A stretch of DNA of 64,000 bases from Flavobacterium palustre. GTDB taxonomy: Bacteria; Bacteroidota; Bacteroidia; Flavobacteriales; Flavobacteriaceae. The notes under the pieces are model-generated. The model was given only the letters and a program-made list of their open reading frames with translations. It searched no databases and was not told the DNA's origin. Positions 1-64,000 of this stretch are shown here, in pieces. Each line of letters starts with the position of its first letter. The stretch's first letter is position 1. The position numbers were made by a program, and so were the translations under genes. The stretch covers positions 197,455-261,454 of the forward strand of contig NZ_BMGA01000005.1 of NCBI RefSeq assembly GCF_014639535.1. Reading direction: 5' to 3'.

Positions 1-1269
<1,269 letters not shown>

Positions 1270-1353
1270 CTAGTTATAAAAACCTTTTGGTTCATATAAA
1301 AAATCGGAACGGTTTACGGGTATAAATCCTGAAAACTAATTAAAAAAGTGTTC

Positions 1354-1420
1354 AGTATTCAGTCTTTAGTGTTCAGTTTATCACTGATTACTAAAAACTG
1401 AACACTGTTCACTGAATACT
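1354..1420. repeat. Long inverted repeat between rpoB and rpoC
   Basis: Left arm 1354-1379 and right arm 1394-1420 pair as AGTATTCAGT...AGTGTTCAGTTT against AAACTGAACACT...ACTGAATACT, with one 4-base mismatch block. The arm nearest rpoB overlaps its stop codon (TAG, 1419-1421). In the transcript this is a strong hairpin, followed about 8 bases later by a T run. The same words (TTCAGT, GTTCAGTG) recur at 48940-49030, so it looks like a copy of a dispersed element rather than a dedicated terminator. The rest of the gap (1159-1353) shows nothing recognisable. Confidence 0.8.
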
Positions 1421-4400
1421 ATTCTTCTAATCTGATATCTAATCCAAGACCTTTCAATTCATGCATCAATACATTGAATGATTCTGGTAATCCTGGTTCT
1501 GGCATAGTTTCACCCTTAACGATAGCCTCGTAAGTTTTAGCTCTACCAATTACGTCATCCGATTTAACAGTTAAGATTTCTCTAAGTGTACTAGAAGCAC
1601 CATAAGCCTCCAATGCCCAAACCTCCATCTCTCCAAAACGCTGACCTCCAAATTGAGCTTTACCTCCAAGTGGTTGTTGAGTAATCAACGAGTATGGTCC
1701 GATAGAACGTGCGTGCATCTTATCATCAACCATGTGTCCTAATTTCAACATGTAAATTACACCCACAGTTGCTGCCTGATGGAAACGCTCTCCTGTACCA
1801 CCATCATAAAGATGTGTATGTCCAAAACGTGGAATTCCAGCTTCGTCAGTCAATTCATTGATTTGGTCAAGTGAAGCACCATCAAAAATTGGAGTAGCAT
1901 ATTTTCTACCTAATTTTTGTCCAGCCCATCCAAGAACAGTTTCATAAATTTGACCAATGTTCATACGAGAAGGCACCCCTAGTGGGTTCAACACGATATC
2001 AACTGGTGTTCCGTCTTCAAGGAAAGGCATATCTTCGTGACGAACGATTCTTGCAACAATACCTTTGTTACCGTGACGTCCCGCCATCTTATCCCCCACT
2101 TTCAACTTACGTTTCTTAGCGATATAAACTTTAGCTAATTTCAAAATTCCTGATGGTAATTCATCCCCAACAGTAATAGTGAATTTCTCTCTTCTTAAAG
2201 CACCTTGTAAATCGTTCAACTTAATTTTATAGTTATGAATCAAATCATTCACCATTTTATTAGTTGCATCATCAGCTACCCATTGACCTTTGCTTAAGTG
2301 AGCAAAATCTTCAACAGCGTAAAGCATTTTTTGAGTATATTTTTTACCTTTTGGTAAAACTTCTTCACCCAAATCGTTCATTACACCCTGAGATGTTTTT
2401 CCGTTTACGATTAAGAAAAGTTTTTCAATTAATCTATCTTTTAGCTCTGTAAATTTAACTTCGAACTCCATTTCAAGTGCTCCTAAAGCATCTTTGTCCT
2501 GAGTACGTTTACGTTTGTCTTTTACAGCTCTTGCAAATAATTTTTTGTCTAAAACCACACCGTGTAAAGATGGAGACGCTTTTAATGAAGCATCTTTTAC
2601 ATCACCAGCTTTATCCCCGAAGATAGCTCTTAAAAGTTTCTCTTCCGGAGTTGGATCTGATTCTCCTTTTGGTGTAATTTTTCCAATAAGAATATCACCA
2701 GGTTTAACCTCGGCACCAATTCTAATCATACCGTTTTCATCTAAGTCTTTAGTAGCCTCTTCAGAAACGTTAGGAATATCATTCGTTAACTCTTCGTTAC
2801 CTAATTTTGTATCACGAACTTCTAATGAATAATCGTCTACGTGGATTGAAGTAAAGATATCATCACGAACTACTTTTTCAGAAATTACAATCGCATCCTC
2901 GAAGTTGTACCCTTTCCATGGCATGAACGCTACCTTTAAGTTTCTACCTAAAGCTAATTCACCATTTTCAGTAGCATATCCTTCTGACAATACTTGTCCT
3001 GGAACAACTCTGTCTCCTTTTCTTACGATAGGTTTCAAGTTGATACTTGTTCCCTGGTTAGTTTTTCTAAATTTAATTAAATTATATGTCTTTTCATCAG
3101 CATCAAAACTTACCATTCTTTCTTCCTCAGAACGATCGTATTTGATAGTAATGATATTAGCATCTACATATTCTACAGTACCATGCCCTTCAGCATTGAT
3201 TAATACTCTGGAGTCAGAAGCTACCTGACGCTCTAAACCAGTACCTACAATCGGAGCTTCAGGACGAATCAATGGAACCGCCTGACGCATCATGTTAGAT
3301 CCCATCAACGCACGGTTCGCATCATCATGCTCCAAGAAAGGAATCAAAGATGCAGAAATCGAAGCAATTTGATTAGGTGCAACGTCAGTATAATGAACTG
3401 CAGTTGGTTCAACGACCGGGAAGTCACCCTCTTCACGAGCAATAACATTACTAGCTGTAATTTTTCCAGAATCTTCCATTTCGATGTTTGCCTGAGCAAT
3501 CAACATTCCTTCTTCTTCTTCAGCACTTAGGTAAGTAGGCTCAGAAACTAAATCAACTACACCTTCATTTACTTTACGGTAAGGAGTTTCGATGAATCCC
3601 ATTCCGTTTACTTTAGCATAAACACCAAGAGAAGAAATCAAACCAATGTTTGGTCCCTCAGGAGTTTCAATAGGACATAAACGTCCGTAGTGCGTATAGT
3701 GAACGTCACGAACCTCAAATCCGGCTCTTTCTCTCGAAAGTCCACCTGGTCCAAGTGCAGATAATCTTCTTTTGTGTGTAATCTCAGCCAATGGATTCGT
3801 TTGATCCATAAATTGAGATAACTGGTTCGTACCAAAGAAAGAGTTGATAACTGATGATAATGTTTTAGCATTAATCAAATCAATTGGTGTAAACACCTCG
3901 TTATCTCTAACGTTCATTCTCTCACGAATAGTTCTGGCCATACGAGCTAAACCAACACCGAATTGTTGAGACAATTGTTCACCAACTGTTCTCACACGAC
4001 GGTTTGATAAGTGGTCAATATCATCGATATCCGCCTTAGCGTTAATCAACTCAATTAAATACTTAACGATAGTAATGATATCTTCTTTGGTCAAAACTTG
4101 TTTGTCCATAGGGATATCAAGACTTAATTTTTTGTTCATTCTGTAACGACCTACTTCACCTAAGTTGTAACGTTGGTCAGAGAAGAACAATTTATCTATA
4201 ATACCACGAGCAGTTTCTTCATCAGGCGGTTCTGCGTTACGCAATTGTCTGTAGATATGCTCAACAGCTTCTTTTTCAGAGTTTGTTGGATCTTTTTGTA
4301 ATGTATTATGAATGATAGCGTAATCAGCCTGATTAGCATCTTCTTTATGTAACAAAATAGATTTAACGTTAGAATCGATGATCTCTTCAACATTATCTTT

Positions 4401-5231
4401 ATCGATAATTGTATCACGATCAAGGATAATCTCGTTACGTTCGATAGAAACTACCTCTCCGGTATCCTCATCTACGAAATCCTCATGCCATGTATTCAAT
4501 ACACGGGCAGCCAATTTTCTACCGATGTATTTTTTAAGTCCTGTTTTAGAAACTTTAATTTCTTCAGCAAGGTCAAAAATTTCAAGGATATCCTTATCTC
4601 TTTCGAAACCGATAGCACGGAATAAAGTTGTTACAGGTAATTTTTTCTTTCTATCGATATAAGCATACATTACGCTGTTGATATCAGTAGAAAATTCAAT
4701 CCAGGATCCTTTAAAAGGAATTACTCTGGCAGAATATAGTTTTGTTCCATTTGCGTGGAATGATTGTCCGAAGAAAACCCCTGGAGATCTGTGTAATTGA
4801 GAAACAACAACACGTTCAGCACCATTAATAACGAAAGTTCCACTTGGAGTCATGTAAGGAATAGTTCCTAAATAAACATCCTGAACAATAGTTTCAAAAT
4901 CCTCGTGCTCTGGGTCAGTACAATATAGTTTCAACCTTGCTTTTAAAGGTACACTATGCGTTAGACCTCTCTCTATACATTCTTGAATTGTATAACGTGG
5001 TGGATCAACAAAATAATCTAGGAATTCCAATACAAAGTTGTTTCTTGTATCTGTAATTGGAAAGTTTTCCATGAAGGTGTTGTATAAACCTTCGTTGCCT
5101 CTTTCGTCTGATTTAGTTTCTAATTGAAAAAAATCTTGAAAAGATTTAACCTGAACATCCAGAAAATCGGGGTATTGAGGTATATTTTTTGTAGAGGCAA
5201 AATTCAATCTTTCAGTCTGATTTGTTATCAT
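1419..5231 (-). CDS. rpoB: RNA polymerase beta subunit
   Basis: Complete beta subunit of RNA polymerase, 1270 residues from the ATG at 5231. The reading frame can also begin at a TTG immediately upstream (5234), but ATG gives the start [13 protein letters not shown] seen in flavobacterial RpoB. The rifampicin region is visible ([30 protein letters not shown]) and carries the usual sensitive-type residues, so no resistance change is seen. The conserved [10 protein letters not shown] block and the C-terminal [18 protein letters not shown] are intact. It lies between rplL and rpoC in the standard order; a terminator-like hairpin separates it from rplL. Confidence 0.98.
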
Positions 5232-5437
5232 CAATGGACAAAATTTTGATTAAAAAAAGTAATTTTTTTGTGTAAAAACACACTGTTTAATTTATACTTT
5301 CTTTTTGTAATCAATACATCTTTAAAAACTAACTGATAAAATCCAGTCCGGTTTTCTGTCTTCGTATTGATCAAAAACTTTTTCGTATTTTAAACTATTA
5401 TTATAATAAAACTTGATATTTTCATTATACGAAAAAT

Positions 5438-5474
5438 GGTTTAGGCATTGAGTGATTAACTCAATACCTAAACC
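5438..5474 (-). terminator. Terminator-like hairpin between rplL and rpoB (possible attenuator)
   Basis: On the minus strand GGTTTAGG-t-ATTGAGT pairs with ACTCAAT-g-CCTAAACC around a 5-base loop, followed directly by ATTTTTTCG. This is a convincing intrinsic-terminator shape just after rplL (stop at 5497) and 207 bp before rpoB. In Escherichia coli the same junction holds an attenuator that lets only part of the transcription reach rpoBC; a similar role is inferred here. The remaining gap to rpoB (5232-5437) shows no clear -7 box. Confidence 0.7.
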
Positions 5475-5496
5475 TAGTTCTTAAAACTGAGTAAGC

Positions 5497-5868
5497 TTAT
5501 TTAAGCTCAACTACAGCTCCAGCCTCTTCTAAAGATTTTTTAAGACCTTCAGCCTCTTCTTTAGAAACACCTTCTTTTACGTTAGATGGAGCACCGTCAA
5601 CCACGTCTTTAGCTTCTTTAAGACCTAAACCAGTTAATTCTTTAACTAATTTTACAACTGCTAATTTAGAAGCTCCAGCCTCTTTCAATACAACTGTAAA
5701 TTCAGTTTGCTCTTCAACAGCAGCACCACCGTCTCCTCCTGCAGCAACTACTACAGCTGCAGCAGCTGGTTCGATACCGTACTCATCTTTTAATATTGTT
5801 GCTAATTCGTTAACTTCTTTAACTGTCAAGTTAACTAATTGTTCTGCGAATTGTTTCAAATCTGCCAT
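5497..5868 (-). CDS. rplL: 50S ribosomal protein L7/L12 (bL12)
   Basis: 123-residue stalk protein that recruits translation GTPases to the ribosome. The N-terminal dimerisation helix, the Ala/Gly-rich hinge (residues ~35-52, [16 protein letters not shown]) and the C-terminal domain ending in [15 protein letters not shown] are all present and of normal length. It follows rplJ by 87 bp on the same strand, so L10 and L12 are probably co-transcribed. A terminator-like hairpin lies downstream before rpoB. Confidence 0.98.
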
Positions 5869-5955
5869 TTTTTCTATCTTTTAAAATGATTTGTGAAATT
5901 ATAATTTATTTATTGTGCGCACACTTAAATAAAACAGAGCGTTAGCTCCATTTTA

Positions 5956-6453
5956 TTATGCTTCTGTTTCTTCTCCAGAAAACTGGTTTTGAAGTGCAGA
6001 AATAATTCTTTGAGCCGGAGATTGTAATAATCCAATGATTTCTCCGATAAGCTCTTCTTTAGATTTAATAGTAGCTAATGCATCTAATTGATCATCACCA
6101 ATATAAATTTCAGAATTGATGTAAGCTCCTTTCAAAAGTGGCTTAGCAGCTTTTTTTCTGAAATCTTTGATAACTTTTCCAGGCGCATTTGCAACATCTG
6201 AAATAAAGATAGCGCTGTTACCAGTCAATACTGAAGGTAAATCACCATAATCGTTATCAGAAGCTTCCATTGCTTTTGCAAGCAAAGTATTTTTTACTAC
6301 CTCTAATTTAATACCTGCTTTAAAACAAGCTCTTCTCAAGTTTGAAGTTGTCTCTGCGTCTAACCCAGAAATATCAGATACATAAACTATGTTTGTACCA
6401 GCTAACTGTGCAGTTAAATCTTCAATCGCGATTGATTTTTCTTCTCTAGTCAT
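5956..6453 (-). CDS. rplJ: 50S ribosomal protein L10 (uL10)
   Basis: 165-residue base of the ribosomal stalk, which binds 23S rRNA and carries L12 dimers on its C-terminal helix. The sequence starts MTREEKSIAIEDLTAQLAGTN and contains the typical RRACFKAGIKLEVVKNTLLAKA stretch in parts and the C-terminal helix LLQSPAQRIISALQNQ. Only 22 bp separates it from rplA upstream, so there is no room for the long L10-binding leader known in other bacteria; any autoregulation must act elsewhere. Confidence 0.98.
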   Translation of the reverse strand: MTREEKSIAIEDLTAQLAGTNIVYVSDISGLDAETTSNLRRACFKAGIKLEVVKNTLLAKAMEASDNDYGDLPSVLTGNSAIFISDVANAPGKVIKDFRKKAAKPLLKGAYINSEIYIGDDQLDALATIKSKEELIGEIIGLLQSPAQRIISALQNQFSGEETEA

Positions 6454-6475
6454 ACTAAAAATTTTTAACTACCAA

Positions 6476-7165
6476 TTATACTGCTTTTGGGTCTAATGCA
6501 ATCGCAGGACTCATTGTGCTTGTAAGGTGAATACCTTTAATGTAGGTACCTTTAGCAGCAGTTGGCTTAAGTTTGATTAATGTTTGAATAATTTCGTGTG
6601 CATTGTCATAAATTTGCTCAGCTCCAAAAGAAACTTTACCAATTCCTGCATGTACAATACCAGTTTTATCAACTTTAAAGTCAATTTTACCAGCTTTAAC
6701 CTCTGCAACAGCTTTAGCAACATCCATAGTTACAGTTCCTGTTTTAGGGTTTGGCATTAAACCTCTAGGTCCTAAAATACGACCTAATGGACCTAATTTA
6801 CCCATAACAGCAGGCACAGTGATGATTACGTCAACATCTGTCCAACCGTCTTTAATTTTTTGTAAATAATCATCAAGACCTACATAGTCTGCACCAGCTT
6901 CTTTAGCTTCCGCTTCTTTATCTGGAGTAACTAATGCTAATACTTTTACATCTTTACCAGTTCCATGAGGCAATGTTACTACACCTCTCACCATTTGATT
7001 CGCTTTTCTTGGATCAACACCCAAACGTACTGCGATATCAACAGACTCATCAAATTTTGCAGAAGCAACAACTTTAATCAATGCAGCTGCATCTTTTAAA
7101 GAGTATAATTTGTTCTTTTCAATTTTTGAAGCAGCCTCTTTTTGCTTTTTTGTCAATTTTGCCAT
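6476..7165 (-). CDS. rplA: 50S ribosomal protein L1 (uL1)
   Basis: 229-residue L1 protein forming the mobile L1 stalk near the E site. The signature [18 protein letters not shown] lies in the middle of the protein and the overall length is normal. It is transcribed with rplK, 13 bp upstream, and rplJ, 22 bp downstream. Nothing about it is unusual. Confidence 0.98.
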
Positions 7166-7178
7166 GTCTTTCTCTTAA

Positions 7179-7616
7179 TTAAAAAGGAGCGTCTCCTGAT
7201 ACGGTTATACCCATAGATCTAGCTGTTCCAGCAACCATACTCATAGCTTTCTCGATTGTAAAAGCATTTAAGTCTGGCATTTTGTCTTCAGCAATAGTTC
7301 TAATTTGTTCCCAAGTAACACTTGCTACTTTTTTACGATTAGGCTCACCTGAACCAGATTTTAGCTTTGCAGCTTCCAATAACTGAACTGCTGCAGGAGG
7401 AGTCTTAACAACAAAATCGAATGATTTGTCTTTATACACAGTAATTTGTACTGGGCATATTTTGCCAGGTTTATCTTGTGTTCTAGCATTAAACTGCTTA
7501 CAGAACTCCATGATATTAACCCCAGCAGCTCCTAAAGCAGGTCCAACCGGTGGCGACGGATTCGCAGCACCTCCCTTAACTTGTAGTTTAACTACCTTAC
7601 TAATTTCTTTAGCCAT
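7179..7616 (-). CDS. rplK: 50S ribosomal protein L11 (uL11)
   Basis: 145-residue L11, which binds the GTPase-associated centre of 23S rRNA and is needed for stringent-response signalling by RelA-type enzymes. Conserved blocks [21 protein letters not shown] and the C-terminal [10 protein letters not shown] are visible. It is downstream of nusG by 66 bp and immediately precedes rplA, as in most bacteria. Confidence 0.98.
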
Positions 7617-7682
7617 TTTTTAAAAAATTTAACACAACAATTTACGGAAGCAATTGAAGTGATTATTATAGTGTAACGAAAA

Positions 7683-8234
7683 TTATACTTTTTCTACTTG
7701 CATGAAACTTAATTCTAATGGTGTTTTTCTTCCGAAGATCTTAACCATAACTTCAAGTTTACGCTTTTCTTCATTAATTTTTTCAACTGAACCATTGAAA
7801 CCATTGAAAGGCCCATCAATAACCTTAATCGTTTCACCCAAGCTGAATGGAATTGATTTCGTATCTGTATTAACAGCTAACTCATCAACCTTACCAAGCA
7901 TTCTATTTACTTCAGAAAGCCTTAAAGGAACAGGTTCCCCTCCTTTAGTTTCTCCTAAAAAACCAATAACACTAGTTATTGATTTAATAATATGAGGAAT
8001 TTCTCCAACTAAATTTGCCTCTATCATTACATAGCCGGGAAAATATACTTTTTCCTTAACTAATTTCTTTCCATCTTTTACTGATACTACTTTTTCAGTA
8101 GGCACAAGAACCTGAGACACATAATCAGACATTCCTAATCTTGCGATTTCTGTCTCTATATATGCTTTTACTTTATTCTCTTGTCCACTTACTGCTCGAA
8201 CAACATACCATTTTTTAACATTATTATCTGCCAT
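7683..8234 (-). CDS. nusG: Transcription termination/antitermination factor NusG
   Basis: 183-residue NusG that binds RNA polymerase and links it to Rho or the ribosome. The N-terminal NGN domain begins with KKWYVVRAVSGQENKVKAYIE, and the C-terminal KOW domain (about residues 128-183) contains GPFNGFNGSVEKI. It starts 8 bp after secE ends, so the two are translationally close. Ordinary member of the family. Confidence 0.98.
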   Translation of the reverse strand: MADNNVKKWYVVRAVSGQENKVKAYIETEIARLGMSDYVSQVLVPTEKVVSVKDGKKLVKEKVYFPGYVMIEANLVGEIPHIIKSITSVIGFLGETKGGEPVPLRLSEVNRMLGKVDELAVNTDTKSIPFSLGETIKVIDGPFNGFNGSVEKINEEKRKLEVMVKIFGRKTPLELSFMQVEKV

Positions 8235-8242
8235 AACAAAAA

Positions 8243-8440
8243 CTAAGCTTTCATCCAGTTAAAAAATCCTTCTAATGCTTTTGCAAAAAACTCATCCACT
8301 CCCCAAGTAGCTAAAGCGAATAGTACTGAAAAAACAGCAACAACAATTGTTAGACTTTGCACCTGAGCCCATTCTGGCCAAGTTACATTTGATTTCAATT
8401 CTTCAAATGCTTCTGATATGTAATTAACAATTTTTGCCAT
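8243..8440 (-). CDS. secE: Preprotein translocase subunit SecE
   Basis: 65-residue SecE with one membrane segment (about residues 25-47), the short single-TM form typical outside Enterobacteria. It clamps SecY in the Sec translocon. The frame is open further upstream, but that extension runs into tRNA-Trp, so the ATG at 8440 (MAKIVNYISEAF) is the sensible start. It lies between tRNA-Trp and nusG as in most bacteria. Confidence 0.95.
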   Translation of the reverse strand: MAKIVNYISEAFEELKSNVTWPEWAQVQSLTIVVAVFSVLFALATWGVDEFFAKALEGFFNWMKA

Positions 8441-8461
8441 TATGATATATATTTTTTTTTG

Positions 8462-8532
8462 CACGGGCGGAGGGATTCGAACCCCCATCAACGGTTTTGG
8501 AGACCGCTATTCTACCCTTGAACTACGCCCGT
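8462..8532 (-). tRNA. tRNA-Trp (CCA anticodon)
   Basis: The minus strand folds as a complete 71-base cloverleaf. The acceptor stem is ACGGGCG/CGCCCGT, the T arm contains GGTTCGAATCC, and the anticodon loop is CTCCAAA with anticodon CCA. The discriminator base is G, as expected for Trp. The CCA end is not encoded. It sits between tuf and secE, its usual place in many bacteria. Confidence 0.97.
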
Positions 8533-8536
8533 AATT

Positions 8537-8584
8537 AAAGCCAGTGACTTCAATTAAGAAAATCAACTGGCTTTATTTTATTTA
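8537..8584 (-). terminator. Possible hairpin terminator after tuf
   Basis: AAAGCCAGT (8537-8545) pairs with ACTGGCTTT (8576-8584) across a 30-base loop. On the minus strand it lies just after the tuf stop and right before tRNA-Trp. The following T run is short (TTTAATTA), so termination may be partial and allow read-through into tRNA-Trp and secE. Confidence 0.45.
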
Positions 8585-8592
8585 ATAATAGA

Positions 8593-9780
8593 TTACTCTA
8601 CGATTTCAGTTACCTGACCTGCACCTACAGTTCTACCACCTTCACGGATAGCAAAACGTAAACCTACATTCATAGCAATTGGAGACAATAGAGAAACATT
8701 GATTGTCAAGTTATCCCCTGGCATAACCATCTCTACACCTTCTGGCAAAGTAATAACTCCTGTTACGTCAGTTGTACGTACGTAGAACTGTGGACGGTAG
8801 TTATTGTGGAATGGAGTATGACGTCCACCTTCTTCTTTTTTCAAGATATAAACCTCAGCTTTGAATGTAGCGTGTGGTTTTACTGAACCTGGCTTAATAA
8901 TAACCATACCACGTTTGATATCAGCTTTATCAATACCTCTCAACAATAAACCTACGTTATCTCCAGCCTCACCTCTATCAAGGATTTTACGGAACATCTC
9001 AACCCCTGTAATAGTAGAAGTTAATTTTTCAGCTCCCATACCAATGATTTCAACAGGATCTCCAGTATTAGCAACTCCAGTTTCGATACGACCTGTAGCA
9101 ACAGTTCCACGACCTGTAATTGTAAATACATCCTCAACTGGCATCAAGAATGGTTTTGCTACGTCACGTACCGGCTCTTCGATCCAGTTATCAACAGCTT
9201 CCATCAATTCAAGAATTTTAGGAACCCAAGCAGCATCATTATTCAATCCTCCTAAAGCAGAACCTTGAATTACTGGACAGTTATCACCATCATACTCGTA
9301 GAAAGATAATAAATCTCTGATTTCCATCTCAACAAGCTCTAATAACTCAGCATCATCAACCATATCCACTTTGTTCATGAAAACAACGATACGAGGAATA
9401 CCTACCTGACGTCCTAAAAGGATGTGCTCACGAGTTTGTGGCATTGGACCATCTGTAGCAGCAACTACTAAGATAGCTCCGTCCATTTGAGCAGCACCAG
9501 TAACCATGTTCTTAACGTAATCCGCGTGACCTGGACAGTCTACGTGAGCGTAGTGACGGTTAGCAGTTTCATACTCTACGTGTGATGTATTAATAGTAAT
9601 ACCTCTTTCTTTCTCTTCTGGAGCGTTGTCGATTTGATCAAAAGACTTCGCTTGACAGTATCCTGCATCAGATAATACTTTAGTGATCGCAGCAGTCAAA
9701 GTAGTCTTTCCGTGATCTACGTGTCCGATAGTACCAATATTCAAGTGTGGTTTCGAACGATTAAAACTTTCTTTTGCCAT
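8593..9780 (-). CDS. tuf: Elongation factor Tu
   Basis: 395-residue EF-Tu that brings aminoacyl-tRNA to the ribosome. G1 GHVDHGKT (residues 19-26), the GITI switch, DCPGH and NKVD motifs are all intact, followed by domains 2 and 3 with [13 protein letters not shown] and the C-terminal [13 protein letters not shown]. It follows the Thr/Tyr/Thr tRNA genes on the same strand, matching the thrU-tyrU-glyT-thrT-tufB order of E. coli except for the absent tRNA-Gly. Confidence 0.99.
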
Positions 9781-9834
9781 TTTACTTAATTTTTAATCTT
9801 AGTTATATATTAATTTCAATTTCCTACTTAATTG

Positions 9835-9906
9835 AGCCAATGTCGGGATTTGAACCCGAGACCTCTTCCTTACCAAGGAAGCACTCTACCCCTGAGCTAC
9901 ACCGGC
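9835..9906 (-). tRNA. tRNA-Thr (GGT anticodon)
   Basis: 72-base cloverleaf on the minus strand. The acceptor is GCCGGTG/CATTGGC with two G-T wobbles, the D arm contains AGCTCAGGGGTAGAG, the anticodon stem is CTTCC/GGAAG and the loop TTGGTAA gives GGT. The T loop is GTTCAAATC. CCA is not encoded. It lies directly upstream of tuf. Confidence 0.96.
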
Positions 9907-9916
9907 AGAGTTTTAA

Positions 9917-9976
9917 TTTCAGATTGCAGATTTAAGAATTTAGACTTTTTACCCTAAAAAAATCTACAATCTAAAA
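9917..9976. repeat. Inverted repeat in the tRNA cluster
   Basis: TTTCAGATTGCAGATTT (9917-9933) pairs, with two mismatches, with AAATCTACAATCTAAAA (9960-9976). The words AGATTGCAGATTT and ATCTACAATCTAAAA belong to the same dispersed vocabulary seen at 45935-46045 and 62150-62215. It occupies the space between tRNA-Tyr and tRNA-Thr(GGT) where many bacteria have tRNA-Gly. Confidence 0.75.
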
Positions 9977-9992
9977 CCTAAACTTCATTTTG

Positions 9993-10073
9993 TGGGGAGA
10001 GCAGGATTCGAACCTGCGAAGTTCACACAGCAGATTTACAGTCTGCCCTCGTTGGCCGCTTGAGTATCTCCCC
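9993..10073 (-). tRNA. tRNA-Tyr (GTA anticodon)
   Basis: 81-base class II tRNA with a long variable arm, as expected for Tyr. The acceptor is GGGGAGA/TCTCCCC with discriminator A; the anticodon loop CTGTAAA gives GTA; the T arm has GGTTCGAATCC. CCA is not encoded. It is co-oriented with the two flanking Thr tRNAs. Confidence 0.97.
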
Positions 10074-10132
10074 TAATTTTTAAAATCCCAATATTTTAAG
10101 AACCAATTCCAAATCGCATTTGGAATATTTTG

Positions 10133-10206
10133 AGCCGATAGAGGGACTCGAACCCACGACCTGCTGATTACAAATCAGCTGCTCTAGCCAGCTGAGCTAC
10201 ATCGGC
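10133..10206 (-). tRNA. tRNA-Thr (TGT anticodon)
   Basis: 74-base cloverleaf with acceptor GCCGATG/TATCGGC, D arm AGCTCAGCTGGCTAGAG, anticodon stem CTGAT/ATCAG around TTGTA giving TGT, and T arm GGTTCGAGTCC. It is the first gene of the tRNA-tuf transcription unit and lies 7 bp after the T run of the hpf terminator. Confidence 0.96.
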
Positions 10207-10213
10207 ATTTACA

Positions 10214-10243
10214 ATAAAAAAAGTCCGCTATTTCTAACGGACT
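10214..10243 (-). terminator. Intrinsic terminator after hpf
   Basis: On the minus strand AGTCCG pairs with CGGACT around a 10-base loop and is followed by TTTTTTTATTG. It lies 55 bp after the hpf stop. Its hairpin sits on the likely start point of the tRNA promoter, so hpf terminates where the tRNA transcript begins. Confidence 0.75.
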
Positions 10244-10244
10244 G

Positions 10245-10274
10245 CAAATGTATAGATTTTATCTCTCAATCAAA
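10245..10274 (-). promoter_or_regulatory. Promoter of the tRNA-Thr/Tyr/Thr-tuf unit
   Basis: Minus-strand TTTG (10274-10271), an 18-base spacer, and TACATTTG (10252-10245) match the Bacteroidetes sigma-A consensus TTTG/TAnnTTTG. The expected start point is near 10238, inside the hpf terminator hairpin and about 30 bases before the first tRNA. Confidence 0.75.
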
Positions 10275-10297
10275 ACATTTTTTAAAAAAATTTTCAA

Positions 10298-10600
10298 TTA
10301 TATATGAGTTCTTATTTTTTCTTTCCTTTTCACAAGCAAACGCTCTAATGATTCCGCTGACAATTCAACTGCTTCTTCAAAAGTTTTACATTGTTTTTTT
10401 ACCAGAAAATCATCTCCCGGCACATTAATCTTTACCTCCACAATTTTATTTTCCTTCTCACTAGTCTTCTCTACTTTCAAATAGACATCCGAAGAAACCA
10501 CTCTGTCATAGTATTTTTCCAACTTATTCATTCTTCCTTGAACAAAATCTACTAGTTTTCCATCAACAGCAAAGTTAACAGCATGAACATTTACCTTCAT
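10298..10600 (-). CDS. hpf: Ribosome hibernation-promoting factor, short HPF/RaiA family
   Basis: 100-residue protein of the HPF/YfiA family, which binds the decoding centre and inactivates ribosomes in stationary phase. The beta-alpha-beta-beta-beta-alpha fold is suggested by MKVNVHAVNFAVDGKLVDFVQ, DVYLKVEK and the C-terminal helix SAESLERLLVKRKEKI. It lacks the C-terminal dimerisation domain of long HPF. It starts 18 bp after the XerC-like gene and ends in a clear terminator. Confidence 0.9.
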   Translation of the reverse strand: MKVNVHAVNFAVDGKLVDFVQGRMNKLEKYYDRVVSSDVYLKVEKTSEKENKIVEVKINVPGDDFLVKKQCKTFEEAVELSAESLERLLVKRKEKIRTHI

Positions 10601-10618
10601 AATTAATATTTTTTATGG

Positions 10619-11527
10619 TTAAACTTCAGAATCGTCATTACCTCTAGGATGCGCCACAGCATAAACTTTTTTCAACTCTAACAAACTATTATGAGTATAT
10701 ACCTGCGTAGAAGCCAAACTAGAATGCCCTAACAATTCTTTCACAGAATTCAAATCAGCCCCGTTATTCAATAAATGTGTCGCAAACGTATGCCTTAACA
10801 TATGCGGACTCTTTTTTACCTTTTCCGAGACTTTACTAAAGTATGAATTTATTAATCGATACACAAACGATTCACTTAATTTTAACCCTTTTTTTGTTAG
10901 AAAAAAATAGTCAGTATCCTTAATCAATTCCAAACCACTCCTTTCCTTAAGATACAATCGCATTTGTTTTAACACCACAGCCAGCACCGGAATTATCCGC
11001 TCTTTATTTCTTTTACCCAAAACCTTGATTGTCGAATTAGAAAAATCAACCGCATCCAGCCGCAAATGAATCAATTCCGATCTTCTTATACCCGTAGAAT
11101 ACAACAACTCCACCAACAACCTATCCCTAACACTTTCAAACCCTTCTTCCGACTCTATGCTTTCTAAAACCCCTAACAACTCTTTCTCAGAAAAAGGAAT
11201 CTGAATCTTCTTAGACACCTTCAATGATTTGTGTTTCAACAAAGGACTAACCTCTATTTGTTTTATTTTTAAAAGAAATTTATAAAACGCTTTCAAAGAA
11301 GCTATTTTTCTATTCACAGAAATAGCCGATAAACCATCTTCTACCAAAAACACTATCCATGACCGAATTTGAGCATATTCAACACAATCCACATTTTCCT
11401 GTTCAAAATTAACCATATTATAATTCTGAAAATCAAACACATCTTTCACATAAGCACACGCGGTATGAGGAGAATAATTTTTCTCTTTTTGAAGATAATC
11501 CGCAAACGCCTCTAAATTTGTAGCCAT
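10619..11527 (-). CDS. Tyrosine recombinase, XerC/XerD-like
   Basis: 302-residue site-specific recombinase of the XerC/D type, which resolves chromosome dimers at dif in the family. The N-terminal SAM-like domain (residues 1-90) is followed by the catalytic domain with Arg148 (STGIRRSEL), Lys172, His242-x2-Arg245 (HMLRHTFATH), His268 (LLGHSS) and the nucleophile Tyr277 (TQVYTH), all in place. It sits between rpsU and hpf rather than beside mobile DNA, so a housekeeping Xer protein is more likely than a phage integrase. XerC or XerD cannot be decided from sequence alone. Confidence 0.88.
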   Translation of the reverse strand: MATNLEAFADYLQKEKNYSPHTACAYVKDVFDFQNYNMVNFEQENVDCVEYAQIRSWIVFLVEDGLSAISVNRKIASLKAFYKFLLKIKQIEVSPLLKHKSLKVSKKIQIPFSEKELLGVLESIESEEGFESVRDRLLVELLYSTGIRRSELIHLRLDAVDFSNSTIKVLGKRNKERIIPVLAVVLKQMRLYLKERSGLELIKDTDYFFLTKKGLKLSESFVYRLINSYFSKVSEKVKKSPHMLRHTFATHLLNNGADLNSVKELLGHSSLASTQVYTHNSLLELKKVYAVAHPRGNDDSEV

Positions 11528-11599
11528 AAAAAAACCGTTAGCATCAAATTTATAAAAAATCTGACCACTAACGGTATTATTTTGTTTTCAAAAAACTTA

Positions 11600-11794
11600 T
11601 TAACTCTCTAAGCTATCTTTCAAACCTTGAATGTAAGCCGCTTTTTGGAATTTCATTCTGTTTTTAACAGACGGTTTAACAAAAGCAGTACGTGCTCTTA
11701 ATTGACGAACTGTTCCAGTTTTATCAAATTTTCTTTTATAGCGCTTTAATGCTCTATCGATATTTTCTCCGTCTTTAATTGGTATAATTAACAT
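11600..11794 (-). CDS. rpsU: 30S ribosomal protein S21 (bS21)
   Basis: 64-residue S21, a small basic protein next to the 3' end of 16S rRNA. The sequence MLIIPIKDGENIDRALKRYKRKFDKT in parts and the basic C-terminal half are typical. Its mRNA carries a strong Shine-Dalgarno sequence, unlike neighbouring genes. In Bacteroidetes S21 helps hide the anti-Shine-Dalgarno sequence, so this leader probably serves as an autoregulatory switch. Confidence 0.97.
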   Translation of the reverse strand: MLIIPIKDGENIDRALKRYKRKFDKTGTVRQLRARTAFVKPSVKNRMKFQKAAYIQGLKDSLES

Positions 11795-11802
11795 AATTTT
11801 GA

Positions 11803-11810
11803 CACCTCCT
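11803..11810 (-). promoter_or_regulatory. Strong Shine-Dalgarno of rpsU
   Basis: Minus-strand AGGAGGTG, 8 bases before the rpsU ATG, is complementary to the 16S rRNA 3' end over its whole length. I see no comparable site in front of other genes in the window. Established work on Flavobacterium johnsoniae ribosomes describes the same feature on rpsU. Confidence 0.9.
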
Positions 11811-11823
11811 CTCGTTAAGGCTG

Positions 11824-11853
11824 CAAAAGTAAAAATTAATTATTAATTACAAC
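11824..11853 (-). promoter_or_regulatory. rpsU promoter
   Basis: Minus-strand GTTG (11853-11850), 18-base spacer and TACTTTTG (11831-11824) match the Bacteroidetes -33/-7 pattern. The predicted start point near 11817 leaves a leader of about 23 bases holding only the Shine-Dalgarno region. Confidence 0.75.
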
Positions 11854-11875
11854 CAGGAATTCCAAATTATTTCAA

Positions 11876-11975
11876 AAAAGAATAAAGAATATAGAAAAAA
11901 GAGAATAGATTGAATCGAAAGAGCAAGTTTTAATCTCTCACTTCCTGGCTCTTTATTCTATATTCTTTATTCTTT
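11876..11975. repeat. Inverted repeat downstream of acyl-CoA dehydrogenase
   Basis: AAGAATAAAGAATATAGAAAAAAG near 11878-11901 pairs with CTTTATTCTATATTCTTTATTCTT near 11950-11973. This is another copy of the dispersed class of AT-rich, word-like intergenic inverted repeats. It fills most of the gap between the acyl-CoA dehydrogenase stop and the rpsU promoter, and could also act as a weak terminator. Confidence 0.7.
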
Positions 11976-11982
11976 TTTCTTC

Positions 11983-13128
11983 TTAATCTTTCAACAAATT
12001 TCTTGAAATCACTACTTTTTGAATCTCGGTAGTTCCTTCCCCTATAGTACATAGCTTGGCATCTCTGTAAAACTTCTCAACAGGATAATCCTTTGTATAA
12101 CCATAACCTCCATGAATTTGCACCGCTTCATTCGCTACTTTCACACACATCTCAGAGGCATACATCTTAGCCATAGCTCCTGCTGTTGTTACCGGTCGAT
12201 GCTGTTGTTTTAAGAAAGCCGCTTTATGCAATAACAACTCCGAAGCTTCAATTTCGGTTGCCATATCAACTAATTTAAAAGAAATCCCTTGAAATTCGGA
12301 AATAGCTTTCCCAAACTGCTGTCTTTCTTTCGAATATTTCAAAGCCGCTTCATAAGCACCTTTTGCAATTCCTAATGACAATGCTCCAATAGAAATTCTT
12401 CCTCCATCGAGAATTTTCATCGCCTGAACAAACCCCTGCCCCACTTCTCCTAATCTATTCGCATCCGGAATTCGGCAATTATCAAAAATCAATTCGGCTG
12501 TTTCACTGGCACGCATTCCTAACTTATTCTCTTTCTTACCGGAGTAAAAGCCAGGCATTCCTTTTTCGAATACAAAAGCTGTCATTCCTTTTGAATCTCC
12601 TTTCTTTCCGGTTCTAACCACCACCACGGCTATATCACCAGAAATTGCGTGGGTAATAAAATTTTTAGCACCGTTAACAATCCAATAGTCTCCATCTTTT
12701 ATAGCTGTAGTATTCATCCCTCCGGCATCCGAACCTGTATTATGTTCCGTTAAACCCCAGGCACCAATATGCTCTCCTGATGCTAATTTAGGAATCCATT
12801 TCTTTTTCTGTTCTTCGTTTCCAAAAGTCAGAATATGATTTGTACATAAAGAATTATGTGCCGCTACCGACAATCCAATAGATGGATCTACCTTAGAAAT
12901 CTCTTCAACTATAGTAATATATTCGTGATAACCCAAACCGGAACCGCCTAATTCTTCAGGAACCAAAACCCCCATAAACCCCATTTCACCTAGCTGCTTA
13001 AACAAAGGAATCGGAAAAACCTGAGCTTCATCCCATTCCATTATATAAGGTCTGATATTTTTTTCTGCAAAATCTCTTATGGATTGCGCAATCATATTTT
13101 GTGTCTCACTGTAATCAAAATACATCAT
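11983..13128 (-). CDS. Acyl-CoA dehydrogenase
   Basis: 381-residue FAD-dependent acyl-CoA dehydrogenase that introduces the alpha-beta double bond into acyl-CoA, normally passing electrons to ETF. N-terminal helical domain, middle beta domain (LTEHNTGSDAG, WIVNGAKNFIT) and C-terminal helical domain are complete. The predicted base is Glu364 in IGEGTTEIQ. Closest in style to short-chain acyl-CoA dehydrogenases; substrate length cannot be told. Tandem ATG codons at 13128 and 13125 are equally possible starts. It lies 13 bp upstream of nothing related; the next gene on this strand is a helix-hairpin-helix protein. Confidence 0.93.
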   Translation of the reverse strand: MMYFDYSETQNMIAQSIRDFAEKNIRPYIMEWDEAQVFPIPLFKQLGEMGFMGVLVPEELGGSGLGYHEYITIVEEISKVDPSIGLSVAAHNSLCTNHILTFGNEEQKKKWIPKLASGEHIGAWGLTEHNTGSDAGGMNTTAIKDGDYWIVNGAKNFITHAISGDIAVVVVRTGKKGDSKGMTAFVFEKGMPGFYSGKKENKLGMRASETAELIFDNCRIPDANRLGEVGQGFVQAMKILDGGRISIGALSLGIAKGAYEAALKYSKERQQFGKAISEFQGISFKLVDMATEIEASELLLHKAAFLKQQHRPVTTAGAMAKMYASEMCVKVANEAVQIHGGYGYTKDYPVEKFYRDAKLCTIGEGTTEIQKVVISRNLLKD

Positions 13129-13141
13129 TATGGCTTTTTTT

Positions 13142-14032
13142 TTAAAAGTCCAAATATAAGGCTATAATAGTTGCATTCTCAATAGACATTCCTTTAATTT
13201 TTGTTAAATCGCTTGCATTTTTAATATCTCCATTCATACTCCTGTAAATTACAATCTCTCTGGCAAGCTTGTATTTAAAATATGGAAACTGAGCTAACTC
13301 ATTGACAGAAGCATTATTTATATCTATTTTTTTAATATCCGAAAGCGCTCCAACCTTAAAACCAGCTTTCAAACGCTCAACAACTTCGGGAGATAATCCC
13401 CAAACATCTTTCATTTGTTCCATCGAAACAAATCCGCCCAAACTTTCTTTAAAGTTTAAAATCCGCATTGAAATTGCTTCTCCAACCCCATAAATCTTCA
13501 TCAAATCGTCCTGAGTTGCCTGATTGATATCTTTAACAACTACTTTTTCTTTTTTCGAAAAATAGTCTGGCTTTGTATTCGAAGAAGCAACAAATTTGGG
13601 AGTTTGTTTATTGTTAACCCAATCCGGAAATTTAAAATAAGGCGAAATTACTTTTAATAAAGAATCGGAAACTCCGGTTACCGCCTGAAATTCCTTTTCC
13701 GAATTCACATATTTATTTCCTTCCCTAAAAGCATGTAATCGGTCTATTTCAGCTACCGACATTCCTAATTTATAGCCCTTATAGTCGGTAATGAAATTAG
13801 GATTAAAAGGATACATTTTAGGAACTCGATTTTTCAGATTCAGTTCCATCGAATCAATTTGTGTTTCAAGTGCGAGCCATCGCTGTTTTTCCGGATTTTC
13901 TTTGGAAACCGGACTAAAATCAACAGCGCAATAAAGCAGTTGCAGCACAATAATTACAAAAAACAACAAAAGAATTCCCTTTTGTTGATCTTTTGAGAAA
14001 TTAAAATAATTCCTGATTGTTTTAAAATTCAT
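13142..14032 (-). CDS. Membrane-anchored helix-hairpin-helix protein (ComEA-like)
   Basis: 296-residue protein with one N-terminal membrane segment (about residues 18-38) and an exported part holding repeated helix-hairpin-helix motifs: DINQATQDDLMKIYGVGEAIS and DINNASVNELAQFPYFKYKLA, followed by LTKIKGMSIENA. Such motifs bind DNA non-specifically, and ComEA-type proteins take up DNA at the cell surface. Whether this one does so is an inference; many Bacteroidetes carry this family without known competence. The gene ends 13 bp before the acyl-CoA dehydrogenase start. Confidence 0.8.
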   Translation of the reverse strand: MNFKTIRNYFNFSKDQQKGILLLFFVIIVLQLLYCAVDFSPVSKENPEKQRWLALETQIDSMELNLKNRVPKMYPFNPNFITDYKGYKLGMSVAEIDRLHAFREGNKYVNSEKEFQAVTGVSDSLLKVISPYFKFPDWVNNKQTPKFVASSNTKPDYFSKKEKVVVKDINQATQDDLMKIYGVGEAISMRILNFKESLGGFVSMEQMKDVWGLSPEVVERLKAGFKVGALSDIKKIDINNASVNELAQFPYFKYKLAREIVIYRSMNGDIKNASDLTKIKGMSIENATIIALYLDF

Positions 14033-14158
14033 TGGTAGCTCCTAAATGTGTTTTTTTCAATTAAATATATAAAATAATTACACAGAACTAACAAATTATA
14101 AAGAAAACCCATTCTAAAAATGATTTTAACAATAATACCACAACCTAAAACCAAAGTC

Positions 14159-14189
14159 ATTGTTTTTTTCATAAAAAACAATACATTTG
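14159..14189 (+). promoter_or_regulatory. Promoter of amino-acid permease
   Basis: ATTG (14159-14162), a 19-base spacer and TACATTTG (14182-14189) give an almost perfect Bacteroidetes promoter. The start point would be near 14196, about 23 bases before the ATG at 14219. Confidence 0.75.
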
Positions 14190-14218
14190 ACACTTAACAA
14201 CAACAAACCATAAAAACC

Positions 14219-15700
14219 ATGTCTATTTGGAACAAGAAACCATTAATTAAACTTTTAGCAGAAGCAGAAGATTCCGAAAAAGGATTGAAAAGAACCCTTA
14301 CAGCCTGGTCTTTAATTGCCTTAGGAATTGGAGCAATTATTGGCGCCGGATTATTTGTGAGAACCGCTACAGCAGCTGCACAAAGCGCTGGACCATCTGT
14401 AACTTTAGCCTTCGTTGTAGCAGCTATCGGCTGCGCTTTGGCAGGTCTTTGCTATGCCGAATTATCTTCTTCAATACCTATTTCAGGAAGCGCCTACACC
14501 TATACCTATGCGACTATGGGTGAATTTCTGGCTTGGATAATTGGTTGGGATTTAATTTTAGAGTATGCTGTAGGAGGAGCCACAGTAGGAATTGCCTGGA
14601 GTGAATACCTTAATGATTTACTGGTAAATATTTTACATACCAACCCAATTCCATTTGAATACTCACACTCTCCTTTTCAAACTTCTCCGGAAGGTGTCCA
14701 TGGTATTATCAATTTACCTGCTTTATTTATTGTTACTATTATTAGTTTATTACTAATTAAAGGAATACAAGAATCCGCTTTTGTCAACGGTTTAATTGTT
14801 ATTCTAAAAACAACCATTGTAATCCTAATTATCTATATTGGGTGGAAATTCATTAATCCTGTTAACCATACTCCATACATACCACAAAGTTCTGTTTTTA
14901 CTGATGAACATGGAATTGATCATTCTTTTGGAGGAATAATGGGAATTCTGGGTGCGGCCGGAACAGTTTTCTTTGCCTTCATTGGATTTGATGCAGTAAG
15001 TACCGCAGCACAGGAAACAAAAAACCCTAAAAAAGCAATGCCTATTGGAATTTTAGGTTCATTAGCCATCTGTACAGTACTCTACATTCTTTTTGCACAT
15101 GTCCTTACAGGCGTTGCTACAGTAGAAGATTTTAGAACAGGAGGAAAAGAAGCTTCTGTAGCATTTGCCATCAACAAATACATGATTGGTTACGAATGGC
15201 TTGGAGAATTTGTTACTATTGCAATTTTAGCAGGTTTTTCTTCAGTAATTCTCGTATTACTTTTAGGTCAATCAAGAGTATTTTACGCTATGGGAAGAGA
15301 TGGATTATTGCCAAAAATGTTTAGCGACGTACATCCAAAATTCAAAACTCCATACAAAGCTAATCTTGCAATCCTTGTAATTGTTGGTGGATTTGCAGCA
15401 TTTATCCCCGGAGACATCGTAGGAGATATGACCAGTATAGGAACCTTATTTGCATTTGTTTTGGTTTGCATTTCTGTAATTATTTTAAGAAAAAAAGAAC
15501 CAAACATGGTTCGCGAATTCAAAACCCCATTTGTACCCTTTATACCAATACTGGGCGCTCTTGTTTGTCTGGCAATGATGTACGGATTAGGATGGATAAA
15601 CTGGTTACGTTTATTAATATGGATGGGATTAGGAATCGTTGTTTATTTCTCATTTAGCCGAAAAAATAGCGTTTTAAACAATCCTCAGGAAACAAAATAA
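14219..15700 (+). CDS. APC-family amino-acid permease (CAT type)
   Basis: 493-residue secondary transporter with about 12-14 membrane segments. The first helix holds the substrate/ion site motif GIGAIIGAGLFV (residues ~36-47) and the following helices carry SISGSAYTYTY-like PISGSAYTY and FFAFIGFDAVST, typical of cationic amino-acid transporters. Substrate is unknown; cationic or broad-range amino acids are most likely. It has its own promoter and ends in a strong bidirectional terminator, so it is a single-gene unit. Confidence 0.9.
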   Translation: MSIWNKKPLIKLLAEAEDSEKGLKRTLTAWSLIALGIGAIIGAGLFVRTATAAAQSAGPSVTLAFVVAAIGCALAGLCYAELSSSIPISGSAYTYTYATMGEFLAWIIGWDLILEYAVGGATVGIAWSEYLNDLLVNILHTNPIPFEYSHSPFQTSPEGVHGIINLPALFIVTIISLLLIKGIQESAFVNGLIVILKTTIVILIIYIGWKFINPVNHTPYIPQSSVFTDEHGIDHSFGGIMGILGAAGTVFFAFIGFDAVSTAAQETKNPKKAMPIGILGSLAICTVLYILFAHVLTGVATVEDFRTGGKEASVAFAINKYMIGYEWLGEFVTIAILAGFSSVILVLLLGQSRVFYAMGRDGLLPKMFSDVHPKFKTPYKANLAILVIVGGFAAFIPGDIVGDMTSIGTLFAFVLVCISVIILRKKEPNMVREFKTPFVPFIPILGALVCLAMMYGLGWINWLRLLIWMGLGIVVYFSFSRKNSVLNNPQETK

Positions 15701-15714
15701 TCTGCATCCCACAT

Positions 15715-15761
15715 AAAAAAAGCCCTCTGAAACTAAAAAATTATCAGAGGGCTTTTTTTTA
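15715..15761. terminator. Bidirectional terminator
   Basis: GCCCTCTGA (15722-15730) pairs perfectly with TCAGAGGGC (15744-15752), flanked by an A run on the left and eight T on the right. It ends the permease gene on the plus strand and the PspC-like gene on the minus strand. Confidence 0.92.
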
Positions 15762-15986
15762 TAAATCAAAAACGGATGTTCGTTTGGCTCTAATTAAATC
15801 TTTCAGTCGAATCCAAAAAGCAAGTGTTAAATACACTCCAAAACCTAAGCCTACCGTTACAAAAGAAATATAAATAAAAAACAGACGCACGCTTGTAACC
15901 CGCATTCCCAGTTTATCGGCAAGACGCGAAGAAACATGAAATCCGTATTTTTCGAAGAAAAATTTAAGTTTGATTATAGCTGACAT
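15759..15986 (-). CDS. PspC-domain small membrane protein
   Basis: 75-residue protein. The middle segment SRLADKLGMRVTSVRLFFIYISFVT in parts resembles the PspC domain, in which a short basic leader precedes a membrane helix (about residues 33-60). PspC proteins take part in envelope-stress signalling in other bacteria; the role here is unknown. It stands alone, converging on the permease gene with a shared terminator. Confidence 0.7.
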   Translation of the reverse strand: MSAIIKLKFFFEKYGFHVSSRLADKLGMRVTSVRLFFIYISFVTVGLGFGVYLTLAFWIRLKDLIRAKRTSVFDL

Positions 15987-16361
15987 TTTATCTTTTTGAT
16001 ATTGGGTAAAATTACAAAATTAAAGTTTCAACTTCACATTAATAATCTTGCTTTCAATTTAAAAAGGAAGAAAATAATCGATTATTAATTCAACTAACTT
16101 TATTAAATATAATCAAATGAGTCTAACAAAAATTATTTTCTATTCATTTGACATCATTAAAATCCGCTTTTCAGCGGATTTTTCTTGTCTTATCAAAAAT
16201 GAGCTTATAATTCTTACTGAATTCAAATCAGAATCCATAAATAGCAGATAAAACCCAATCATATTCACTGAAAATCAATAGATTATTAATATATTTACTA
16301 CAGCCATTCACAATACCTGACTCAGTGTGTTTTTCTTAAAAAAAAATAATTTATTTTTTAG
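15987..16361 (+). other. Intergenic region with an orphan hairpin
   Basis: 375 bp without a convincing gene. A small open frame from 16117 (about 44 codons) runs through a terminator-like hairpin and is not credible. The hairpin AATCCGC-TTTTCA-GCGGATT followed by TTTC (16161-16184) has no gene upstream on the plus strand, so it may end an unannotated small RNA. The rest is plain AT-rich sequence leading to the mla operon. Confidence 0.5.
16160..16185 (+). terminator. Orphan terminator-like hairpin
   Basis: AAATCCGC and GCGGATTT form an 8-bp stem with a 6-base loop, followed by TTC. On the other strand it is followed by TAATG. No gene needs it, hence a possible small-RNA end. Confidence 0.5.
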
Positions 16362-17144
16362 ATGAAAACTATTTTAAAAATAATCGAATTATTCAAGTCA
16401 TTCTTACTTGATATTGGAGAACTTTCCCTATTTGCCGGTCGTTTTTTTAAAGAAGTTTTTAAAAGCCCCTCAGAATACAGAGAATTCATCCGACAATGTT
16501 TTTATATGGGAAACCGTTCTTTGCTTTTGGTTACCATTACAGGATTCATCATTGGCTTGGTTTTTACATTACAATCTAGACCTACCTTACAAGAATTTGG
16601 CGCTGTTTCCTGGATGCCATCTATGGTTAGCATTTCTATCATTCGGGAAATTGGCCCCATCATTACTGCCTTGATTTGTGCAGGACGAATAGGTTCCGGA
16701 ATTGGTGCCGAACTGGGTTCCATGCGAGTGACAGAACAAATTGATGCTATGGAAGTTTCGGGAACGAATCCATTTAAATACCTGGTAGTTACCCGAATTC
16801 TAGCTACTACCTTCATGCTCCCTATTCTGGTTTTTTTTGGTGATGCCATTGCTCTTTATGGCTCTTATCTCGTGGAAAACATCAAAGGAAATGTATCTTT
16901 TCTGTTGTATTTTAATAAAGTCTTTGAAGCATTGGAATTTAGCGATTTAATTCCCGCCACAATCAAAACACTCTTTTTTGGATTTGCTATAGGATTAGTG
17001 GGCTGTTTTAAAGGTTATAACTGTAAAAAAGGCACTGCAGGTGTTGGGCTTGCAGCTAATTCTGCCGTGGTATTCACCTCCATGTTGCTGTTTATAATTG
17101 ATTTTATCGCAGTATTTGTTACTAATATTTTTTACGATTTATAA
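16362..17144 (+). CDS. mlaE: ABC lipid transporter permease (MlaE family)
   Basis: 260-residue permease of the MlaE/YrbE family, which moves phospholipids between inner membrane and MCE proteins to keep the outer membrane asymmetric. Family blocks are visible: GFIIGLVFTLQS, IIREIGPIITALICAGRIGSGIGAELGSM in parts and MEVSGTNPFKYLVVTR, with about 5-6 membrane segments. It starts an operon with the ATPase 11 bp and the MCE protein about 760 bp downstream. Confidence 0.92.
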   Translation: MKTILKIIELFKSFLLDIGELSLFAGRFFKEVFKSPSEYREFIRQCFYMGNRSLLLVTITGFIIGLVFTLQSRPTLQEFGAVSWMPSMVSISIIREIGPIITALICAGRIGSGIGAELGSMRVTEQIDAMEVSGTNPFKYLVVTRILATTFMLPILVFFGDAIALYGSYLVENIKGNVSFLLYFNKVFEALEFSDLIPATIKTLFFGFAIGLVGCFKGYNCKKGTAGVGLAANSAVVFTSMLLFIIDFIAVFVTNIFYDL

Positions 17145-17155
17145 AACAACTTAGA

Positions 17156-17899
17156 ATGATGAACCTTCCAAAAACTGTCATACAAATTAAAGACTTAAAA
17201 AAAAGTTATGGCGACAATCATGTTTTGAATGGTTTCGATATGCATTTGGTTGAAGGTGAGAATTTAGTCATTATGGGTAAATCAGGTTCCGGAAAATCGG
17301 TGATGATAAAATGCCTGATTGGACTAGAAAAGCCGGACAGTGGCGTCATTATGGTGATGGAAAAAGACATTAGTACACTCGAACGTGAAGAATTGGATGA
17401 ACTTCGAACAGAAGTTGGATTTCTTTTTCAAGGAAGTGCCCTTTATGATTCGATGACGGTCAGGGAAAATCTTGAATTTCCATTAAGACGCCATACCAAG
17501 AAGTTTGGCATCATAAAAGACACCACCCCATTAGTCATGGAAGCCCTCGAAAACGTAGGCTTGACACATACGCTAAACCTAATGCCGGAAGAACTTTCAG
17601 GCGGAATGAAACGGAGGATTGCCCTTGCAAGAACATTGATTCTTCAACCCAAAATTATTCTTTATGACGAACCCACAACAGGATTAGATCCCATAACGGC
17701 AAAAGAAATTATTTTGCTGATGAAATCCATCCAGAAAAAATACAACACCTCATCTATCATAATTACTCATGACGTGGACTGTGCAAGAGCCATTTCGAAT
17801 AGGATGATTTTACTTGTTGACGGTGTCAATTATGCAGAAGGCACTTTTGAAGAATTAAATACTTCAAAAGACCCAAAAATACAAGCATTTTTTAAATAA
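17156..17899 (+). CDS. mlaF: ABC lipid transporter ATPase (MlaF family)
   Basis: 247-residue ATPase energising the MlaE permease. Walker A GKSGSGKS (residues 41-48), the signature LSGGMKRR, Walker B IILYDEP and the switch His (ITHD) are all present. The first of two tandem ATG codons is used. Seven bases separate it from the MCE gene downstream. Family assignment rests on the operon: ATPase alone could belong to other exporters. Confidence 0.92.
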   Translation: MMNLPKTVIQIKDLKKSYGDNHVLNGFDMHLVEGENLVIMGKSGSGKSVMIKCLIGLEKPDSGVIMVMEKDISTLEREELDELRTEVGFLFQGSALYDSMTVRENLEFPLRRHTKKFGIIKDTTPLVMEALENVGLTHTLNLMPEELSGGMKRRIALARTLILQPKIILYDEPTTGLDPITAKEIILLMKSIQKKYNTSSIIITHDVDCARAISNRMILLVDGVNYAEGTFEELNTSKDPKIQAFFK

Positions 17900-17906
17900 C
17901 ATAAAA

Positions 17907-18884
17907 ATGGAAAAAACAACATCACAAAAAATACGCCTTGGTTTATTTGTAATCATTGGATTATTGATTTTTATACTTGCCATTTATTTCATTGGCGACA
18001 AAGAAAAAATGTTTGGCAAAACCAATCACCTGAAAACCATATTCAACAACGTCAATGGTTTACAATTAGGTAACAGTGTTCGTTATTCTGGGATAAGTGT
18101 GGGAACAGTTCGGGGAATTGAAATGATAAACGACACCTCCATTCGTGTTGATATGATTATAGACAAAACCATTTTTCCCTACATAAAAAAAGATGCGGTG
18201 GCCACCATCAGTTCCGATGGACTGGTAGGCAACATGATTATTAGTATTATTCCCGGAAAGGGAAACGAATCATCAGTTGATCCGGGCGATGAGATTTCTT
18301 CCAGCAATCGGATTCGTACAGAAGACATGATGAACACTCTAAGTGTAACCAATGAAAATGCAGCTAAACTTACAGCCAATTTACTCAAAATTACCAATGA
18401 AATAATTGAAGGAAAAGGAACATTAGGCTTGTTACTCAATGACACTTTGATGTCCAAAGACCTGAGAGAAACCATGCGCTATTTGAAATCAACCACCAAG
18501 AAAACCTCTGAAACAGTAACAAAAATAGACAACCTTATAACTTCATTAGACAAAAGCGACAATACTATAGGAGTGATTAAAGATCCGGCTGTAGCCAATA
18601 AAATAAAAAACATGGTCACCAATTTAGATCAATCCACCATTGAATTAAACAAAGTAATTAGTCATCTTGATGCAACAATCCTGAATCTGAAAGAAGGAAA
18701 AGGCACGATAAACTACCTTTCGAACAATCCCGAATTAGTTCAAAAAATTGATTCCACTATGACAAACATCAATGATGCCAGTTTCAAGTTGAATCAAAAT
18801 ATGGAAGCCCTGAAACATAATTTCCTGTTTAGAGGATATTTCAAAAAACAAGAAAAGGAAAAAGCAAAAGCCGCTAAAAAATAG
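17907..18884 (+). CDS. mlaD: MCE/MlaD-family substrate-binding protein
   Basis: 325-residue protein with one N-terminal membrane helix (about residues 10-30) and an MCE domain (about 38-118; FNNVNGLQLGNSVRYSGISVG in parts), followed by a long helical C-terminal part with recurring GKGTL/GKGTI motifs. MCE proteins form hexameric rings that carry lipids across the periplasm. The lysine-rich end (EKEKAKAAKK) is typical of Bacteroidetes members. Last gene of the operon. Confidence 0.92.
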   Translation: MEKTTSQKIRLGLFVIIGLLIFILAIYFIGDKEKMFGKTNHLKTIFNNVNGLQLGNSVRYSGISVGTVRGIEMINDTSIRVDMIIDKTIFPYIKKDAVATISSDGLVGNMIISIIPGKGNESSVDPGDEISSSNRIRTEDMMNTLSVTNENAAKLTANLLKITNEIIEGKGTLGLLLNDTLMSKDLRETMRYLKSTTKKTSETVTKIDNLITSLDKSDNTIGVIKDPAVANKIKNMVTNLDQSTIELNKVISHLDATILNLKEGKGTINYLSNNPELVQKIDSTMTNINDASFKLNQNMEALKHNFLFRGYFKKQEKEKAKAAKK

Positions 18885-19019
18885 AGACCATTGAAAATAA
18901 TTATTTCTTTTCAATATCATAAAAAAATATACCAATCTCATTTACTGCAACAAAGCGGCAAGGAACTCAATTGCAAAACATTTTATTTTATCTGATGATA
19001 GCTATAAAAAAACAAACCT

Positions 19020-20294
19020 TTAACTACTTTTCTTTAGCAATTCCATTCCAATAGCACAGTCTAAACATCTTCCGCTGACACAATACTCATTCTTTAACTG
19101 TAATAAAGATTGCGTTTCAAACGAATTAGCTGCTTTTATACCAAAAGAAGTAAATTTATCAATAACAGCATTTTTTTCAGGAGCAACTAATACCAACATT
19201 TCTATTAAATTATCAACGGATTCCTTACCCAAACTTTTAGCATAAGCAAACTGAATGGGAATAATGGTATTAATCAATAACAAATCAACAAAAGACTTAG
19301 ATAGTTTTTTAACCTTTTTCGGACTTTCTTTATCAAACTGATAGTGATTTTCCCAATAAGCGGAAGTGCTTAGTTGAAACAATTCATAAATAGTTGCTAC
19401 CGAAGAAACGCTGTTGATTTTCGAAAAAACATTCTGGTGGATATGATACAAATGAGCTAATTGCGAAAGTCGAATAGTGGGAAAATTATCCGGACGATGT
19501 TTAAAAAACTGAAGCTGTCCTTCTGATTTTGATTCTAACTGGTATTTGTGCAGTAAATAAAAATATCGGAATTTTAAATCTTTGAAATAAGTATCTTCTT
19601 TCTCTGAATCCAATAATGCTGCTTTTCCAAACAAAAGCGCTTCCAGATTTTCTACTTCAAAACTTTCTTTTCTTATAACTGAAAAAGGAATTGATTGGGC
19701 AATTTTCAGAAAGACTTCTCCATTAGTATTCAAACCAAAATTTTTAGACAGCATACAGAACAACACCGCTTCCCAATCATTATTTGTTTCCTCTAACAAT
19801 TCATAAATTGCTTTTGACTTTCGCTCTAAACGTTCAAAAAACAAACGTTCCTGCCAATTTTTAAAAACAAAATCATCTACTTCTCTAAGTTGTTTTTCGC
19901 AAAAAATCCATGATTTTGGAGTTAACAGTCGCTGGTAATTATTTAGCACAGCCTTATCCACATAATTTTTAAGTTCCAAAACAGGAATTTCGGTATTGTT
20001 TTTTCTAAAAACATCTACATCATGCTCCCAGACTACATGAAGAATTACATTTTCATAAGCAGCATCTTTTTCATGATGATGTACATACCAGTCAGAAGAT
20101 TTAAGATGGATTTCTACATTACCCGCCCATTTTTGATTTCCAATAACAATTTGGGCATTAAAAAAATCAGGACCGGCTTGTTCTAAATATTGTCCAACTC
20201 TGGTAATATTTATTGCTTCACCATTAGTTGTTTTCAAATCAAGGCCATTCCACTTTTTATACTTCCATATATAATGTAAAAAATCTTCTTTCAT
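19020..20294 (-). CDS. DUF2851 family protein
   Basis: 424-residue cytoplasmic protein widespread in Bacteroidetes with no known function. The family start FLHYIWKYKKW, the conserved core AGPDFFNAQIVIG, WAGNVEIHLKSSDWYVH in parts and a C-terminal cysteine pair cluster (CVSGRCLDC) are visible. The N-terminal part has a nuclease-like feel (VEIH, HVVWEHD), but this is only an impression. It converges on the mla operon from the opposite strand. Confidence 0.8.
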   Translation of the reverse strand: MKEDFLHYIWKYKKWNGLDLKTTNGEAINITRVGQYLEQAGPDFFNAQIVIGNQKWAGNVEIHLKSSDWYVHHHEKDAAYENVILHVVWEHDVDVFRKNNTEIPVLELKNYVDKAVLNNYQRLLTPKSWIFCEKQLREVDDFVFKNWQERLFFERLERKSKAIYELLEETNNDWEAVLFCMLSKNFGLNTNGEVFLKIAQSIPFSVIRKESFEVENLEALLFGKAALLDSEKEDTYFKDLKFRYFYLLHKYQLESKSEGQLQFFKHRPDNFPTIRLSQLAHLYHIHQNVFSKINSVSSVATIYELFQLSTSAYWENHYQFDKESPKKVKKLSKSFVDLLLINTIIPIQFAYAKSLGKESVDNLIEMLVLVAPEKNAVIDKFTSFGIKAANSFETQSLLQLKNEYCVSGRCLDCAIGMELLKKSS

Positions 20295-20366
20295 TATAAA
20301 AACTTATAAGTTAGCTCACTAATTTAATGAAATAACTTACATGATTTACTTTTGAAAGAAATAATT

Positions 20367-20849
20367 TTAGCTTTTAAGAAAAAGTTGAGCACAGGCTCTG
20401 GCATCAGATAATGCCTCGTGGTGATGCAGTTGAATATTCATTTCCCGGCAACAATCGCTGAGTTTAGTAGGTTTTATACCTTTGGCTTTATAAATTTTTA
20501 CGGTACACTCCCATCGGGAAGCGATGTTCAAATCGGCATAATCCAAGCCATAATACGCCATAGATTTAGCCAAAACATTACGGTCAAAACTCTCGTTATG
20601 GGCAACAACTAATCTATTTTGTAGTCGCTTTTGAATCTCCGGAAAAACCTGTAAAAAATTTTTAGCCCTGGCTGTATCACTCGGATAAATCCCATGCACC
20701 TGTATTGTATAAGGATTATAAAGGTTATTTGGCGGCTGAATTAAAGTAACAAATTCATCAACAACAATTCCATTTTCAACCGTAACAATCCCTACTGAAC
20801 AAGGATGAAAAGAGGTTGCCGTTTCAAAATCAATCGCGGTGAAAGTCAT
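20367..20849 (-). CDS. DEDDh 3'-5' exonuclease
   Basis: 160-residue exonuclease of the DnaQ-like superfamily. The four acidic/His motifs are in place: Asp7 and Glu9 (AIDFET), HNESFDRNVL with Asp, and HHEALSDARA with the DEDDh His and Asp. Size and context resemble stand-alone exonucleases related to the epsilon subunit. The gene begins 6 bp before the porin stop on the same strand. Role in repair or RNA turnover unknown. Confidence 0.88.
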   Translation of the reverse strand: MTFTAIDFETATSFHPCSVGIVTVENGIVVDEFVTLIQPPNNLYNPYTIQVHGIYPSDTARAKNFLQVFPEIQKRLQNRLVVAHNESFDRNVLAKSMAYYGLDYADLNIASRWECTVKIYKAKGIKPTKLSDCCREMNIQLHHHEALSDARACAQLFLKS

Positions 20850-20855
20850 ATTGAA

Positions 20856-22820
20856 TTAATTAAAGAAATTCCAGATCAAACCAAAACGAATGGTCATATC
20901 ACGATACGGATTATTGGGAGCTGAGTAATAATTATTTCCGGTATAAGCCGCATTAAAGTGTTCGGCTTTTAGATAGATTCTGGTGCGTTGAATTTTTGCA
21001 TTAATAAAGAAATCCAGATTGGGATAGTTTCCTATTTCTTTTTGCTGTTGAACAAAAAACTCGCCGATTACAGGATTGTAATCATTGGCAAAATAATTCG
21101 TAAAATAATTCAAAGTAATACCTGTTTGAAGAAACAAAGCTTTCTGAAAGAAATAATTGCTGTAGTAAATAGTATTTCTGGTCACTAAATCCGGAACATT
21201 TAAAACGGCTTCACTTTGATCTACTTTTTGATACAAAATGGTATTATTCAAAGCAAATTTTCCAAAAGTAAGCTCTTTGCTCAATTTTAAAGAAAGGTAC
21301 TTAATAGTTCCTCCAAATTGATTTGGCGTTACAATTTGTTGGGTGGCATCGGTTGCAGTATTTTTAAAGTACAAATGATCTGTCAAAGCCGACAATTGCA
21401 GTGTAGCTTCGAGCCAGGGTGTTACGGCACTTCCGCTAAGCACATTAATCTTTTCATTTTTAAAATTATTCGACCAATTGTAACTTACATAATTACTTTG
21501 GTACAAATTATAATTATCATTAGGCAATTTACTTAGATTCTGGTATCCAAAAACAAACTGAAAATCATCGTTCAAATCATAATTCAACTTTGCATCTAAA
21601 TTAAATAAAGACTGCTTTGTGATTGATCTTGACAGCAAAAATCTTCCGTGCCATTTGTTTTTCCAATATTCGTATTGACCGCCTACACTATTTATATTTC
21701 TGGATAAAGTAGAAGAAATAGTATCTGTATCTTTAATCAAAATTCGATTGTAATAAAAATTACTGCGGAAATCATCTATAAAAAACTGAAATTTTCCCAG
21801 CAAATTATTCTCATACACTACAGCTGCTTTATTGTACATTTTATTGTAATGCGTTTGATCCTTTAAATTTGAAGTCACAATAGCATCTCCAAATCGTTTT
21901 ACTGACTGTGTTCCCACCGCCGAAAGCAATGTGGGTTGGTAGTATTCGAAAAATTTATTCTCATAATTCAACTGATGCGTGACATATAAATTATTATCAC
22001 CCTTGGTTGGGTTGATTCTAAAACTATGATCGGCAAAAATGCGTTTGGCTTTCAAAAAAGACTCTGCATCAGTCAAATATACCTGCAAACGCTGTCTGTT
22101 TTGAAAATCAGGATCTTCACTTTCAAAATCTTCGATGGTTGTAATCCCGCCATTTTCCTCATTTAAAGCATCCTGACCTGTAAAATGGGCGTTCAAATAA
22201 TAACGTTTACTGGTATTATTATAACTCGCCGTAAACCTAAAACTGCCTATACTGGTTAAGTGATTAATGTATTTCCCTTCTGAACGCAATCCTTTGTAAG
22301 CAATGGATAAATTCAAATTTGGCGAAAGATTCAGCGTAAAATAAGAATCAACCGAATGTCCTCTTCCTAAAGTTGATTTAAAAAACAATTCGGTTACAGG
22401 AGTCGCCACCGAGCCATATCGAATTTGATTGGCTTCTAAAAAATTAAAATGTTTGGCCTTAAAACCAAATTCCGGATATGGCGAATTTTCACCTAAATTA
22501 TAATAAAGCGTATTATAAGCCTGTCCTTCATTTGGGAAAGCCAATAATCCAAAAAGATCTCTTCGAAGATAATTATGACTGTATTCTCTTTGAATAGTAA
22601 GCGAAGTGTCTAAATAAGTGGTATCTCTTTCCAGTGTAATAAATCGATACATATCGATGGAAGCTACTTTGGCAGTATCTTTTTCTTTTCCTCCTTTTAG
22701 ACGGTCAGAAAAACTTTGCTTAGGAGATTCGTTCTCTCTTGAATCTTTCTTCAAATTTTTATTTTGAGAAAACAGTATTGTTGGCAGTACTAAAAAATAT
22801 AAATAAAAGAGAATTCTCAT
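20856..22820 (-). CDS. Putative outer-membrane porin (Bacteroidetes family)
   Basis: 654-residue outer-membrane protein with a signal peptide (MRILFYLYFLVLPTILFSQ) and a long series of alternating aromatic beta strands ending in phenylalanine-rich IRFGLIWNFFN, as in beta barrels. It matches the uncharacterised putative porin family common in Flavobacteria. The 30-70 region is charged and unstructured. Substrate unknown. Its start lies in a 173 bp divergent region facing rnhB. Confidence 0.85.
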   Translation of the reverse strand: MRILFYLYFLVLPTILFSQNKNLKKDSRENESPKQSFSDRLKGGKEKDTAKVASIDMYRFITLERDTTYLDTSLTIQREYSHNYLRRDLFGLLAFPNEGQAYNTLYYNLGENSPYPEFGFKAKHFNFLEANQIRYGSVATPVTELFFKSTLGRGHSVDSYFTLNLSPNLNLSIAYKGLRSEGKYINHLTSIGSFRFTASYNNTSKRYYLNAHFTGQDALNEENGGITTIEDFESEDPDFQNRQRLQVYLTDAESFLKAKRIFADHSFRINPTKGDNNLYVTHQLNYENKFFEYYQPTLLSAVGTQSVKRFGDAIVTSNLKDQTHYNKMYNKAAVVYENNLLGKFQFFIDDFRSNFYYNRILIKDTDTISSTLSRNINSVGGQYEYWKNKWHGRFLLSRSITKQSLFNLDAKLNYDLNDDFQFVFGYQNLSKLPNDNYNLYQSNYVSYNWSNNFKNEKINVLSGSAVTPWLEATLQLSALTDHLYFKNTATDATQQIVTPNQFGGTIKYLSLKLSKELTFGKFALNNTILYQKVDQSEAVLNVPDLVTRNTIYYSNYFFQKALFLQTGITLNYFTNYFANDYNPVIGEFFVQQQKEIGNYPNLDFFINAKIQRTRIYLKAEHFNAAYTGNNYYSAPNNPYRDMTIRFGLIWNFFN

Positions 22821-22993
22821 CCGAAACAGTTATATAATTGGGCTTTTATTTTAAAACTAATAACGAAGCAAAGGTAAACGATAAAACCGTATAAAAAAAC
22901 AACTTAATTATGACTTAGTTATAAGTAAACGTTAGAATAACGAACAATTATCTTAAAATTTTTATAATCTTTGCCACTCCAAAACTTTTCGAT

Positions 22994-23653
22994 ATGCTTA
23001 CTGCTAAATTTTCTCAACTCATTCTTGAAGCCGGAACCGATGAAGCCGGTCGTGGCTGTCTTGCCGGACCTGTTACTGCCGCTGCAGTAATCCTCCCATT
23101 GGATTTTGAAAACAGCATTCTGAATGACAGTAAACAATTATCTGAAAAAGTTCGGAAAAAACTAAAACCGATTATCGAAGAACAGGCGCTTACTTTTGCT
23201 GTAACGCATTTATTCCCAAACGAAATTGACGAAATCAATATCCTAAACGCTTCAATGAAAGGCATGCAGGAATCGGTATTGAAATTAAATCCATCACCCG
23301 AATTTATTATTGTTGACGGCAACAGAGCTATGAATGCCAAACTGGGCTTAAAGAATAATTTTGGAAAACGATTTACTACTGAAGAAATCAATTTATTAAA
23401 ATCAATCCCGAATCAGAGTATTGTAAAAGGAGATTCTAAATATTTAAGTATTGCTGCGGCTTCAGTTCTGGCCAAAACCTATCGCGATGAATATATGGAT
23501 AAAATCCACGAAGAATTTCCAATGTACAACTGGAAAAAAAACAAAGGCTATCCAACCAAAGAACATCGCGAAGCCATTGAAAAATACGGTCCAACTAAAT
23601 ACCACCGAATGAGTTTTAGATTGTTGCCGGAACAGCTGAGTTTAGATTTATGA
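22994..23653 (+). CDS. rnhB: Ribonuclease HII
   Basis: 219-residue RNase HII that removes ribonucleotides from DNA. The catalytic Asp16-Glu17 pair lies in [17 protein letters not shown], with further family blocks [19 protein letters not shown] and the late Asp in [11 protein letters not shown]. Length is normal. A possible -7 box (TAATCTTTG, ~22966) precedes the start. Single gene, divergent from the porin. Confidence 0.96.
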
Positions 23654-23901
23654 TTGTAGATTAACGTTCCGATAGCTATCGGAATTGATTGCTAATTTTT
23701 AAACCATATAAGTCACATAAGTTCATTTATATTTAACCGCAAAGCACACAAAGAAGGCGCAAAGTTCGCAAAGATTTACCCATAAAGAAGTTTTAGAAAA
23801 AAATCTGCTAAAATCTGTTAAATCTGCGTGCCAATATTTTTATAGCAGAGAAAAATCAGTGACAATCTGTTACATCAGTGTCATCCGTGTGCCATCTCAA
23901 T
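23654..23901. repeat. Repeat-rich intergenic region
   Basis: The gap between convergent rnhB and lipB is built of repeated words: a perfect palindrome TTCCGATAGCTATCGGAA (23667-23684), GCAAAGCACACAAAG and CGCAAAGTTCGCAAAG, AATCTGCTAAAATCTGTTAAATCTGCG in parts and CATCAGTGTCATCCGTGTGCC in parts. Such words are common between genes of flavobacteria. No gene is seen. Confidence 0.7.
23667..23684. repeat. AGCT-centred palindrome 1
   Basis: TTCCGATAGCTATCGGAA is an 18-base perfect palindrome. It shares the centre AGCT and CCGA/TCGG arms with palindromes at 24899-24918 and 28861-28876. Confidence 0.85.
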
Positions 23902-24606
23902 TTAATCAGTCACAAATTCAGCTTCAAACAACTGAGTAAAATGCTTCAGAATTTTTGCTTTTACTTCTTCTTCATCGACTTTTTCAACACCTAATTCCAC
24001 ATTTAAAGTAGTCACCGCTTTTCCGCGAATACCACAAGGAATAATATTATCAAAATAACCCAAATCGGCATTGACATTTAATGCAAAACCGTGCATGGTA
24101 ACCCAGCGCGAAGCACGAACTCCCATAGCACAAATTTTTCGGGCAAATGGCGTTCCTACACCCAGCCAGACTCCGGTTTCACCATCACTTCTACCCGATT
24201 CAACTCCGTATTCAGCCAAGGTTAAAATTATCGCTTCTTCCAGAAAACGCAGGTATTTATGAATATCTGTAAAGAAATTTTCTAAGTCCAAAATAGGATA
24301 ACCTACAATTTGTCCCGGTCCGTGATAGGTGATATCGCCGCCACGATTGATTTTGTAGAAAGTAGCGCCTTTGGCTTCCAACTGTTTCTCAGAAAGCAAT
24401 AAGTTTTCAAAATCGCCGCTTTTTCCCAAGGTATAAACATGCGGATGCTCCACAAAAAGAAAATAATTAGGCGTTGGCAGATTGGTTTCTTCTCTCCTGT
24501 TTTGGATTTTCAAATCGACAATTCCTTTAAACAAAGCTTCCTGAAATTCCCAGGTTGTTTTATAATCTTTGCGTCCTAAGTCCTGAAGTTGGATTGTTTT
24601 ATTCAT
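23902..24606 (-). CDS. lipB: Octanoyl-[acyl-carrier-protein]:protein octanoyltransferase
   Basis: 234-residue LipB, which moves octanoate from ACP to lipoyl domains, the first step of lipoate synthesis. The motif RGGDITYHGPGQIVGYPI and the catalytic Cys191 (IIPCGIRGKAVTTL) with Lys157 (ARKICAMGVR) are intact. Its upstream region (24607 onward) starts with the repeat CATTGCGAG...GCAAAGCAATC rather than a clear promoter. Confidence 0.96.
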   Translation of the reverse strand: MNKTIQLQDLGRKDYKTTWEFQEALFKGIVDLKIQNRREETNLPTPNYFLFVEHPHVYTLGKSGDFENLLLSEKQLEAKGATFYKINRGGDITYHGPGQIVGYPILDLENFFTDIHKYLRFLEEAIILTLAEYGVESGRSDGETGVWLGVGTPFARKICAMGVRASRWVTMHGFALNVNADLGYFDNIIPCGIRGKAVTTLNVELGVEKVDEEEVKAKILKHFTQLFEAEFVTD

Positions 24607-25011
24607 TAGTCATTGCGAGGGGTTGCGAGGCACGAAGCAAAGCAATCTTATTTCGTTCTTTTATTTGTGAACTGCAAAAATACAATTAATTATTTTCTTT
24701 TGCCACGAAGTCACAAAGTCGAAAAGATTGTTATTTATTGTACTTAATCTATTGAATTAGCTACCCAAAAGTCCGTTTAAGTATTTTATTAAAAAATATT
24801 ATTTTCTTTTTTGCTTGATCAAAAAAGAAACAAAAAAATCAAGTCTTGCGCTTCCTCGTCGGTCAAATTAGTTTTCGAATGCTAAAAGAAAAGAACTCGT
24901 CCCGAAAGCTTTCGGGACTTAAACAGCTTTTCTTTTTACGCATTCTTCAAACATTTGACACTCGACTGCGGAAGCTAAGGACGTTTGAATCTCGTAAATA
25001 ACAAGAATTGA
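24607..25011. repeat. Intergenic region made of dispersed repeats
   Basis: 405 bp with no gene. It starts with a CATTGCGAGG...CACGAAGCAAAGCAATC element (24612-24650), followed by CACGAAGTCACAAAGTC words and then a large imperfect palindrome (24845-24980). It separates the lipoprotein gene from lipB. Confidence 0.75.
24845..24980. repeat. ~136 bp imperfect palindromic element
   Basis: The left half reads CTTGCGCTTCCTCGTCGG, TCAAATTAG, CGAATGC, AAAAGAAAAG; the right half carries their reverse complements in mirrored order (CTTTTCTTTTTACGCATTC, ATTTGACA, CGACTGCGGAAGCTAAGG). Its centre is the perfect 20-base palindrome GTCCCGAAAGCTTTCGGGAC (24899-24918). The form suggests a MITE or REP-like element able to fold into one long hairpin. 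Confidence 0.75.
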
Positions 25012-25776
25012 TTATTCAAAAACCACATTCAAATTCAGCTTCTCCGGGTTTTCGGAATAGTCCGTAAAAGGATATTCCACCGTAATGGTTTTTCTGTCGG
25101 CACTAAATAAGGCATCAGGATTGGAAACCGATTTTACCGCTTTTGGAAAATGGTATTTCAAAGTATATTTGGACGAAGCAAAAATCATCTTTGCCATTCC
25201 GGTTGAATCGTTTGCAATCTTTGAAAGCGCCTCTTTAGAAACGATTGCTTTGCGTGTAAACTGCTTTCCATCATAGCTAAAAGTCAATTTAGAATTATCA
25301 TTCCCAATACCACTTAACATCGCAGCAGGATTGCTATTCTTATCTGATTTTCCCTTTAAATCTTTCATAGCCGACATACTTTCCATCAAGCTTCCTAATT
25401 CGTTGACACTTTTAAAAGGCGTATTCATCGAAAACAATAATTGTTGGGCTTCAGGATTCATTTTAATATTCATTACAAAGTTTTCCAACTTTTTAATCAT
25501 AGCCTGTTGCTCCGGAGACAACTTAGCAATGCTGTCTTTTTTGGCTTCAAAAATTTCTTTGAATGAAAAAGTGGAATCTATTGCTTTAGCGTTATTTTTC
25601 ATACCCAATTCATTTCCTAATTTATCACCAGCCATCGCCAGCAAACCTGCCCCATCCATTTCTAATGAAAACTTCCCTGTTCCGTCAGGTTGTACATCGA
25701 TGTTTTCGGTGAAGTTGCAACTTGTTAAAGTTACTAACAAGATTAAAAAGCTAAGTAATTTGTATAATTTTGTCAT
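25012..25776 (-). CDS. Predicted lipoprotein
   Basis: 254-residue exported lipoprotein of unknown function. The start MTKLYKLLSFLILLVTLTSC ends in a lipobox with Cys; the frame is open 16 codons further upstream but that extension would bury the signal. The mature part contains NIDVQPDGTGKFSLEMDG, resembling a sensor-like or structural beta segment, and a helical Met-rich middle region. I do not recognise a named family. It stands alone. Confidence 0.75.
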   Translation of the reverse strand: MTKLYKLLSFLILLVTLTSCNFTENIDVQPDGTGKFSLEMDGAGLLAMAGDKLGNELGMKNNAKAIDSTFSFKEIFEAKKDSIAKLSPEQQAMIKKLENFVMNIKMNPEAQQLLFSMNTPFKSVNELGSLMESMSAMKDLKGKSDKNSNPAAMLSGIGNDNSKLTFSYDGKQFTRKAIVSKEALSKIANDSTGMAKMIFASSKYTLKYHFPKAVKSVSNPDALFSADRKTITVEYPFTDYSENPEKLNLNVVFE

Positions 25777-25899
25777 GGTTTTGTTTTTTCCAAATGTAAT
25801 AAGTCTTCTTTTAAATTTTACCATCCATGAACTTATATTAAATATTTAAATTTGTTTAATATATTATTTTAAATAAAATCTAAAAAAGCCAATATAAAT

Positions 25900-26931
25900 A
25901 TGCGGGAGAACGACCAAATGTTTCAAGATTTCGAAAAAGTCAACGACTTCCAAAAAGAAGTAATTAATCCTGTTTTACCCAACGCTAAATTTGCTTCAAG
26001 TCTAATGATTACCACTCCTGGAGAAGCCGCTAAAAATTTTAAAGGTGATTTATCCCCTATCAAATTATTTGAAAACAGCCCTTACGAATACAAAGGCAAT
26101 AATAAATTCACACACTTTACTTCTCTATTTGGCTTAAAAGCTATTTTAGAATCAGGATTTCTAAGAATGTCTGAATTTGGAAATCTTATAGACAACAATG
26201 AACTCCTCTTTGCTACTTCGGTATTTGAAGATAATAATATATTATTTAAAATTACCGAAGATAAAATTAAAGCACTAAAAGAAAATGTTTTTTGCTTATC
26301 CTTATGTGAGTCAAAAGATAAAACACATAAAAACAATTTCATGTGGGAAGTATACGGCGATAAAGGCAAAGGAGTAATTATAGAAATTGAATTCACAAAA
26401 AACAATCCTGATTTTTTTCTGTTAGGATCTGTTTTGTATGGAAATAAAAAATTAAAACCAATCAGAGAAATCAAAAGATTAACTGAAGAATTTGCTTCTA
26501 AAAACGATAATTTTATCCCAAACAACTTTCCTGAATTTCTCCTTGAATTACAAGCTTTTCACAAATCAAAAAAATACAATCATGAAAATGAAGTTCGATT
26601 ATTAATGAAAGAGAATAAGCAACAATATGATGAACACAAACTTGAAACGATTTACAAAGACTTCAATTCAAACCAAGAAGTAAAATATTTTAATAAATTA
26701 TTTTTAAAAGGAAAACATCCTTATTTAAAAGATTATGAATCACAAAATTCAATAAAAATATTAGATGAATTTCCCCAAATTGAAATTAGAAGAGTAATCC
26801 TTGGATATAATATTTCAGTTGAAAACAAAGTAAATATTACCGATTTATTACAAAAAATAAAACATGATAATGATTACGATTTTGAAATTTGGCAAATTAA
26901 TAATGATAAGGAAATATTCGCTATGAGATAA
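25900..26931 (+). CDS. DUF2971 domain protein
   Basis: 343-residue cytoplasmic protein. The core HFTSLFGLKAILESGFLRMSE, VFCLSLCES and FMWEVYGDKGKGVIIEIEF matches the pattern of DUF2971, a scattered family often found in accessory regions and near defence genes. The C-terminal half holds NHENEVRLLM and IRRVILGYN, also typical. Very AT-rich and lysine/asparagine-rich compared with neighbours, which hints at acquisition. No catalytic role is established. Confidence 0.7.
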   Translation: MRENDQMFQDFEKVNDFQKEVINPVLPNAKFASSLMITTPGEAAKNFKGDLSPIKLFENSPYEYKGNNKFTHFTSLFGLKAILESGFLRMSEFGNLIDNNELLFATSVFEDNNILFKITEDKIKALKENVFCLSLCESKDKTHKNNFMWEVYGDKGKGVIIEIEFTKNNPDFFLLGSVLYGNKKLKPIREIKRLTEEFASKNDNFIPNNFPEFLLELQAFHKSKKYNHENEVRLLMKENKQQYDEHKLETIYKDFNSNQEVKYFNKLFLKGKHPYLKDYESQNSIKILDEFPQIEIRRVILGYNISVENKVNITDLLQKIKHDNDYDFEIWQINNDKEIFAMR

Positions 26932-26964
26932 AATTCAATCTATGAAAACGAAACTTTTTAAAAT

Positions 26965-27066
26965 AGCCCTGATGGAAACGGCATCCTTTTAAGCCGGGGT
27001 TCGGCTTAAAAGATAGAGTGTACAGCAGGACAAATCGTGATAAAAAACGGCAATTTTCTGCTCCTA
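26965..27066 (+). ncRNA. Structured intergenic element, Flavo-1-like
   Basis: The segment AGCCCTGATGGAAACGGCATCC ... AAAAGATAGAGTGTACAGCAGGAC ... GCTCCTAAA contains a perfect 11-bp hairpin (CTTTTAAGCCG 26986-26996 with CGGCTTAAAAG 27002-27012). I recognise this layout from many flavobacterial intergenic regions; it resembles the Flavo-1 RNA motif, but I cannot confirm this without a covariance search. It lies between the DUF2971 gene and the lysS promoter. Confidence 0.5.
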
Positions 27067-27109
27067 AAAATTCTAAAAATCTGCATTCTAAAGTCTGCAT
27101 TCTTTTTTT

Positions 27110-27117
27110 TATCTTTG
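27110..27117 (+). promoter_or_regulatory. -7 box of lysS promoter
   Basis: TATCTTTG followed by CGG matches TAnnTTTG. The start point would lie near 27124, 16 bases before the ATG. No good -33 TTTG is seen at the usual distance. Confidence 0.6.
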
Positions 27118-27139
27118 CGGTCTTAAAAATCAGACTATA

Positions 27140-28840
27140 ATGGCATTATCAGAACAAGAAATCATCCGAAGAGAAAAACTTCAATCTTTACGCAACTTAG
27201 GAATCAATCCTTATCCTGCTAATCTTTTTCCTGTAAATTATACTTCAATGCAAATAAAGGAAACTTTTGAAGAAGGTAAGAAGGTGATTGTTGCGGGGCG
27301 TTTGATGAGTGTGAGAGATCAGGGAAAAGCTTGTTTTGCCGAATTGCAGGATAGCGAAGGACGTATTCAATTGTACGTGAACCGTGATGTTTTGTGTGAA
27401 GGTGACGATAAAACTTTATACAATCAGGTTTTCAAAAAACTAACCGATTTAGGGGATTATATTGGAATTGAAGGAGAATTGTTTACTACACAAGTAGGTG
27501 CGAAATGTATTCGCGTAAGCGGTTTTACTTTTCTAAGCAAAACCTTACGTCCGCTTCCATTACCAAAAGTAGATGAAGACGGAAAAGTTTTTGACGCTTT
27601 CAACGATGCCGAATTGCGTTACCGTATGCGTTATGTAGATTTAACGGTAAATCCACAGGTAAAAGAAACCTTTATCAAAAGAACCAAATTATTCAACGCC
27701 ATGCGTGGTTTCTTTAATGATGCGGGATACCTTGAAGTAGAAACTCCGGTTTTACAATCCATTCCCGGTGGAGCTGCGGCGCGTCCGTTTATTACTCACC
27801 ACAACTCATTGGATATTCCGTTATACATGCGTATTGCGAATGAGTTGTACCTAAAAAGATTAATCGTTGGTGGATTTGACGGTGTTTATGAGTTTTCGAA
27901 AAACTTCCGTAACGAAGGAATGGACAGAACGCACAACCCGGAATTTACTGCCATGGAAATATATGTAGCCTACAAGGACTACAACTGGATGATGGATTTC
28001 ACCGAGCGTTTATTAGAGCATTGTGCTGTTGCGGTAAACGGAACAAGTGATGTTACTTTTGGTGACCACAACATCAGTTTCAAAGCACCTTTTGCCCGTG
28101 TAACGATGACGGATTCCATCAAACACTTTACAGGTTTTGATATTTCAGGAAAAAGCGAAGCTGAATTATATGAAGCTGCTAAAGGCATGGGAATTGAAGT
28201 GGATGAAACCATGGGTAAAGGAAAACTGATTGATGAAATTTTTGGAGCGAAATGCGAAGGAAATTATATTCAGCCAACATTCATTACCGATTATCCAAAA
28301 GAAATGTCGCCGCTTTGTAAAGAGCACCGTGACAATCCGGAATTGACAGAGCGTTTCGAATTAATGGTTTGCGGTAAAGAAGTTGCGAATGCGTATTCGG
28401 AATTGAACGACCCTATTGATCAAAGAGAACGTTTTGAAGACCAAATGCGTTTGGCTGCAAAAGGAGATGATGAAGCGAATGGAATTATTGATGAGGATTT
28501 CTTAAGAGCTTTAGAATACGGAATGCCTCCAACATCAGGATTAGGAATTGGAATGGACCGTTTGATGATGTTCCTGACTAATAATGCTTCTATTCAGGAA
28601 GTATTACTGTTCCCGCAAATGAGACCTGAGAAAAAACAAACTATTGAACTGTCTGACGAGGAAAAAGTAATTGTTACTTTATTAAAAGGAAACGAAAATA
28701 AAATGGATTTATCTCAACTTAAATCTACAGCTGGTTTAAGCGGAAAAAAATGGGATGCTTCCATGAAAAACTTATCCAAACACGGTTTGACTAAAGTAGC
28801 TGTTGATGGCGAAAGTAAAGTGGTGGAATTAGTGGGGTAA
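27140..28840 (+). CDS. lysS: Lysyl-tRNA synthetase (class II)
   Basis: 566-residue class II LysRS. The N-terminal OB fold binds the anticodon; the catalytic core has motif 2 FRNEGMDRTHNPEFT and motif 3 GLGIGMDRLMMFLTN. The core ends near residue 500, and an extra C-terminal ~65 residues (from about TIELSDEEK, including LKSTAGLSGKKWDASMKNLSKHG in parts) resemble a small winged-helix-like domain not found in E. coli LysS. Ends before a clear terminator. Confidence 0.96.
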   Translation: MALSEQEIIRREKLQSLRNLGINPYPANLFPVNYTSMQIKETFEEGKKVIVAGRLMSVRDQGKACFAELQDSEGRIQLYVNRDVLCEGDDKTLYNQVFKKLTDLGDYIGIEGELFTTQVGAKCIRVSGFTFLSKTLRPLPLPKVDEDGKVFDAFNDAELRYRMRYVDLTVNPQVKETFIKRTKLFNAMRGFFNDAGYLEVETPVLQSIPGGAAARPFITHHNSLDIPLYMRIANELYLKRLIVGGFDGVYEFSKNFRNEGMDRTHNPEFTAMEIYVAYKDYNWMMDFTERLLEHCAVAVNGTSDVTFGDHNISFKAPFARVTMTDSIKHFTGFDISGKSEAELYEAAKGMGIEVDETMGKGKLIDEIFGAKCEGNYIQPTFITDYPKEMSPLCKEHRDNPELTERFELMVCGKEVANAYSELNDPIDQRERFEDQMRLAAKGDDEANGIIDEDFLRALEYGMPPTSGLGIGMDRLMMFLTNNASIQEVLLFPQMRPEKKQTIELSDEEKVIVTLLKGNENKMDLSQLKSTAGLSGKKWDASMKNLSKHGLTKVAVDGESKVVELVG

Positions 28841-28860
28841 ATTTCAAAATTCCAATTTTA

Positions 28861-28876
28861 TCCCGAAGCTTCGGGA
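28861..28876. repeat. AGCT-centred palindrome 3
   Basis: TCCCGAAGCTTCGGGA is a perfect 16-base palindrome just after lysS, related to those at 23667 and 24899. Confidence 0.85.
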
Positions 28877-28904
28877 CAAATTCCAAACTGGATTAAATAA
28901 TATA

Positions 28905-28937
28905 AAAAAGGAACTTCATCAAGGAGTTCCTTTTTTT
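28905..28937 (+). terminator. Terminator of lysS
   Basis: AAAGGAACT pairs with AGTTCCTTT around a 9-base loop, followed by a T run (28931-28937). Confidence 0.85.
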
Positions 28938-29082
28938 ATTTGAATAAAAAACAGACTAATTTTATCAAACTACATTGAGTATATAAATCGGCATAAAACA
29001 TCAATTGAGCAGAACTATTGCTTAAAGTTTCTTTTAAAACAGCAAACCAAGTATATTTACATAAATAAAAAACTGGAAAAGC

Positions 29083-30738
29083 ATGCACATCAAAACATTA
29101 ATACTGATTATAATTAATAGTTTAATCGCATTGGTAATTGCTTTATTATCTTTTTCTTCATACAAACAGTTTTCGAACGTTTTAAACGATCGTATTTTAC
29201 TGCAATTAAATTCGATTAAAACACTCAAGCAAAACCAAATTGAACATTTATTAAAATCAGAATGGGAGCGTTTTGAAACTTCCGGAACGTACAGCCAAAA
29301 TATTGACACTACTGTTATGAAGCTTCCGGACAGTATTAAAAACAGTACCGGAATTTATGATTTGACACCTTATCATGTTGCTAAAAAAACAACAATAGGT
29401 TTTATCTCTAATTCGAAAAGGGGTACCCAAATTAAAATTTTGGATTACAACAAAATCAAAAAAATTCTCCTTGAACGTACCGGAATGGGCGACAGTGGAG
29501 AATCTTATCTTGTGGGAGAAGATTACCGGATGCGTTCGCAGTCGCGTTTTTATCCCAATAAAATCCCTTACTCCTTATTTGCTAAAACAGAAGGCGTGAG
29601 CAAAGCTTTTAAGGAAATAAATGGCAGAGGTGTCTTTAAGGACTACAGAGGAATTAATGTATATAGTGTGTACAGCCTTATTGCAGTTCGAAATTTAAAG
29701 CTGGTTATTCTGTCTGAAATGGATGTTGAAGAAGTTACTATCCCTTTAAAAGAATTAAAAGAAAGACTTGTAGGCCTAACTATTGCTATTTTTTTACTGG
29801 CTGTTATGCTTTCTCTTTTTCTGACACGAATTATTACCAACCCAATTAAAAATATGCAAAAAAGTCTCAAAATCATGGCGGAAGGAGACTATAACCAAAC
29901 CAATGAATTTATAAAAAACTCCAGTGAAATAAAGGAAATGTTTGATGCTTTGGCCAATTTAAAAGCTTCTTTGCAGGGTGCCGTAAAATTCTCTGATGAC
30001 ATTGGAAAAATGAATCTGAATACCGATTTTAAACCTAAAAGTCCGAATGATTTGCTGGGAAAAAGTCTTCTGGCAATGAGAGATAAGCTAATAGAATTTA
30101 GAAATAATGAAGAAAATACCCGAATACTATCCAAACGCATGTTAGTAAACGGTATGGAAAATGAAAGACGCCGACTTTCGCGGGAACTCCATGACGGTAT
30201 TGGTCCGTATTTAACTTCTTTGAAACACTATATCGAAAACAGAGTGGAAAATGAAGTAAAAAAAACAGAAATGAAAAAAATAGTAGATGATACTATTTCT
30301 GAAATCAGACTGATGTCCAATGCTTTAATGCCTGCTTCCATAGATGATTTTGGAATTGGAGTTACCTTAACCAACTTCATTGAAAACCTGAAAAAATCGA
30401 CAACGGTAACTATTGAATATGAAGATTTAACGCGGCAGGAAAGTTCTAATATTACTAATCAACAGGCTATTCATCTTTTTAGAATTTGCCAGGAGTTAAT
30501 TAATAATTCGTTAAAACATGCTAATGCCAAAAACATCCGAATTACACTTTCCGAATTTGATGATTTTATTTCTCTCTATTATTTTGATGATGGCATTGGG
30601 TTTGACATCAATACTGTTAAATTAGGACTCGGAATTAGTAACATCAAAGAAAGGGTAGAAATTTGCAATGGTACCATTACTATCAATGCAACTCCCGGAA
30701 ATACAAACTTTGAAATTGAATTACCCGTAGAATTATGA
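29083..30738 (+). CDS. Cache-domain sensor histidine kinase, NarX/DegS type
   Basis: 551-residue membrane kinase. TM1 (residues ~5-25) and TM2 (~228-250) bracket an extracytoplasmic sensor with the Cache-like segment TGMGDSGESYLVGEDYRMRS in parts. A HAMP region (TNPIKNMQKSL) leads to a HisKA_3 box (RRRLSRELHDGIG) with phospho-acceptor His370 and a C-terminal ATPase with ELINNSLKHA and DDGIGFD. It overlaps the response regulator by 4 bases (ATGA), so the two form a pair. The ligand is unknown; the nearby denitrification island makes nitrate or redox compounds worth considering. Confidence 0.9.
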   Translation: MHIKTLILIIINSLIALVIALLSFSSYKQFSNVLNDRILLQLNSIKTLKQNQIEHLLKSEWERFETSGTYSQNIDTTVMKLPDSIKNSTGIYDLTPYHVAKKTTIGFISNSKRGTQIKILDYNKIKKILLERTGMGDSGESYLVGEDYRMRSQSRFYPNKIPYSLFAKTEGVSKAFKEINGRGVFKDYRGINVYSVYSLIAVRNLKLVILSEMDVEEVTIPLKELKERLVGLTIAIFLLAVMLSLFLTRIITNPIKNMQKSLKIMAEGDYNQTNEFIKNSSEIKEMFDALANLKASLQGAVKFSDDIGKMNLNTDFKPKSPNDLLGKSLLAMRDKLIEFRNNEENTRILSKRMLVNGMENERRRLSRELHDGIGPYLTSLKHYIENRVENEVKKTEMKKIVDDTISEIRLMSNALMPASIDDFGIGVTLTNFIENLKKSTTVTIEYEDLTRQESSNITNQQAIHLFRICQELINNSLKHANAKNIRITLSEFDDFISLYYFDDGIGFDINTVKLGLGISNIKERVEICNGTITINATPGNTNFEIELPVEL

Positions 30739-31367
30739 ACGAAATTAAATTAATAATAGCTGATGACCATGAGCTTTTTAGAAACGGACTTGCTGAGCTG
30801 TTAAGAAAGCATGACGACATCAAAATTGTCAAAAGCGTTGCTGATGGTTTGGAATTGATGGAACTTGTAAATACTCAATTTGAGGCGGATATTGTATTGC
30901 TGGACATTACTATGCCTAATATGGATGGTTTTGGGGTTTTAAAAGAATTAAAAGCCTTAAATTCTGAAATAAAACCCATTGTAATTTCTATGCACGATGA
31001 TGGTAATTACATCGCAAAATGTGCTAAAATGGGTGCTTACGGCTACCTGTTAAAAAACACAGATGAATCGGAATTAATCCTTGCAATACGAAGCGTTGCT
31101 AACGGAAAAAAATATTTCAGTGCTGAAATTTCGGAAAAAATGATCAACTTCATGTCTGAACAAAGTATCAGTGAGAATATTTTATCCAATAAAGAAACCG
31201 AAGTTTTAGCATTAATTGCCAAAGGATTAACCACAAAAGAAATTGCCACAAAACTATTTGTGAGTTCCCGCACCATAGAAACCCATCGCGCTAATATTTT
31301 GAAAAAATTAGAGGTAAAAAATACCGCCGAACTCATTAAAAAAGCAGCAAAAAAGAATTTAATTTAA
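30735..31367 (+). CDS. NarL/FixJ-family response regulator
   Basis: 210-residue regulator with an N-terminal receiver (acidic pocket Asp10-Asp11, phospho-acceptor Asp57 in LLDITMPNMDG) and a C-terminal LuxR-type helix-turn-helix (LSNKETEVLALIAKGLTTKEI in parts, VSSRTIETHRANILKKL). It is translationally coupled to the kinase. A dyad ATCCGTAT-AA-ATACGGAT just downstream (31387-31404), ahead of the GPAYKN protein gene, is a candidate binding site. Confidence 0.92.
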   Translation: MNEIKLIIADDHELFRNGLAELLRKHDDIKIVKSVADGLELMELVNTQFEADIVLLDITMPNMDGFGVLKELKALNSEIKPIVISMHDDGNYIAKCAKMGAYGYLLKNTDESELILAIRSVANGKKYFSAEISEKMINFMSEQSISENILSNKETEVLALIAKGLTTKEIATKLFVSSRTIETHRANILKKLEVKNTAELIKKAAKKNLI

Positions 31368-31386
31368 ACGCATTAAAAACAACAAT

Positions 31387-31404
31387 ATCCGTATAAATAC
31401 GGAT
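31387..31404. promoter_or_regulatory. Dyad operator candidate upstream of GPAYKN gene
   Basis: ATCCGTAT-AA-ATACGGAT is a perfect inverted repeat with 8-base arms. Its centre lies about 70 bases before the predicted start point of the next gene, whose promoter has a -7 box but no -33 box, consistent with an activator site. Confidence 0.55.
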
Positions 31405-31450
31405 GCAAATTGAGTAAATTCACAGAATCCTAAAAGCCTGTTACTGAATG

Positions 31451-31458
31451 TAAATTTG
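31451..31458 (+). promoter_or_regulatory. -7 box of GPAYKN gene
   Basis: TAAATTTG, an exact TAnnTTTG match, 25 bases before the ATG at 31484. No -33 TTTG is present upstream. Confidence 0.65.
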
Positions 31459-31483
31459 TAAAAAAACATTAAAAGTAATAGTC

Positions 31484-31846
31484 ATGAAAAAAATAGCATT
31501 AATTTTAGGATTCTTAGTAATATCTTTCAACGCAATGGCACAAGAAGAAAACAATGTAAAACAAAGTGATTTAAAAGGTCCTGCGTATAAAAATTTTAAA
31601 TCCTGGATGCACAAAGCTGTGCCAACTAAAGTATATTCCGAAAGCAATAAAGTGTCACTTCAGGGACCGGCATACAAAAACCAACAAACCTGGAAAAACA
31701 CTCCAAAAGAAAATCTGGTTTTAGTACAAACAACTGGTAGTGAAAAACAAAAGTTAACCGGACCGGCGTATAAAAACCATGGCCCTTGGAATAACACTTC
31801 AAAACAAGAGCTGGTTGCAGTTGAAACAGTTGGTACGGAAAAATAA
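31484..31846 (+). CDS. Small exported protein with three GPAYKN repeats
   Basis: 120-residue protein with a signal peptide (MKKIALILGFLVISFNAMAQ). The mature part is three imperfect ~30-residue repeats, each starting L-x-GPAYKN (GPAYKN at residues 32-37, 61-66 and 93-98), followed by x3-4-W and a Lys/Glu/Val tail. I do not recognise a named family. No cysteines and no membrane segment beyond the signal. It directly follows a two-component system and has its own promoter and terminator, so it may be that system's main output. Confidence 0.85.
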   Translation: MKKIALILGFLVISFNAMAQEENNVKQSDLKGPAYKNFKSWMHKAVPTKVYSESNKVSLQGPAYKNQQTWKNTPKENLVLVQTTGSEKQKLTGPAYKNHGPWNNTSKQELVAVETVGTEK

Positions 31847-31880
31847 GACACTATCCCAAAAAGTGTGTAAGTTGAAAAAT

Positions 31881-31914
31881 TAAGGCTCCGGTTTTTATAA
31901 TCGGAGCCTTTTCT
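31881..31914 (+). terminator. Terminator of GPAYKN gene
   Basis: AAGGCTCCG (31882-31890) pairs with CGGAGCCTT (31902-31910), followed by TTC on the plus strand. Confidence 0.85.
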
Positions 31915-31950
31915 TATAAAGAAGAATAAATAAGTCTAAAAACGATAACA

Positions 31951-31990
31951 AAAAAAGGATTAACTTTTATAATTAAGTTAATCCTTTTTT
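31951..31990. terminator. Bidirectional terminator, end of nitrate reductase operon
   Basis: A perfect 16-bp stem (AAAAAAGGATTAACTT with AAGTTAATCCTTTTTT) around an 8-base loop. It lies 33 bp after the stop of the last minus-strand gene of the island. Confidence 0.88.
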
Positions 31991-32023
31991 CCCTGACAAT
32001 TAAAATCAGTGATACCAACGTAC

Positions 32024-32278
32024 CTATTTTTTTGTATGAGTTCCATTTCCTGTTGGCAAATAATAGAGCCAGCTAAAACCTATCAAAAATAAAATTAAAG
32101 AGGCTACAAAAGCAGGAATAAGAATCTCTTTGTTATTATCTAAAGCATTATTTAGTGACGCATACAACAACCAGATTTGGATACTCACATTAAGTATTAA
32201 TATAAAAATTAACGACGAAAGAATGGCGTTTAATTTATTAGGATTAGACTGGTTTTGACTTCTTCTAAAATTACTCAT
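32024..32278 (-). CDS. Small two-helix membrane protein of the nitrate reductase cluster
   Basis: 84-residue protein with two membrane segments (about residues 20-42 and 52-72) and charged ends. No family is clearly recognised; it may belong to the small DUF6755 group, which I cannot verify. It is the last gene of the operon, 19 bp after the Rieske gene, so a role as a small subunit or assembly partner of the reductase complex is inferred from position. Confidence 0.7.
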   Translation of the reverse strand: MSNFRRSQNQSNPNKLNAILSSLIFILILNVSIQIWLLYASLNNALDNNKEILIPAFVASLILFLIGFSWLYYLPTGNGTHTKK

Positions 32279-32297
32279 ACTGATTTATTTTAATGAT

Positions 32298-32819
32298 TTA
32301 TCCTAGTTTCGCTTCCTGAATTGGAGTTGCTGCTTTTACATATACCTCATTTCCTTTAAAAAACACATCCAAACTTGGTAAGGCTCTTGGCGGCGGTCCT
32401 GCCAAAACATCTCCTGTTTTTGCATCAAATGATCCTTCGTGACAAGGACAATGGATTATTCCGGTTCCTGGCTTGTAAAAAACAGAACAGGAAAGGTGGG
32501 TACATTTCTGCTCGTAAGCTTTAAACTCGCCCGTTTCCAGATGAATCAAAATATAAGGAATAGTACTGCCTTCGATTACAAAAGCGCGGGTTCCTCCTAA
32601 TGGTACTTCCTCTTTTTTACATACAAAATGCTCACCTTCTACTTCTTCTTTGGGATACATATAAGCCTTAGCGGCAACTAAACCACTACCTACCATCAAC
32701 CCTCCGGAAACTAAAGTCAAAAACTTTGCAAAATCACGACGACTTACATTAGTTGCCTGCTGTTTTTCAATCGGAAAATCCTTTTTCCAATTTTTATTTA
32801 AATTATCTTCTTTAGACAT
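32298..32819 (-). CDS. Rieske [2Fe-2S] protein with Tat signal
   Basis: 173-residue Rieske protein. Cluster ligands are in CTHLSC and CPCHEGS, spaced as in Rieske proteins, with GPPPRALP after them. The N-terminus has a twin-arginine motif (SRRDFAKFL, Arg27-Arg28) followed by a hydrophobic stretch, so export by Tat, with or without an uncleaved anchor, is predicted. It lies 11 bp after the ferredoxin subunit gene. In arsenite oxidase a Tat-signal Rieske subunit carries its molybdo-partner across; a similar arrangement is possible here. Confidence 0.88.
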   Translation of the reverse strand: MSKEDNLNKNWKKDFPIEKQQATNVSRRDFAKFLTLVSGGLMVGSGLVAAKAYMYPKEEVEGEHFVCKKEEVPLGGTRAFVIEGSTIPYILIHLETGEFKAYEQKCTHLSCSVFYKPGTGIIHCPCHEGSFDAKTGDVLAGPPPRALPSLDVFFKGNEVYVKAATPIQEAKLG

Positions 32820-32830
32820 GTGTGTATTCT

Positions 32831-33400
32831 TTAATATATTATCAGTTCGGTACTTCCTTTAGGCATCATAATATTGACCTTCGTATTCACTATTTCTTTT
32901 CCAAATACAAAACTATTTACCGGAGTACTATTAGGACGCATTTCCTGAATTTCGTCTTTTGTACCATAGAATAAAGCCCCACTCGGACAAACTGTTGCGC
33001 ACATTGGTTTTTTCCCCACACTGGTTCTGTCGTAACACATCGTGCATTTCATCATCAAATCGTAATTTTCCTCTTTCTTTGGCACTCCAAAAGGACAAGC
33101 CATCACACAATTAGAACATCCAATACATCTTTCGGTATTAGCCGTGTGAACAATTCCGAATTCGTCTTTTGAAATTGCATCGGCCGGACAAACATTAGCA
33201 CATACGGGATCATCACAGTGCATACACACCTGTACCGTTGTTTGAACTGTTGTTGCACGATCTACATAATTAACATGTATCATCGATTCCTGACCGTTAG
33301 TTTCGCATTCTGCACAAGCCAATTCGCAAGCTTTACAGCCAATGCAACGTTGCATATCTACAAAAAACTCTTCATTTTTATTAAAACTAGTATAGTTCAT
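32831..33400 (-). CDS. Four-cluster [4Fe-4S] electron-transfer subunit
   Basis: 189-residue ferredoxin-type subunit. Sixteen cysteines occur in four groups: [37 protein letters not shown], and CTMCYD...CATVCP. This is the pattern of beta subunits of DMSO-reductase-family complexes such as NrfC, DmsB or HybA. It has no signal peptide. Positioned 21 bp after the molybdoenzyme gene, it is the likely electron entry to that subunit. Confidence 0.9.
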
Positions 33401-33421
33401 TTTATATCAATTCTTTATAGA

Positions 33422-35638
33422 TTAAATACTCGCATAAGCCGTCGATTCACTTGAAGGCGGAGCAATTTCATTAAGTGGTTCCAAATGACAGGCACAAACT
33501 TTAAATTCAGGTATTTTAGAAATTGGATCTAATGTTCCCGGTGTCAGTTGGTTCGCTGATTTTTTTCCGGACCAGTGGTACGGAATAAAAACAGTATCTT
33601 CCCTGATAGTTTCCACAATATTAGCCGGAAAAATTCCTTCACCTCTTCGGGTAGAAACACGAATTAATTCCCTTTGTTTAATACCATATTGTTTAGCCAA
33701 ATTAGGATGAATTTCCAATAATGGCTCAGGATACTGATCTACTAATTTTCCAATTCTACGAGTTTGTGTCCCACTTAAATATTGAGAAACCACACGTCCT
33801 GTTGTCAAAATCACTGGAAAATCAACACAGGTTACTTCACCCGGAAGTTTATAAGGCGCCGGATTAAAATGGGCTTTCCCATCAGGCGTTTTAAACTTTC
33901 TGTCTTCCCATAAACGAGGCGTTCCAGGATGACCTATTTCTGGACAAGGCCAAAAAACACCCATTTCATCCTCAATTTTTTTATATGTGATTCCGTAATA
34001 ATCAGCTGTTCCTCCTTTGGATGCTACACGCAATTCATTAAAAATAGCTTCACTATTTTCATAAGTAAATTTATCTTTAACTCCCAAACGCCTGGCTAAT
34101 TCCAGAATAATATCCGTATCGGTATGAGCATTCCCGGGAGGTGTTACAGCTCGACGAATACGAATCACACGCCCTTCGGCTGAGGTAGTTGTTCCCTCTT
34201 CTTCTTCTTGCAAGGAACCTGCTAAAACAACATCGGCATGGCGAGCGGTTTCGTTTAAGAAAAAGTCAATACAAACGTAGTATTCCAATTTTTCCAAAGC
34301 CTCACGCACATAATTACTGTTAGGTAAAGAAACCAACGGATTGAAACAAATAGACAATAATCCTTTAATTTCTCCTCTGTGAATAGCTTCGATAATTTCA
34401 TAAGCCGATAAACCTTTTCCGGGTAAATCTTTCTCATCTATTCCCCAAACCTCCGAAATATATTTACGGTGTTCCGGGTTTTCAATGTCTCTGTTCCCTG
34501 GTAACTGATCACATTTATGTCCGTGTTCTCTACCTCCCTGACCGTTTCCTTGTCCGGTAATAGTTGCATAACCGCAATAAGGTTTTCCAATTCTACCTGT
34601 TGCCAAAACCAAATTAATACAGCCCAAAACGTTATCTACACCTTTAGAATGATGCTCAATTCCACGGGCATGAAGTAAGAAACTCGTTTTCGCTTTACCC
34701 CATAACTCAGCGGCAGCTTTAATTTTTTCTTTCTTAATTCCGGTAACTTCTTCAGCCCATTCTAATGTATTATCTTTTACAGCATCTAAAGTTTCCTGAA
34801 ATCCTGAAGTATGATTGTCAATAAAATCATGATCCAGCATATCATGATCAGCCAAATATTTCAACATCGCACCATACAAAGCCGAATCCGTCCCCGGACG
34901 CACATCCAAGTGAAGATCGGCTGTTCTGGCCAATGGAATCATCCTTGGATCTATCACTATTATTTTTGCTCCTCGGTCTCTGGCTTTCCAAATCCAATGG
35001 GTCAATGTAGGGAAGGTTTCGCTGATATTAGCTCCGGCCACAATAATCACTTCAGCATATTCTAAATCCGAATAATTATTAGAACCTCTGTCTAAACCAA
35101 ATGCTTTTTTGTTTCCTGCTCCTGCACTTACCATACACAAACGTCCATTGTAATCCAGGTTTTTGGTTTTTAATGCCACACGAGCAAATTTCCCCACCAA
35201 ATAACTTTTTTCATTGGTTAATGAAACTCCCGAAAGCATCGAAAAAGCATCGTTACCATATTTTTCCTGAATTCTTTTGATTTCCGAAACCGTTTTGGTC
35301 AATGCTTCATCCCAAGAAGTAGGTACAAATCCCTGTCCCGGAACGCTTTTAAGCGGAGACATCAATCGGTCGGGATGGTTATTTTGCAAATAGCGTTGCA
35401 CTCCTTTTGGACAAAGACGCCCTTCGTTGAAAGGAAATTCCATCCAGGGTTCAAAACCTACAACCTTATTTTCTTTTACAGATAATTGAATTCCACATTG
35501 CATTCCGCAAAAACAACAATGTGTTTTGACCAACTCATCTGGTTCATCTCTTCCTTCATAGCCTTCCTTTGGACTATAATTTTTATGTGGTCCAAATTGT
35601 GCAATAATATGCTCTTCTGAAACAGGTAATTTTGCCAT
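33422..35638 (-). CDS. Molybdopterin oxidoreductase, Nas/Nap-type nitrate reductase-like
   Basis: 738-residue member of the DMSO reductase superfamily. An N-terminal [4Fe-4S] motif Cys41-x2-Cys44-x3-Cys48-x27-Cys76 is intact, and the Mo ligand is probably Cys168 in [12 protein letters not shown], which is the Nas/Nap type (NarG would have Asp). C-terminal [15 protein letters not shown] and PANIVE match assimilatory and periplasmic nitrate reductases. No signal peptide is present. Two NarK transporters lie upstream and a b-type cytochrome, ferredoxin and Rieske genes surround it, suggesting a respiratory nitrate reductase. Formate or arsenic compounds are less likely substrates. Confidence 0.85.
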
Positions 35639-35661
35639 GTTTATATACTTTTATCTTTAAA

Positions 35662-36711
35662 TTATCCAAATAAATTCCCGCCTGTCTGTCTTGCTCTCAA
35701 GTGTGCTTGAGCCAATCGGGATCTTTTTCCTTCAGGACTCAAATCCAAATGTGAACCTCCGTCTTCCATTGAAAAGTCAAAACCTAATTGTTTAGTTACT
35801 AGTTTCAAATCATCAATATGCAATTTGGTAGCAAATTCTTCACCTGTATGTGGACAAACTGCCATTCCTTTTCTTCTTCCTTCCTTATTATATATGTGTG
35901 CCCCAATTTGCGCCGGACGCTGAATGATATGAAAGAATTTTCCAAACGGAATCCAAATCAAAAACATAATTACCGTAACCGCATGCAATACCGCTAAAAA
36001 GTCGAAAGCAAAACCTTTCATGAATTGGTACGAATAAGTCAATCCCAATCCAGTAACCGAAATAGCAATCAATAAAATCAACGGTAACAAATCGCCTTCA
36101 AAAGTTTGAGTTGCAATCAATCCCGGATTAGTCAATCGTCTTCTTAAATAATAAACAGAACCAAAAATCACCAAATAAGATGACCAGTTTAATGCATGAA
36201 ATGTCAGGAATGCCATGATAGAATCCAGTTCAAAATCCATTACTTTGAAACCAAAGAAATGTGCTTCGTAAACCGAAATCGAATTAGGAGCCATTGTAAA
36301 GTGAATCCATCCAAACGTAAGCGGAATGGTGATTAAAAAAGCAGATGTACAGCCTATAGCAATCATAAAATGCGCCACCCAACGGTATTTTCCCCTTGGA
36401 TAAATAAATTTCTGAAAGGCAATATTTTCAATCGATTCCTTAGAAGCAAACCAAAAATGAGAAAACACTTTTCCTGTAAATAAAAAGGTAATTCCTCTTT
36501 TGAAATAAATCCAGGTGGGTGGTCTTTGCAACCATACCGTATAACGGTAAACAATTCCAAAGAAAGCAAATACAGTCCCAAATAAATAGGTAATTAAAGC
36601 TGCATCAAAATTTTGCAATTCTCTGGAACCATAAAACACTAACACAATCATAAATACCGAAAGTAGTGTGGCAATGAGCAATGCTTTTACATTATATGTT
36701 CTGTTTTTCAT
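35662..36711 (-). CDS. Polytopic membrane subunit, probable b-type cytochrome
   Basis: 349-residue protein with about seven or eight membrane segments and a soluble C-terminal tail (from ~residue 275, containing VCPHTGEEF). Several histidines lie in or next to membrane helices (WVAHFMIAI, LTFHALNW, LAVLHAVTV, FFHIIQRP), consistent with heme b ligands of NarI-type quinol oxidising subunits. It is the first gene of the operon, 23 bp before the molybdoenzyme. Quinol:nitrate electron transfer is inferred; it is not a recognisable NarI. Confidence 0.75.
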   Translation of the reverse strand: MKNRTYNVKALLIATLLSVFMIVLVFYGSRELQNFDAALITYLFGTVFAFFGIVYRYTVWLQRPPTWIYFKRGITFLFTGKVFSHFWFASKESIENIAFQKFIYPRGKYRWVAHFMIAIGCTSAFLITIPLTFGWIHFTMAPNSISVYEAHFFGFKVMDFELDSIMAFLTFHALNWSSYLVIFGSVYYLRRRLTNPGLIATQTFEGDLLPLILLIAISVTGLGLTYSYQFMKGFAFDFLAVLHAVTVIMFLIWIPFGKFFHIIQRPAQIGAHIYNKEGRRKGMAVCPHTGEEFATKLHIDDLKLVTKQLGFDFSMEDGGSHLDLSPEGKRSRLAQAHLRARQTGGNLFG

Positions 36712-37021
36712 CTTAATTTATAGTATTAGACGCTTACAATTACAAATCTGTTTTTAAATCTATTTTATCCAAAAATCCAAAGGCTTTTCTTCGGGAGTAA
36801 AATTAAACAAAAGAAAAACTAAGTGAAACTACTTAAGTAGTTTTCTAAAGTACAAAAACACTTAAATATGTTATAATTCACGTATAAATCACTAATTTAC
36901 AACAACAAATCCCATCAATTGTCATCAAACCATGAATTTTCGATATAAAATTGTAAAAAACGGACTGCTTTATTGAATATAAGCTTAGTTCAATGAATGT
37001 TCAAATTAAGTAGTACTTCAT
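36712..37021 (-). promoter_or_regulatory. Promoter region of the nitrate reductase operon
   Basis: 310 bp between narK2 and the cytochrome gene. It contains the perfect palindrome AAACTACTTAAGTAGTTT (36826-36843) and a weaker AAGTA-G-TACTT (37008-37018). No TGA-N6-TCA box of the type found at narK, nirK and norC is present. A poor -7 box candidate (AGCCTTTG, minus strand, 36785-36778) would place the palindrome about 63 bases upstream of the start point. Confidence 0.5.
36826..36843. promoter_or_regulatory. Palindromic operator candidate
   Basis: AAACTACTTAAGTAGTTT is an 18-base perfect palindrome 115-132 bases upstream of the cytochrome start codon. It differs from all other palindromes in the window. 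Confidence 0.5.
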
Positions 37022-38683
37022 TTAACTTGGTCTTTCACATCCTTTTCGATTATAAAACCACCAATTTATAACAGTAGCTAATATTGTAAAAACAATCAAA
37101 CCAATAAAGAATTGAGTCACAGTTCCATTGGCAGAAATGTTATTTCCAATTAATTTTGAAAAAATGAAAGGACCAAAAGCTGCAATGGCTGCCGTCCAAC
37201 CAATAACACCTGCTGCCTGTCTTTGATTTTCTGAAAAGATAATTGGAAACTGTCTAAAAGTACCCGCATTTCCAATACCTGTAAAAAAGAACATTGCTAA
37301 AATTACTCCAACAAATAACGGAAACTGATCCATACTGGTAGGAGATACTAATCCCTGAGTAATTAAAATAACAGCTCCTGCTAAAATCCCAATACCTGTA
37401 ATAGTTGTCAAGATGGCTCCTCCTACTTTATCTGCAATAAATCCAAAAGCTATTCTGCTGGCAGAACCAATAAGCGGACCATAAAAAGCATACACTAACG
37501 GATCCGGAGCATTTGGAAAATCACCATATAAAAATTTTATCATCAAAGGAAAAGCTGCCGATAATCCTGCAAACGTTCCAAAAGTCATTAGATAAGTAAT
37601 TGTACAATACCAGGTATGTTTGTTTTTAAAAATATCCATCTGCTCTTTTACCGAAGCCTTCATCGGGATACTTTTTAAAAAAAACCAACTCATAAACGCC
37701 AAAACCAAGAGAAAACCAATATACCAAAATGCAGCAGATTGAATATAGATACTCCTTTTATTTACCGCCTCATTTTGAGGGCTTATTTTGTTTAATATTT
37801 TTTCAGCTAATTTAGGATTGGCATTAGCTATGGCTTTAGATTTTACTTCCAAAGGCAAAGCTGTAAAAACTACTGTATTATCTGCTGATTTTACGGCAGT
37901 TGTTACTGAATCTAAAACCGGTTTCTTTACAGTAGCCAAAATTTTATTTTGCGTTTTGACGTCCAAAGCAGCAAAAACTTCTTTTTGCTTTTCAATTGTT
38001 GAGTCTGTTAAAACATTTTGTGTTTCTTTAGCATCGATACTTGTAAATACCGAAGTGGTCCCGTAAATACTAACACTCAAAATAATCGGAGTAATAAACT
38101 GAGCTAAAGAAACCCCAAAATTCCCAATACCGGCTTGGATTCCCAACGCTGTTCCTTTTAATCTTTTTGGAAAAAACAGACTTGTACTAGGCATAAAAGA
38201 TGAAAAATCTCCGCCACCAAAACCAGTGGTAATAGCCAAAAGAACAAATACCCAAAATGGAGTAGTCGTATCCATCACTGCAAACCCGATTCCAATTGCT
38301 GGAATTAATTTGAGTAAAGTTGCCACAGTCACTACATGCCTTGTACCGAAAATAGGCAGAATAAAGGTGTGTATAATTCGTAAAAAACCCGCAGCTAATC
38401 CCGGAATAGCGACCAACCAAAAAAGCTGATCTTTAGAAAATGAAAAACCAAGTCCGGGAAGTTTCACCGCAATGACACTCATCATAAACCAGGAAGCAAA
38501 TGATAAGATTAATGAAAGAGTGGTTACTGTTAATGTTTTCCAGGCAATTTTGCTACCTGTTGCTGCCCAGAATGCTTCATCCTCAGGCTCCCACTTGGTC
38601 AACCATGTAGTACTTTGATTGGTTTGGGTTTCATTAGATACATTTTCAGGCTCTGATCCTATTTTTTTTAAGTAAGTATCCAT
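37022..38683 (-). CDS. narK: MFS nitrate/nitrite transporter, NarK2 type
   Basis: 553-residue MFS transporter. Nitrate-porter signatures are visible: GFGGGDFSSFMPS, GIGNFGVSLAQF and, near the end, GIGNAGTFRQFP. A hydrophilic N-terminal tail (residues 1-45) and an unusual ~100-residue hydrophilic insert (about 209-312) separate TM5 and TM6. Paired in tandem 27 bp downstream of another NarK, it resembles NarK1-NarK2 pairs of denitrifiers, where one protein is a nitrate/proton symporter and the other a nitrate/nitrite antiporter. Confidence 0.88.
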   Translation of the reverse strand: MDTYLKKIGSEPENVSNETQTNQSTTWLTKWEPEDEAFWAATGSKIAWKTLTVTTLSLILSFASWFMMSVIAVKLPGLGFSFSKDQLFWLVAIPGLAAGFLRIIHTFILPIFGTRHVVTVATLLKLIPAIGIGFAVMDTTTPFWVFVLLAITTGFGGGDFSSFMPSTSLFFPKRLKGTALGIQAGIGNFGVSLAQFITPIILSVSIYGTTSVFTSIDAKETQNVLTDSTIEKQKEVFAALDVKTQNKILATVKKPVLDSVTTAVKSADNTVVFTALPLEVKSKAIANANPKLAEKILNKISPQNEAVNKRSIYIQSAAFWYIGFLLVLAFMSWFFLKSIPMKASVKEQMDIFKNKHTWYCTITYLMTFGTFAGLSAAFPLMIKFLYGDFPNAPDPLVYAFYGPLIGSASRIAFGFIADKVGGAILTTITGIGILAGAVILITQGLVSPTSMDQFPLFVGVILAMFFFTGIGNAGTFRQFPIIFSENQRQAAGVIGWTAAIAAFGPFIFSKLIGNNISANGTVTQFFIGLIVFTILATVINWWFYNRKGCERPS

Positions 38684-38710
38684 AATATTATTTTTTAAAA
38701 TTATTATATT

Positions 38711-40186
38711 TTATTGGTTGCGCTCAATTCCTTTTGTAAACTGAGGCATCTTTTCTCTCATAATATTAATAATGGTTCGGTGCATCCATAATAAACAGCC
38801 CACAGAAATCAGGAAGATAAATATCCAGGAACTCGTCCATAAACCCGTTGCATTCAATAAGTATCCAAATAATATTGGCCCTATAAATCCGCCTAAACCG
38901 CCTATTAATCCCACCATTCCACCTACAACTCCCACCTCATTAGGGAAATATTCAGGTATGTGTTTAAAAACAGCTGCTTTACCAATTCCCCAGGAAATCC
39001 CGATTAAAACTACCAGTACAAGATAAATCCACATATTGGCATTAAACTTTATTTGGGTGATTCCTTCTGCCAACAGTTCTTTCTTTTTGACTTCCTGATT
39101 TTGTTTGACTACGATTTCCTGCCATGAATTTCGAACAGGCAAAATATCAGAATCAGATGAACTAATGGTTGATTTTGCATTAACATTATAGGTTCTTTCT
39201 CCTACTTTAATTTCAGAAGCTGATATTTGATTAACCACTCCATTATTTGTGGCTAAAACTCCGGGACCTGATGTAAAAACTTCCATTTTAGGAAACATCA
39301 ATAAAAAACTAATTGCTATTGAAGAACCTAAAACCCAATACATAACCGATCTTGCTCCATATTTATCAGACAAATAACCTCCAAAAGCCCTGATAATTCC
39401 TGATGGCAAACTAAATAAAGTGGCAAACATTCCTCCCATTACTAAAGTGGTGTGATACACATTCATGAAATTAGGTAACAACCATTGTGAGTAAGCCACA
39501 AAACATCCAAAGACTAAGAAATAATAAGCTCCAAATCGCCAAACACGTACATTTTTTAAAGGAGCCAATAACTCTGAAGTTGATCGGGATACTGTTGCTG
39601 CTTTTTTATTTTTGGCAAAAAACACAAACAACAATCCAATTACTACTAATACAATTCCATAAATCACAGGAAGCATTTTCCAGCCGTTTTCGGTATCTGT
39701 TTCTGATAAAAAATTTAATAAAGTTGGTGCAAAAAACGTTGTTACCGCAGCACCCGCATTTCCCATTCCGAAAATCCCCAAGGCTCTCCCCTGCCATTCT
39801 TTAGGATACCAAACTGAAGTATAACCTACTCCGACAGCAAAACTGGTTCCTACTAATCCAAACAAGAAACTCAATAGGGCAAATTCCCAAAATGAACCAG
39901 CAAATGGCAATAAAAACAATGGAATAGAACAAAGTAACAACAAAGTCGAGAATACTTTTTTACCACCGTATTTATCGGTCAAAATCCCAATTGGCAAACG
40001 AAAAATGGCTCCCGATAAAATAGGCAATCCTAACAACCATCCTACCTCAACAACCGACCAATTGAAAATTCCTCTATCTACTAAAAAAGTAACCAAAACA
40101 CCGTTTAAAGTCCAACAGGCAAAACTGATTGTAAATGCCAGTGTATTCAAAAATAAAATACGATGTGACTGTGATAAATTGCTCAT
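38711..40186 (-). CDS. narK: MFS nitrate/nitrite transporter, NarK1 type
   Basis: 491-residue MFS transporter with the nitrate signatures GVGYTSVWYPKEWQG, GMGNAGAAVTTF and GISWGIGKAAVFKHIPEYFP in parts. An ~80-residue hydrophilic insert (about 303-383) lies between TM9 and TM10, expected to face outward. It is the first gene after an FNR-like box and -7 box (40211-40253), and is followed by the second NarK. Probably the nitrate importer, but direction is not shown by sequence. Confidence 0.88.
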   Translation of the reverse strand: MSNLSQSHRILFLNTLAFTISFACWTLNGVLVTFLVDRGIFNWSVVEVGWLLGLPILSGAIFRLPIGILTDKYGGKKVFSTLLLLCSIPLFLLPFAGSFWEFALLSFLFGLVGTSFAVGVGYTSVWYPKEWQGRALGIFGMGNAGAAVTTFFAPTLLNFLSETDTENGWKMLPVIYGIVLVVIGLLFVFFAKNKKAATVSRSTSELLAPLKNVRVWRFGAYYFLVFGCFVAYSQWLLPNFMNVYHTTLVMGGMFATLFSLPSGIIRAFGGYLSDKYGARSVMYWVLGSSIAISFLLMFPKMEVFTSGPGVLATNNGVVNQISASEIKVGERTYNVNAKSTISSSDSDILPVRNSWQEIVVKQNQEVKKKELLAEGITQIKFNANMWIYLVLVVLIGISWGIGKAAVFKHIPEYFPNEVGVVGGMVGLIGGLGGFIGPILFGYLLNATGLWTSSWIFIFLISVGCLLWMHRTIINIMREKMPQFTKGIERNQ

Positions 40187-40210
40187 AAATTCCCTGAATT
40201 AATTATGATG

Positions 40211-40218
40211 TAAAGATA
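40211..40218 (-). promoter_or_regulatory. -7 box of narK promoter
   Basis: Minus-strand TATCTTTA, one change from TAnnTTTG, 25 bases before the narK1 ATG. It lies exactly 23 bp downstream of the FNR-like box. Confidence 0.6.
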
Positions 40219-40241
40219 AAATAGTCCTTTATCTATAAATA

Positions 40242-40253
40242 TGATAAATATCA
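40242..40253. promoter_or_regulatory. FNR/CRP-like box of narK
   Basis: TGAT-AAAT-ATCA, the core of the FNR-family site TTGAT-N4-ATCAA. Its distance of 23 bp to the -7 box equals that of the nirK and norC boxes, centring it near -42. Confidence 0.75.
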
Positions 40254-40297
40254 GCTAGACTAATATTCTTAATGAATTGGAAAAACATTGATTTTTA

Positions 40298-40344
40298 AAA
40301 CAAAAACCTCTACATAAAAGCCCTAAAGCTTTCCTATAGAGGTT
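40298..40344 (-). terminator. Terminator after the nirK-porin operon
   Basis: AACCTCTA (minus strand) pairs with TAGAGGTT, followed by TTTGTTTT. It lies just after the porin stop. Confidence 0.65.
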
Positions 40345-40369
40345 CTTAAAAAAAATGAATTAATAGACT

Positions 40370-41632
40370 TTATTTTAATGAAAATAGTTTAGGATTAAAA
40401 GAAATCATGACCCACGCCCAATTGTTAGTATTTGCAGCATCCGTTACATTTTTAAGTCTTTCTAAAGTTGCAGAAACAAACATCTGTGAATATCCAGCGG
40501 AAACCATAATATCTTTTTGAACAGCGTAGCCCAAAGTAAAATCAATTTCTGTTCCTAAATAACTGTCCATTTTTTCATTGGAAACATCTAAAACTGTATT
40601 GGGCGCATTAAATACATGGGGAGTTAAGGTAAACTGCCATTTCTTAAGAGAATAATTTAATTTCAAATAAGCATCTTGCAATCCCACGCTATTTTGATGA
40701 TTACCTACATAGAAATAATCCATAAAACCATTAAAAGCGTGATTGGTTCCAAAAATCGGACTGAATGATTTGACAGTCAAACTCGTATTGTCCTGATCTT
40801 TTCCTGAGAGGAATTCATATCCCAAAGTTGCTTTAAAAGCATCGGTTAAGGCATATCCTAAATTAGCTCCGGCATACCAGGCACTGACATTGTTATTAAA
40901 ACTTTTTCCTGTTTGTCCGTACAAACCTAAATTGCTATCCCATTTTTTATCTTTAAAAACAAGATAGGTTCCAAAAGTTTGTTTGTAATCGACTTCTAAA
41001 TTTCCAACCGATTTTTCGAATTCATAACCCGTATTCAACACTAAAAAACTGCTGCTTATTTTACCAATTTGCGTATGATACCAGGCATATTGCATCGATT
41101 TATAATTAGTGATATAAGGGGTTTTGGGAGCAACTAAATTTTCAGCATTGGCATTCATGGCAAAACCTAAATCCAGTTGATGATTTTTTGGATGAAAAGA
41201 AAACAGAGCAGCATCATGGCTTTGTCCTTGTTGTATCCAATCGATTTCACCCAAAATACGCTGATTGTCATACGAAATCACCTGACGTCCAAAGCGGGCA
41301 CTCCAATTAGGACTAAAATCATATTGTGCCCAGGCTTCAAAAACAGCCACTCCATTTTTATCTGCGGTAGCAGTTGTGCTAACATCACCCCAGCTTCGGA
41401 TGTTCTGTAAAGTCAGTTTGGCTTTTAATTTTTCCTGTTTGAAATTAAAATTCAAACGGGAACGCTGAGAAACAAATGAAGTCGCATCTTCTCCGTTTGA
41501 AATCGGGCTTTTAAATCCGTTTCGATATTCATAACGGGGTCTGAATTGTAAATTGGCATCCAATTCCTGTGCATGAGTTCCCAGACTTATCATTGCTATG
41601 AATGATAAACCGATTATTTTAAGTGCTTTCAT
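40370..41632 (-). CDS. Outer-membrane beta-barrel protein (alginate-export-like porin)
   Basis: 420-residue outer-membrane protein with signal peptide (MKALKIIGLSFIAMISLGTHA) and repeated amphipathic strands (LDANLQFRPRYEYRNGF, WSARFGRQVISYDNQRILG). The pattern matches alginate_exp-type barrels, which serve many substrates besides alginate. At the end of the nirK operon a role in passing nitrate, nitrite or copper through the outer membrane is an inference. It starts 4 bp after sco. Confidence 0.8.
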   Translation of the reverse strand: MKALKIIGLSFIAMISLGTHAQELDANLQFRPRYEYRNGFKSPISNGEDATSFVSQRSRLNFNFKQEKLKAKLTLQNIRSWGDVSTTATADKNGVAVFEAWAQYDFSPNWSARFGRQVISYDNQRILGEIDWIQQGQSHDAALFSFHPKNHQLDLGFAMNANAENLVAPKTPYITNYKSMQYAWYHTQIGKISSSFLVLNTGYEFEKSVGNLEVDYKQTFGTYLVFKDKKWDSNLGLYGQTGKSFNNNVSAWYAGANLGYALTDAFKATLGYEFLSGKDQDNTSLTVKSFSPIFGTNHAFNGFMDYFYVGNHQNSVGLQDAYLKLNYSLKKWQFTLTPHVFNAPNTVLDVSNEKMDSYLGTEIDFTLGYAVQKDIMVSAGYSQMFVSATLERLKNVTDAANTNNWAWVMISFNPKLFSLK

Positions 41633-41636
41633 AATT

Positions 41637-42275
41637 TTAATTTATTTTTTGAGCTTCTTCTTTGATTTTAGCAATTGTTGGATCGGAGTTAACACCCAAA
41701 CCTTCTTGCTGATATGTCAGTTCTCCATCGGCATTGAATACGCTTATGATATTAGAATGAGAAAAATCCATTGGTGAAACTTTTTTATAATTTACCGCCA
41801 AAACCGCTGCAAACTCTCGGGTATTTTCTTCAGTAGAACGCAGGAAAACCCATTGATTACTATTCATTTTATTTTCGATAGCAAAGGCTTTAAGACGTTT
41901 AGGTGTGTCTGCTTCCGGGTCAATACTCACTAAAACCATTTTCACCTTGTCTTTGATATTTTCCGGCAAACGCTGTTCGATATTACGCATATCAGCAACC
42001 AAACGGGGACAAGCAGCTTTACAGGAAGTATAAATCATCACCATCACCAAAACTTTTCCTTTCATATCTTTCATTTCGATATTTTGTCCGTTTTGATTGG
42101 TCCATTTTGATGGAAGATTATAAATGGATAAATCAGAAATCGCTTTGTCTTTTTCGGCAGCTTTTGCTTTTTGGTTACAGGATTGTAATGTTATTGCCAA
42201 CGCAAATATTCCTAAAAAAAGCAGGCTAAGGATTCCTTTTTTTATTTTCTGGCATTCTATTTTTGATTTCATCAT
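41637..42275 (-). CDS. sco: SCO1/SenC-family copper chaperone lipoprotein
   Basis: 212-residue protein with a lipoprotein signal ending in LQSC and a thioredoxin-like domain. The copper-binding CxxxC (SCKAAC) and the distal His (FSHSNI) are present. SCO proteins deliver copper to CuA or related sites; next to nirK it probably metallates the copper nitrite reductase. It overlaps nirV by 4 bases (ATGA), showing translational coupling. Confidence 0.92.
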   Translation of the reverse strand: MMKSKIECQKIKKGILSLLFLGIFALAITLQSCNQKAKAAEKDKAISDLSIYNLPSKWTNQNGQNIEMKDMKGKVLVMVMIYTSCKAACPRLVADMRNIEQRLPENIKDKVKMVLVSIDPEADTPKRLKAFAIENKMNSNQWVFLRSTEENTREFAAVLAVNYKKVSPMDFSHSNIISVFNADGELTYQQEGLGVNSDPTIAKIKEEAQKIN

Positions 42276-43075
42276 CTTAGATTTTGAAAGGTTTTTACAA
42301 AAGCAACTTTATCTTTAGCACAACGAAATCCCAAATTTCTGGTAGTATATCGCGCTTTCAAACTACCTCTGAAAGCATAGCGCATAAAGGCAGCATAATT
42401 CATTAAATCGGTAGCATTCACCGAACCGCTTCCGCAAAATAAATTCTTATCGGTATCCCTGTCTTTTCTGGATTCACCGGAAAGAAAAATACTGTTGAAA
42501 TCGGCCGTCCATTCCCAAACCAATCCGTGCATATCGTAAACACCCCAATAATTTTTAAAAGTCTGCCCTATCGGATTAGCATAAGTTTTTGGTTTTTCAT
42601 ACCAGGACATGATGTATTTGTTGAAAGCTTCTTTGGATCTGGCATCGATTCGTTTCTCATCTGCCATAGCTACATATTCCCATTCGTCCATGGCGGGCAA
42701 ACGTTTTCCCTGACATTCACAATATTTTTTAGCAGCAAACCAGGAAACATTGGTTACGGGAGCATTACTCAAATTATTTTTACCATAATCAAAATCACTC
42801 TGCCAATGTGATAAATAGCTTTTATCAGCAAAAATTCCTTTGATTTTAGAACGGCTGTATTCAGGATATTTTTTTAGAAAAGCCAGATATTGCGCATTGG
42901 TTACAGGAAACACATCGATTTCAAAAGCAGTGATTGCAACCGGCTTCTTATCGGCAGTTCCATAAAGAGGAACGTAAGTTCCTCCTTTTATTAAAACCAT
43001 TGGTGTTTTCTGAGCCCAAAGCGTTGTCCCAATTCCTAATAAAAATGAGAATAAAACTATTTTTGCCTGTATCAT
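42272..43075 (-). CDS. nirV: NirV-like formylglycine-generating-enzyme-family protein
   Basis: 267-residue exported protein with signal peptide (ending LWAQ) and a SUMF1/FGE fold: GGTYVPLYG, FPVTNAQYLAFL, VSWFAAKKYC, RLPAMDEWEYVA, WEWTADF and the terminal NLGFRCAKD. NirV proteins of this family accompany nirK in denitrifiers, where their job is still unclear. Catalytic cysteines of true FGE are not evident. It lies between the cytochrome c gene and sco. Confidence 0.88.
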   Translation of the reverse strand: MIQAKIVLFSFLLGIGTTLWAQKTPMVLIKGGTYVPLYGTADKKPVAITAFEIDVFPVTNAQYLAFLKKYPEYSRSKIKGIFADKSYLSHWQSDFDYGKNNLSNAPVTNVSWFAAKKYCECQGKRLPAMDEWEYVAMADEKRIDARSKEAFNKYIMSWYEKPKTYANPIGQTFKNYWGVYDMHGLVWEWTADFNSIFLSGESRKDRDTDKNLFCGSGSVNATDLMNYAAFMRYAFRGSLKARYTTRNLGFRCAKDKVAFVKTFQNLR

Positions 43076-43101
43076 GACTCACTGCTTTTAAAATGACTAT
43101 T

Positions 43102-43479
43102 TTATTTTCGCTGCGCCTTTACCATAACTGCTGTCACAACTTTTTTGCTATTTCCCCAGCTTGAATATACATACGTGAGTACGTCGGCAATTTGTTGATC
43201 GCTTAATGCCTGAGGAGGCATGGCTCCACTAAATTTCTTGCCATTTACAACTATAGGACCGTTCAATCCTTTTACTACCCCTTTGATAGCTCTGTTAACA
43301 TCTTTGTTAAGATAATCTGATTTAGCCAAAGGAGGAAAAGCACCCGGCACCCCTACTCCTGTTGCCTGATGACAGGCAACACAGGTTTGCATATAAACTG
43401 ATTTTCCTTTGGTTGCATTCTGACTGTAACCATACAAACCTATTCCCATCATTACGATACTTAATACATACTTTTTCAT
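43102..43479 (-). CDS. Periplasmic c-type cytochrome, paralogue of the NirK tail
   Basis: 125-residue exported cytochrome c with signal peptide (MKKYVLSIVMMGIGLYGYSQ), one heme site CVACH and Met ligand in SGAMPP. It is strikingly similar to the C-terminal domain of NirK encoded just upstream: [16 protein letters not shown] versus [16 protein letters not shown], and DVLTYVYSSWGN versus [13 protein letters not shown] tandem domain duplication is the simplest reading. It probably feeds electrons to NirK. Confidence 0.93.
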   Translation of the reverse strand: MKKYVLSIVMMGIGLYGYSQNATKGKSVYMQTCVACHQATGVGVPGAFPPLAKSDYLNKDVNRAIKGVVKGLNGPIVVNGKKFSGAMPPQALSDQQIADVLTYVYSSWGNSKKVVTAVMVKAQRK

Positions 43480-43510
43480 TGGTATTTCTTATTTATTATT
43501 TATTTGAATT

Positions 43511-44998
43511 TTAATGTTCGGCTGTTACTTTTGGTGCCGGCTTTGCTCTGATTGCTTTTACTTTGGCCGGAGTTACAACTGTTTTATTGTTTCCCCAACT
43601 GTTGTACACATAGGTTAACACATCGGCGACTTCTTCGTCTGTTAAATTCTGACTGGTCATGACATTATTGAATTTTTTACCATTTACTGTAATTTCTCCA
43701 CTCAATCCATGTAATACGGCGCTAATGGCCCTATTAGGATTGGCATTCAGAAAATCAGATTTTGCTAACGGAGGGAAGGCATTCGGTACTCCTTGTCCTT
43801 CTGATTGATGGCAGGCAAAACAGGTTCTTCCGTACAATTCTCTACCTGATTTAATTTGCTCCGCAACGGTTTTAGCTACAACACTTTTCGCAGTACCATT
43901 CTCTTTTGGCATGTTTTGTATTGTTCCGCCTTCAGGCAAATAAATTCCTTCCTGGGTTGTTCCTGAATAGACTTTTTTATTCTCATCGCCTTCCACTTTT
44001 AGCATTCCCAAAGCTCCTTTGTTAAATGCTCTGAAAATAGAGTGATCAACCAGAATAAAAGTTCCCGGAACATCTACTTTAAACTCGACTATGGCTGAAC
44101 CACCCGCAGGAATTAAAGTAGTCTGTACATTTTTATTAATTACATCTCCTCCTTCGATGTGTACTTTATCGAAAATTTCCCCGATAACATGGAATGAAGA
44201 AACCAAATTTGGCCCACCATTACCCATATAAATACGAACCGTTTCTCCTACTTTGGCCGTAATGGCTTTATCTCCTGTTACCGCTCCTACTTTTCCATTA
44301 AAAACTACATAATCAGCTTGTTCCTTGATGGCTTTATTCATATCAAAGGGTTGTTTTCCTTGTTCGCCATAACTTCCTTTGGTATAAAAATCCCCTTGCA
44401 TCACATAGTATTCTTTATCCACCGGCGGTAATCCTCCTTCGGGTTCGACCAAAATCAAACCATACATTCCGTTAGCAATGTGCATCCCAACAGGCGCTGT
44501 GGCACAGTGATAGACATACAAACCGGGATTTATAGTCTTAAAATTGAATACTTTTTCGTGTCCCGGCGCTACCAAAGAAGAAGTTGCTCCTCCACCCGGT
44601 CCGGTTACGGCATGCAAATCGATGTTATGCGGCATTTTATTATCAGGATGGTTTTTTAAGTGAAATTCGACTTCGTCACCTACTCTCGTTCTGATAAAAC
44701 TTCCCGGAACAGAACCACCAAAAGTCCAATAGGTATATTTTACCCCGTCGGCCATTTCGCCTTCCTGTTCTTTAATTTCCATATTGACTATCAGTTTCAT
44801 CGCCGCCCGGTCTCCCACCGGTTTAGGAACCAATGGCGGTGCTGTAAGCTCGGCTTCTTTTTGACCTTCGACTTTGATGTCCTGATAATATTGAGCATCT
44901 TTGTCTTCTTTTTTGGCACAAGAAAACAAACCAAAAGCCATTGCAATTGCTACGGCAATTCTGATGCTTTGTTTCTTTAAATTTAGTTTGGGTTTCAT
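43511..44998 (-). CDS. nirK: Copper nitrite reductase fused to cytochrome c
   Basis: 495-residue NO-forming nitrite reductase. A lipobox (GLFSC, Cys27) predicts a lipoprotein. Two cupredoxin domains carry type 1 ligands His124, Cys165, His173, Met178 and type 2 ligands His129, His164, His319, with active-site Asp127 and His270. Residues ~380-475 add a cytochrome c domain (C393-x2-C396-H397, Met447), an arrangement known as a three-domain NirK. Its promoter has an FNR-like box. Signature enzyme of denitrification. Confidence 0.97.
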
Positions 44999-45034
44999 AG
45001 TTATTTGGTGTTAAATTTATCTTGATTTGTACTA

Positions 45035-45042
45035 CAAATATA
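45035..45042 (-). promoter_or_regulatory. -7 box of nirK promoter
   Basis: Minus-strand TATATTTG, an exact TAnnTTTG match, 37 bases before the ATG and exactly 23 bp downstream of the FNR-like box. There is no -33 box. Confidence 0.75.
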
Positions 45043-45065
45043 AAAGATAAAAACATCCTTTATTA

Positions 45066-45077
45066 TGATATTTGTCA
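45066..45077. promoter_or_regulatory. FNR/CRP-like box of nirK
   Basis: TGAC-AAAT-ATCA on the minus strand. It lies in the 101 bp gap between norF and nirK, so nirK has its own regulated start inside the island. Confidence 0.72.
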
Positions 45078-45099
45078 TGTTTGTACTTTTTATTCTAAT

Positions 45100-45342
45100 T
45101 TATTTCATCAAAAAAATGACTAAAACCAAGACTCCTAAAACCAGACTTAAACTATATTTCCAAAACGGATTTGCTTTCTTCAGTTCCATAAATTGGAAAG
45201 CAACTAAAAGAAATTTTATAGAAGAAAAAAAAAGAATTAAAAGGATTATATCATCAGAAAAAAGGTCAGCATTTGAAATTAAAGCAGTAACCAAAGTCAG
45301 TACAATCAATAATCCATACGTAAATACCAGTGATTTTTTCAT
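45100..45342 (-). CDS. norF: NorF-like small membrane protein (cytochrome oxidase subunit IV type)
   Basis: 80-residue protein with three membrane segments and FMELKKANPFWK, the pattern of prokaryotic cytochrome c oxidase subunit IV. Together with the subunit-III-like gene 3 bp upstream it forms a norEF pair. In denitrifiers NorE and NorF raise NO reductase activity without being part of the purified enzyme. Only context separates it from an oxidase subunit IV. Confidence 0.8.
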   Translation of the reverse strand: MKKSLVFTYGLLIVLTLVTALISNADLFSDDIILLILFFSSIKFLLVAFQFMELKKANPFWKYSLSLVLGVLVLVIFLMK

Positions 45343-45345
45343 TTG

Positions 45346-45927
45346 TCAAAAAATTAAATAGAGAATTGGGAATAACAACAACCAGATCAAATCGCACATG
45401 TGCCAGAAAGCAGCACAGGCTTCCACATCTTCAATTTGAGTATCCGATTTTTGCTTTGTCATTCCGTAATTCGTCCAGATTAAAATAACCAATCCGATAA
45501 TAACATGAATCAGATGAAATCCTGTTAACAACCAATAAAACGTGAAAAACATATTGGTATCCAATGCAATCCCCGACTCGATTTTATGATAATATTCCAG
45601 GCTTTTTAGGAGTAAAAATAATAATCCGCCCAGCATGGTCAGTTTAAAATAAAACGATGATTTTTGAATATTTTTCTCTTTAAATTGCTGCACCGCATTG
45701 ACCATAAAAAAACCACTTGACAACAGAAAAACAGTATTTATGGCTCCAAAAGTAGTATTGAGTTGTAATCTTGATTGATGGAATAATTCTGTTTGCTCAC
45801 TTCCGTAAAAAACCAATGCAACCATTGCCATCCCGAAAGTAATCAGTTCCAAAAAAATAATAATCCACATCAGAATACCTCCCGGCGGATAATAAATATT
45901 TTTATAATTGATTTTTAGTGTTTCCAT
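45346..45927 (-). CDS. norE: NorE-like protein (cytochrome oxidase subunit III type)
   Basis: 193-residue membrane protein with five or so helices. The start METLKINYKNIYYPPGGI is chosen at 45927; an upstream extension in the same frame would run through an AT-rich repeat. Blocks GINTVFLLSSGFFM-like AINTVFLLSSGF, WLLTGFHLIHVIIG and AAFWHMCDLIWLLLFPILYL in parts are those of subunit III. Located between the hemerythrin-PAS gene and norF in a NOR cluster, it is assigned NorE rather than an oxidase subunit. Confidence 0.85.
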   Translation of the reverse strand: METLKINYKNIYYPPGGILMWIIIFLELITFGMAMVALVFYGSEQTELFHQSRLQLNTTFGAINTVFLLSSGFFMVNAVQQFKEKNIQKSSFYFKLTMLGGLLFLLLKSLEYYHKIESGIALDTNMFFTFYWLLTGFHLIHVIIGLVILIWTNYGMTKQKSDTQIEDVEACAAFWHMCDLIWLLLFPILYLIF

Positions 45928-45935
45928 ATATAATA

Positions 45936-46046
45936 ATTTTAGATTGCAGATTTGTGATTTTAGATTGTAAAATGGAAAAAATAAAAAGTAATACAATCAT
46001 GGAAAAAATCTAAATTCTAAATTCTAAATTCTAAATTCTTAAATCA
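45936..46046. repeat. Word-like inverted repeat upstream of norE
   Basis: TTTTAGATTGCAGATTTGTGATTTTAGATTG (in two parts) mirrors a run of four direct CTAAATT copies (AATCTAAATTCTAAATTC...). The element fills the gap between norE and the hemerythrin-PAS gene. Same vocabulary as 9917-9976 and 62150-62215. Confidence 0.7.
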
Positions 46047-46049
46047 AAC

Positions 46050-47015
46050 CTACTCCCAATCCAGCAATCGTTTTTCGCCTTCAATTTTCCTGATATCGGT
46101 TATATCCTGAGACATTTCGATAACACCTCTATAATTTTTATCAGCATCACGAACAGCGAAATAGCGAATGTAAATCAGACGTTCTTTGTAATTGATCCAA
46201 AAAGAAGATTCATTTTTGGTTCCTTTTCGAAATTCTTCCAGGATTCTAAGAACCGTTCCTACACTTTTGGGCGGATGGCAAAATTTCACCTCACGACCAA
46301 TGATTCCGGCGCTTCTGGGAAAAACGCGCTCTTCTCCGCGATTGTAAAAAATCACTCTGTCATTTTCATCCACATAAGTCAAATCCAAAGGCATCGTTCT
46401 GAAAAGTAAATTCACCTGCTCCACAGTCATATAACCTTCATCATAATGCGAAGTGTTTTCAAGCGAAAAAGGCAACTCCCGCTGTGTAAAATCCTCACTT
46501 GGATGAATGTATTCTTCTTGAGTAAAAGGCGCAGGATTTTGCGGTAACATCCAGCCTATTTCTTCTTCACCGGCACGCATTTTTATCCAGTCTTCTTCAG
46601 TAAGCAAGTCCAACGCATTGGGAAACAAAACCGTTTCTTCCACATGCATCAGCCGATAAATCCCATCCACCAGAAACGGAGTATTGATAGTTACTTTCTC
46701 AAAATTTTGATTCCTAAGATAATAACGAATCAAACGAAATTGATCTCTCAAATTATCATGAAATGACCACATTCCCTGTGAAGGACCAACCCAGTTTTTC
46801 TTTTCTAAAAAGGGAAAAAGCTGGTTTTCTTTTCGCGCAAATCGTTTTTCAATCGTGGATAACTGATTAAAAACATTGGTATATTTTTGAAAATCCTCTT
46901 CTGGAATGGTATTCGATAATTCTTCTAAAAGAGAATGAATCAGGTCATTTTCCTGAAAATACACCCGAATGGGATGTCCTTCAGGAAGTTTTGTAGTATG
47001 TGTTGTTTTTATCAT
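46050..47015 (-). CDS. Hemerythrin-like plus PAS domain protein
   Basis: 321-residue cytoplasmic protein. Residues ~10-150 form a hemerythrin-like four-helix domain with HPIR, FHDNLRDQ and MHVEETVLFPNA, resembling DUF438/HHE proteins; residues ~190-310 form a PAS domain (LTYVDENDRVIFYNRGEERVF in parts, PKSVGTVLRIL). No output domain follows. Within a nor operon it may sense or bind NO or oxygen. The ATG at 47015 is preferred to an upstream GTG that lies inside a repeat. Confidence 0.8.
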   Translation of the reverse strand: MIKTTHTTKLPEGHPIRVYFQENDLIHSLLEELSNTIPEEDFQKYTNVFNQLSTIEKRFARKENQLFPFLEKKNWVGPSQGMWSFHDNLRDQFRLIRYYLRNQNFEKVTINTPFLVDGIYRLMHVEETVLFPNALDLLTEEDWIKMRAGEEEIGWMLPQNPAPFTQEEYIHPSEDFTQRELPFSLENTSHYDEGYMTVEQVNLLFRTMPLDLTYVDENDRVIFYNRGEERVFPRSAGIIGREVKFCHPPKSVGTVLRILEEFRKGTKNESSFWINYKERLIYIRYFAVRDADKNYRGVIEMSQDITDIRKIEGEKRLLDWE

Positions 47016-47026
47016 TGTAATAAATT

Positions 47027-47148
47027 TTTCCCACCCCACCCGTTGGGCACCCCTCCAGAGGAGGGGAATTTAAGCGACTTCCCCTCCTCTGGAGGGGTGC
47101 CTGACACAAGCGACAGCGAACTGGCGAAGCAAAGGCGGGGTGGATTTT
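47027..47148. repeat. GC-rich palindromic repeat element
   Basis: A perfect 23-bp inverted repeat: GGCACCCCTCCAGAGGAGGGG plus AA at 47046-47068, with its complement at 47079-47101, around a 10-base loop. Outer arms CCACCCCACCC and GCGGGGTGG extend the pairing. GC content is far above the surroundings. The element fills the gap between norD and the hemerythrin-PAS gene and is familiar from intergenic regions of flavobacteria. Confidence 0.88.
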
Positions 47149-47150
47149 AG

Positions 47151-48926
47151 TTATTTTTGGTGTCTTATCTTCTCGTATAATTTGACTAAAGACTGTAACA
47201 GCTCGACTGCTGTTGTTAAAATCTGATAATGATTTTGCCCGAACATTTGCGGCAAATAGTACTTGGCTTCAGCTTCAATTGCCAAAGCATAAGAATTAAT
47301 ATTTTTACTATTCAATTCCCGAAGTGCCTGTTTGACATCGTTGATGCCGTATTTTCCTTCGTACTTATCGTAATCATTGGGCTTTCCGTCAGAAATCAGG
47401 ATGACCCATTTATTTTTAGTATTTCTTTGATCTAGTCGGGCACCGGCATGACGCAACGCAGCGCCAATTCGGGTATAACCGTTAGGTTCTATGGCTCCAA
47501 TTTTATGTTTGCCAATGTTCCAATTTTCATCAAAATCCTTAACCGTCAAATAGGTCGAATAGTTTCGGGTTTTTGAATAAAAACTGTCTATCGAAAAATC
47601 GATATTGAATTCGTTCAGGATTTCTCCAAACAAAATTGAAACCTCTTTTTCTACATCAATCACTCGGTTTCCGGCAGCATAACTGTCACTGGACAGACTG
47701 ATATCCAAAAGAATCAGAATGGATAAATCTTTCTCTTTTTTACGATTTGAAATATAAACTTTCTCCGAAGGTGTTCTTTTCGAATGCACATCAACATACA
47801 AATCGGTAATGGCATCAATATCAAATTCCTCGCCTTGTGTCTGACGCTTTTGCTGCTGCATTTTGTTGTTAACATTCGTCAACATTTTGCGCAAGCCTAA
47901 TAAAGTTGAAGCGTTTTTTGCAATTGTCATTTTGTAATAATCAGCATCCGTTTTTTGCTGTAATTTGGGATAGACTTTACAAAAGTCTTGTTTGTAAACC
48001 GCTTTGCTACAATCCCATTCGTCATAGAGCAAATGATAACCTTTAGCATCCACTTCGGCACTTTCTGAAATAGAAGTGTTTTCGATAAAATCAGCCTGAT
48101 AAACCGAATGTGCCGTATCATCGACACGAACGGTATATTTCATATTCAATTCTTCCAGCGCATCCTGATGTTCTTCAAGTTCGTCACTACCATCAAAATC
48201 GCGCCAAACTCCATTGAATTCTTCAGCCGTTTCTACCTTTTCAAAATTATGCAGCATGACATAATCTTCCTGTTGTTTTTTATCCAATTCCACCGTTACC
48301 ACTTCTTCCACTGCTGTTGCTTTCAATGTAGTTGTCGGCTGATTTTCAATTCCTTTTTTGGTAATATCAGCGAAATTTTCGAGTAACGTTTCAGAATTTT
48401 GTTCCACTTCGTTTTTCATCCATTTGCCATAAAGCCAGGAAAAATCAGCAGCTTTTTTCTCAGTTGCCTGTTCGATAAAATGCTGCTTTGCCCGGGAATG
48501 AAAATTTCTGTCGATAGCATATTCTTCGAAAATAATTTTCAAAATCGCATCAGCACTTTCGAATGCTTTTTGCTGCGAAAGTTCCAGTGACGGTTCATTT
48601 TCTTCAGAAGTCCAATTGAGATTTAATCGTTGTTGAACACTTAAAAACAGTGTTCGAAAAAGATAAAAAGTCAGATTTTCTTCTTTCGTATCTAATTCGG
48701 CAAAGGAAATTGGAAGGAAAAAATTATTGTTTTTATAACCGCCTTCCCTTTCAGCCGGATAAATAGCGATAGCCTTTCCGGTTAATGCCCGCGCCAGAAT
48801 GGTCAATCGCGGTTTGATGTCAATTAGAAAAACCGTTTTTTCTAAAATTTCGGGAGCTGTTTTTTTTCTTTTTTTCAATTGCTTGAAAAACTTCCCAACT
48901 AAATATTCGTCTAATTCAAATCCCAT
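47151..48926 (-). CDS. norD: NorD, VWA-domain NO reductase activation protein
   Basis: 591-residue cytoplasmic protein with a C-terminal von Willebrand A domain (about residues 400-590). The metal-site motif DISLSSDS and later ISDGKPNDYDKYEGKYGI in parts are characteristic of NorD. With the AAA ATPase NorQ it inserts the non-heme iron into NO reductase. It lies 109 bp after norQ in the same direction, separated by a word-like repeat. Confidence 0.93.
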   Translation of the reverse strand: MGFELDEYLVGKFFKQLKKRKKTAPEILEKTVFLIDIKPRLTILARALTGKAIAIYPAEREGGYKNNNFFLPISFAELDTKEENLTFYLFRTLFLSVQQRLNLNWTSEENEPSLELSQQKAFESADAILKIIFEEYAIDRNFHSRAKQHFIEQATEKKAADFSWLYGKWMKNEVEQNSETLLENFADITKKGIENQPTTTLKATAVEEVVTVELDKKQQEDYVMLHNFEKVETAEEFNGVWRDFDGSDELEEHQDALEELNMKYTVRVDDTAHSVYQADFIENTSISESAEVDAKGYHLLYDEWDCSKAVYKQDFCKVYPKLQQKTDADYYKMTIAKNASTLLGLRKMLTNVNNKMQQQKRQTQGEEFDIDAITDLYVDVHSKRTPSEKVYISNRKKEKDLSILILLDISLSSDSYAAGNRVIDVEKEVSILFGEILNEFNIDFSIDSFYSKTRNYSTYLTVKDFDENWNIGKHKIGAIEPNGYTRIGAALRHAGARLDQRNTKNKWVILISDGKPNDYDKYEGKYGINDVKQALRELNSKNINSYALAIEAEAKYYLPQMFGQNHYQILTTAVELLQSLVKLYEKIRHQK

Positions 48927-48937
48927 ATTTTTTTTAG

Positions 48938-49030
48938 TATTCAGTGTTCGGTTAATTAGTAATCAGTGATTTAGAATAGTCAATATTTTCGCCAGTTCAC
49001 TGAACACTAAAAATCTGACCACTGACCACT
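48938..49030. repeat. Word-like inverted repeat between norQ and norD
   Basis: AGTATTCAGTGTTCGG ... TAGTAATCAGTGATT ... AGTTCACTGAACACTAAAAATCTGACCACTGACCACT (in parts) uses the same words as the rpoB-rpoC repeat (TTCAGT, GAACACT, AATCAGTGA), indicating a second copy of one element. Confidence 0.7.
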
Positions 49031-49035
49031 CTTTT

Positions 49036-49827
49036 CTATATCATCAAATCGCATAAATCTTTCAGGGCTTGAATTGTTTGTAAATCATCTGTCAACGGTT
49101 CAACAATAGCCACATGAACAGACAATCGTTTAGGCAATCCGCTGTGGATGATTTTAGCGGCATCAACCAGCAATCGGGTGGAAACCGTTTCGGTCAATCC
49201 TAATTCAGTCAGATTCCTAATTTTATTCCCAATGGCGACTAATTTCTTAGCGGTATCCGAATCAATTTCGGTTTCATTAATCAGGATTTCTGTTTCAATT
49301 TTTGGTTCGGGATAATCAAAAGAAACTGCAATAAATCGCTGGCGTGTGGATGGTTTTAGTTCTTTAAAACCTCTTTGATAACCCGGATTAAAAGAAGCAA
49401 CCAACATAAAATCCTCATGTGCTTTTACCGTTACGCCCAGTTTATCGATAAACAATTCGCGTCGGTGATCGGTCAGGGAATGGATGGCCACAATCACATC
49501 GGGACGGGCTTCGGCAACCTCATCGAGATAAAGGATAGAACCTTCTTTTACGGCTGTTGTCAAAGGTCCGTCAAGCCAAACGGTTTCTGCTCCTTTGATG
49601 ATAAATCGCCCAATTAAATCAGTGGAAGAAGTTTCTTCATGACAACTAATCGTAATTAGTTTTTTATCCAATTGATGCGCCATGTATTCTATAAAACGGG
49701 ATTTTCCCGTTCCTGTTGGTCCTTTCAATAAAATAGGAATTTTGTTTTTATAAGCTTGCTTAAAAACATCCATCTCTTTGCCAACAGCATGGTAATAAGG
49801 TATATTTATTAAAGTATCTACTAACAT
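49036..49827 (-). CDS. norQ: NorQ, MoxR-type AAA+ ATPase
   Basis: 263-residue AAA+ ATPase of the CbbQ/NirQ/NorQ/GpvN family. Walker A GPTGTGKS (residues 36-43), Walker B ILYLDE (98-103) and the sensor ASFNPGYQRG are visible. It works with NorD in activating NO reductase. It follows norB after 114 bp, in which an AACCGGAA/TTCCGGTT pair (49850-49857, 49913-49920) could form a long-loop hairpin. Confidence 0.94.
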   Translation of the reverse strand: MLVDTLINIPYYHAVGKEMDVFKQAYKNKIPILLKGPTGTGKSRFIEYMAHQLDKKLITISCHEETSSTDLIGRFIIKGAETVWLDGPLTTAVKEGSILYLDEVAEARPDVIVAIHSLTDHRRELFIDKLGVTVKAHEDFMLVASFNPGYQRGFKELKPSTRQRFIAVSFDYPEPKIETEILINETEIDSDTAKKLVAIGNKIRNLTELGLTETVSTRLLVDAAKIIHSGLPKRLSVHVAIVEPLTDDLQTIQALKDLCDLMI

Positions 49828-49941
49828 ATTTTTAAAATTTTTAGAAAAAAACCGGAATTCCCAACAAAGGTTTTCATGGAAATGCAGTAACTAAGAAACA
49901 GTTGTTAAAGTCTTCCGGTTTAAAAAAAAGGGATTCGTTAG

Positions 49942-51276
49942 TTATTTTATTTCTAAAGCTTCATCCGAAGGACGTCCGTATTTAAAGAAATCATAAATAA
50001 ACAGACTTATTCCGATAGTAAACATCGTGGCACAAATGAGCAGCACAACAAAATGAATACTGATTTCGTTTTGAACCACCATAAATTCCATTTTCATTTT
50101 GCGTTCCAAATAGACCTGAACCACACCGGCAACTCCAAAAGCAGTTGTCATTCCCAGCATTCCAACATTGGATAACCAAAATGCTACATTTCCCTGTGTA
50201 CTATTGTAGCGTTTGCGCCCAGTTAAATTTGGAAGTGCATAACTGATAATTGCCAAAACAATCATCGCATAAGCGCCCCAAAAAGCGTAATGTCCGTGCA
50301 TAGCCGTTACTAATGTTCCGTGTGTATATAAATTAGTTTGAGGTAAAGTATGTGCAAAACCTAATAATCCGGCTCCAATAAATGAAACAATAGAAGCGCC
50401 AATAGTCCAGAATAAAGCTATTTTGTTAGGATGACTTTTTTCTCCTTTGCGGTACATATTCACTGCGAATAATGCCATAGCCAGGAAAGCCAGAGGTTCC
50501 AAAGCAGAGAAAATTCCACCAACAATCAACCAGATTTTATTCACTCCAATATAATAATAGTGATGTCCGGTTCCTAAAACTCCTGAAAGAAAAGTCAAAC
50601 CTACAATTACATACAGCCATTTTTCGATAACCTCTCTGTCAACTCCGGTTAATTTGATTAACAGGAATGAAAGAATCCCTCCCATAATTAACTCCCAAAC
50701 TCCTTCAACCCATAAATGCACTACCCACCAACGGAAGAAAGAATCCGTTACCTGACTGTCAAACCAAATCATTCCCGGGATATATAATAAAGCGGCAAAG
50801 AATAAGCCCATGACCAGCACTATTGCAGTAGTCGTTTTTTGTTTTCCTTTATACAGCGTTCCTATAATTAGAGATAAGAAAAGTAAAACGTTAACTACTA
50901 CTAAATAATCCAGCTCTCTTGGAATCTCCAGAAACTTTCTTCCTTCCCAATGATTTAAGTGAAAACCAATAATGGCTACAACTCCTACCACTGCTAAGGA
51001 AATTAATTGGACATAAGCCCATTTTACGCTTATGAGTTCGTGTTGCGCTTCTTCAGGAATAATGTAATAGGCTGCTCCCATAAAACCCGTTAGCAACCAA
51101 ACTACCAGTAAATTAGTATGTACGGCACGCGCTGTATTAAACGGAATAATATCGTGTAATCCCTGAATTCCTATTCGGTCAAAGCCCATGATAAAGCCAT
51201 AAACAATTTGCAATAAGAACAATAACATACACAATGCAAAAAACCAATAGGCGACTTTTTGTGATTTATATTTCAT
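49942..51276 (-). CDS. norB: Nitric oxide reductase subunit B (cNOR)
   Basis: 444-residue heme-copper oxidase relative that reduces NO to N2O, with about 12 membrane helices. All NorB ligands are in place: His53 and His329 or His327 for hemes, FeB ligands His187, His238, His239, and the glutamates Glu191 and Glu260 that mark NOR instead of oxidases. The lack of an N-terminal extension and the separate NorC make it the cytochrome-c-dependent type. It lies 11 bp after norC. Confidence 0.97.
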   Translation of the reverse strand: MKYKSQKVAYWFFALCMLLFLLQIVYGFIMGFDRIGIQGLHDIIPFNTARAVHTNLLVVWLLTGFMGAAYYIIPEEAQHELISVKWAYVQLISLAVVGVVAIIGFHLNHWEGRKFLEIPRELDYLVVVNVLLFLSLIIGTLYKGKQKTTTAIVLVMGLFFAALLYIPGMIWFDSQVTDSFFRWWVVHLWVEGVWELIMGGILSFLLIKLTGVDREVIEKWLYVIVGLTFLSGVLGTGHHYYYIGVNKIWLIVGGIFSALEPLAFLAMALFAVNMYRKGEKSHPNKIALFWTIGASIVSFIGAGLLGFAHTLPQTNLYTHGTLVTAMHGHYAFWGAYAMIVLAIISYALPNLTGRKRYNSTQGNVAFWLSNVGMLGMTTAFGVAGVVQVYLERKMKMEFMVVQNEISIHFVVLLICATMFTIGISLFIYDFFKYGRPSDEALEIK

Positions 51277-51287
51277 ATTTGTAAAAT

Positions 51288-51722
51288 TTAATTATTTTCT
51301 TTTGCTAATGGTGAAACCACTCGGTCAAAACCATTCAAATCAATTTTCCCAATCCATTTTAAGTAGGCAACAACAGCATCGGCGTCTTTTTCATTCATTT
51401 TATAAACTACCATTTTTCGTCCGTTGGGTGCCCAGGGTACCGGCGACATCAAAGCAGCTTTGATATATCCTTCTCCTCTTCGCTCCACTACTTTTGTCAA
51501 TTCCGGAGCATAATAACCTCCTTCTCCCATAATGGAATGGCATCCCATACAATTATTGGTTTCCCAAAGCTCCTTTCCCCGTACTACCTGTTTATCAATT
51601 TTGGTATAATTTGTTTGGTCATTTCGGGGCATGAACGAATAAATGGTCAGTCCTATAAAAATTAAAAAGGTGACCAGGGTTCCTCCCAAAAAAAATGCTC
51701 TTGCTTGTGATTTTGAAAGCAT
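51288..51722 (-). CDS. norC: Nitric oxide reductase subunit C
   Basis: 144-residue membrane-anchored cytochrome c. One N-terminal helix (residues ~11-30) is followed by a heme domain with CMGCH (C58, C61, H62) and probable Met ligand Met104 (GRKMVVY). It passes electrons to NorB. The frame is open 26 codons further upstream, but the ATG at 51722 gives the typical start. Promoter region carries the FNR-like palindrome. Confidence 0.95.
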   Translation of the reverse strand: MLSKSQARAFFLGGTLVTFLIFIGLTIYSFMPRNDQTNYTKIDKQVVRGKELWETNNCMGCHSIMGEGGYYAPELTKVVERRGEGYIKAALMSPVPWAPNGRKMVVYKMNEKDADAVVAYLKWIGKIDLNGFDRVVSPLAKENN

Positions 51723-51797
51723 AATTACTTGTTTTTTTTTGTTAATAAAATTACTCGAATTCAAATAAAGGATAAATTTGTCTTTTATTTGATATTG

Positions 51798-51805
51798 CAA
51801 AGAAA
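51798..51805 (-). promoter_or_regulatory. -7 box of norC promoter
   Basis: Minus-strand TTTCTTTG, one change from TAnnTTTG, exactly 23 bp downstream of the palindromic box. The leader would be about 70 bases. Confidence 0.55.
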
Positions 51806-51824
51806 AGGCTGATATGAAATTTAA

Positions 51825-51844
51825 AATATGATTTAAATCATATT
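51825..51844. promoter_or_regulatory. FNR/CRP-like palindrome of norC
   Basis: AATATGATTTAAATCATATT is a perfect 20-base palindrome containing TGAT-TTAA-ATCA (51829-51840). It lies in the divergent region between norC and ric, placed at the same 23 bp from a -7 box as the narK and nirK boxes. The remaining 183 bp up to ric shows no second box. Confidence 0.78.
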
Positions 51845-52027
51845 CTGTCTTTTTTATTCTTCTTAAAATTACATTCTCAAATAAGAGTATTCAATACCAT
51901 CCTAAACAACTAATTAAAAACAAATTACAAAACATAATTTGGCACAGTATAATTTAGGACAATTTTATCCTTTTTATTTAAAACATTATTTTATAGCAAA
52001 AAAATTAAAACTTAAAGAACAACAATT

Positions 52028-52756
52028 ATGGAAACATTAGAAAAAACAACCATCGGAGAATATGTAGCAAAAGATTTCAGAACAGCAGCCATTTTTTCAA
52101 AATACGGCATCGATTTTTGCTGCAAAGGAAACAGAACAATTGAAGAAGCCTGTGACAAAAAAGGACATGATTCAGAAACTATTTTAAATGAAATCAATGC
52201 TGTTTTAAACACTAAAAATGATAACAACATCGATTTTCAATCATGGCCTCTGGATTTATTAGCCGATTATATCGAGAAAACCCATCACCGTTATGTGGAA
52301 GAAAAAACTCAAATCTTACTTCCTTTCTTAGACAAATTGTGCAGAGTACACGGCGCATCTCATCCTGAATTATTTGCCATCAATGAATTGTTCATTGGCT
52401 GCGCAGGCGAGTTGGCACAACACATGAAAAAAGAAGAACTGATTTTATTTCCTTTTATCAAAAAAATGGTCAAAGCAACACTACAGGATGAGTTAGTAGA
52501 ACAACCTCATTTTGGAACTGTCGAAAATCCAATTGCCATGATGATGCACGAACACGATGCCGAAGGAGAGCGTTTTAGAAAAATAGCCGGATTAACCAAT
52601 GATTATACCCCACCGGCAGATGCCTGCAATACTTACAAAGTAACCTTTGCCATGCTTCAGGAATTCGAACAGGATTTACACAAACACATTCACCTGGAAA
52701 ACAACATCTTATTCCCAAAAGCAGTCGAATTAGAGAAAAAAATTTCAGCACAATAA
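52028..52756 (+). CDS. ric: Iron-sulfur cluster repair di-iron protein (Ric/ScdA/YtfE)
   Basis: 242-residue cytoplasmic protein. The N-terminal ScdA_N domain has the redox cysteines YGIDFCCKGNRT; the hemerythrin-like domain carries the di-iron His/Glu ligands (THHRYVEE, HMKKEELILFPF, HEHDAEGERF, HIHLENNILFP). Ric proteins restore Fe-S clusters after NO or oxidative damage, fitting its place beside norCB. It is divergent from norC and may share control. Confidence 0.95.
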   Translation: METLEKTTIGEYVAKDFRTAAIFSKYGIDFCCKGNRTIEEACDKKGHDSETILNEINAVLNTKNDNNIDFQSWPLDLLADYIEKTHHRYVEEKTQILLPFLDKLCRVHGASHPELFAINELFIGCAGELAQHMKKEELILFPFIKKMVKATLQDELVEQPHFGTVENPIAMMMHEHDAEGERFRKIAGLTNDYTPPADACNTYKVTFAMLQEFEQDLHKHIHLENNILFPKAVELEKKISAQ

Positions 52757-52774
52757 TAAAAACAAATAAGTAAA

Positions 52775-52885
52775 CAGGGGAGCGCTTAAAAAAAAGTTAG
52801 ACACGAATTCCACCAATGGTCACTAATTCTAATCAATAAAAAATCAAATAACAAAATTTCTTTCTGCCTTTGGCAGATTCGTGGA
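52775..52885. repeat. Word-like repeat upstream of nrdD
   Basis: ACACGAATTCCACCAATGG (52801 on) is mirrored by CAGATTCGTGGAATTAAA (to ~52890), with TCTGCC-TTT-GGCAGA (52863-52877) inside. Another member of the dispersed intergenic repeat class. Confidence 0.6.
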
Positions 52886-52961
52886 ATTAAAAAGAGTACA
52901 ATTTGTGGTAATTATTTTTAAATGTGAATCCCAGGTAAGTAAACTAAAATCATCAAATGCT

Positions 52962-55052
52962 ATGGAAAAATATGTTATAAAAAGAAACGGCCAATACAAG
53001 CCTTTTGAACCTTTTAAAATAAAAGACGCTATCGAAAAAAGCTTCCTGAGTGTTTCCATGGCAATTGATGAAAACATTTTTGAAAATGTTATCCGGGACT
53101 TAGAGTCTAAGGAAACCTGGGCGGTAGAAGAAATTCAGGATTTAATCGAGAAAAATCTTTTTGAAAAAAAGTATTTTGAAGTCATGCGTTCGTTTATGCT
53201 GTTCCGCCATACCCGAAAACTGCAACGCGAGCATATTGATGGTTTAAACGAAGACACCACTTATGTGGACAGCACTCAGACTATCGAAGAATACATTGAA
53301 CAAACCGATTGGCGCATTAATGCCAATGCCAATACCTCCTACTCTAATGCCGGTTTGGTCAATAATGTAGCGGGAAAAATCATTGCTAATTATTGGCTGG
53401 ATAAAGTGTATACCAAAGAAGAAGGTTATGCCCACCGTAACGGAGATATTCACATTCATGATTTGGATTGCCTGACCGGCTATTGCGCCGGCTGGAGTTT
53501 GCGGGTATTATTGAACGAAGGTTTTAACGGTGTTCGCGGTCGTGTGGAAAGCAAAGCACCGTCGCATTTCAGGGAAGCGCTGGGACAAATGGCAAATTTT
53601 CTTGGGATTTTGCAAAGCGAATGGGCAGGTGCTCAGGCTTTCAGTTCTTTCGATACTTATTTGGCGCCTTATGTTTTCAAAGACAATCTCTCTTTTGATG
53701 ATGTACTGAAAGCGGTTCGCAGTTTTGTTTACAATCTGAATGTTCCGGCGCGTTGGGGACAATCGCCTTTTACCAACATCACTTTGGACTGGGTGGTTCC
53801 TGAAGATTTAAAAACGCAAATTCCGACGAAAAATGATTTACACTTTTTTGAAGGTAACTTCAATTATGATCTTTTAGTCAGAGCCAAAGAACGAGGTGTA
53901 ACTAAATTAACCGATTTGCGTTACGAGCATTTCCAAGCCGAAATGAATCTCATCAACAAAGCTTATTACACCGTAATGACCGAAGGCGATGCCAATGGAC
54001 AGCCTTTTACCTTCCCGATTCCAACGGTAAATATCACCGAAGAATTTGACTGGAACGGAGAAAATACCGATTTACTTTTCGAAAATACAGCTAAAATTGG
54101 TTCTTCTTATTTTCAGAACTTTATCGGGAGCCAATATGTTTTGGATGAAAACGGAAATAAAACAGAAAATCCGAATGCTTATAAACCCAATGCCGTTCGC
54201 TCTATGTGTTGTCGTTTACAATTAGATTTACGCGAATTGTTAAAACGCGGAAACGGTCTTTTTGGAAGTGCCGAAATGACGGGAAGTATTGGTGTTGTGA
54301 CCATCAACATGGCGCGTTTGGGCTATTTGTACAAAGGAAATAAAGCCGAATTATTCGAACAATTAGACCAATTATTATACATTTCAAAATCGACTTTGGA
54401 GAAAAAAAGAATCTTTATTCAGGAAATGTACGACCGTGGTTTGTATCCGTACACCAAGCGTTACCTGCAACATTTCAGAAATCATTTTTCTACCATCGGC
54501 GTAAACGGAATCAACGAAATGATTGTCAATTTTTCCGAAAATCAGGACACAATAACTTCCAACACAGGAATCGCATTAGCTTCTGAAATTCTGGATCATA
54601 TTCGCAACCGAATGAAAGAATTTCAGGAACAAACCGGAAATTTATATAATCTGGAAGCCACGCCAGCCGAAGGAACGACCTATCGTTTTGCCAAAGAAGA
54701 CAAGAAACGCTTTGCCGATATTTATCAGGCGGGACAGGAAGAAAATATTTATTACACTAACAGTTCGCAAATTCCGGTAAATCATACCGAAGATCCATTC
54801 GAAGCCTTGTTTTTACAGGATGAATTACAATGCAAATACACCGGAGGAACGGTTTTACATTTGTATATGAGTGAAAAAATCAGTTCTCCTGAAGCCTGTA
54901 AACAATTTGTAAAAAAAGTGTTGTCTAACTTCAAACTGCCTTACATCACCGTAACGCCGGTATTTAGTGTTTGTCCTGTTCATGGTTATTTGAACGGCGA
55001 GCATGAATATTGCCCGAAATGTGATGATCTTTTATTAATGGAAAAAAGTTAG
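52962..55052 (+). CDS. nrdD: Anaerobic ribonucleotide reductase NrdD, lacking the glycyl-radical end
   Basis: 696-residue class III reductase large subunit that makes dNTPs without oxygen. The ATG at 52962 starts an ATP-cone domain (KYVIKRNGQYKPFEPFKI); the barrel contains SMCCRLQLDL and TGSIGVVTINMARLGY. The C-terminus keeps the zinc motif CPVHGYLNGEHEYCPKC but stops 8 residues later, before the radical glycine domain, which is encoded by a separate ORF at 55142. Without that partner the enzyme would be inactive. Confidence 0.93.
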   Translation: MEKYVIKRNGQYKPFEPFKIKDAIEKSFLSVSMAIDENIFENVIRDLESKETWAVEEIQDLIEKNLFEKKYFEVMRSFMLFRHTRKLQREHIDGLNEDTTYVDSTQTIEEYIEQTDWRINANANTSYSNAGLVNNVAGKIIANYWLDKVYTKEEGYAHRNGDIHIHDLDCLTGYCAGWSLRVLLNEGFNGVRGRVESKAPSHFREALGQMANFLGILQSEWAGAQAFSSFDTYLAPYVFKDNLSFDDVLKAVRSFVYNLNVPARWGQSPFTNITLDWVVPEDLKTQIPTKNDLHFFEGNFNYDLLVRAKERGVTKLTDLRYEHFQAEMNLINKAYYTVMTEGDANGQPFTFPIPTVNITEEFDWNGENTDLLFENTAKIGSSYFQNFIGSQYVLDENGNKTENPNAYKPNAVRSMCCRLQLDLRELLKRGNGLFGSAEMTGSIGVVTINMARLGYLYKGNKAELFEQLDQLLYISKSTLEKKRIFIQEMYDRGLYPYTKRYLQHFRNHFSTIGVNGINEMIVNFSENQDTITSNTGIALASEILDHIRNRMKEFQEQTGNLYNLEATPAEGTTYRFAKEDKKRFADIYQAGQEENIYYTNSSQIPVNHTEDPFEALFLQDELQCKYTGGTVLHLYMSEKISSPEACKQFVKKVLSNFKLPYITVTPVFSVCPVHGYLNGEHEYCPKCDDLLLMEKS

Positions 55053-55141
55053 ATGTTAAGAGTTAAGCGTCAGTAAAATTGGCAACTAACTCCTAACCCT
55101 TAACACATAACTCATAACTCATAACTCATAATCCGAAAAAC
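55053..55141. repeat. Repeat at the NrdD break point
   Basis: 89 bp between the two nrdD pieces: GTTAAGAGTTAAG is mirrored by CTAACCCTTAACACATAAC, followed by three direct copies of CATAACT. It belongs to the word-like intergenic repeat class and is a plausible cause of the split. Confidence 0.7.
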
Positions 55142-55306
55142 ATGAAAACAGCCACGAACCCTATTTTAGAAGAAAAACAGCATTTAAGAACCAAATGCTT
55201 AGTGTACACCCGAGTAATGGGCTATCACCGACCTGTAGAAAGTTTCAACATTGGAAAAAAAGGAGAACACAAACAACGCACTCATTTCAATGAAGGAAAA
55301 TGTTAG
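55142..55306 (+). CDS. nrdD: Stand-alone glycyl-radical domain of NrdD
   Basis: 54-residue ORF beginning MKTATNPILEEKQHLRTKC. The core LVYTRVMGYHRPVESFN matches the C-terminal glycyl-radical segment of NrdD (RVxGYxRPV), with Gly27 the probable radical site, then GKKGEHKQRTHF. It starts 89 bp after the nrdD stop, in a different frame, and overlaps the nrdG start by 17 bases, so it is translated in the same operon. It resembles the way GrcA (YfiD) supplies a spare radical domain to pyruvate formate-lyase. Whether the pair is functional or a decayed gene is open, but the piece is intact and conserved-looking. Confidence 0.85.
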   Translation: MKTATNPILEEKQHLRTKCLVYTRVMGYHRPVESFNIGKKGEHKQRTHFNEGKC

Positions 55307-55979
55307 TACACCTATTTACAGCATAACGCCTTTTACTTTATTAGATTATGCGCATCAATCAGCCTGTATTCTTTGGTTTGCAGGCTGTAATATGCGTTGC
55401 CTTTATTGTTACAATCCCGAAATTGTTCTTGGAAAAGGAAGTATTTCTTTCGAAAAAACGCTTGCTTTTCTTCATTCCCGTAAAAATTTACTCGATGCAG
55501 TTGTTTTTAGCGGAGGCGAATGTTTGTTACACAAAAACATCATTGAACTGATTATCGAAGTCAAAAAAATGGGCTTCCTGGTAAAAATTGACACCAACGG
55601 TTCAAAACCAAATATCCTAAAAACACTGATAGAAAAGCAATTAATTGATTATGTCGCTTTGGATTTTAAAACCCTGCCAGAGCATTTTGAAAAAATAACC
55701 CAATCACTGCTTTTTTCTCCGTTTGAAAAATCCTTACATTTATTGCTGGAAAGCCCGCTTCCGTTTGAAGTACGCACCACTGTTCATTCGGAATTGCTTA
55801 CTGAGAAAGACATCCAACAAATGATTGTTTATTTAGAAAAGAAAAATTACACCGGAAATTATTACATCCAGCATTTTGTAAATGATGTAAAAACTCTGGA
55901 AAAATTAGGGCATTCGTTCCGGAAATTAGACAGTCAACAACTTTCTACACCAAAAATCAACGTCCATTTTAGAGGATAA
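55290..55979 (+). CDS. nrdG: Anaerobic ribonucleotide reductase activating protein
   Basis: 229-residue radical SAM enzyme that makes the glycyl radical on NrdD. The cluster motif is CNMRCLYC (Cys-x3-Cys-x2-Cys), followed by FSGGECLLH and KIDTNGS. The ATG at 55290 overlaps the end of the glycyl-domain ORF; an upstream in-frame ATG at 55251 would overlap much more of it and is less likely. Its substrate glycine is on the small protein just upstream. Confidence 0.92.
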   Translation: MKENVSTPIYSITPFTLLDYAHQSACILWFAGCNMRCLYCYNPEIVLGKGSISFEKTLAFLHSRKNLLDAVVFSGGECLLHKNIIELIIEVKKMGFLVKIDTNGSKPNILKTLIEKQLIDYVALDFKTLPEHFEKITQSLLFSPFEKSLHLLLESPLPFEVRTTVHSELLTEKDIQQMIVYLEKKNYTGNYYIQHFVNDVKTLEKLGHSFRKLDSQQLSTPKINVHFRG

Positions 55980-55981
55980 TT

Positions 55982-57199
55982 ATGCAAAAATCCTGGCTTT
56001 TAATCTGTTTTATCAATTTCTTTATCGCAGCTCTCATGGGATTACTGCTTCGATTGCTGTATGTATTCTCTGTTGAAAGTATCAATTATCAGTTTTTATT
56101 GCACGGACATTCTCATGTTGCCATGTTAGGCTGGGTTTACCTGATGATTTACAGTTTGATTGTTCATTTTTTTATTCCAAAAACAGCACAACAAAAACCC
56201 GTTTACAACCGATTATTCTGGCTAACCGAAATTGCTGTTATCGGTATGATGTTTCGCTTTCCTGTTGAAGGATATGCTTTATTTTCGATTACCTTTTCTA
56301 CACTACATATTTTTTGCAGTTATTATTTCTGCCGATTAGCCTGGAAAGATGCCCGTACTGAGTCGCTGCCTGAAAAACTACTTTTGAGAACGGCTTTATT
56401 TTTTATGATTGTATCAACTTTAGGTGTTTGGTGTTTGGGTCCGGCAGTTGGATTATTAGGTAAAGCCAGTGCTTTTTATCAAATTGCCATTCAGTTTTTC
56501 CTGCATTTCCAATTTAACGGTTGGTTTTTGTTTGCCATTTTAGCCTTATTTTTTAATCAGTTAAAAGGCAATATCAACGAAAAGCAATTTCAACTATTCT
56601 ATAATTTATTGGTTACAGCTACCGTTTTAACTCTTGCTTTGCCGGTGAGTTGGTATCTTCCTAATCCTGCTTTTCATTGGATAAACAGTCTGGGAGTGCT
56701 ATTGCAACTGCTTTCTTTTATCCTTTTTATTCAAATAATCAGACCGCATTTTCAAACTTTCTTTGCCAATTTAAAACCCGTTGAAAAACTGGTTTATGGT
56801 TTTGCCTTAACCTCATTGTTCTTGAAAATTATCATTCAATTAGTGGTTTTAATTCCGGAATTAGCCCAAATTTCACATCAGATTCGGAATTTTGTCATTG
56901 GTTATATCCATCTGACGATGTTAGGGATTATCACTGGTTTTTTGTTTGCTTTTCTGCTAAAAAATTCTTTTTTAAACGACTCAAAAAAAATATCCAATTG
57001 GGAAATAAAACTATTCATTTTTAGCTTTGTACTAACCGAATTGCTGTTATTCGGACAAGGCATTTATCTCTTTTTAGGCCTTGGACAATTTCCATGTTAT
57101 TACCAAAATCTATTTTTATCTAGTATTTTCTTACCTATAGCTATTTTTATGCTTGTTTTAGGGCTTTTTAAAGGCACAATTAAATCACATAAATACTGA
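55982..57199 (+). CDS. His-rich polytopic membrane protein, function unknown
   Basis: 405-residue protein with about 12 membrane helices. Conserved-looking histidines lie in membrane contexts: FLLHGHSHVAMLGWVYLM (residues ~38-55), FFLHFQFNGWFLFAIL and GYIHLTMLGIITGF. The layout recalls heme-copper oxidase subunit I and NnrS proteins, but it is neither a clear NorB nor a clear NnrS. It starts 2 bp after nrdG and precedes an Rrf2 regulator, so it belongs to the NO/anaerobic set. Function cannot be assigned. Confidence 0.75.
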   Translation: MQKSWLLICFINFFIAALMGLLLRLLYVFSVESINYQFLLHGHSHVAMLGWVYLMIYSLIVHFFIPKTAQQKPVYNRLFWLTEIAVIGMMFRFPVEGYALFSITFSTLHIFCSYYFCRLAWKDARTESLPEKLLLRTALFFMIVSTLGVWCLGPAVGLLGKASAFYQIAIQFFLHFQFNGWFLFAILALFFNQLKGNINEKQFQLFYNLLVTATVLTLALPVSWYLPNPAFHWINSLGVLLQLLSFILFIQIIRPHFQTFFANLKPVEKLVYGFALTSLFLKIIIQLVVLIPELAQISHQIRNFVIGYIHLTMLGIITGFLFAFLLKNSFLNDSKKISNWEIKLFIFSFVLTELLLFGQGIYLFLGLGQFPCYYQNLFLSSIFLPIAIFMLVLGLFKGTIKSHKY

Positions 57200-57231
57200 A
57201 AATTGAGTCGAATAATAACGCTTATTTTCTA

Positions 57232-57239
57232 TAAATTTG
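57232..57239 (+). promoter_or_regulatory. -7 box of the Rrf2 gene
   Basis: TAAATTTG, exact TAnnTTTG match, 13 bases before the ATG. The leader would be very short. Confidence 0.6.
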
Positions 57240-57252
57240 TAAAAAACTAATT

Positions 57253-57687
57253 ATGTTCTCTAAAACCTGTGAATACGGGATTCGGGCAACTATTTTCATT
57301 GCATCTGAATCCTATCAAAACAATAGAGTCGGACTGAAAGATATTGCCAAAAAGATAGATTCTCCTGAGGCTTTTACTGCCAAGATATTACAGATTTTAT
57401 CCAAAAACAATATTATCAATTCTATCAAAGGTGTGGGCGGTGGCTTTGAGATTCCAAAAGAAAAAATGAGTCAACTCAAATTGTCTCAAATTGTAACGGC
57501 ACTGGAAGGCGATTCTGTTTTTACCGGATGTGGTTTGGGTTTAAGCCATTGTTCTGAGGAACATCCTTGTCCGGTACATGAAAAATTCAAATCGATTAGA
57601 AATGAATTGGCTTTTATGTTAGAAAACACTAATTTGGAGGAATTAGCAATGGGAATTAAATCAGGAGATACTTTTTTAAGGTATTAA
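57253..57687 (+). CDS. Rrf2-family regulator with three cysteines (NsrR/IscR-like)
   Basis: 144-residue transcription factor. The winged helix-turn-helix (MFSKTCEYGIRATIFIA start, GLKDIAKKIDSPEAFTAKILQIL in parts, KGVGGGFEI) is followed by three cysteines at 93, 100 and 106 (CGLGLSHCSEEHPC), the position of the Fe-S ligands of NsrR and IscR. Given the neighbouring NO-related genes, NO sensing as in NsrR is the better guess. The targets are unknown; the gene has its own promoter. Confidence 0.88.
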   Translation: MFSKTCEYGIRATIFIASESYQNNRVGLKDIAKKIDSPEAFTAKILQILSKNNIINSIKGVGGGFEIPKEKMSQLKLSQIVTALEGDSVFTGCGLGLSHCSEEHPCPVHEKFKSIRNELAFMLENTNLEELAMGIKSGDTFLRY

Positions 57688-57763
57688 CTTTTTAAACTAA
57701 ATTAGCTTTACAAAACAAAAACAACAAACAACAACATAGTACACTTGTAATCAAGATTAAACA

Positions 57764-58708
57764 ATGGACACAAACAAAATAAAAGATCTGAAAGAGCGCA
57801 TCTTACAATTAAAAAAAGAGAAAAATGCAGTTCTTTTAGCACATTATTATCAGGAAAATGATATTCAGGATATCGCGGATTATGTAGGGGACAGCTTGGG
57901 ATTATCACAAGAAGCAATGAAAGTGGATGCCGATATTATTCTTTTTGCAGGAGTCCATTTTATGGCTGAAACAGCTAAAATTTTAAATCCAAACAAAAAA
58001 GTAATTCTTCCGGATTTGAATGCAGGATGTTCTTTGGCAGAATCCTGTCCTCCGGACTTATTTAAAAATTTCATCAATCAGCATCCAGACCATACCGTTA
58101 TCACTTATGTGAATTGTTCTGCCGAAGTAAAAGCTTTGACTGACATTGTGGTTACTTCAGCAAATGCAGTGAAAATTGTAGAATCTATTCCAAAAGACAA
58201 GCCAATTATCTTTGCTCCGGACAAGAATCTAGGAAAATATGTAATTAGCAAAACAGGTCGTGACATGTTACTTTGGGATGGTTCCTGCGTAGTGCACGAA
58301 GCCTTTTCGTTGGATAAATTAATCGAATTGCACAAACAACATCCGGATGCAAAAATCATTGCGCACCCGGAATCTGAAACCCATATTTTAGCTACTGCCA
58401 GCTATATTGGTTCGACTTCAGGAATGATTGATTATGTAAAAAACAATCCGAACAATAAATTCATTGTAGCTACTGAATTTGGTATTTTGCACAAAATGCA
58501 ACAGGAAGTACCTGATAAAATCTTAATTCCTGCTCCGGCAAAAGAGGATAATACTTGTGCTTGCAGCGAATGTGGTTACATGAAAATGAATACTTTACAA
58601 AAAGTATACGATTGTTTAGTAAACGAAAGCCCTGAAGTTTACGTATCCGAAGACATTATCCAAAAAGCATTAGTTCCAATTGAGAGAATGCTTGAATTAT
58701 CAAAATAA
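57764..58708 (+). CDS. nadA: Quinolinate synthase
   Basis: 314-residue NadA that condenses iminoaspartate with dihydroxyacetone phosphate to quinolinate for NAD synthesis. The [4Fe-4S] ligands are probably in [17 protein letters not shown] and [10 protein letters not shown]. The start [22 protein letters not shown] in parts and [19 protein letters not shown] are typical. nadB begins at its last base. Its oxygen- and NO-sensitive cluster makes the nearby Rrf2 regulator interesting. Confidence 0.96.
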
Positions 58709-60258
58709 TGACAAATACCAATTACCTGATTATCGGTTCTGGTGTTGCCGGTTTGACATTTGCGCTTCGGATAGCAGAGCAATTTCCGAACAAAAAAATA
58801 ACCATTGTAACCAAGGCCAATGCCGACGAATCAAATACCAAATATGCCCAGGGTGGTATAGCTATTGTTACCGATAAAAACGAAGATTCATACCAAAAAC
58901 ACATCGAAGATACTTTGATTTGTGGAGACGGATTATGTGATGAAGCCGTTGTAAAAATGGTCGTTACCGAAGGTCCCAAACGATTAAAAGAACTAATCGA
59001 ATGGGGAGCTAAATTTGACAAAAACTCCGATGGTAATTTAAATTTAGGTAAAGAAGGCGGGCATTCAGAAAATCGTGTGGTGCATCATAAAGACCAAACT
59101 GGTCATGAAATTGAACGCGCAATCTTGATGCAAGTTTATCAAAAAGAAAACATCACAGTTCTGGATCATCATTTTGCTGCCGATTTAATTACCGCTGACA
59201 ACTACTGTTTAGGAGCTATTGTTTTAGACGAAAGCACCAAACAAATAAGCACTTACCTATCTGACATTACGCTATTGGCAACAGGCGGAATAGGTCATCT
59301 TTATGGACATACCACTAATCCTGTAATTGCAACCGGAGACGGAATTGCTATGGCATACCGTGCGCATGCCAAGATTAAAGAAATGGAATTCATCCAATTC
59401 CATCCTACCGCTTTTTATGAAGAATCTACCGGTTCTAAATTTTTGATTTCAGAAGCGGTTCGCGGTTTTGGTGCTTATTTGCGTACCAAAAAAGGACATC
59501 GTTTCATGATCGATTATGATGCCCGTGAAGAATTGGCTTCCAGAGATATTGTTTCTCAAAGTATTGATTTGGAACTGAAAAAATCAGGTGATGATTGTGT
59601 CTATTTAGATTGCACTCATCTGGATATAGAAGCTTTCAAAAAGCATTTTCCAATGATTTACAATCATTGTCTGAAATCAGGAATTGACATTGCAAAAGAC
59701 TGGATTCCGGTAGTACCGGCACAACATTACATTTGTGGCGGAATTGTAGTTGATATGAACGGAAAAACATCGGTAACCAATTTATTTGCCTGTGGCGAAT
59801 GTTCTCAAACCGGTTTGCATGGTGCCAACCGATTAGCATCCAATTCATTATTAGAAGCATTAGTGTATTCTAGTAGAATTTACGAATATCTGGCCAATCC
59901 TAATTTGGAAATAAAAACAATAAAGAAGGAGATTCAGGAAACAGAAACATCTGAAAAACCGGAAATAGATGCTAACTATTTGACAAAATTAAAAGCTAAT
60001 CTTCAGCACTTAATGAGACAAAATGCAGGTATTGTTAGATATGACGCGGATTTGATTAAAGCTAAAGAACAACTTTTAAATTGGAAACAGGAAATAGAAG
60101 CAATTGGTAAAACACATCAAATCAACACTTCCTATTATGAATTATTAAACATGATTACTATAGGATATTTGATTGTAACCCAATCTATTGAAAGACATGA
60201 AAATCGTGGTGGTTTTGTAAAATTTGAATCGGCTTCATTCGTTAAAAAAAATTCCTAA
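58708..60258 (+). CDS. nadB: L-aspartate oxidase
   Basis: 516-residue flavoenzyme oxidising L-aspartate to iminoaspartate, the partner of NadA. The FAD motif GSGVAGLTFALRIAE, the loop KYAQGGIAIV, and the catalytic-site region EFIQFHPTAFYE plus HYICGGI are intact, as is the C-terminal helical domain (LMRQNAGIVR). Its ATG overlaps the nadA stop by one base, so the two are coupled. Confidence 0.96.
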   Translation: MTNTNYLIIGSGVAGLTFALRIAEQFPNKKITIVTKANADESNTKYAQGGIAIVTDKNEDSYQKHIEDTLICGDGLCDEAVVKMVVTEGPKRLKELIEWGAKFDKNSDGNLNLGKEGGHSENRVVHHKDQTGHEIERAILMQVYQKENITVLDHHFAADLITADNYCLGAIVLDESTKQISTYLSDITLLATGGIGHLYGHTTNPVIATGDGIAMAYRAHAKIKEMEFIQFHPTAFYEESTGSKFLISEAVRGFGAYLRTKKGHRFMIDYDAREELASRDIVSQSIDLELKKSGDDCVYLDCTHLDIEAFKKHFPMIYNHCLKSGIDIAKDWIPVVPAQHYICGGIVVDMNGKTSVTNLFACGECSQTGLHGANRLASNSLLEALVYSSRIYEYLANPNLEIKTIKKEIQETETSEKPEIDANYLTKLKANLQHLMRQNAGIVRYDADLIKAKEQLLNWKQEIEAIGKTHQINTSYYELLNMITIGYLIVTQSIERHENRGGFVKFESASFVKKNS

Positions 60259-60367
60259 GTCAAATTTATCATTTAAAAAGTCATTCAACATTTTTTTATT
60301 AATAATTAAACCTTTTATTCTTTTTACTATCTTAATGCTATAACTTTTAACATAAATCAAAAAAGAA

Positions 60368-60811
60368 ATGAAAAAATTAATTATTGCCGCATTATTGATT
60401 GTTGGAGTAGCAGGTTTTGCTCAGGACAACAATGACAGACCACAAAGAGGTAACATGGGAAACATGACTCCGGAGCAGCGTACAGAACAACGTGTTGCAA
60501 GAATGACTAAAGATTTAAACTTAGATGCAAAACAACAGGAGCAACTAAAACAACTTTATGCTGACGAAGCTAAAAACAGAGAAGCCAGAATGGCGGAAAT
60601 GAAAGACAAAAAAGGTCAAGGCAGAGAAATGATGGCTGAACAAAGAAAAGCTATGGAAGGAAAAATGGCCGCTATCTTAACTCCTGAGCAATTAGCAAAA
60701 TGGAAAAGTAATCAGGAAAAAATGCAACAAAGAATGCAGCAAAGAATGAGTGAGAGACAAGGTGGTGGAATGGGAGATGACAGACCTGCCGGCGGTAATA
60801 TGGAAAACTAA
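60368..60811 (+). CDS. Spy/CpxP-like small secreted protein
   Basis: 147-residue exported protein with signal peptide (MKKLIIAALLIVGVAGFAQ). The mature part is helical and rich in Met, Gln and charged residues, with two LTxxQ-like motifs (MTPEQRTEQR, LTPEQLAKW) and a Gly/Met-rich tail. It resembles the DUF4890 group of Bacteroidetes and the periplasmic chaperone Spy. Role probably in envelope stress, by analogy only. Single gene with a terminator. Confidence 0.75.
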   Translation: MKKLIIAALLIVGVAGFAQDNNDRPQRGNMGNMTPEQRTEQRVARMTKDLNLDAKQQEQLKQLYADEAKNREARMAEMKDKKGQGREMMAEQRKAMEGKMAAILTPEQLAKWKSNQEKMQQRMQQRMSERQGGGMGDDRPAGGNMEN

Positions 60812-60848
60812 AAAAAAAGCTTCGAGATTAAACTCGAAGCTTTTTTTT
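60811..60848. terminator. Bidirectional terminator
   Basis: AAAAAAAAGCTTCGAG pairs perfectly with CTCGAAGCTTTTTTTT around a 6-base loop. It ends the Spy-like gene and, on the other strand, hemL. Confidence 0.93.
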
Positions 60849-60861
60849 TGCTCTTTAAAAA

Positions 60862-62148
60862 TTACAATGTTTTCGAAACTTTATCAATCGCATTGATTGT
60901 AAAATCCAAATCTTCATAACTCAAAGCATCGGTTATAAACCAGGTTTCATAAGCTGATGGCGCGATATAAACTCCTTCTTTCAATAAACCGTGGAAGAAT
61001 TTCTTGAAAGTTTCATTATCACCTTTAGCCGCCGTTTGAAAATCAACAACCGGACTTTCGTCAAAATGTACCGAAATCATAGATCCTACTCTATTGATGG
61101 TATAAACAATATTATTTGCTTTTAATACTCTATGAATTCCTGCTTCCAGATAAGCTGTTTTTTCTTCTAATCTTTGAAAAATAGCCGCATCATTATTTAG
61201 AGATTCCAACATAGCTTTACCTGCAGCCATAGCCAATGGATTTCCTGATAAAGTTCCCGCCTGATAAACTGGTCCAAGTGGAGCCAAATAATTCATAATT
61301 TCTTCACGGGCAGCAAAAGCACCTACAGGCAATCCACCACCAATTACTTTTCCGAAACAAACAATATCGGCATTGATGTTTAATAATTCCTGAGCACCAC
61401 CTTTAGCCAATCTAAAACCTGTCATTACCTCATCAAAAATCAGTAAAATACCGTTCTCAGAACACAATTGACGCAGACCTTCTAAAAAACCTTTGATTGG
61501 CGGTACACAACCCATATTTCCGGCAACCGGTTCTACTATAATCGCTGCAATTTCGTTAGGATTCGCTTCGATTAAACTTCTTACATTCTCTAAATCGTTG
61601 TATTTAGCCAATAAAGTATCCTTAGCAGTTCCTGCGGTAACACCAGGACTATTAGGCGTTCCAAATGTCATTGCACCACTTCCGGCCTGAATCAGGAAAG
61701 AATCAGAATGTCCGTGATAACAACCTGCAAATTTTATTATTTTATCTCTTTTAGTAAATCCGCGCGCTAATCTTACGGCGCTCATACAAGCTTCGGTACC
61801 TGAATTTACAAAACGAATTTTATCAATATTTGGCACCATCGAAACTGCCAAAGCAGCAATTTGAGTTTCTAATTCGGTAGGCATACCAAAGGAAGTTCCT
61901 AGTTTAGCTTTCTCAGTTACCGCCTGAACTACCGGCTCATAAGCATGTCCTAAAATCATCGGTCCCCAGGAATTAATATAATCAATCAATCGGTTTCCGT
62001 CTTCATCATACAAATAAGCTCCTTTGGCTTGTTTTACAAAAATAGGCGTTCCTCCTACCGATTTGAATGCTCTAACTGGCGAATTTACGCCTCCTGGAAT
62101 TACTTTTTCTGCTTCAGCAAATAGCTGACTACTTCTTTGGTATAACAT
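60862..62148 (-). CDS. hemL: Glutamate-1-semialdehyde 2,1-aminomutase
   Basis: 428-residue PLP enzyme making 5-aminolevulinate in the C5 heme pathway. Motifs [34 protein letters not shown] and the PLP lysine in [15 protein letters not shown] are intact. Length is normal. Ends in a shared terminator. The upstream gap (62149-62237) holds a word-like repeat (TTTAGAGTTTAGAATTTAGATT). Confidence 0.97.
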
Positions 62149-62149
62149 T

Positions 62150-62215
62150 TTTAATTTAAAATTTCTGATTTTAGAGTTTAGAATTTAGATTTACAATCTT
62201 AATTTCTAACAACTC
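62150..62215. repeat. Word-like repeat upstream of hemL
   Basis: TTTCTGATTTTAGAGTTTAGAATTTAGATT uses the TTTAGA vocabulary of 45936-46046. Split here: TTTCTGATTTTAGAG then TTTAGAATTTAGATT. It lies between the glucosaminidase gene and hemL. Confidence 0.6.
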
Positions 62216-62237
62216 ATTATTTTTTAATAACTTATAA

Positions 62238-63068
62238 TTAATTCACTTTCAACTTTTGCCCCACAAAAAGAGTATTATCTAAAAGATTATTCTTTTGCTT
62301 TAAATCATCTACTAACAGATTGTACTTTTTTGAAATAGAATACAGCGTATCTCCTTTTTGAACCTCATAAAAAGTATCATTTCTGGAATCCCTGGCAATA
62401 ATCCTTCTATTCTGATTTTCTACAGGCAAATAATTTGTCCCTAAAACCTGAGCGTCATATTGTCCTAAATTGTAGCGTTCTATGTAGGAAATCAATTTAT
62501 CTGGATATTGCGGATCGGTGGCATAACCTGCTTTTCTTAAGCCTTTTGCCCAGGCCCGATAATCGTCTTTATCTAGTTCAAATAAACTGGCATACCTCCC
62601 TTTACCCGTTAAAAACAAGGCATGATCCCGATAAGATTCTGCTACTTTATTGTATTTTCTGAAGCATTCCTGACTGCTATCATCATCATGTCTTACAGAA
62701 TCTCCTTTCCAATCGGCGTGGCATTTGATACCAAAATGATTGTTGGCCGTTTCAGCCAATTTACCTCTTCCCGCTCCTGATTCTAAAATTCCCTGAGCCA
62801 GAATAATACTTGCCGGAATACCATAAGTCTTCATGTTGTTCATGGCAATATCTTTGTATTGCAACACATAACCGCTAACAACATCATTGGTTACAATTGT
62901 TCTCGAAGTGGATTCAATCACTTCGTTTCTGCCCTTTATTGATTTTGTTTTCTTAGAATAAGTAGTGTTTTTGCCCGCTGCTTTTTTAGTTGTTACAATT
63001 GGGGATTTTGTAGCATGACAACTAACCAGCGTAAGAAGAATAAATAAAAGTAGGTTTTTCTTAAACAT
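62238..63068 (-). CDS. Lipoprotein glucosaminidase with LysM domain
   Basis: 276-residue peptidoglycan hydrolase. A lipobox (LTLVSC) is followed by a linker rich in Lys/Ser/Thr, a glucosaminidase domain (residues ~65-210; GIPASIILAQGILESGAGRGKLA in parts, NNHFGIKCHADWKGD) with the probable catalytic Glu in LESG, and a C-terminal LysM (YEVQKGDTLYSISKKYNL). It probably trims cell-wall glycan. It overlaps the next gene's end by 8 bases. Confidence 0.9.
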   Translation of the reverse strand: MFKKNLLLFILLTLVSCHATKSPIVTTKKAAGKNTTYSKKTKSIKGRNEVIESTSRTIVTNDVVSGYVLQYKDIAMNNMKTYGIPASIILAQGILESGAGRGKLAETANNHFGIKCHADWKGDSVRHDDDSSQECFRKYNKVAESYRDHALFLTGKGRYASLFELDKDDYRAWAKGLRKAGYATDPQYPDKLISYIERYNLGQYDAQVLGTNYLPVENQNRRIIARDSRNDTFYEVQKGDTLYSISKKYNLLVDDLKQKNNLLDNTLFVGQKLKVN

Positions 63069-63957
63069 CGATAGCTATTGTTGGTAATTGTTTATTTTTT
63101 AATCGCTCATTCATTCCATAAATACCCTGCAATCCTCCGGTATGGATTAGTAAAATATTGGAATGCGCCGGAAAATAATCCTTTTGTATCAAATCCATAA
63201 CACCAAAAACCATTTTCCCTGTATATACGGGATCTAACGGAATTTGATTCTCAATATAAAACCGATTGATAAAATGAATCAAATTTTCATTGACTTTACC
63301 ATATCCGCCAAAATGATAATCTGTTATCAGCTCCCAATTTTGATTCTGTACAAAAATACGGATTTCATCTTGTAAAAAATCGCCTTTCAGTGCCGGAAAT
63401 CCTAAAACTTTTTGATGAGACAGCGCACTATTGATAATCCCCGAAATGGTTCCGCCTGTTCCAACCGCACAGCAAACATAATCAAACTCACTGTCTTGCT
63501 GCGTTAAAATTTCCTGACAGCCTTTTATAGCCAATAAATTAGTTCCTCCTTCGGGAATCAGGAAAAAATCGCCAAATTTTGATTGTAAATCCGCTAAAAA
63601 AGCTGCTTCATTTTTCAAACGATAGGCTTCCCGGGAAACAAATTCAAATTGCATACCACATTCCTGAGCAAATTGCAAGGTGGGATTACTTTCTATTTTA
63701 TCGCTTAATTCATCGCCACGGATAATCCCAATGGATTGAAAACCCTGCTCCTGAGCAGCAAAAGCAACAGCTGCAATATGATTAGAAAAAGCCCCTCCAA
63801 AAGTCAGCAGTGTCTTTTTGTTTTCGGCTTTTGCCTGAAGCAAATTGTACTTTAATTTTCGAAACTTATTTCCCGAAACCACAGGATGAAGCAAATCTTC
63901 CCTCTTGATAGTAAGCGAAATCGAGTTTGGAAATTGTATAGCTAACTTTTGATTCAA
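63061..63957 (-). CDS. ACC deaminase/D-cysteine desulfhydrase family PLP enzyme
   Basis: 298-residue PLP-dependent enzyme. The PLP lysine region SGNKFRKLKYNL and GGAFSNHIAAVAFAAQE mark the 1-aminocyclopropane-1-carboxylate deaminase/D-cysteine desulfhydrase family, with glycines for phosphate binding in CCAVGTGGTISG. The real substrate cannot be told from sequence; D-cysteine desulfhydrase activity is common. It overlaps the glucosaminidase gene and appears complete. Confidence 0.88.
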   Translation of the reverse strand: MNQKLAIQFPNSISLTIKREDLLHPVVSGNKFRKLKYNLLQAKAENKKTLLTFGGAFSNHIAAVAFAAQEQGFQSIGIIRGDELSDKIESNPTLQFAQECGMQFEFVSREAYRLKNEAAFLADLQSKFGDFFLIPEGGTNLLAIKGCQEILTQQDSEFDYVCCAVGTGGTISGIINSALSHQKVLGFPALKGDFLQDEIRIFVQNQNWELITDYHFGGYGKVNENLIHFINRFYIENQIPLDPVYTGKMVFGVMDLIQKDYFPAHSNILLIHTGGLQGIYGMNERLKNKQLPTIAIDV

Positions 63958-64000
63958 AACAATTATTTTTTACAAAGGTAAAATTTATACTTATATAAAT

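Follow-up and report, generated by a model that had tools for sequence, protein, structure and literature searches.

Small proteins that carry a glycyl-radical domain and complete a larger enzyme in trans have been described for pyruvate formate-lyase (PFL), namely GrcA (also called YfiD) and Y06I from phage T4 (PMC8683613, as far as its text is available). Catalytic chains that consist of two polypeptides are also found among the ribonucleotide reductases (RNRs), as illustrated by NrdJa and NrdJb in class II and by NrdA of phage Aeh1 in class I (available parts of PMC3267527 and PMC4009431). In NrdD of T. maritima, position 125 is the cysteine that is conserved in all known RNRs and position 621 is the radical glycine, while an MCCR motif defines the NrdDh4 subgroup of RNRdb (according to the accessible text of PMC4493059). 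A literature search returned split RNRs of class I and class II, and neither a split class III RNR nor an NrdD-type spare part within the partial texts covered; as subscription papers lie largely outside this coverage, this is not proof of absence.

The window, i.e., the complete stretch of 64,000 nucleotides from Flavobacterium palustre that was analyzed, very probably (probability of roughly 0.9) encodes a working class III RNR in two pieces. The original prediction had left the choice between such an enzyme and a recent break by repeat insertion. The comparative evidence favors the former, as the split is conserved, the small gene is under selection, splits occur in phages and the cores fall in a clade of 35 rows.

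Organization of the locus

The nrdD core (52962..55052, + strand) encodes a protein of 696 aa with an ATP cone, a catalytic barrel and a zinc motif, and without a glycyl-radical loop. Its ATG is located at 52962 and its TAG ends at 55052, nine residues past CPVHGYLNGEHEYCPKC (C671, H674, C684, C687). As had been predicted, NrdD thus ends just past the zinc motif C671-P-V-H674 ... C684-P-K-C687, the last conserved element of the core; this motif spans 54972..55022 (+ strand) and begins slightly before position 54981, from which the prediction had started. The core stop is followed after 89 nt by the ATG of a 54-aa ORF (55142..55306, + strand), which therefore lies in a different frame. Both this arrangement and the identity of the ORF as the glycyl-radical end of NrdD were foreseen correctly, the latter being supported by Pfam and NCBIfam profiles. 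The gap (55053..55141, no strand) had been described as word-like repeat as a whole; a TAACTCA repeat is indeed present in 6.4 copies, limited to 55087-55131. The predicted overlap with nrdG amounts to 17 nt, counted from the likely nrdG ATG at 55290. The nrdG-type radical SAM activase (55290..55979, + strand) scores 194.2 bits against TIGR02495 (NrdG2), with a cut-off of 131.15, and its gene could also start earlier, at TTG 55251.

The two pieces match adjoining parts of the same profiles. In Pfam NRDD (PF13597, 562 positions), the core covers positions 2-528 with 539.4 bits and the small ORF positions 532-562 with an E-value of 8.2e-7 and 28.5 bits, the gathering score being 26.2. The ATP cone (PF03477) reaches 64.2 bits and NF006126 1071.8 bits. 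The closest curated family, NCBIfam PRK08270 (684 positions), is covered by the core from 3 to 649 and by the small ORF from 649 to 682, so that the pieces meet at position 649. These adjoining ranges place the cut past the zinc motif and ahead of the glycyl-radical loop. To estimate the role of chance, an HMM was built from 45 fused phage radical loops, without the window or any flavobacterial rows. Among the 1281 stop-to-stop frames of the window, the frame of the small ORF was found with an E-value of 4.2e-14, the runner-up having 0.3, and its 48.6 bits compare with a maximum of 11.6 in 20,000 shuffles.

The radical loop of the small ORF reads TRVMG27YHRPVESFN, with the radical Gly27 at 55220-55222, and it is conserved residue for residue. 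Gly27 aligns with position 621 of T. maritima NrdD, in a weak match (profile of 16 domains, E 0.7), and C175 of the core aligns with position 125. C175, C416 and C417 are invariant in 62 rows, as are the zinc cysteines, with H674 conserved in at least 90%; the SMCCR motif and the zinc ligands C671, H674, C684 and C687 are invariant in 8 diverse rows. By the motif criterion only, the RSMCCR of the core, which has MCCR instead of SCCR, corresponds to NrdDh4. Altogether, the NRDD domain, the ATP cone, the barrel cysteine, the finger-loop cysteine motif, the zinc ligand motif and the NrdG activase of a class III RNR are all present; the glycyl-radical motif is situated on a separate ORF instead of on the C-terminus of the same chain. 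At the level of the ORF and its conservation, the small ORF is, like GrcA/YfiD, a stand-alone frame with a glycyl-radical motif. It has no PFL-type radical domain, PF13597 being its only Pfam match at E≤1, and on its own it has no match in the PDB at E≤1.

The activase gene adjoins in all 64 named loci with full flanks. An iron-sulphur repair protein of the ScdA/YtfE type (RIC; 52028..52756, + strand), with ScdA_N and Hemerythrin domains, is the upstream neighbor and is found in 60 of these 64 loci. Further away are a haem-copper oxidase family protein (COX1 family; 49942..51276, − strand), read as NorB-like, which points to denitrification as the setting (35 of 64), and an Rrf2-family regulator (57253..57687, + strand; 36 of 64). 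Directly after nrdG, positions 55982-57199 encode a 405-aa membrane-type protein without a Pfam match, which occurs in 30 of the 64 relatives. Plasmid pHG1 of C. necator has similar gene company around nrdD, and its nrdDG genes have been reported to be essential for complete denitrification (PMC2864759, text seen in part). The genome of F. palustre has one further RNR large chain (PF02867), so the class III enzyme presumably serves anaerobic growth.

Distribution of the split in bacteria

A core match is present in 52 of 150 genomes of the same genus, the window's own included, one of these being a fragment of 28 residues only; NrdD was not seen in the other 98. The C-terminus of NrdD was reached in 51 of the 53 same-genus loci examined (one per genome), and all 51 are split. 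One core match in the genus (L028) has a single internal TAA. Among the 80 nearest named relatives, the best of 473 found, 79 are split, and the remaining contig stops 67 nt past the core match. The original prediction had proposed to look in related genomes for a conserved split with a variable gap, and had regarded an unbroken NrdD in close relatives as the sign of a plain broken gene. The split proved to be conserved and the gap variable, and no unbroken NrdD was encountered in the 51 same-genus genomes or in the best 80 of 473 relatives.

In a sample of the family (299 genomes), 9 genomes match the small-domain profile. Five of these have stand-alone frames, in three genera; the other four, from other genera, match weakly (E 4e-4 to 1e-3) within frames of 622-634 aa, which are perhaps fused NrdD proteins of another subfamily. 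In a sample of the phylum (395 genomes), 22 genomes match. The domain is stand-alone in 10 of them, 8 belonging to the same genus and 2 to different families within the class; in 11, from three families further removed, it forms part of fused frames of 714-805 aa, and the last one has a weak match in a 43-aa frame. Plasmids carry the core in 28 records. From 14 loci fetched, 11 are split (Sulfuricurvum, C. necator, C. metallidurans, Bradyrhizobium, Thiothrix, Sulfuricystis, Azospira, Cereibacter, Shinella, Paracoccus and Aquabacterium, from Campylobacterota and Proteobacteria), those of Acidiphilium and Actinomyces are fused and that of Geoalkalibacter is undecided. The distribution in Pseudomonadota given here is that of plasmid records. 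The fused form of the PRK08270/NF006126 type occurs in the three distant families of the phylum as well as in Acidiphilium and Actinomyces. The idea of an oddity confined to Flavobacterium was rejected, as split loci are present on plasmids of other phyla.

In NCBI annotation, the pieces are labeled "ribonucleoside triphosphate reductase" and a 58-aa or 66-aa "nrdD"; the small gene of the split locus in C. necator H16 bears the tag H16_RS32675. For the operon of C. metallidurans, whose locus is split, only nrdD and nrdG were counted (Rmet_5137 and Rmet_5139; PMC2864759, in the part available), so this account appears to omit the radical subunit between these two genes. Expression constructs that lack the small radical subunit would look inactive. 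NrdD of P. aeruginosa, PA1920, has a size of 76 kDa (PMC12284477, available part) and could be of either kind, split or fused.

Spacing, selection and probable separate translation

Across 130 split loci (L001-L133, in which certain genomes are represented twice), the distance from the core stop to the nearest ATG of the radical domain ranges from −29 to +287 nt, and all three relative frames occur. The two ORFs overlap in 60 of the 130, by 8-29 nt and always in the same (+1) frame; in other loci, gaps are as long as 287 nt and frequently contain several stops. Changes in the small ORF are nearly all synonymous, with pN 0.020 and pS 0.687 (133 of 137 loci, 104 distinct), a ratio that is biased low since the set was chosen by a motif. 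This pattern indicates strong purifying selection on the small ORF. Together with the variable spacing and frame, it makes the small ORF read as a separately translated subunit.

TAACTCA is not confined to this site. With at most 2 mismatches, the genome has 19 matches, which overlap in part and include the array in the window; the reversed control gave 0. The 60 loci with overlapping ORFs have neither a gap nor a repeat. The predicted recent break by repeat insertion is thereby not supported, the split moreover being common across phyla, and the repeat was rejected as breaker of the gene. In L068 and L077 (and L010), a partial tandem duplication, comprising the core C-terminus and the start of the small ORF, lies between core and radical domain.

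Split and fused cores in phages

Phage cores were collected as 85 loci on 84 contigs, of which 80 are the best 80 of 151 relatives and 5 come from another set. A script sorted these into 52 fused loci, 28 with a separate domain and 5 without a domain. After hand checking, 7 of the 28 (L281, L291, L294, L297, L324, L325 and L327) were moved to the fused loci, because the domain is in a frame of 268-685 aa and the core match runs past a stop; L249 and L260 are the same contig and were counted once. This leaves 59 fused loci and 20 split contigs among the 84, several of the latter being near-identical. Concerning the five loci without a domain, L252 has a separate domain elsewhere on the contig, L259 ends 51 nt past the core match, and in L258, L299 and L306 no radical domain was found at the locus. 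The core match of L305 also crosses a stop. The position of the domain gene varies: in L249 it follows the core at a distance of 2 kb, in L250 it immediately precedes the core and in L305 it also lies upstream, arrangements that frameshifting or read-through does not explain. A fused NrdD from a fecal phage (L236:2983-5391) has a C-terminal glutaredoxin domain, perhaps its own reductant. The NrdD frames of L250, L251 and L252 are 1029-1461 aa long, with long inserts in the core that are possibly inteins.

Phage radical domains without a detectable core

In IMG/VR, the small domain was matched on 47 contigs, mostly with stand-alone domain ORFs, and on 45 of these no NrdD core was found on the whole contig. 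The Pfam cut-off is passed by 29 of the 47, and 46 match at E≤1e-3; this set was found by motif patterns, so that its motif conservation results partly from selection. NrdG was sought on 30 of the 47 contigs. Two match at E≤1e-3, and the one above the cut-off is a contig with a core and an adjacent nrdG. When the fused-type loop was used as query instead, 68 contigs were retrieved, 34 of which have the loop in a long frame and 34 in a short one; on 32 of the 34 short-frame contigs, there is no core nearby or anywhere on the contig. The total is thus 77 phage contigs (L185-L231 except L196 and L217, and 32 of L359-L404) on which an NrdD-type radical domain stands alone and a core was not detected. 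These contigs are fragments, some of them near-identical, so a core could be present elsewhere in the phage genome. A stricter motif pattern recognizes 67 of the 77 domains. The 77 domains are candidate spare parts, by analogy with GrcA and Y06I for PFL.

The next gene encodes a peptidoglycan hydrolase in 7 of 10 phage loci picked by hand from the 47, and a capsid protein in one; other phage copies adjoin capsid or other genes. In L367, L369, L377, L399 and L403, a cysteine-rich, zinc-ribbon-like part precedes the stand-alone domain in the same frame. The matches in L219-L222 and L228 are interrupted by an in-frame TGA, which suggests stop-codon recoding. The window ORF has no match at E≤1e-3 in a set of 50,697 named phage records, and two phage versions of the domain gave weak matches only, many of them in annotated NrdD genes. 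The one clear stand-alone case met among named phages is a 144-aa protein of virus ANMV-1. Two plasmids of Allochromatium also carry a radical domain; the A. vinosum plasmid, searched whole, has no NrdD core. The best PHROG match is phrog_4132 for all six radical-domain ORFs tested, including the one in the window; these matches cover only approximately positions 110-163 of 179, and the family is listed without a function.

Phylogeny and structural model

In a tree of 41 chosen cores, the window falls in a starred clade of 17 rows, all of them split, together with Sulfuricurvum. A tree of 65 chosen cores that includes phages was made quickly, with SH-aLRT only and long-branch warnings, and lacks five rows of the smaller tree (L136, L137 and L235 (partial), L236 and L237). 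It contains a 35-row clade with a support of 99, in which 33 members are split and 2 are fused (Acidiphilium and Actinomyces), as well as two further phage splits (L302/L304 and L305). Five state changes result, four of which are forced by starred branches. We read this tree, which alone cannot separate gain from loss, as suggesting that a single old split was followed by two re-fusions and that splitting happened at least twice more. The two fused members inside the split clade imply that the split is not required.

A model of the read-through product docks the radical domain at its place in fused NrdD structures; being one chain, with fused homologues in the alignment, this model cannot show binding in trans. 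Five NrdD entries among those listed (8p2c, 8p2d, 8p27, 8p28 and 4con) have alignments that stop at model residue 665-666 and do not include the radical domain. An earlier model from a 7-row alignment had a pLDDT of 34.8.

Proposed mechanism and alternative explanations

In the two-piece enzyme, the core would supply the ATP cone, the substrate barrel, the catalytic cysteines (C175 and MCCR 415-418) and the zinc site. The 54-aa protein would be expressed from its own start codon, fold onto the core at its zinc end and push its Gly27 loop into the active site. NrdG would place the radical on Gly27, from where it would move to a core cysteine and start NTP reduction, under anaerobic and probably nitrate- or NO-respiring conditions. 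In this scheme, gene structure, homology, residue correspondence and conservation are direct results and the docking comes from a model; separate translation, expression, binding in trans, radical transfer and activity are inferred. That the locus is instead a broken gene, with NrdD as a decaying pseudogene and the small ORF as its remnant, could be read from the stop and repeat between the pieces, the dispensability of NrdD in the genus (98 of 150 genomes without it) and the stop inside the core of L028. The purifying selection on the small ORF, the identical break across phyla and the presence of nrdG in all 64 fully flanked named loci make this explanation extremely improbable. A single chain might also be produced by programmed frameshifting, stop read-through or ribosome bypassing. 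Taken alone, the 60 overlaps of 8-29 nt in one (+1) frame would fit a frameshift; the long gaps with several stops, the use of three frames and the phage genes located 2 kb away or upstream of the core argue against it, so that this is very unlikely. About as small is the chance that the small ORF has another task, e.g., as a regulator or in a lysis-linked phage function, with a core working without a glycyl radical. The hydrolase genes beside the domain in the hand-picked phage loci are consistent with such a task, but the residue-for-residue conservation of the loop, the adjacency of nrdG in every fully flanked named locus and the other neighbors of the phage copies are not.

Within the two-piece reading, the small protein could be an exchangeable subunit: after loss of the glycyl radical to O2 or NO, the core would be kept and the 54-aa piece alone replaced. 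We consider this a serious possibility, somewhat short of even odds. Oxygen cuts glycyl-radical chains at the glycine, and YfiD and Y06I repair PFL in this way (available part of PMC8683613). The iron-sulphur repair gene kept in nearly all relatives, the NorB-like and Rrf2 genes present here, and the phage contigs with a domain and no detectable core point in the same direction. However, a permanent heterodimer accounts equally well for the bacterial loci, fused members exist in the clade, the phage contigs are fragments, and the named phage records gave almost nothing, which also speaks against a wide role in phages. More broadly, the distribution of the domain makes it nearly an even bet that the radical domain is an exchangeable, trans-acting cofactor of class III RNRs. 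In one large bacterial clade it would mostly be a separate subunit, replaceable after O2 or NO damage, while in phages the bare module, of split and fused types, would come with neither core nor activase and serve as a spare part to sustain the dNTP supply by the host NrdD.

Comparison with known systems

The locus resembles a class III RNR with NrdD of the PRK08270/NF006126 type in its core fold, cysteines, zinc site, activase and glycyl-radical motif. In the fused members of this type, the radical loop forms the last ~35 residues, whereas it is here a separate 54-aa protein. NrdJa/NrdJb and Aeh1 NrdA likewise divide an RNR chain over two polypeptides, but belong to other classes. To our knowledge, neither of those cuts places a stored-radical residue on a mini-protein; if the two-piece reading holds, an enzyme that uses radicals to make DNA precursors would keep its radical-storing residue on a detachable protein of 54 residues.

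GrcA/YfiD and Y06I are similar in that a small glycyl-radical domain completes a large enzyme in trans, as is proposed here. They are members of the PFL family of ~14 kDa, whereas the window ORF is an NrdD-family protein of 54 aa. It also differs from these spare parts in that no second copy was found and the core itself lacks a radical loop. The comparison with GrcA in the original prediction is thus apt for a possible mode of working, and does not extend to the protein family or to the role of a spare. Should the spare-part reading be true for the phage domains, these would be the counterpart of GrcA and Y06I from another glycyl-radical family, and phrog_4132 would acquire a function.
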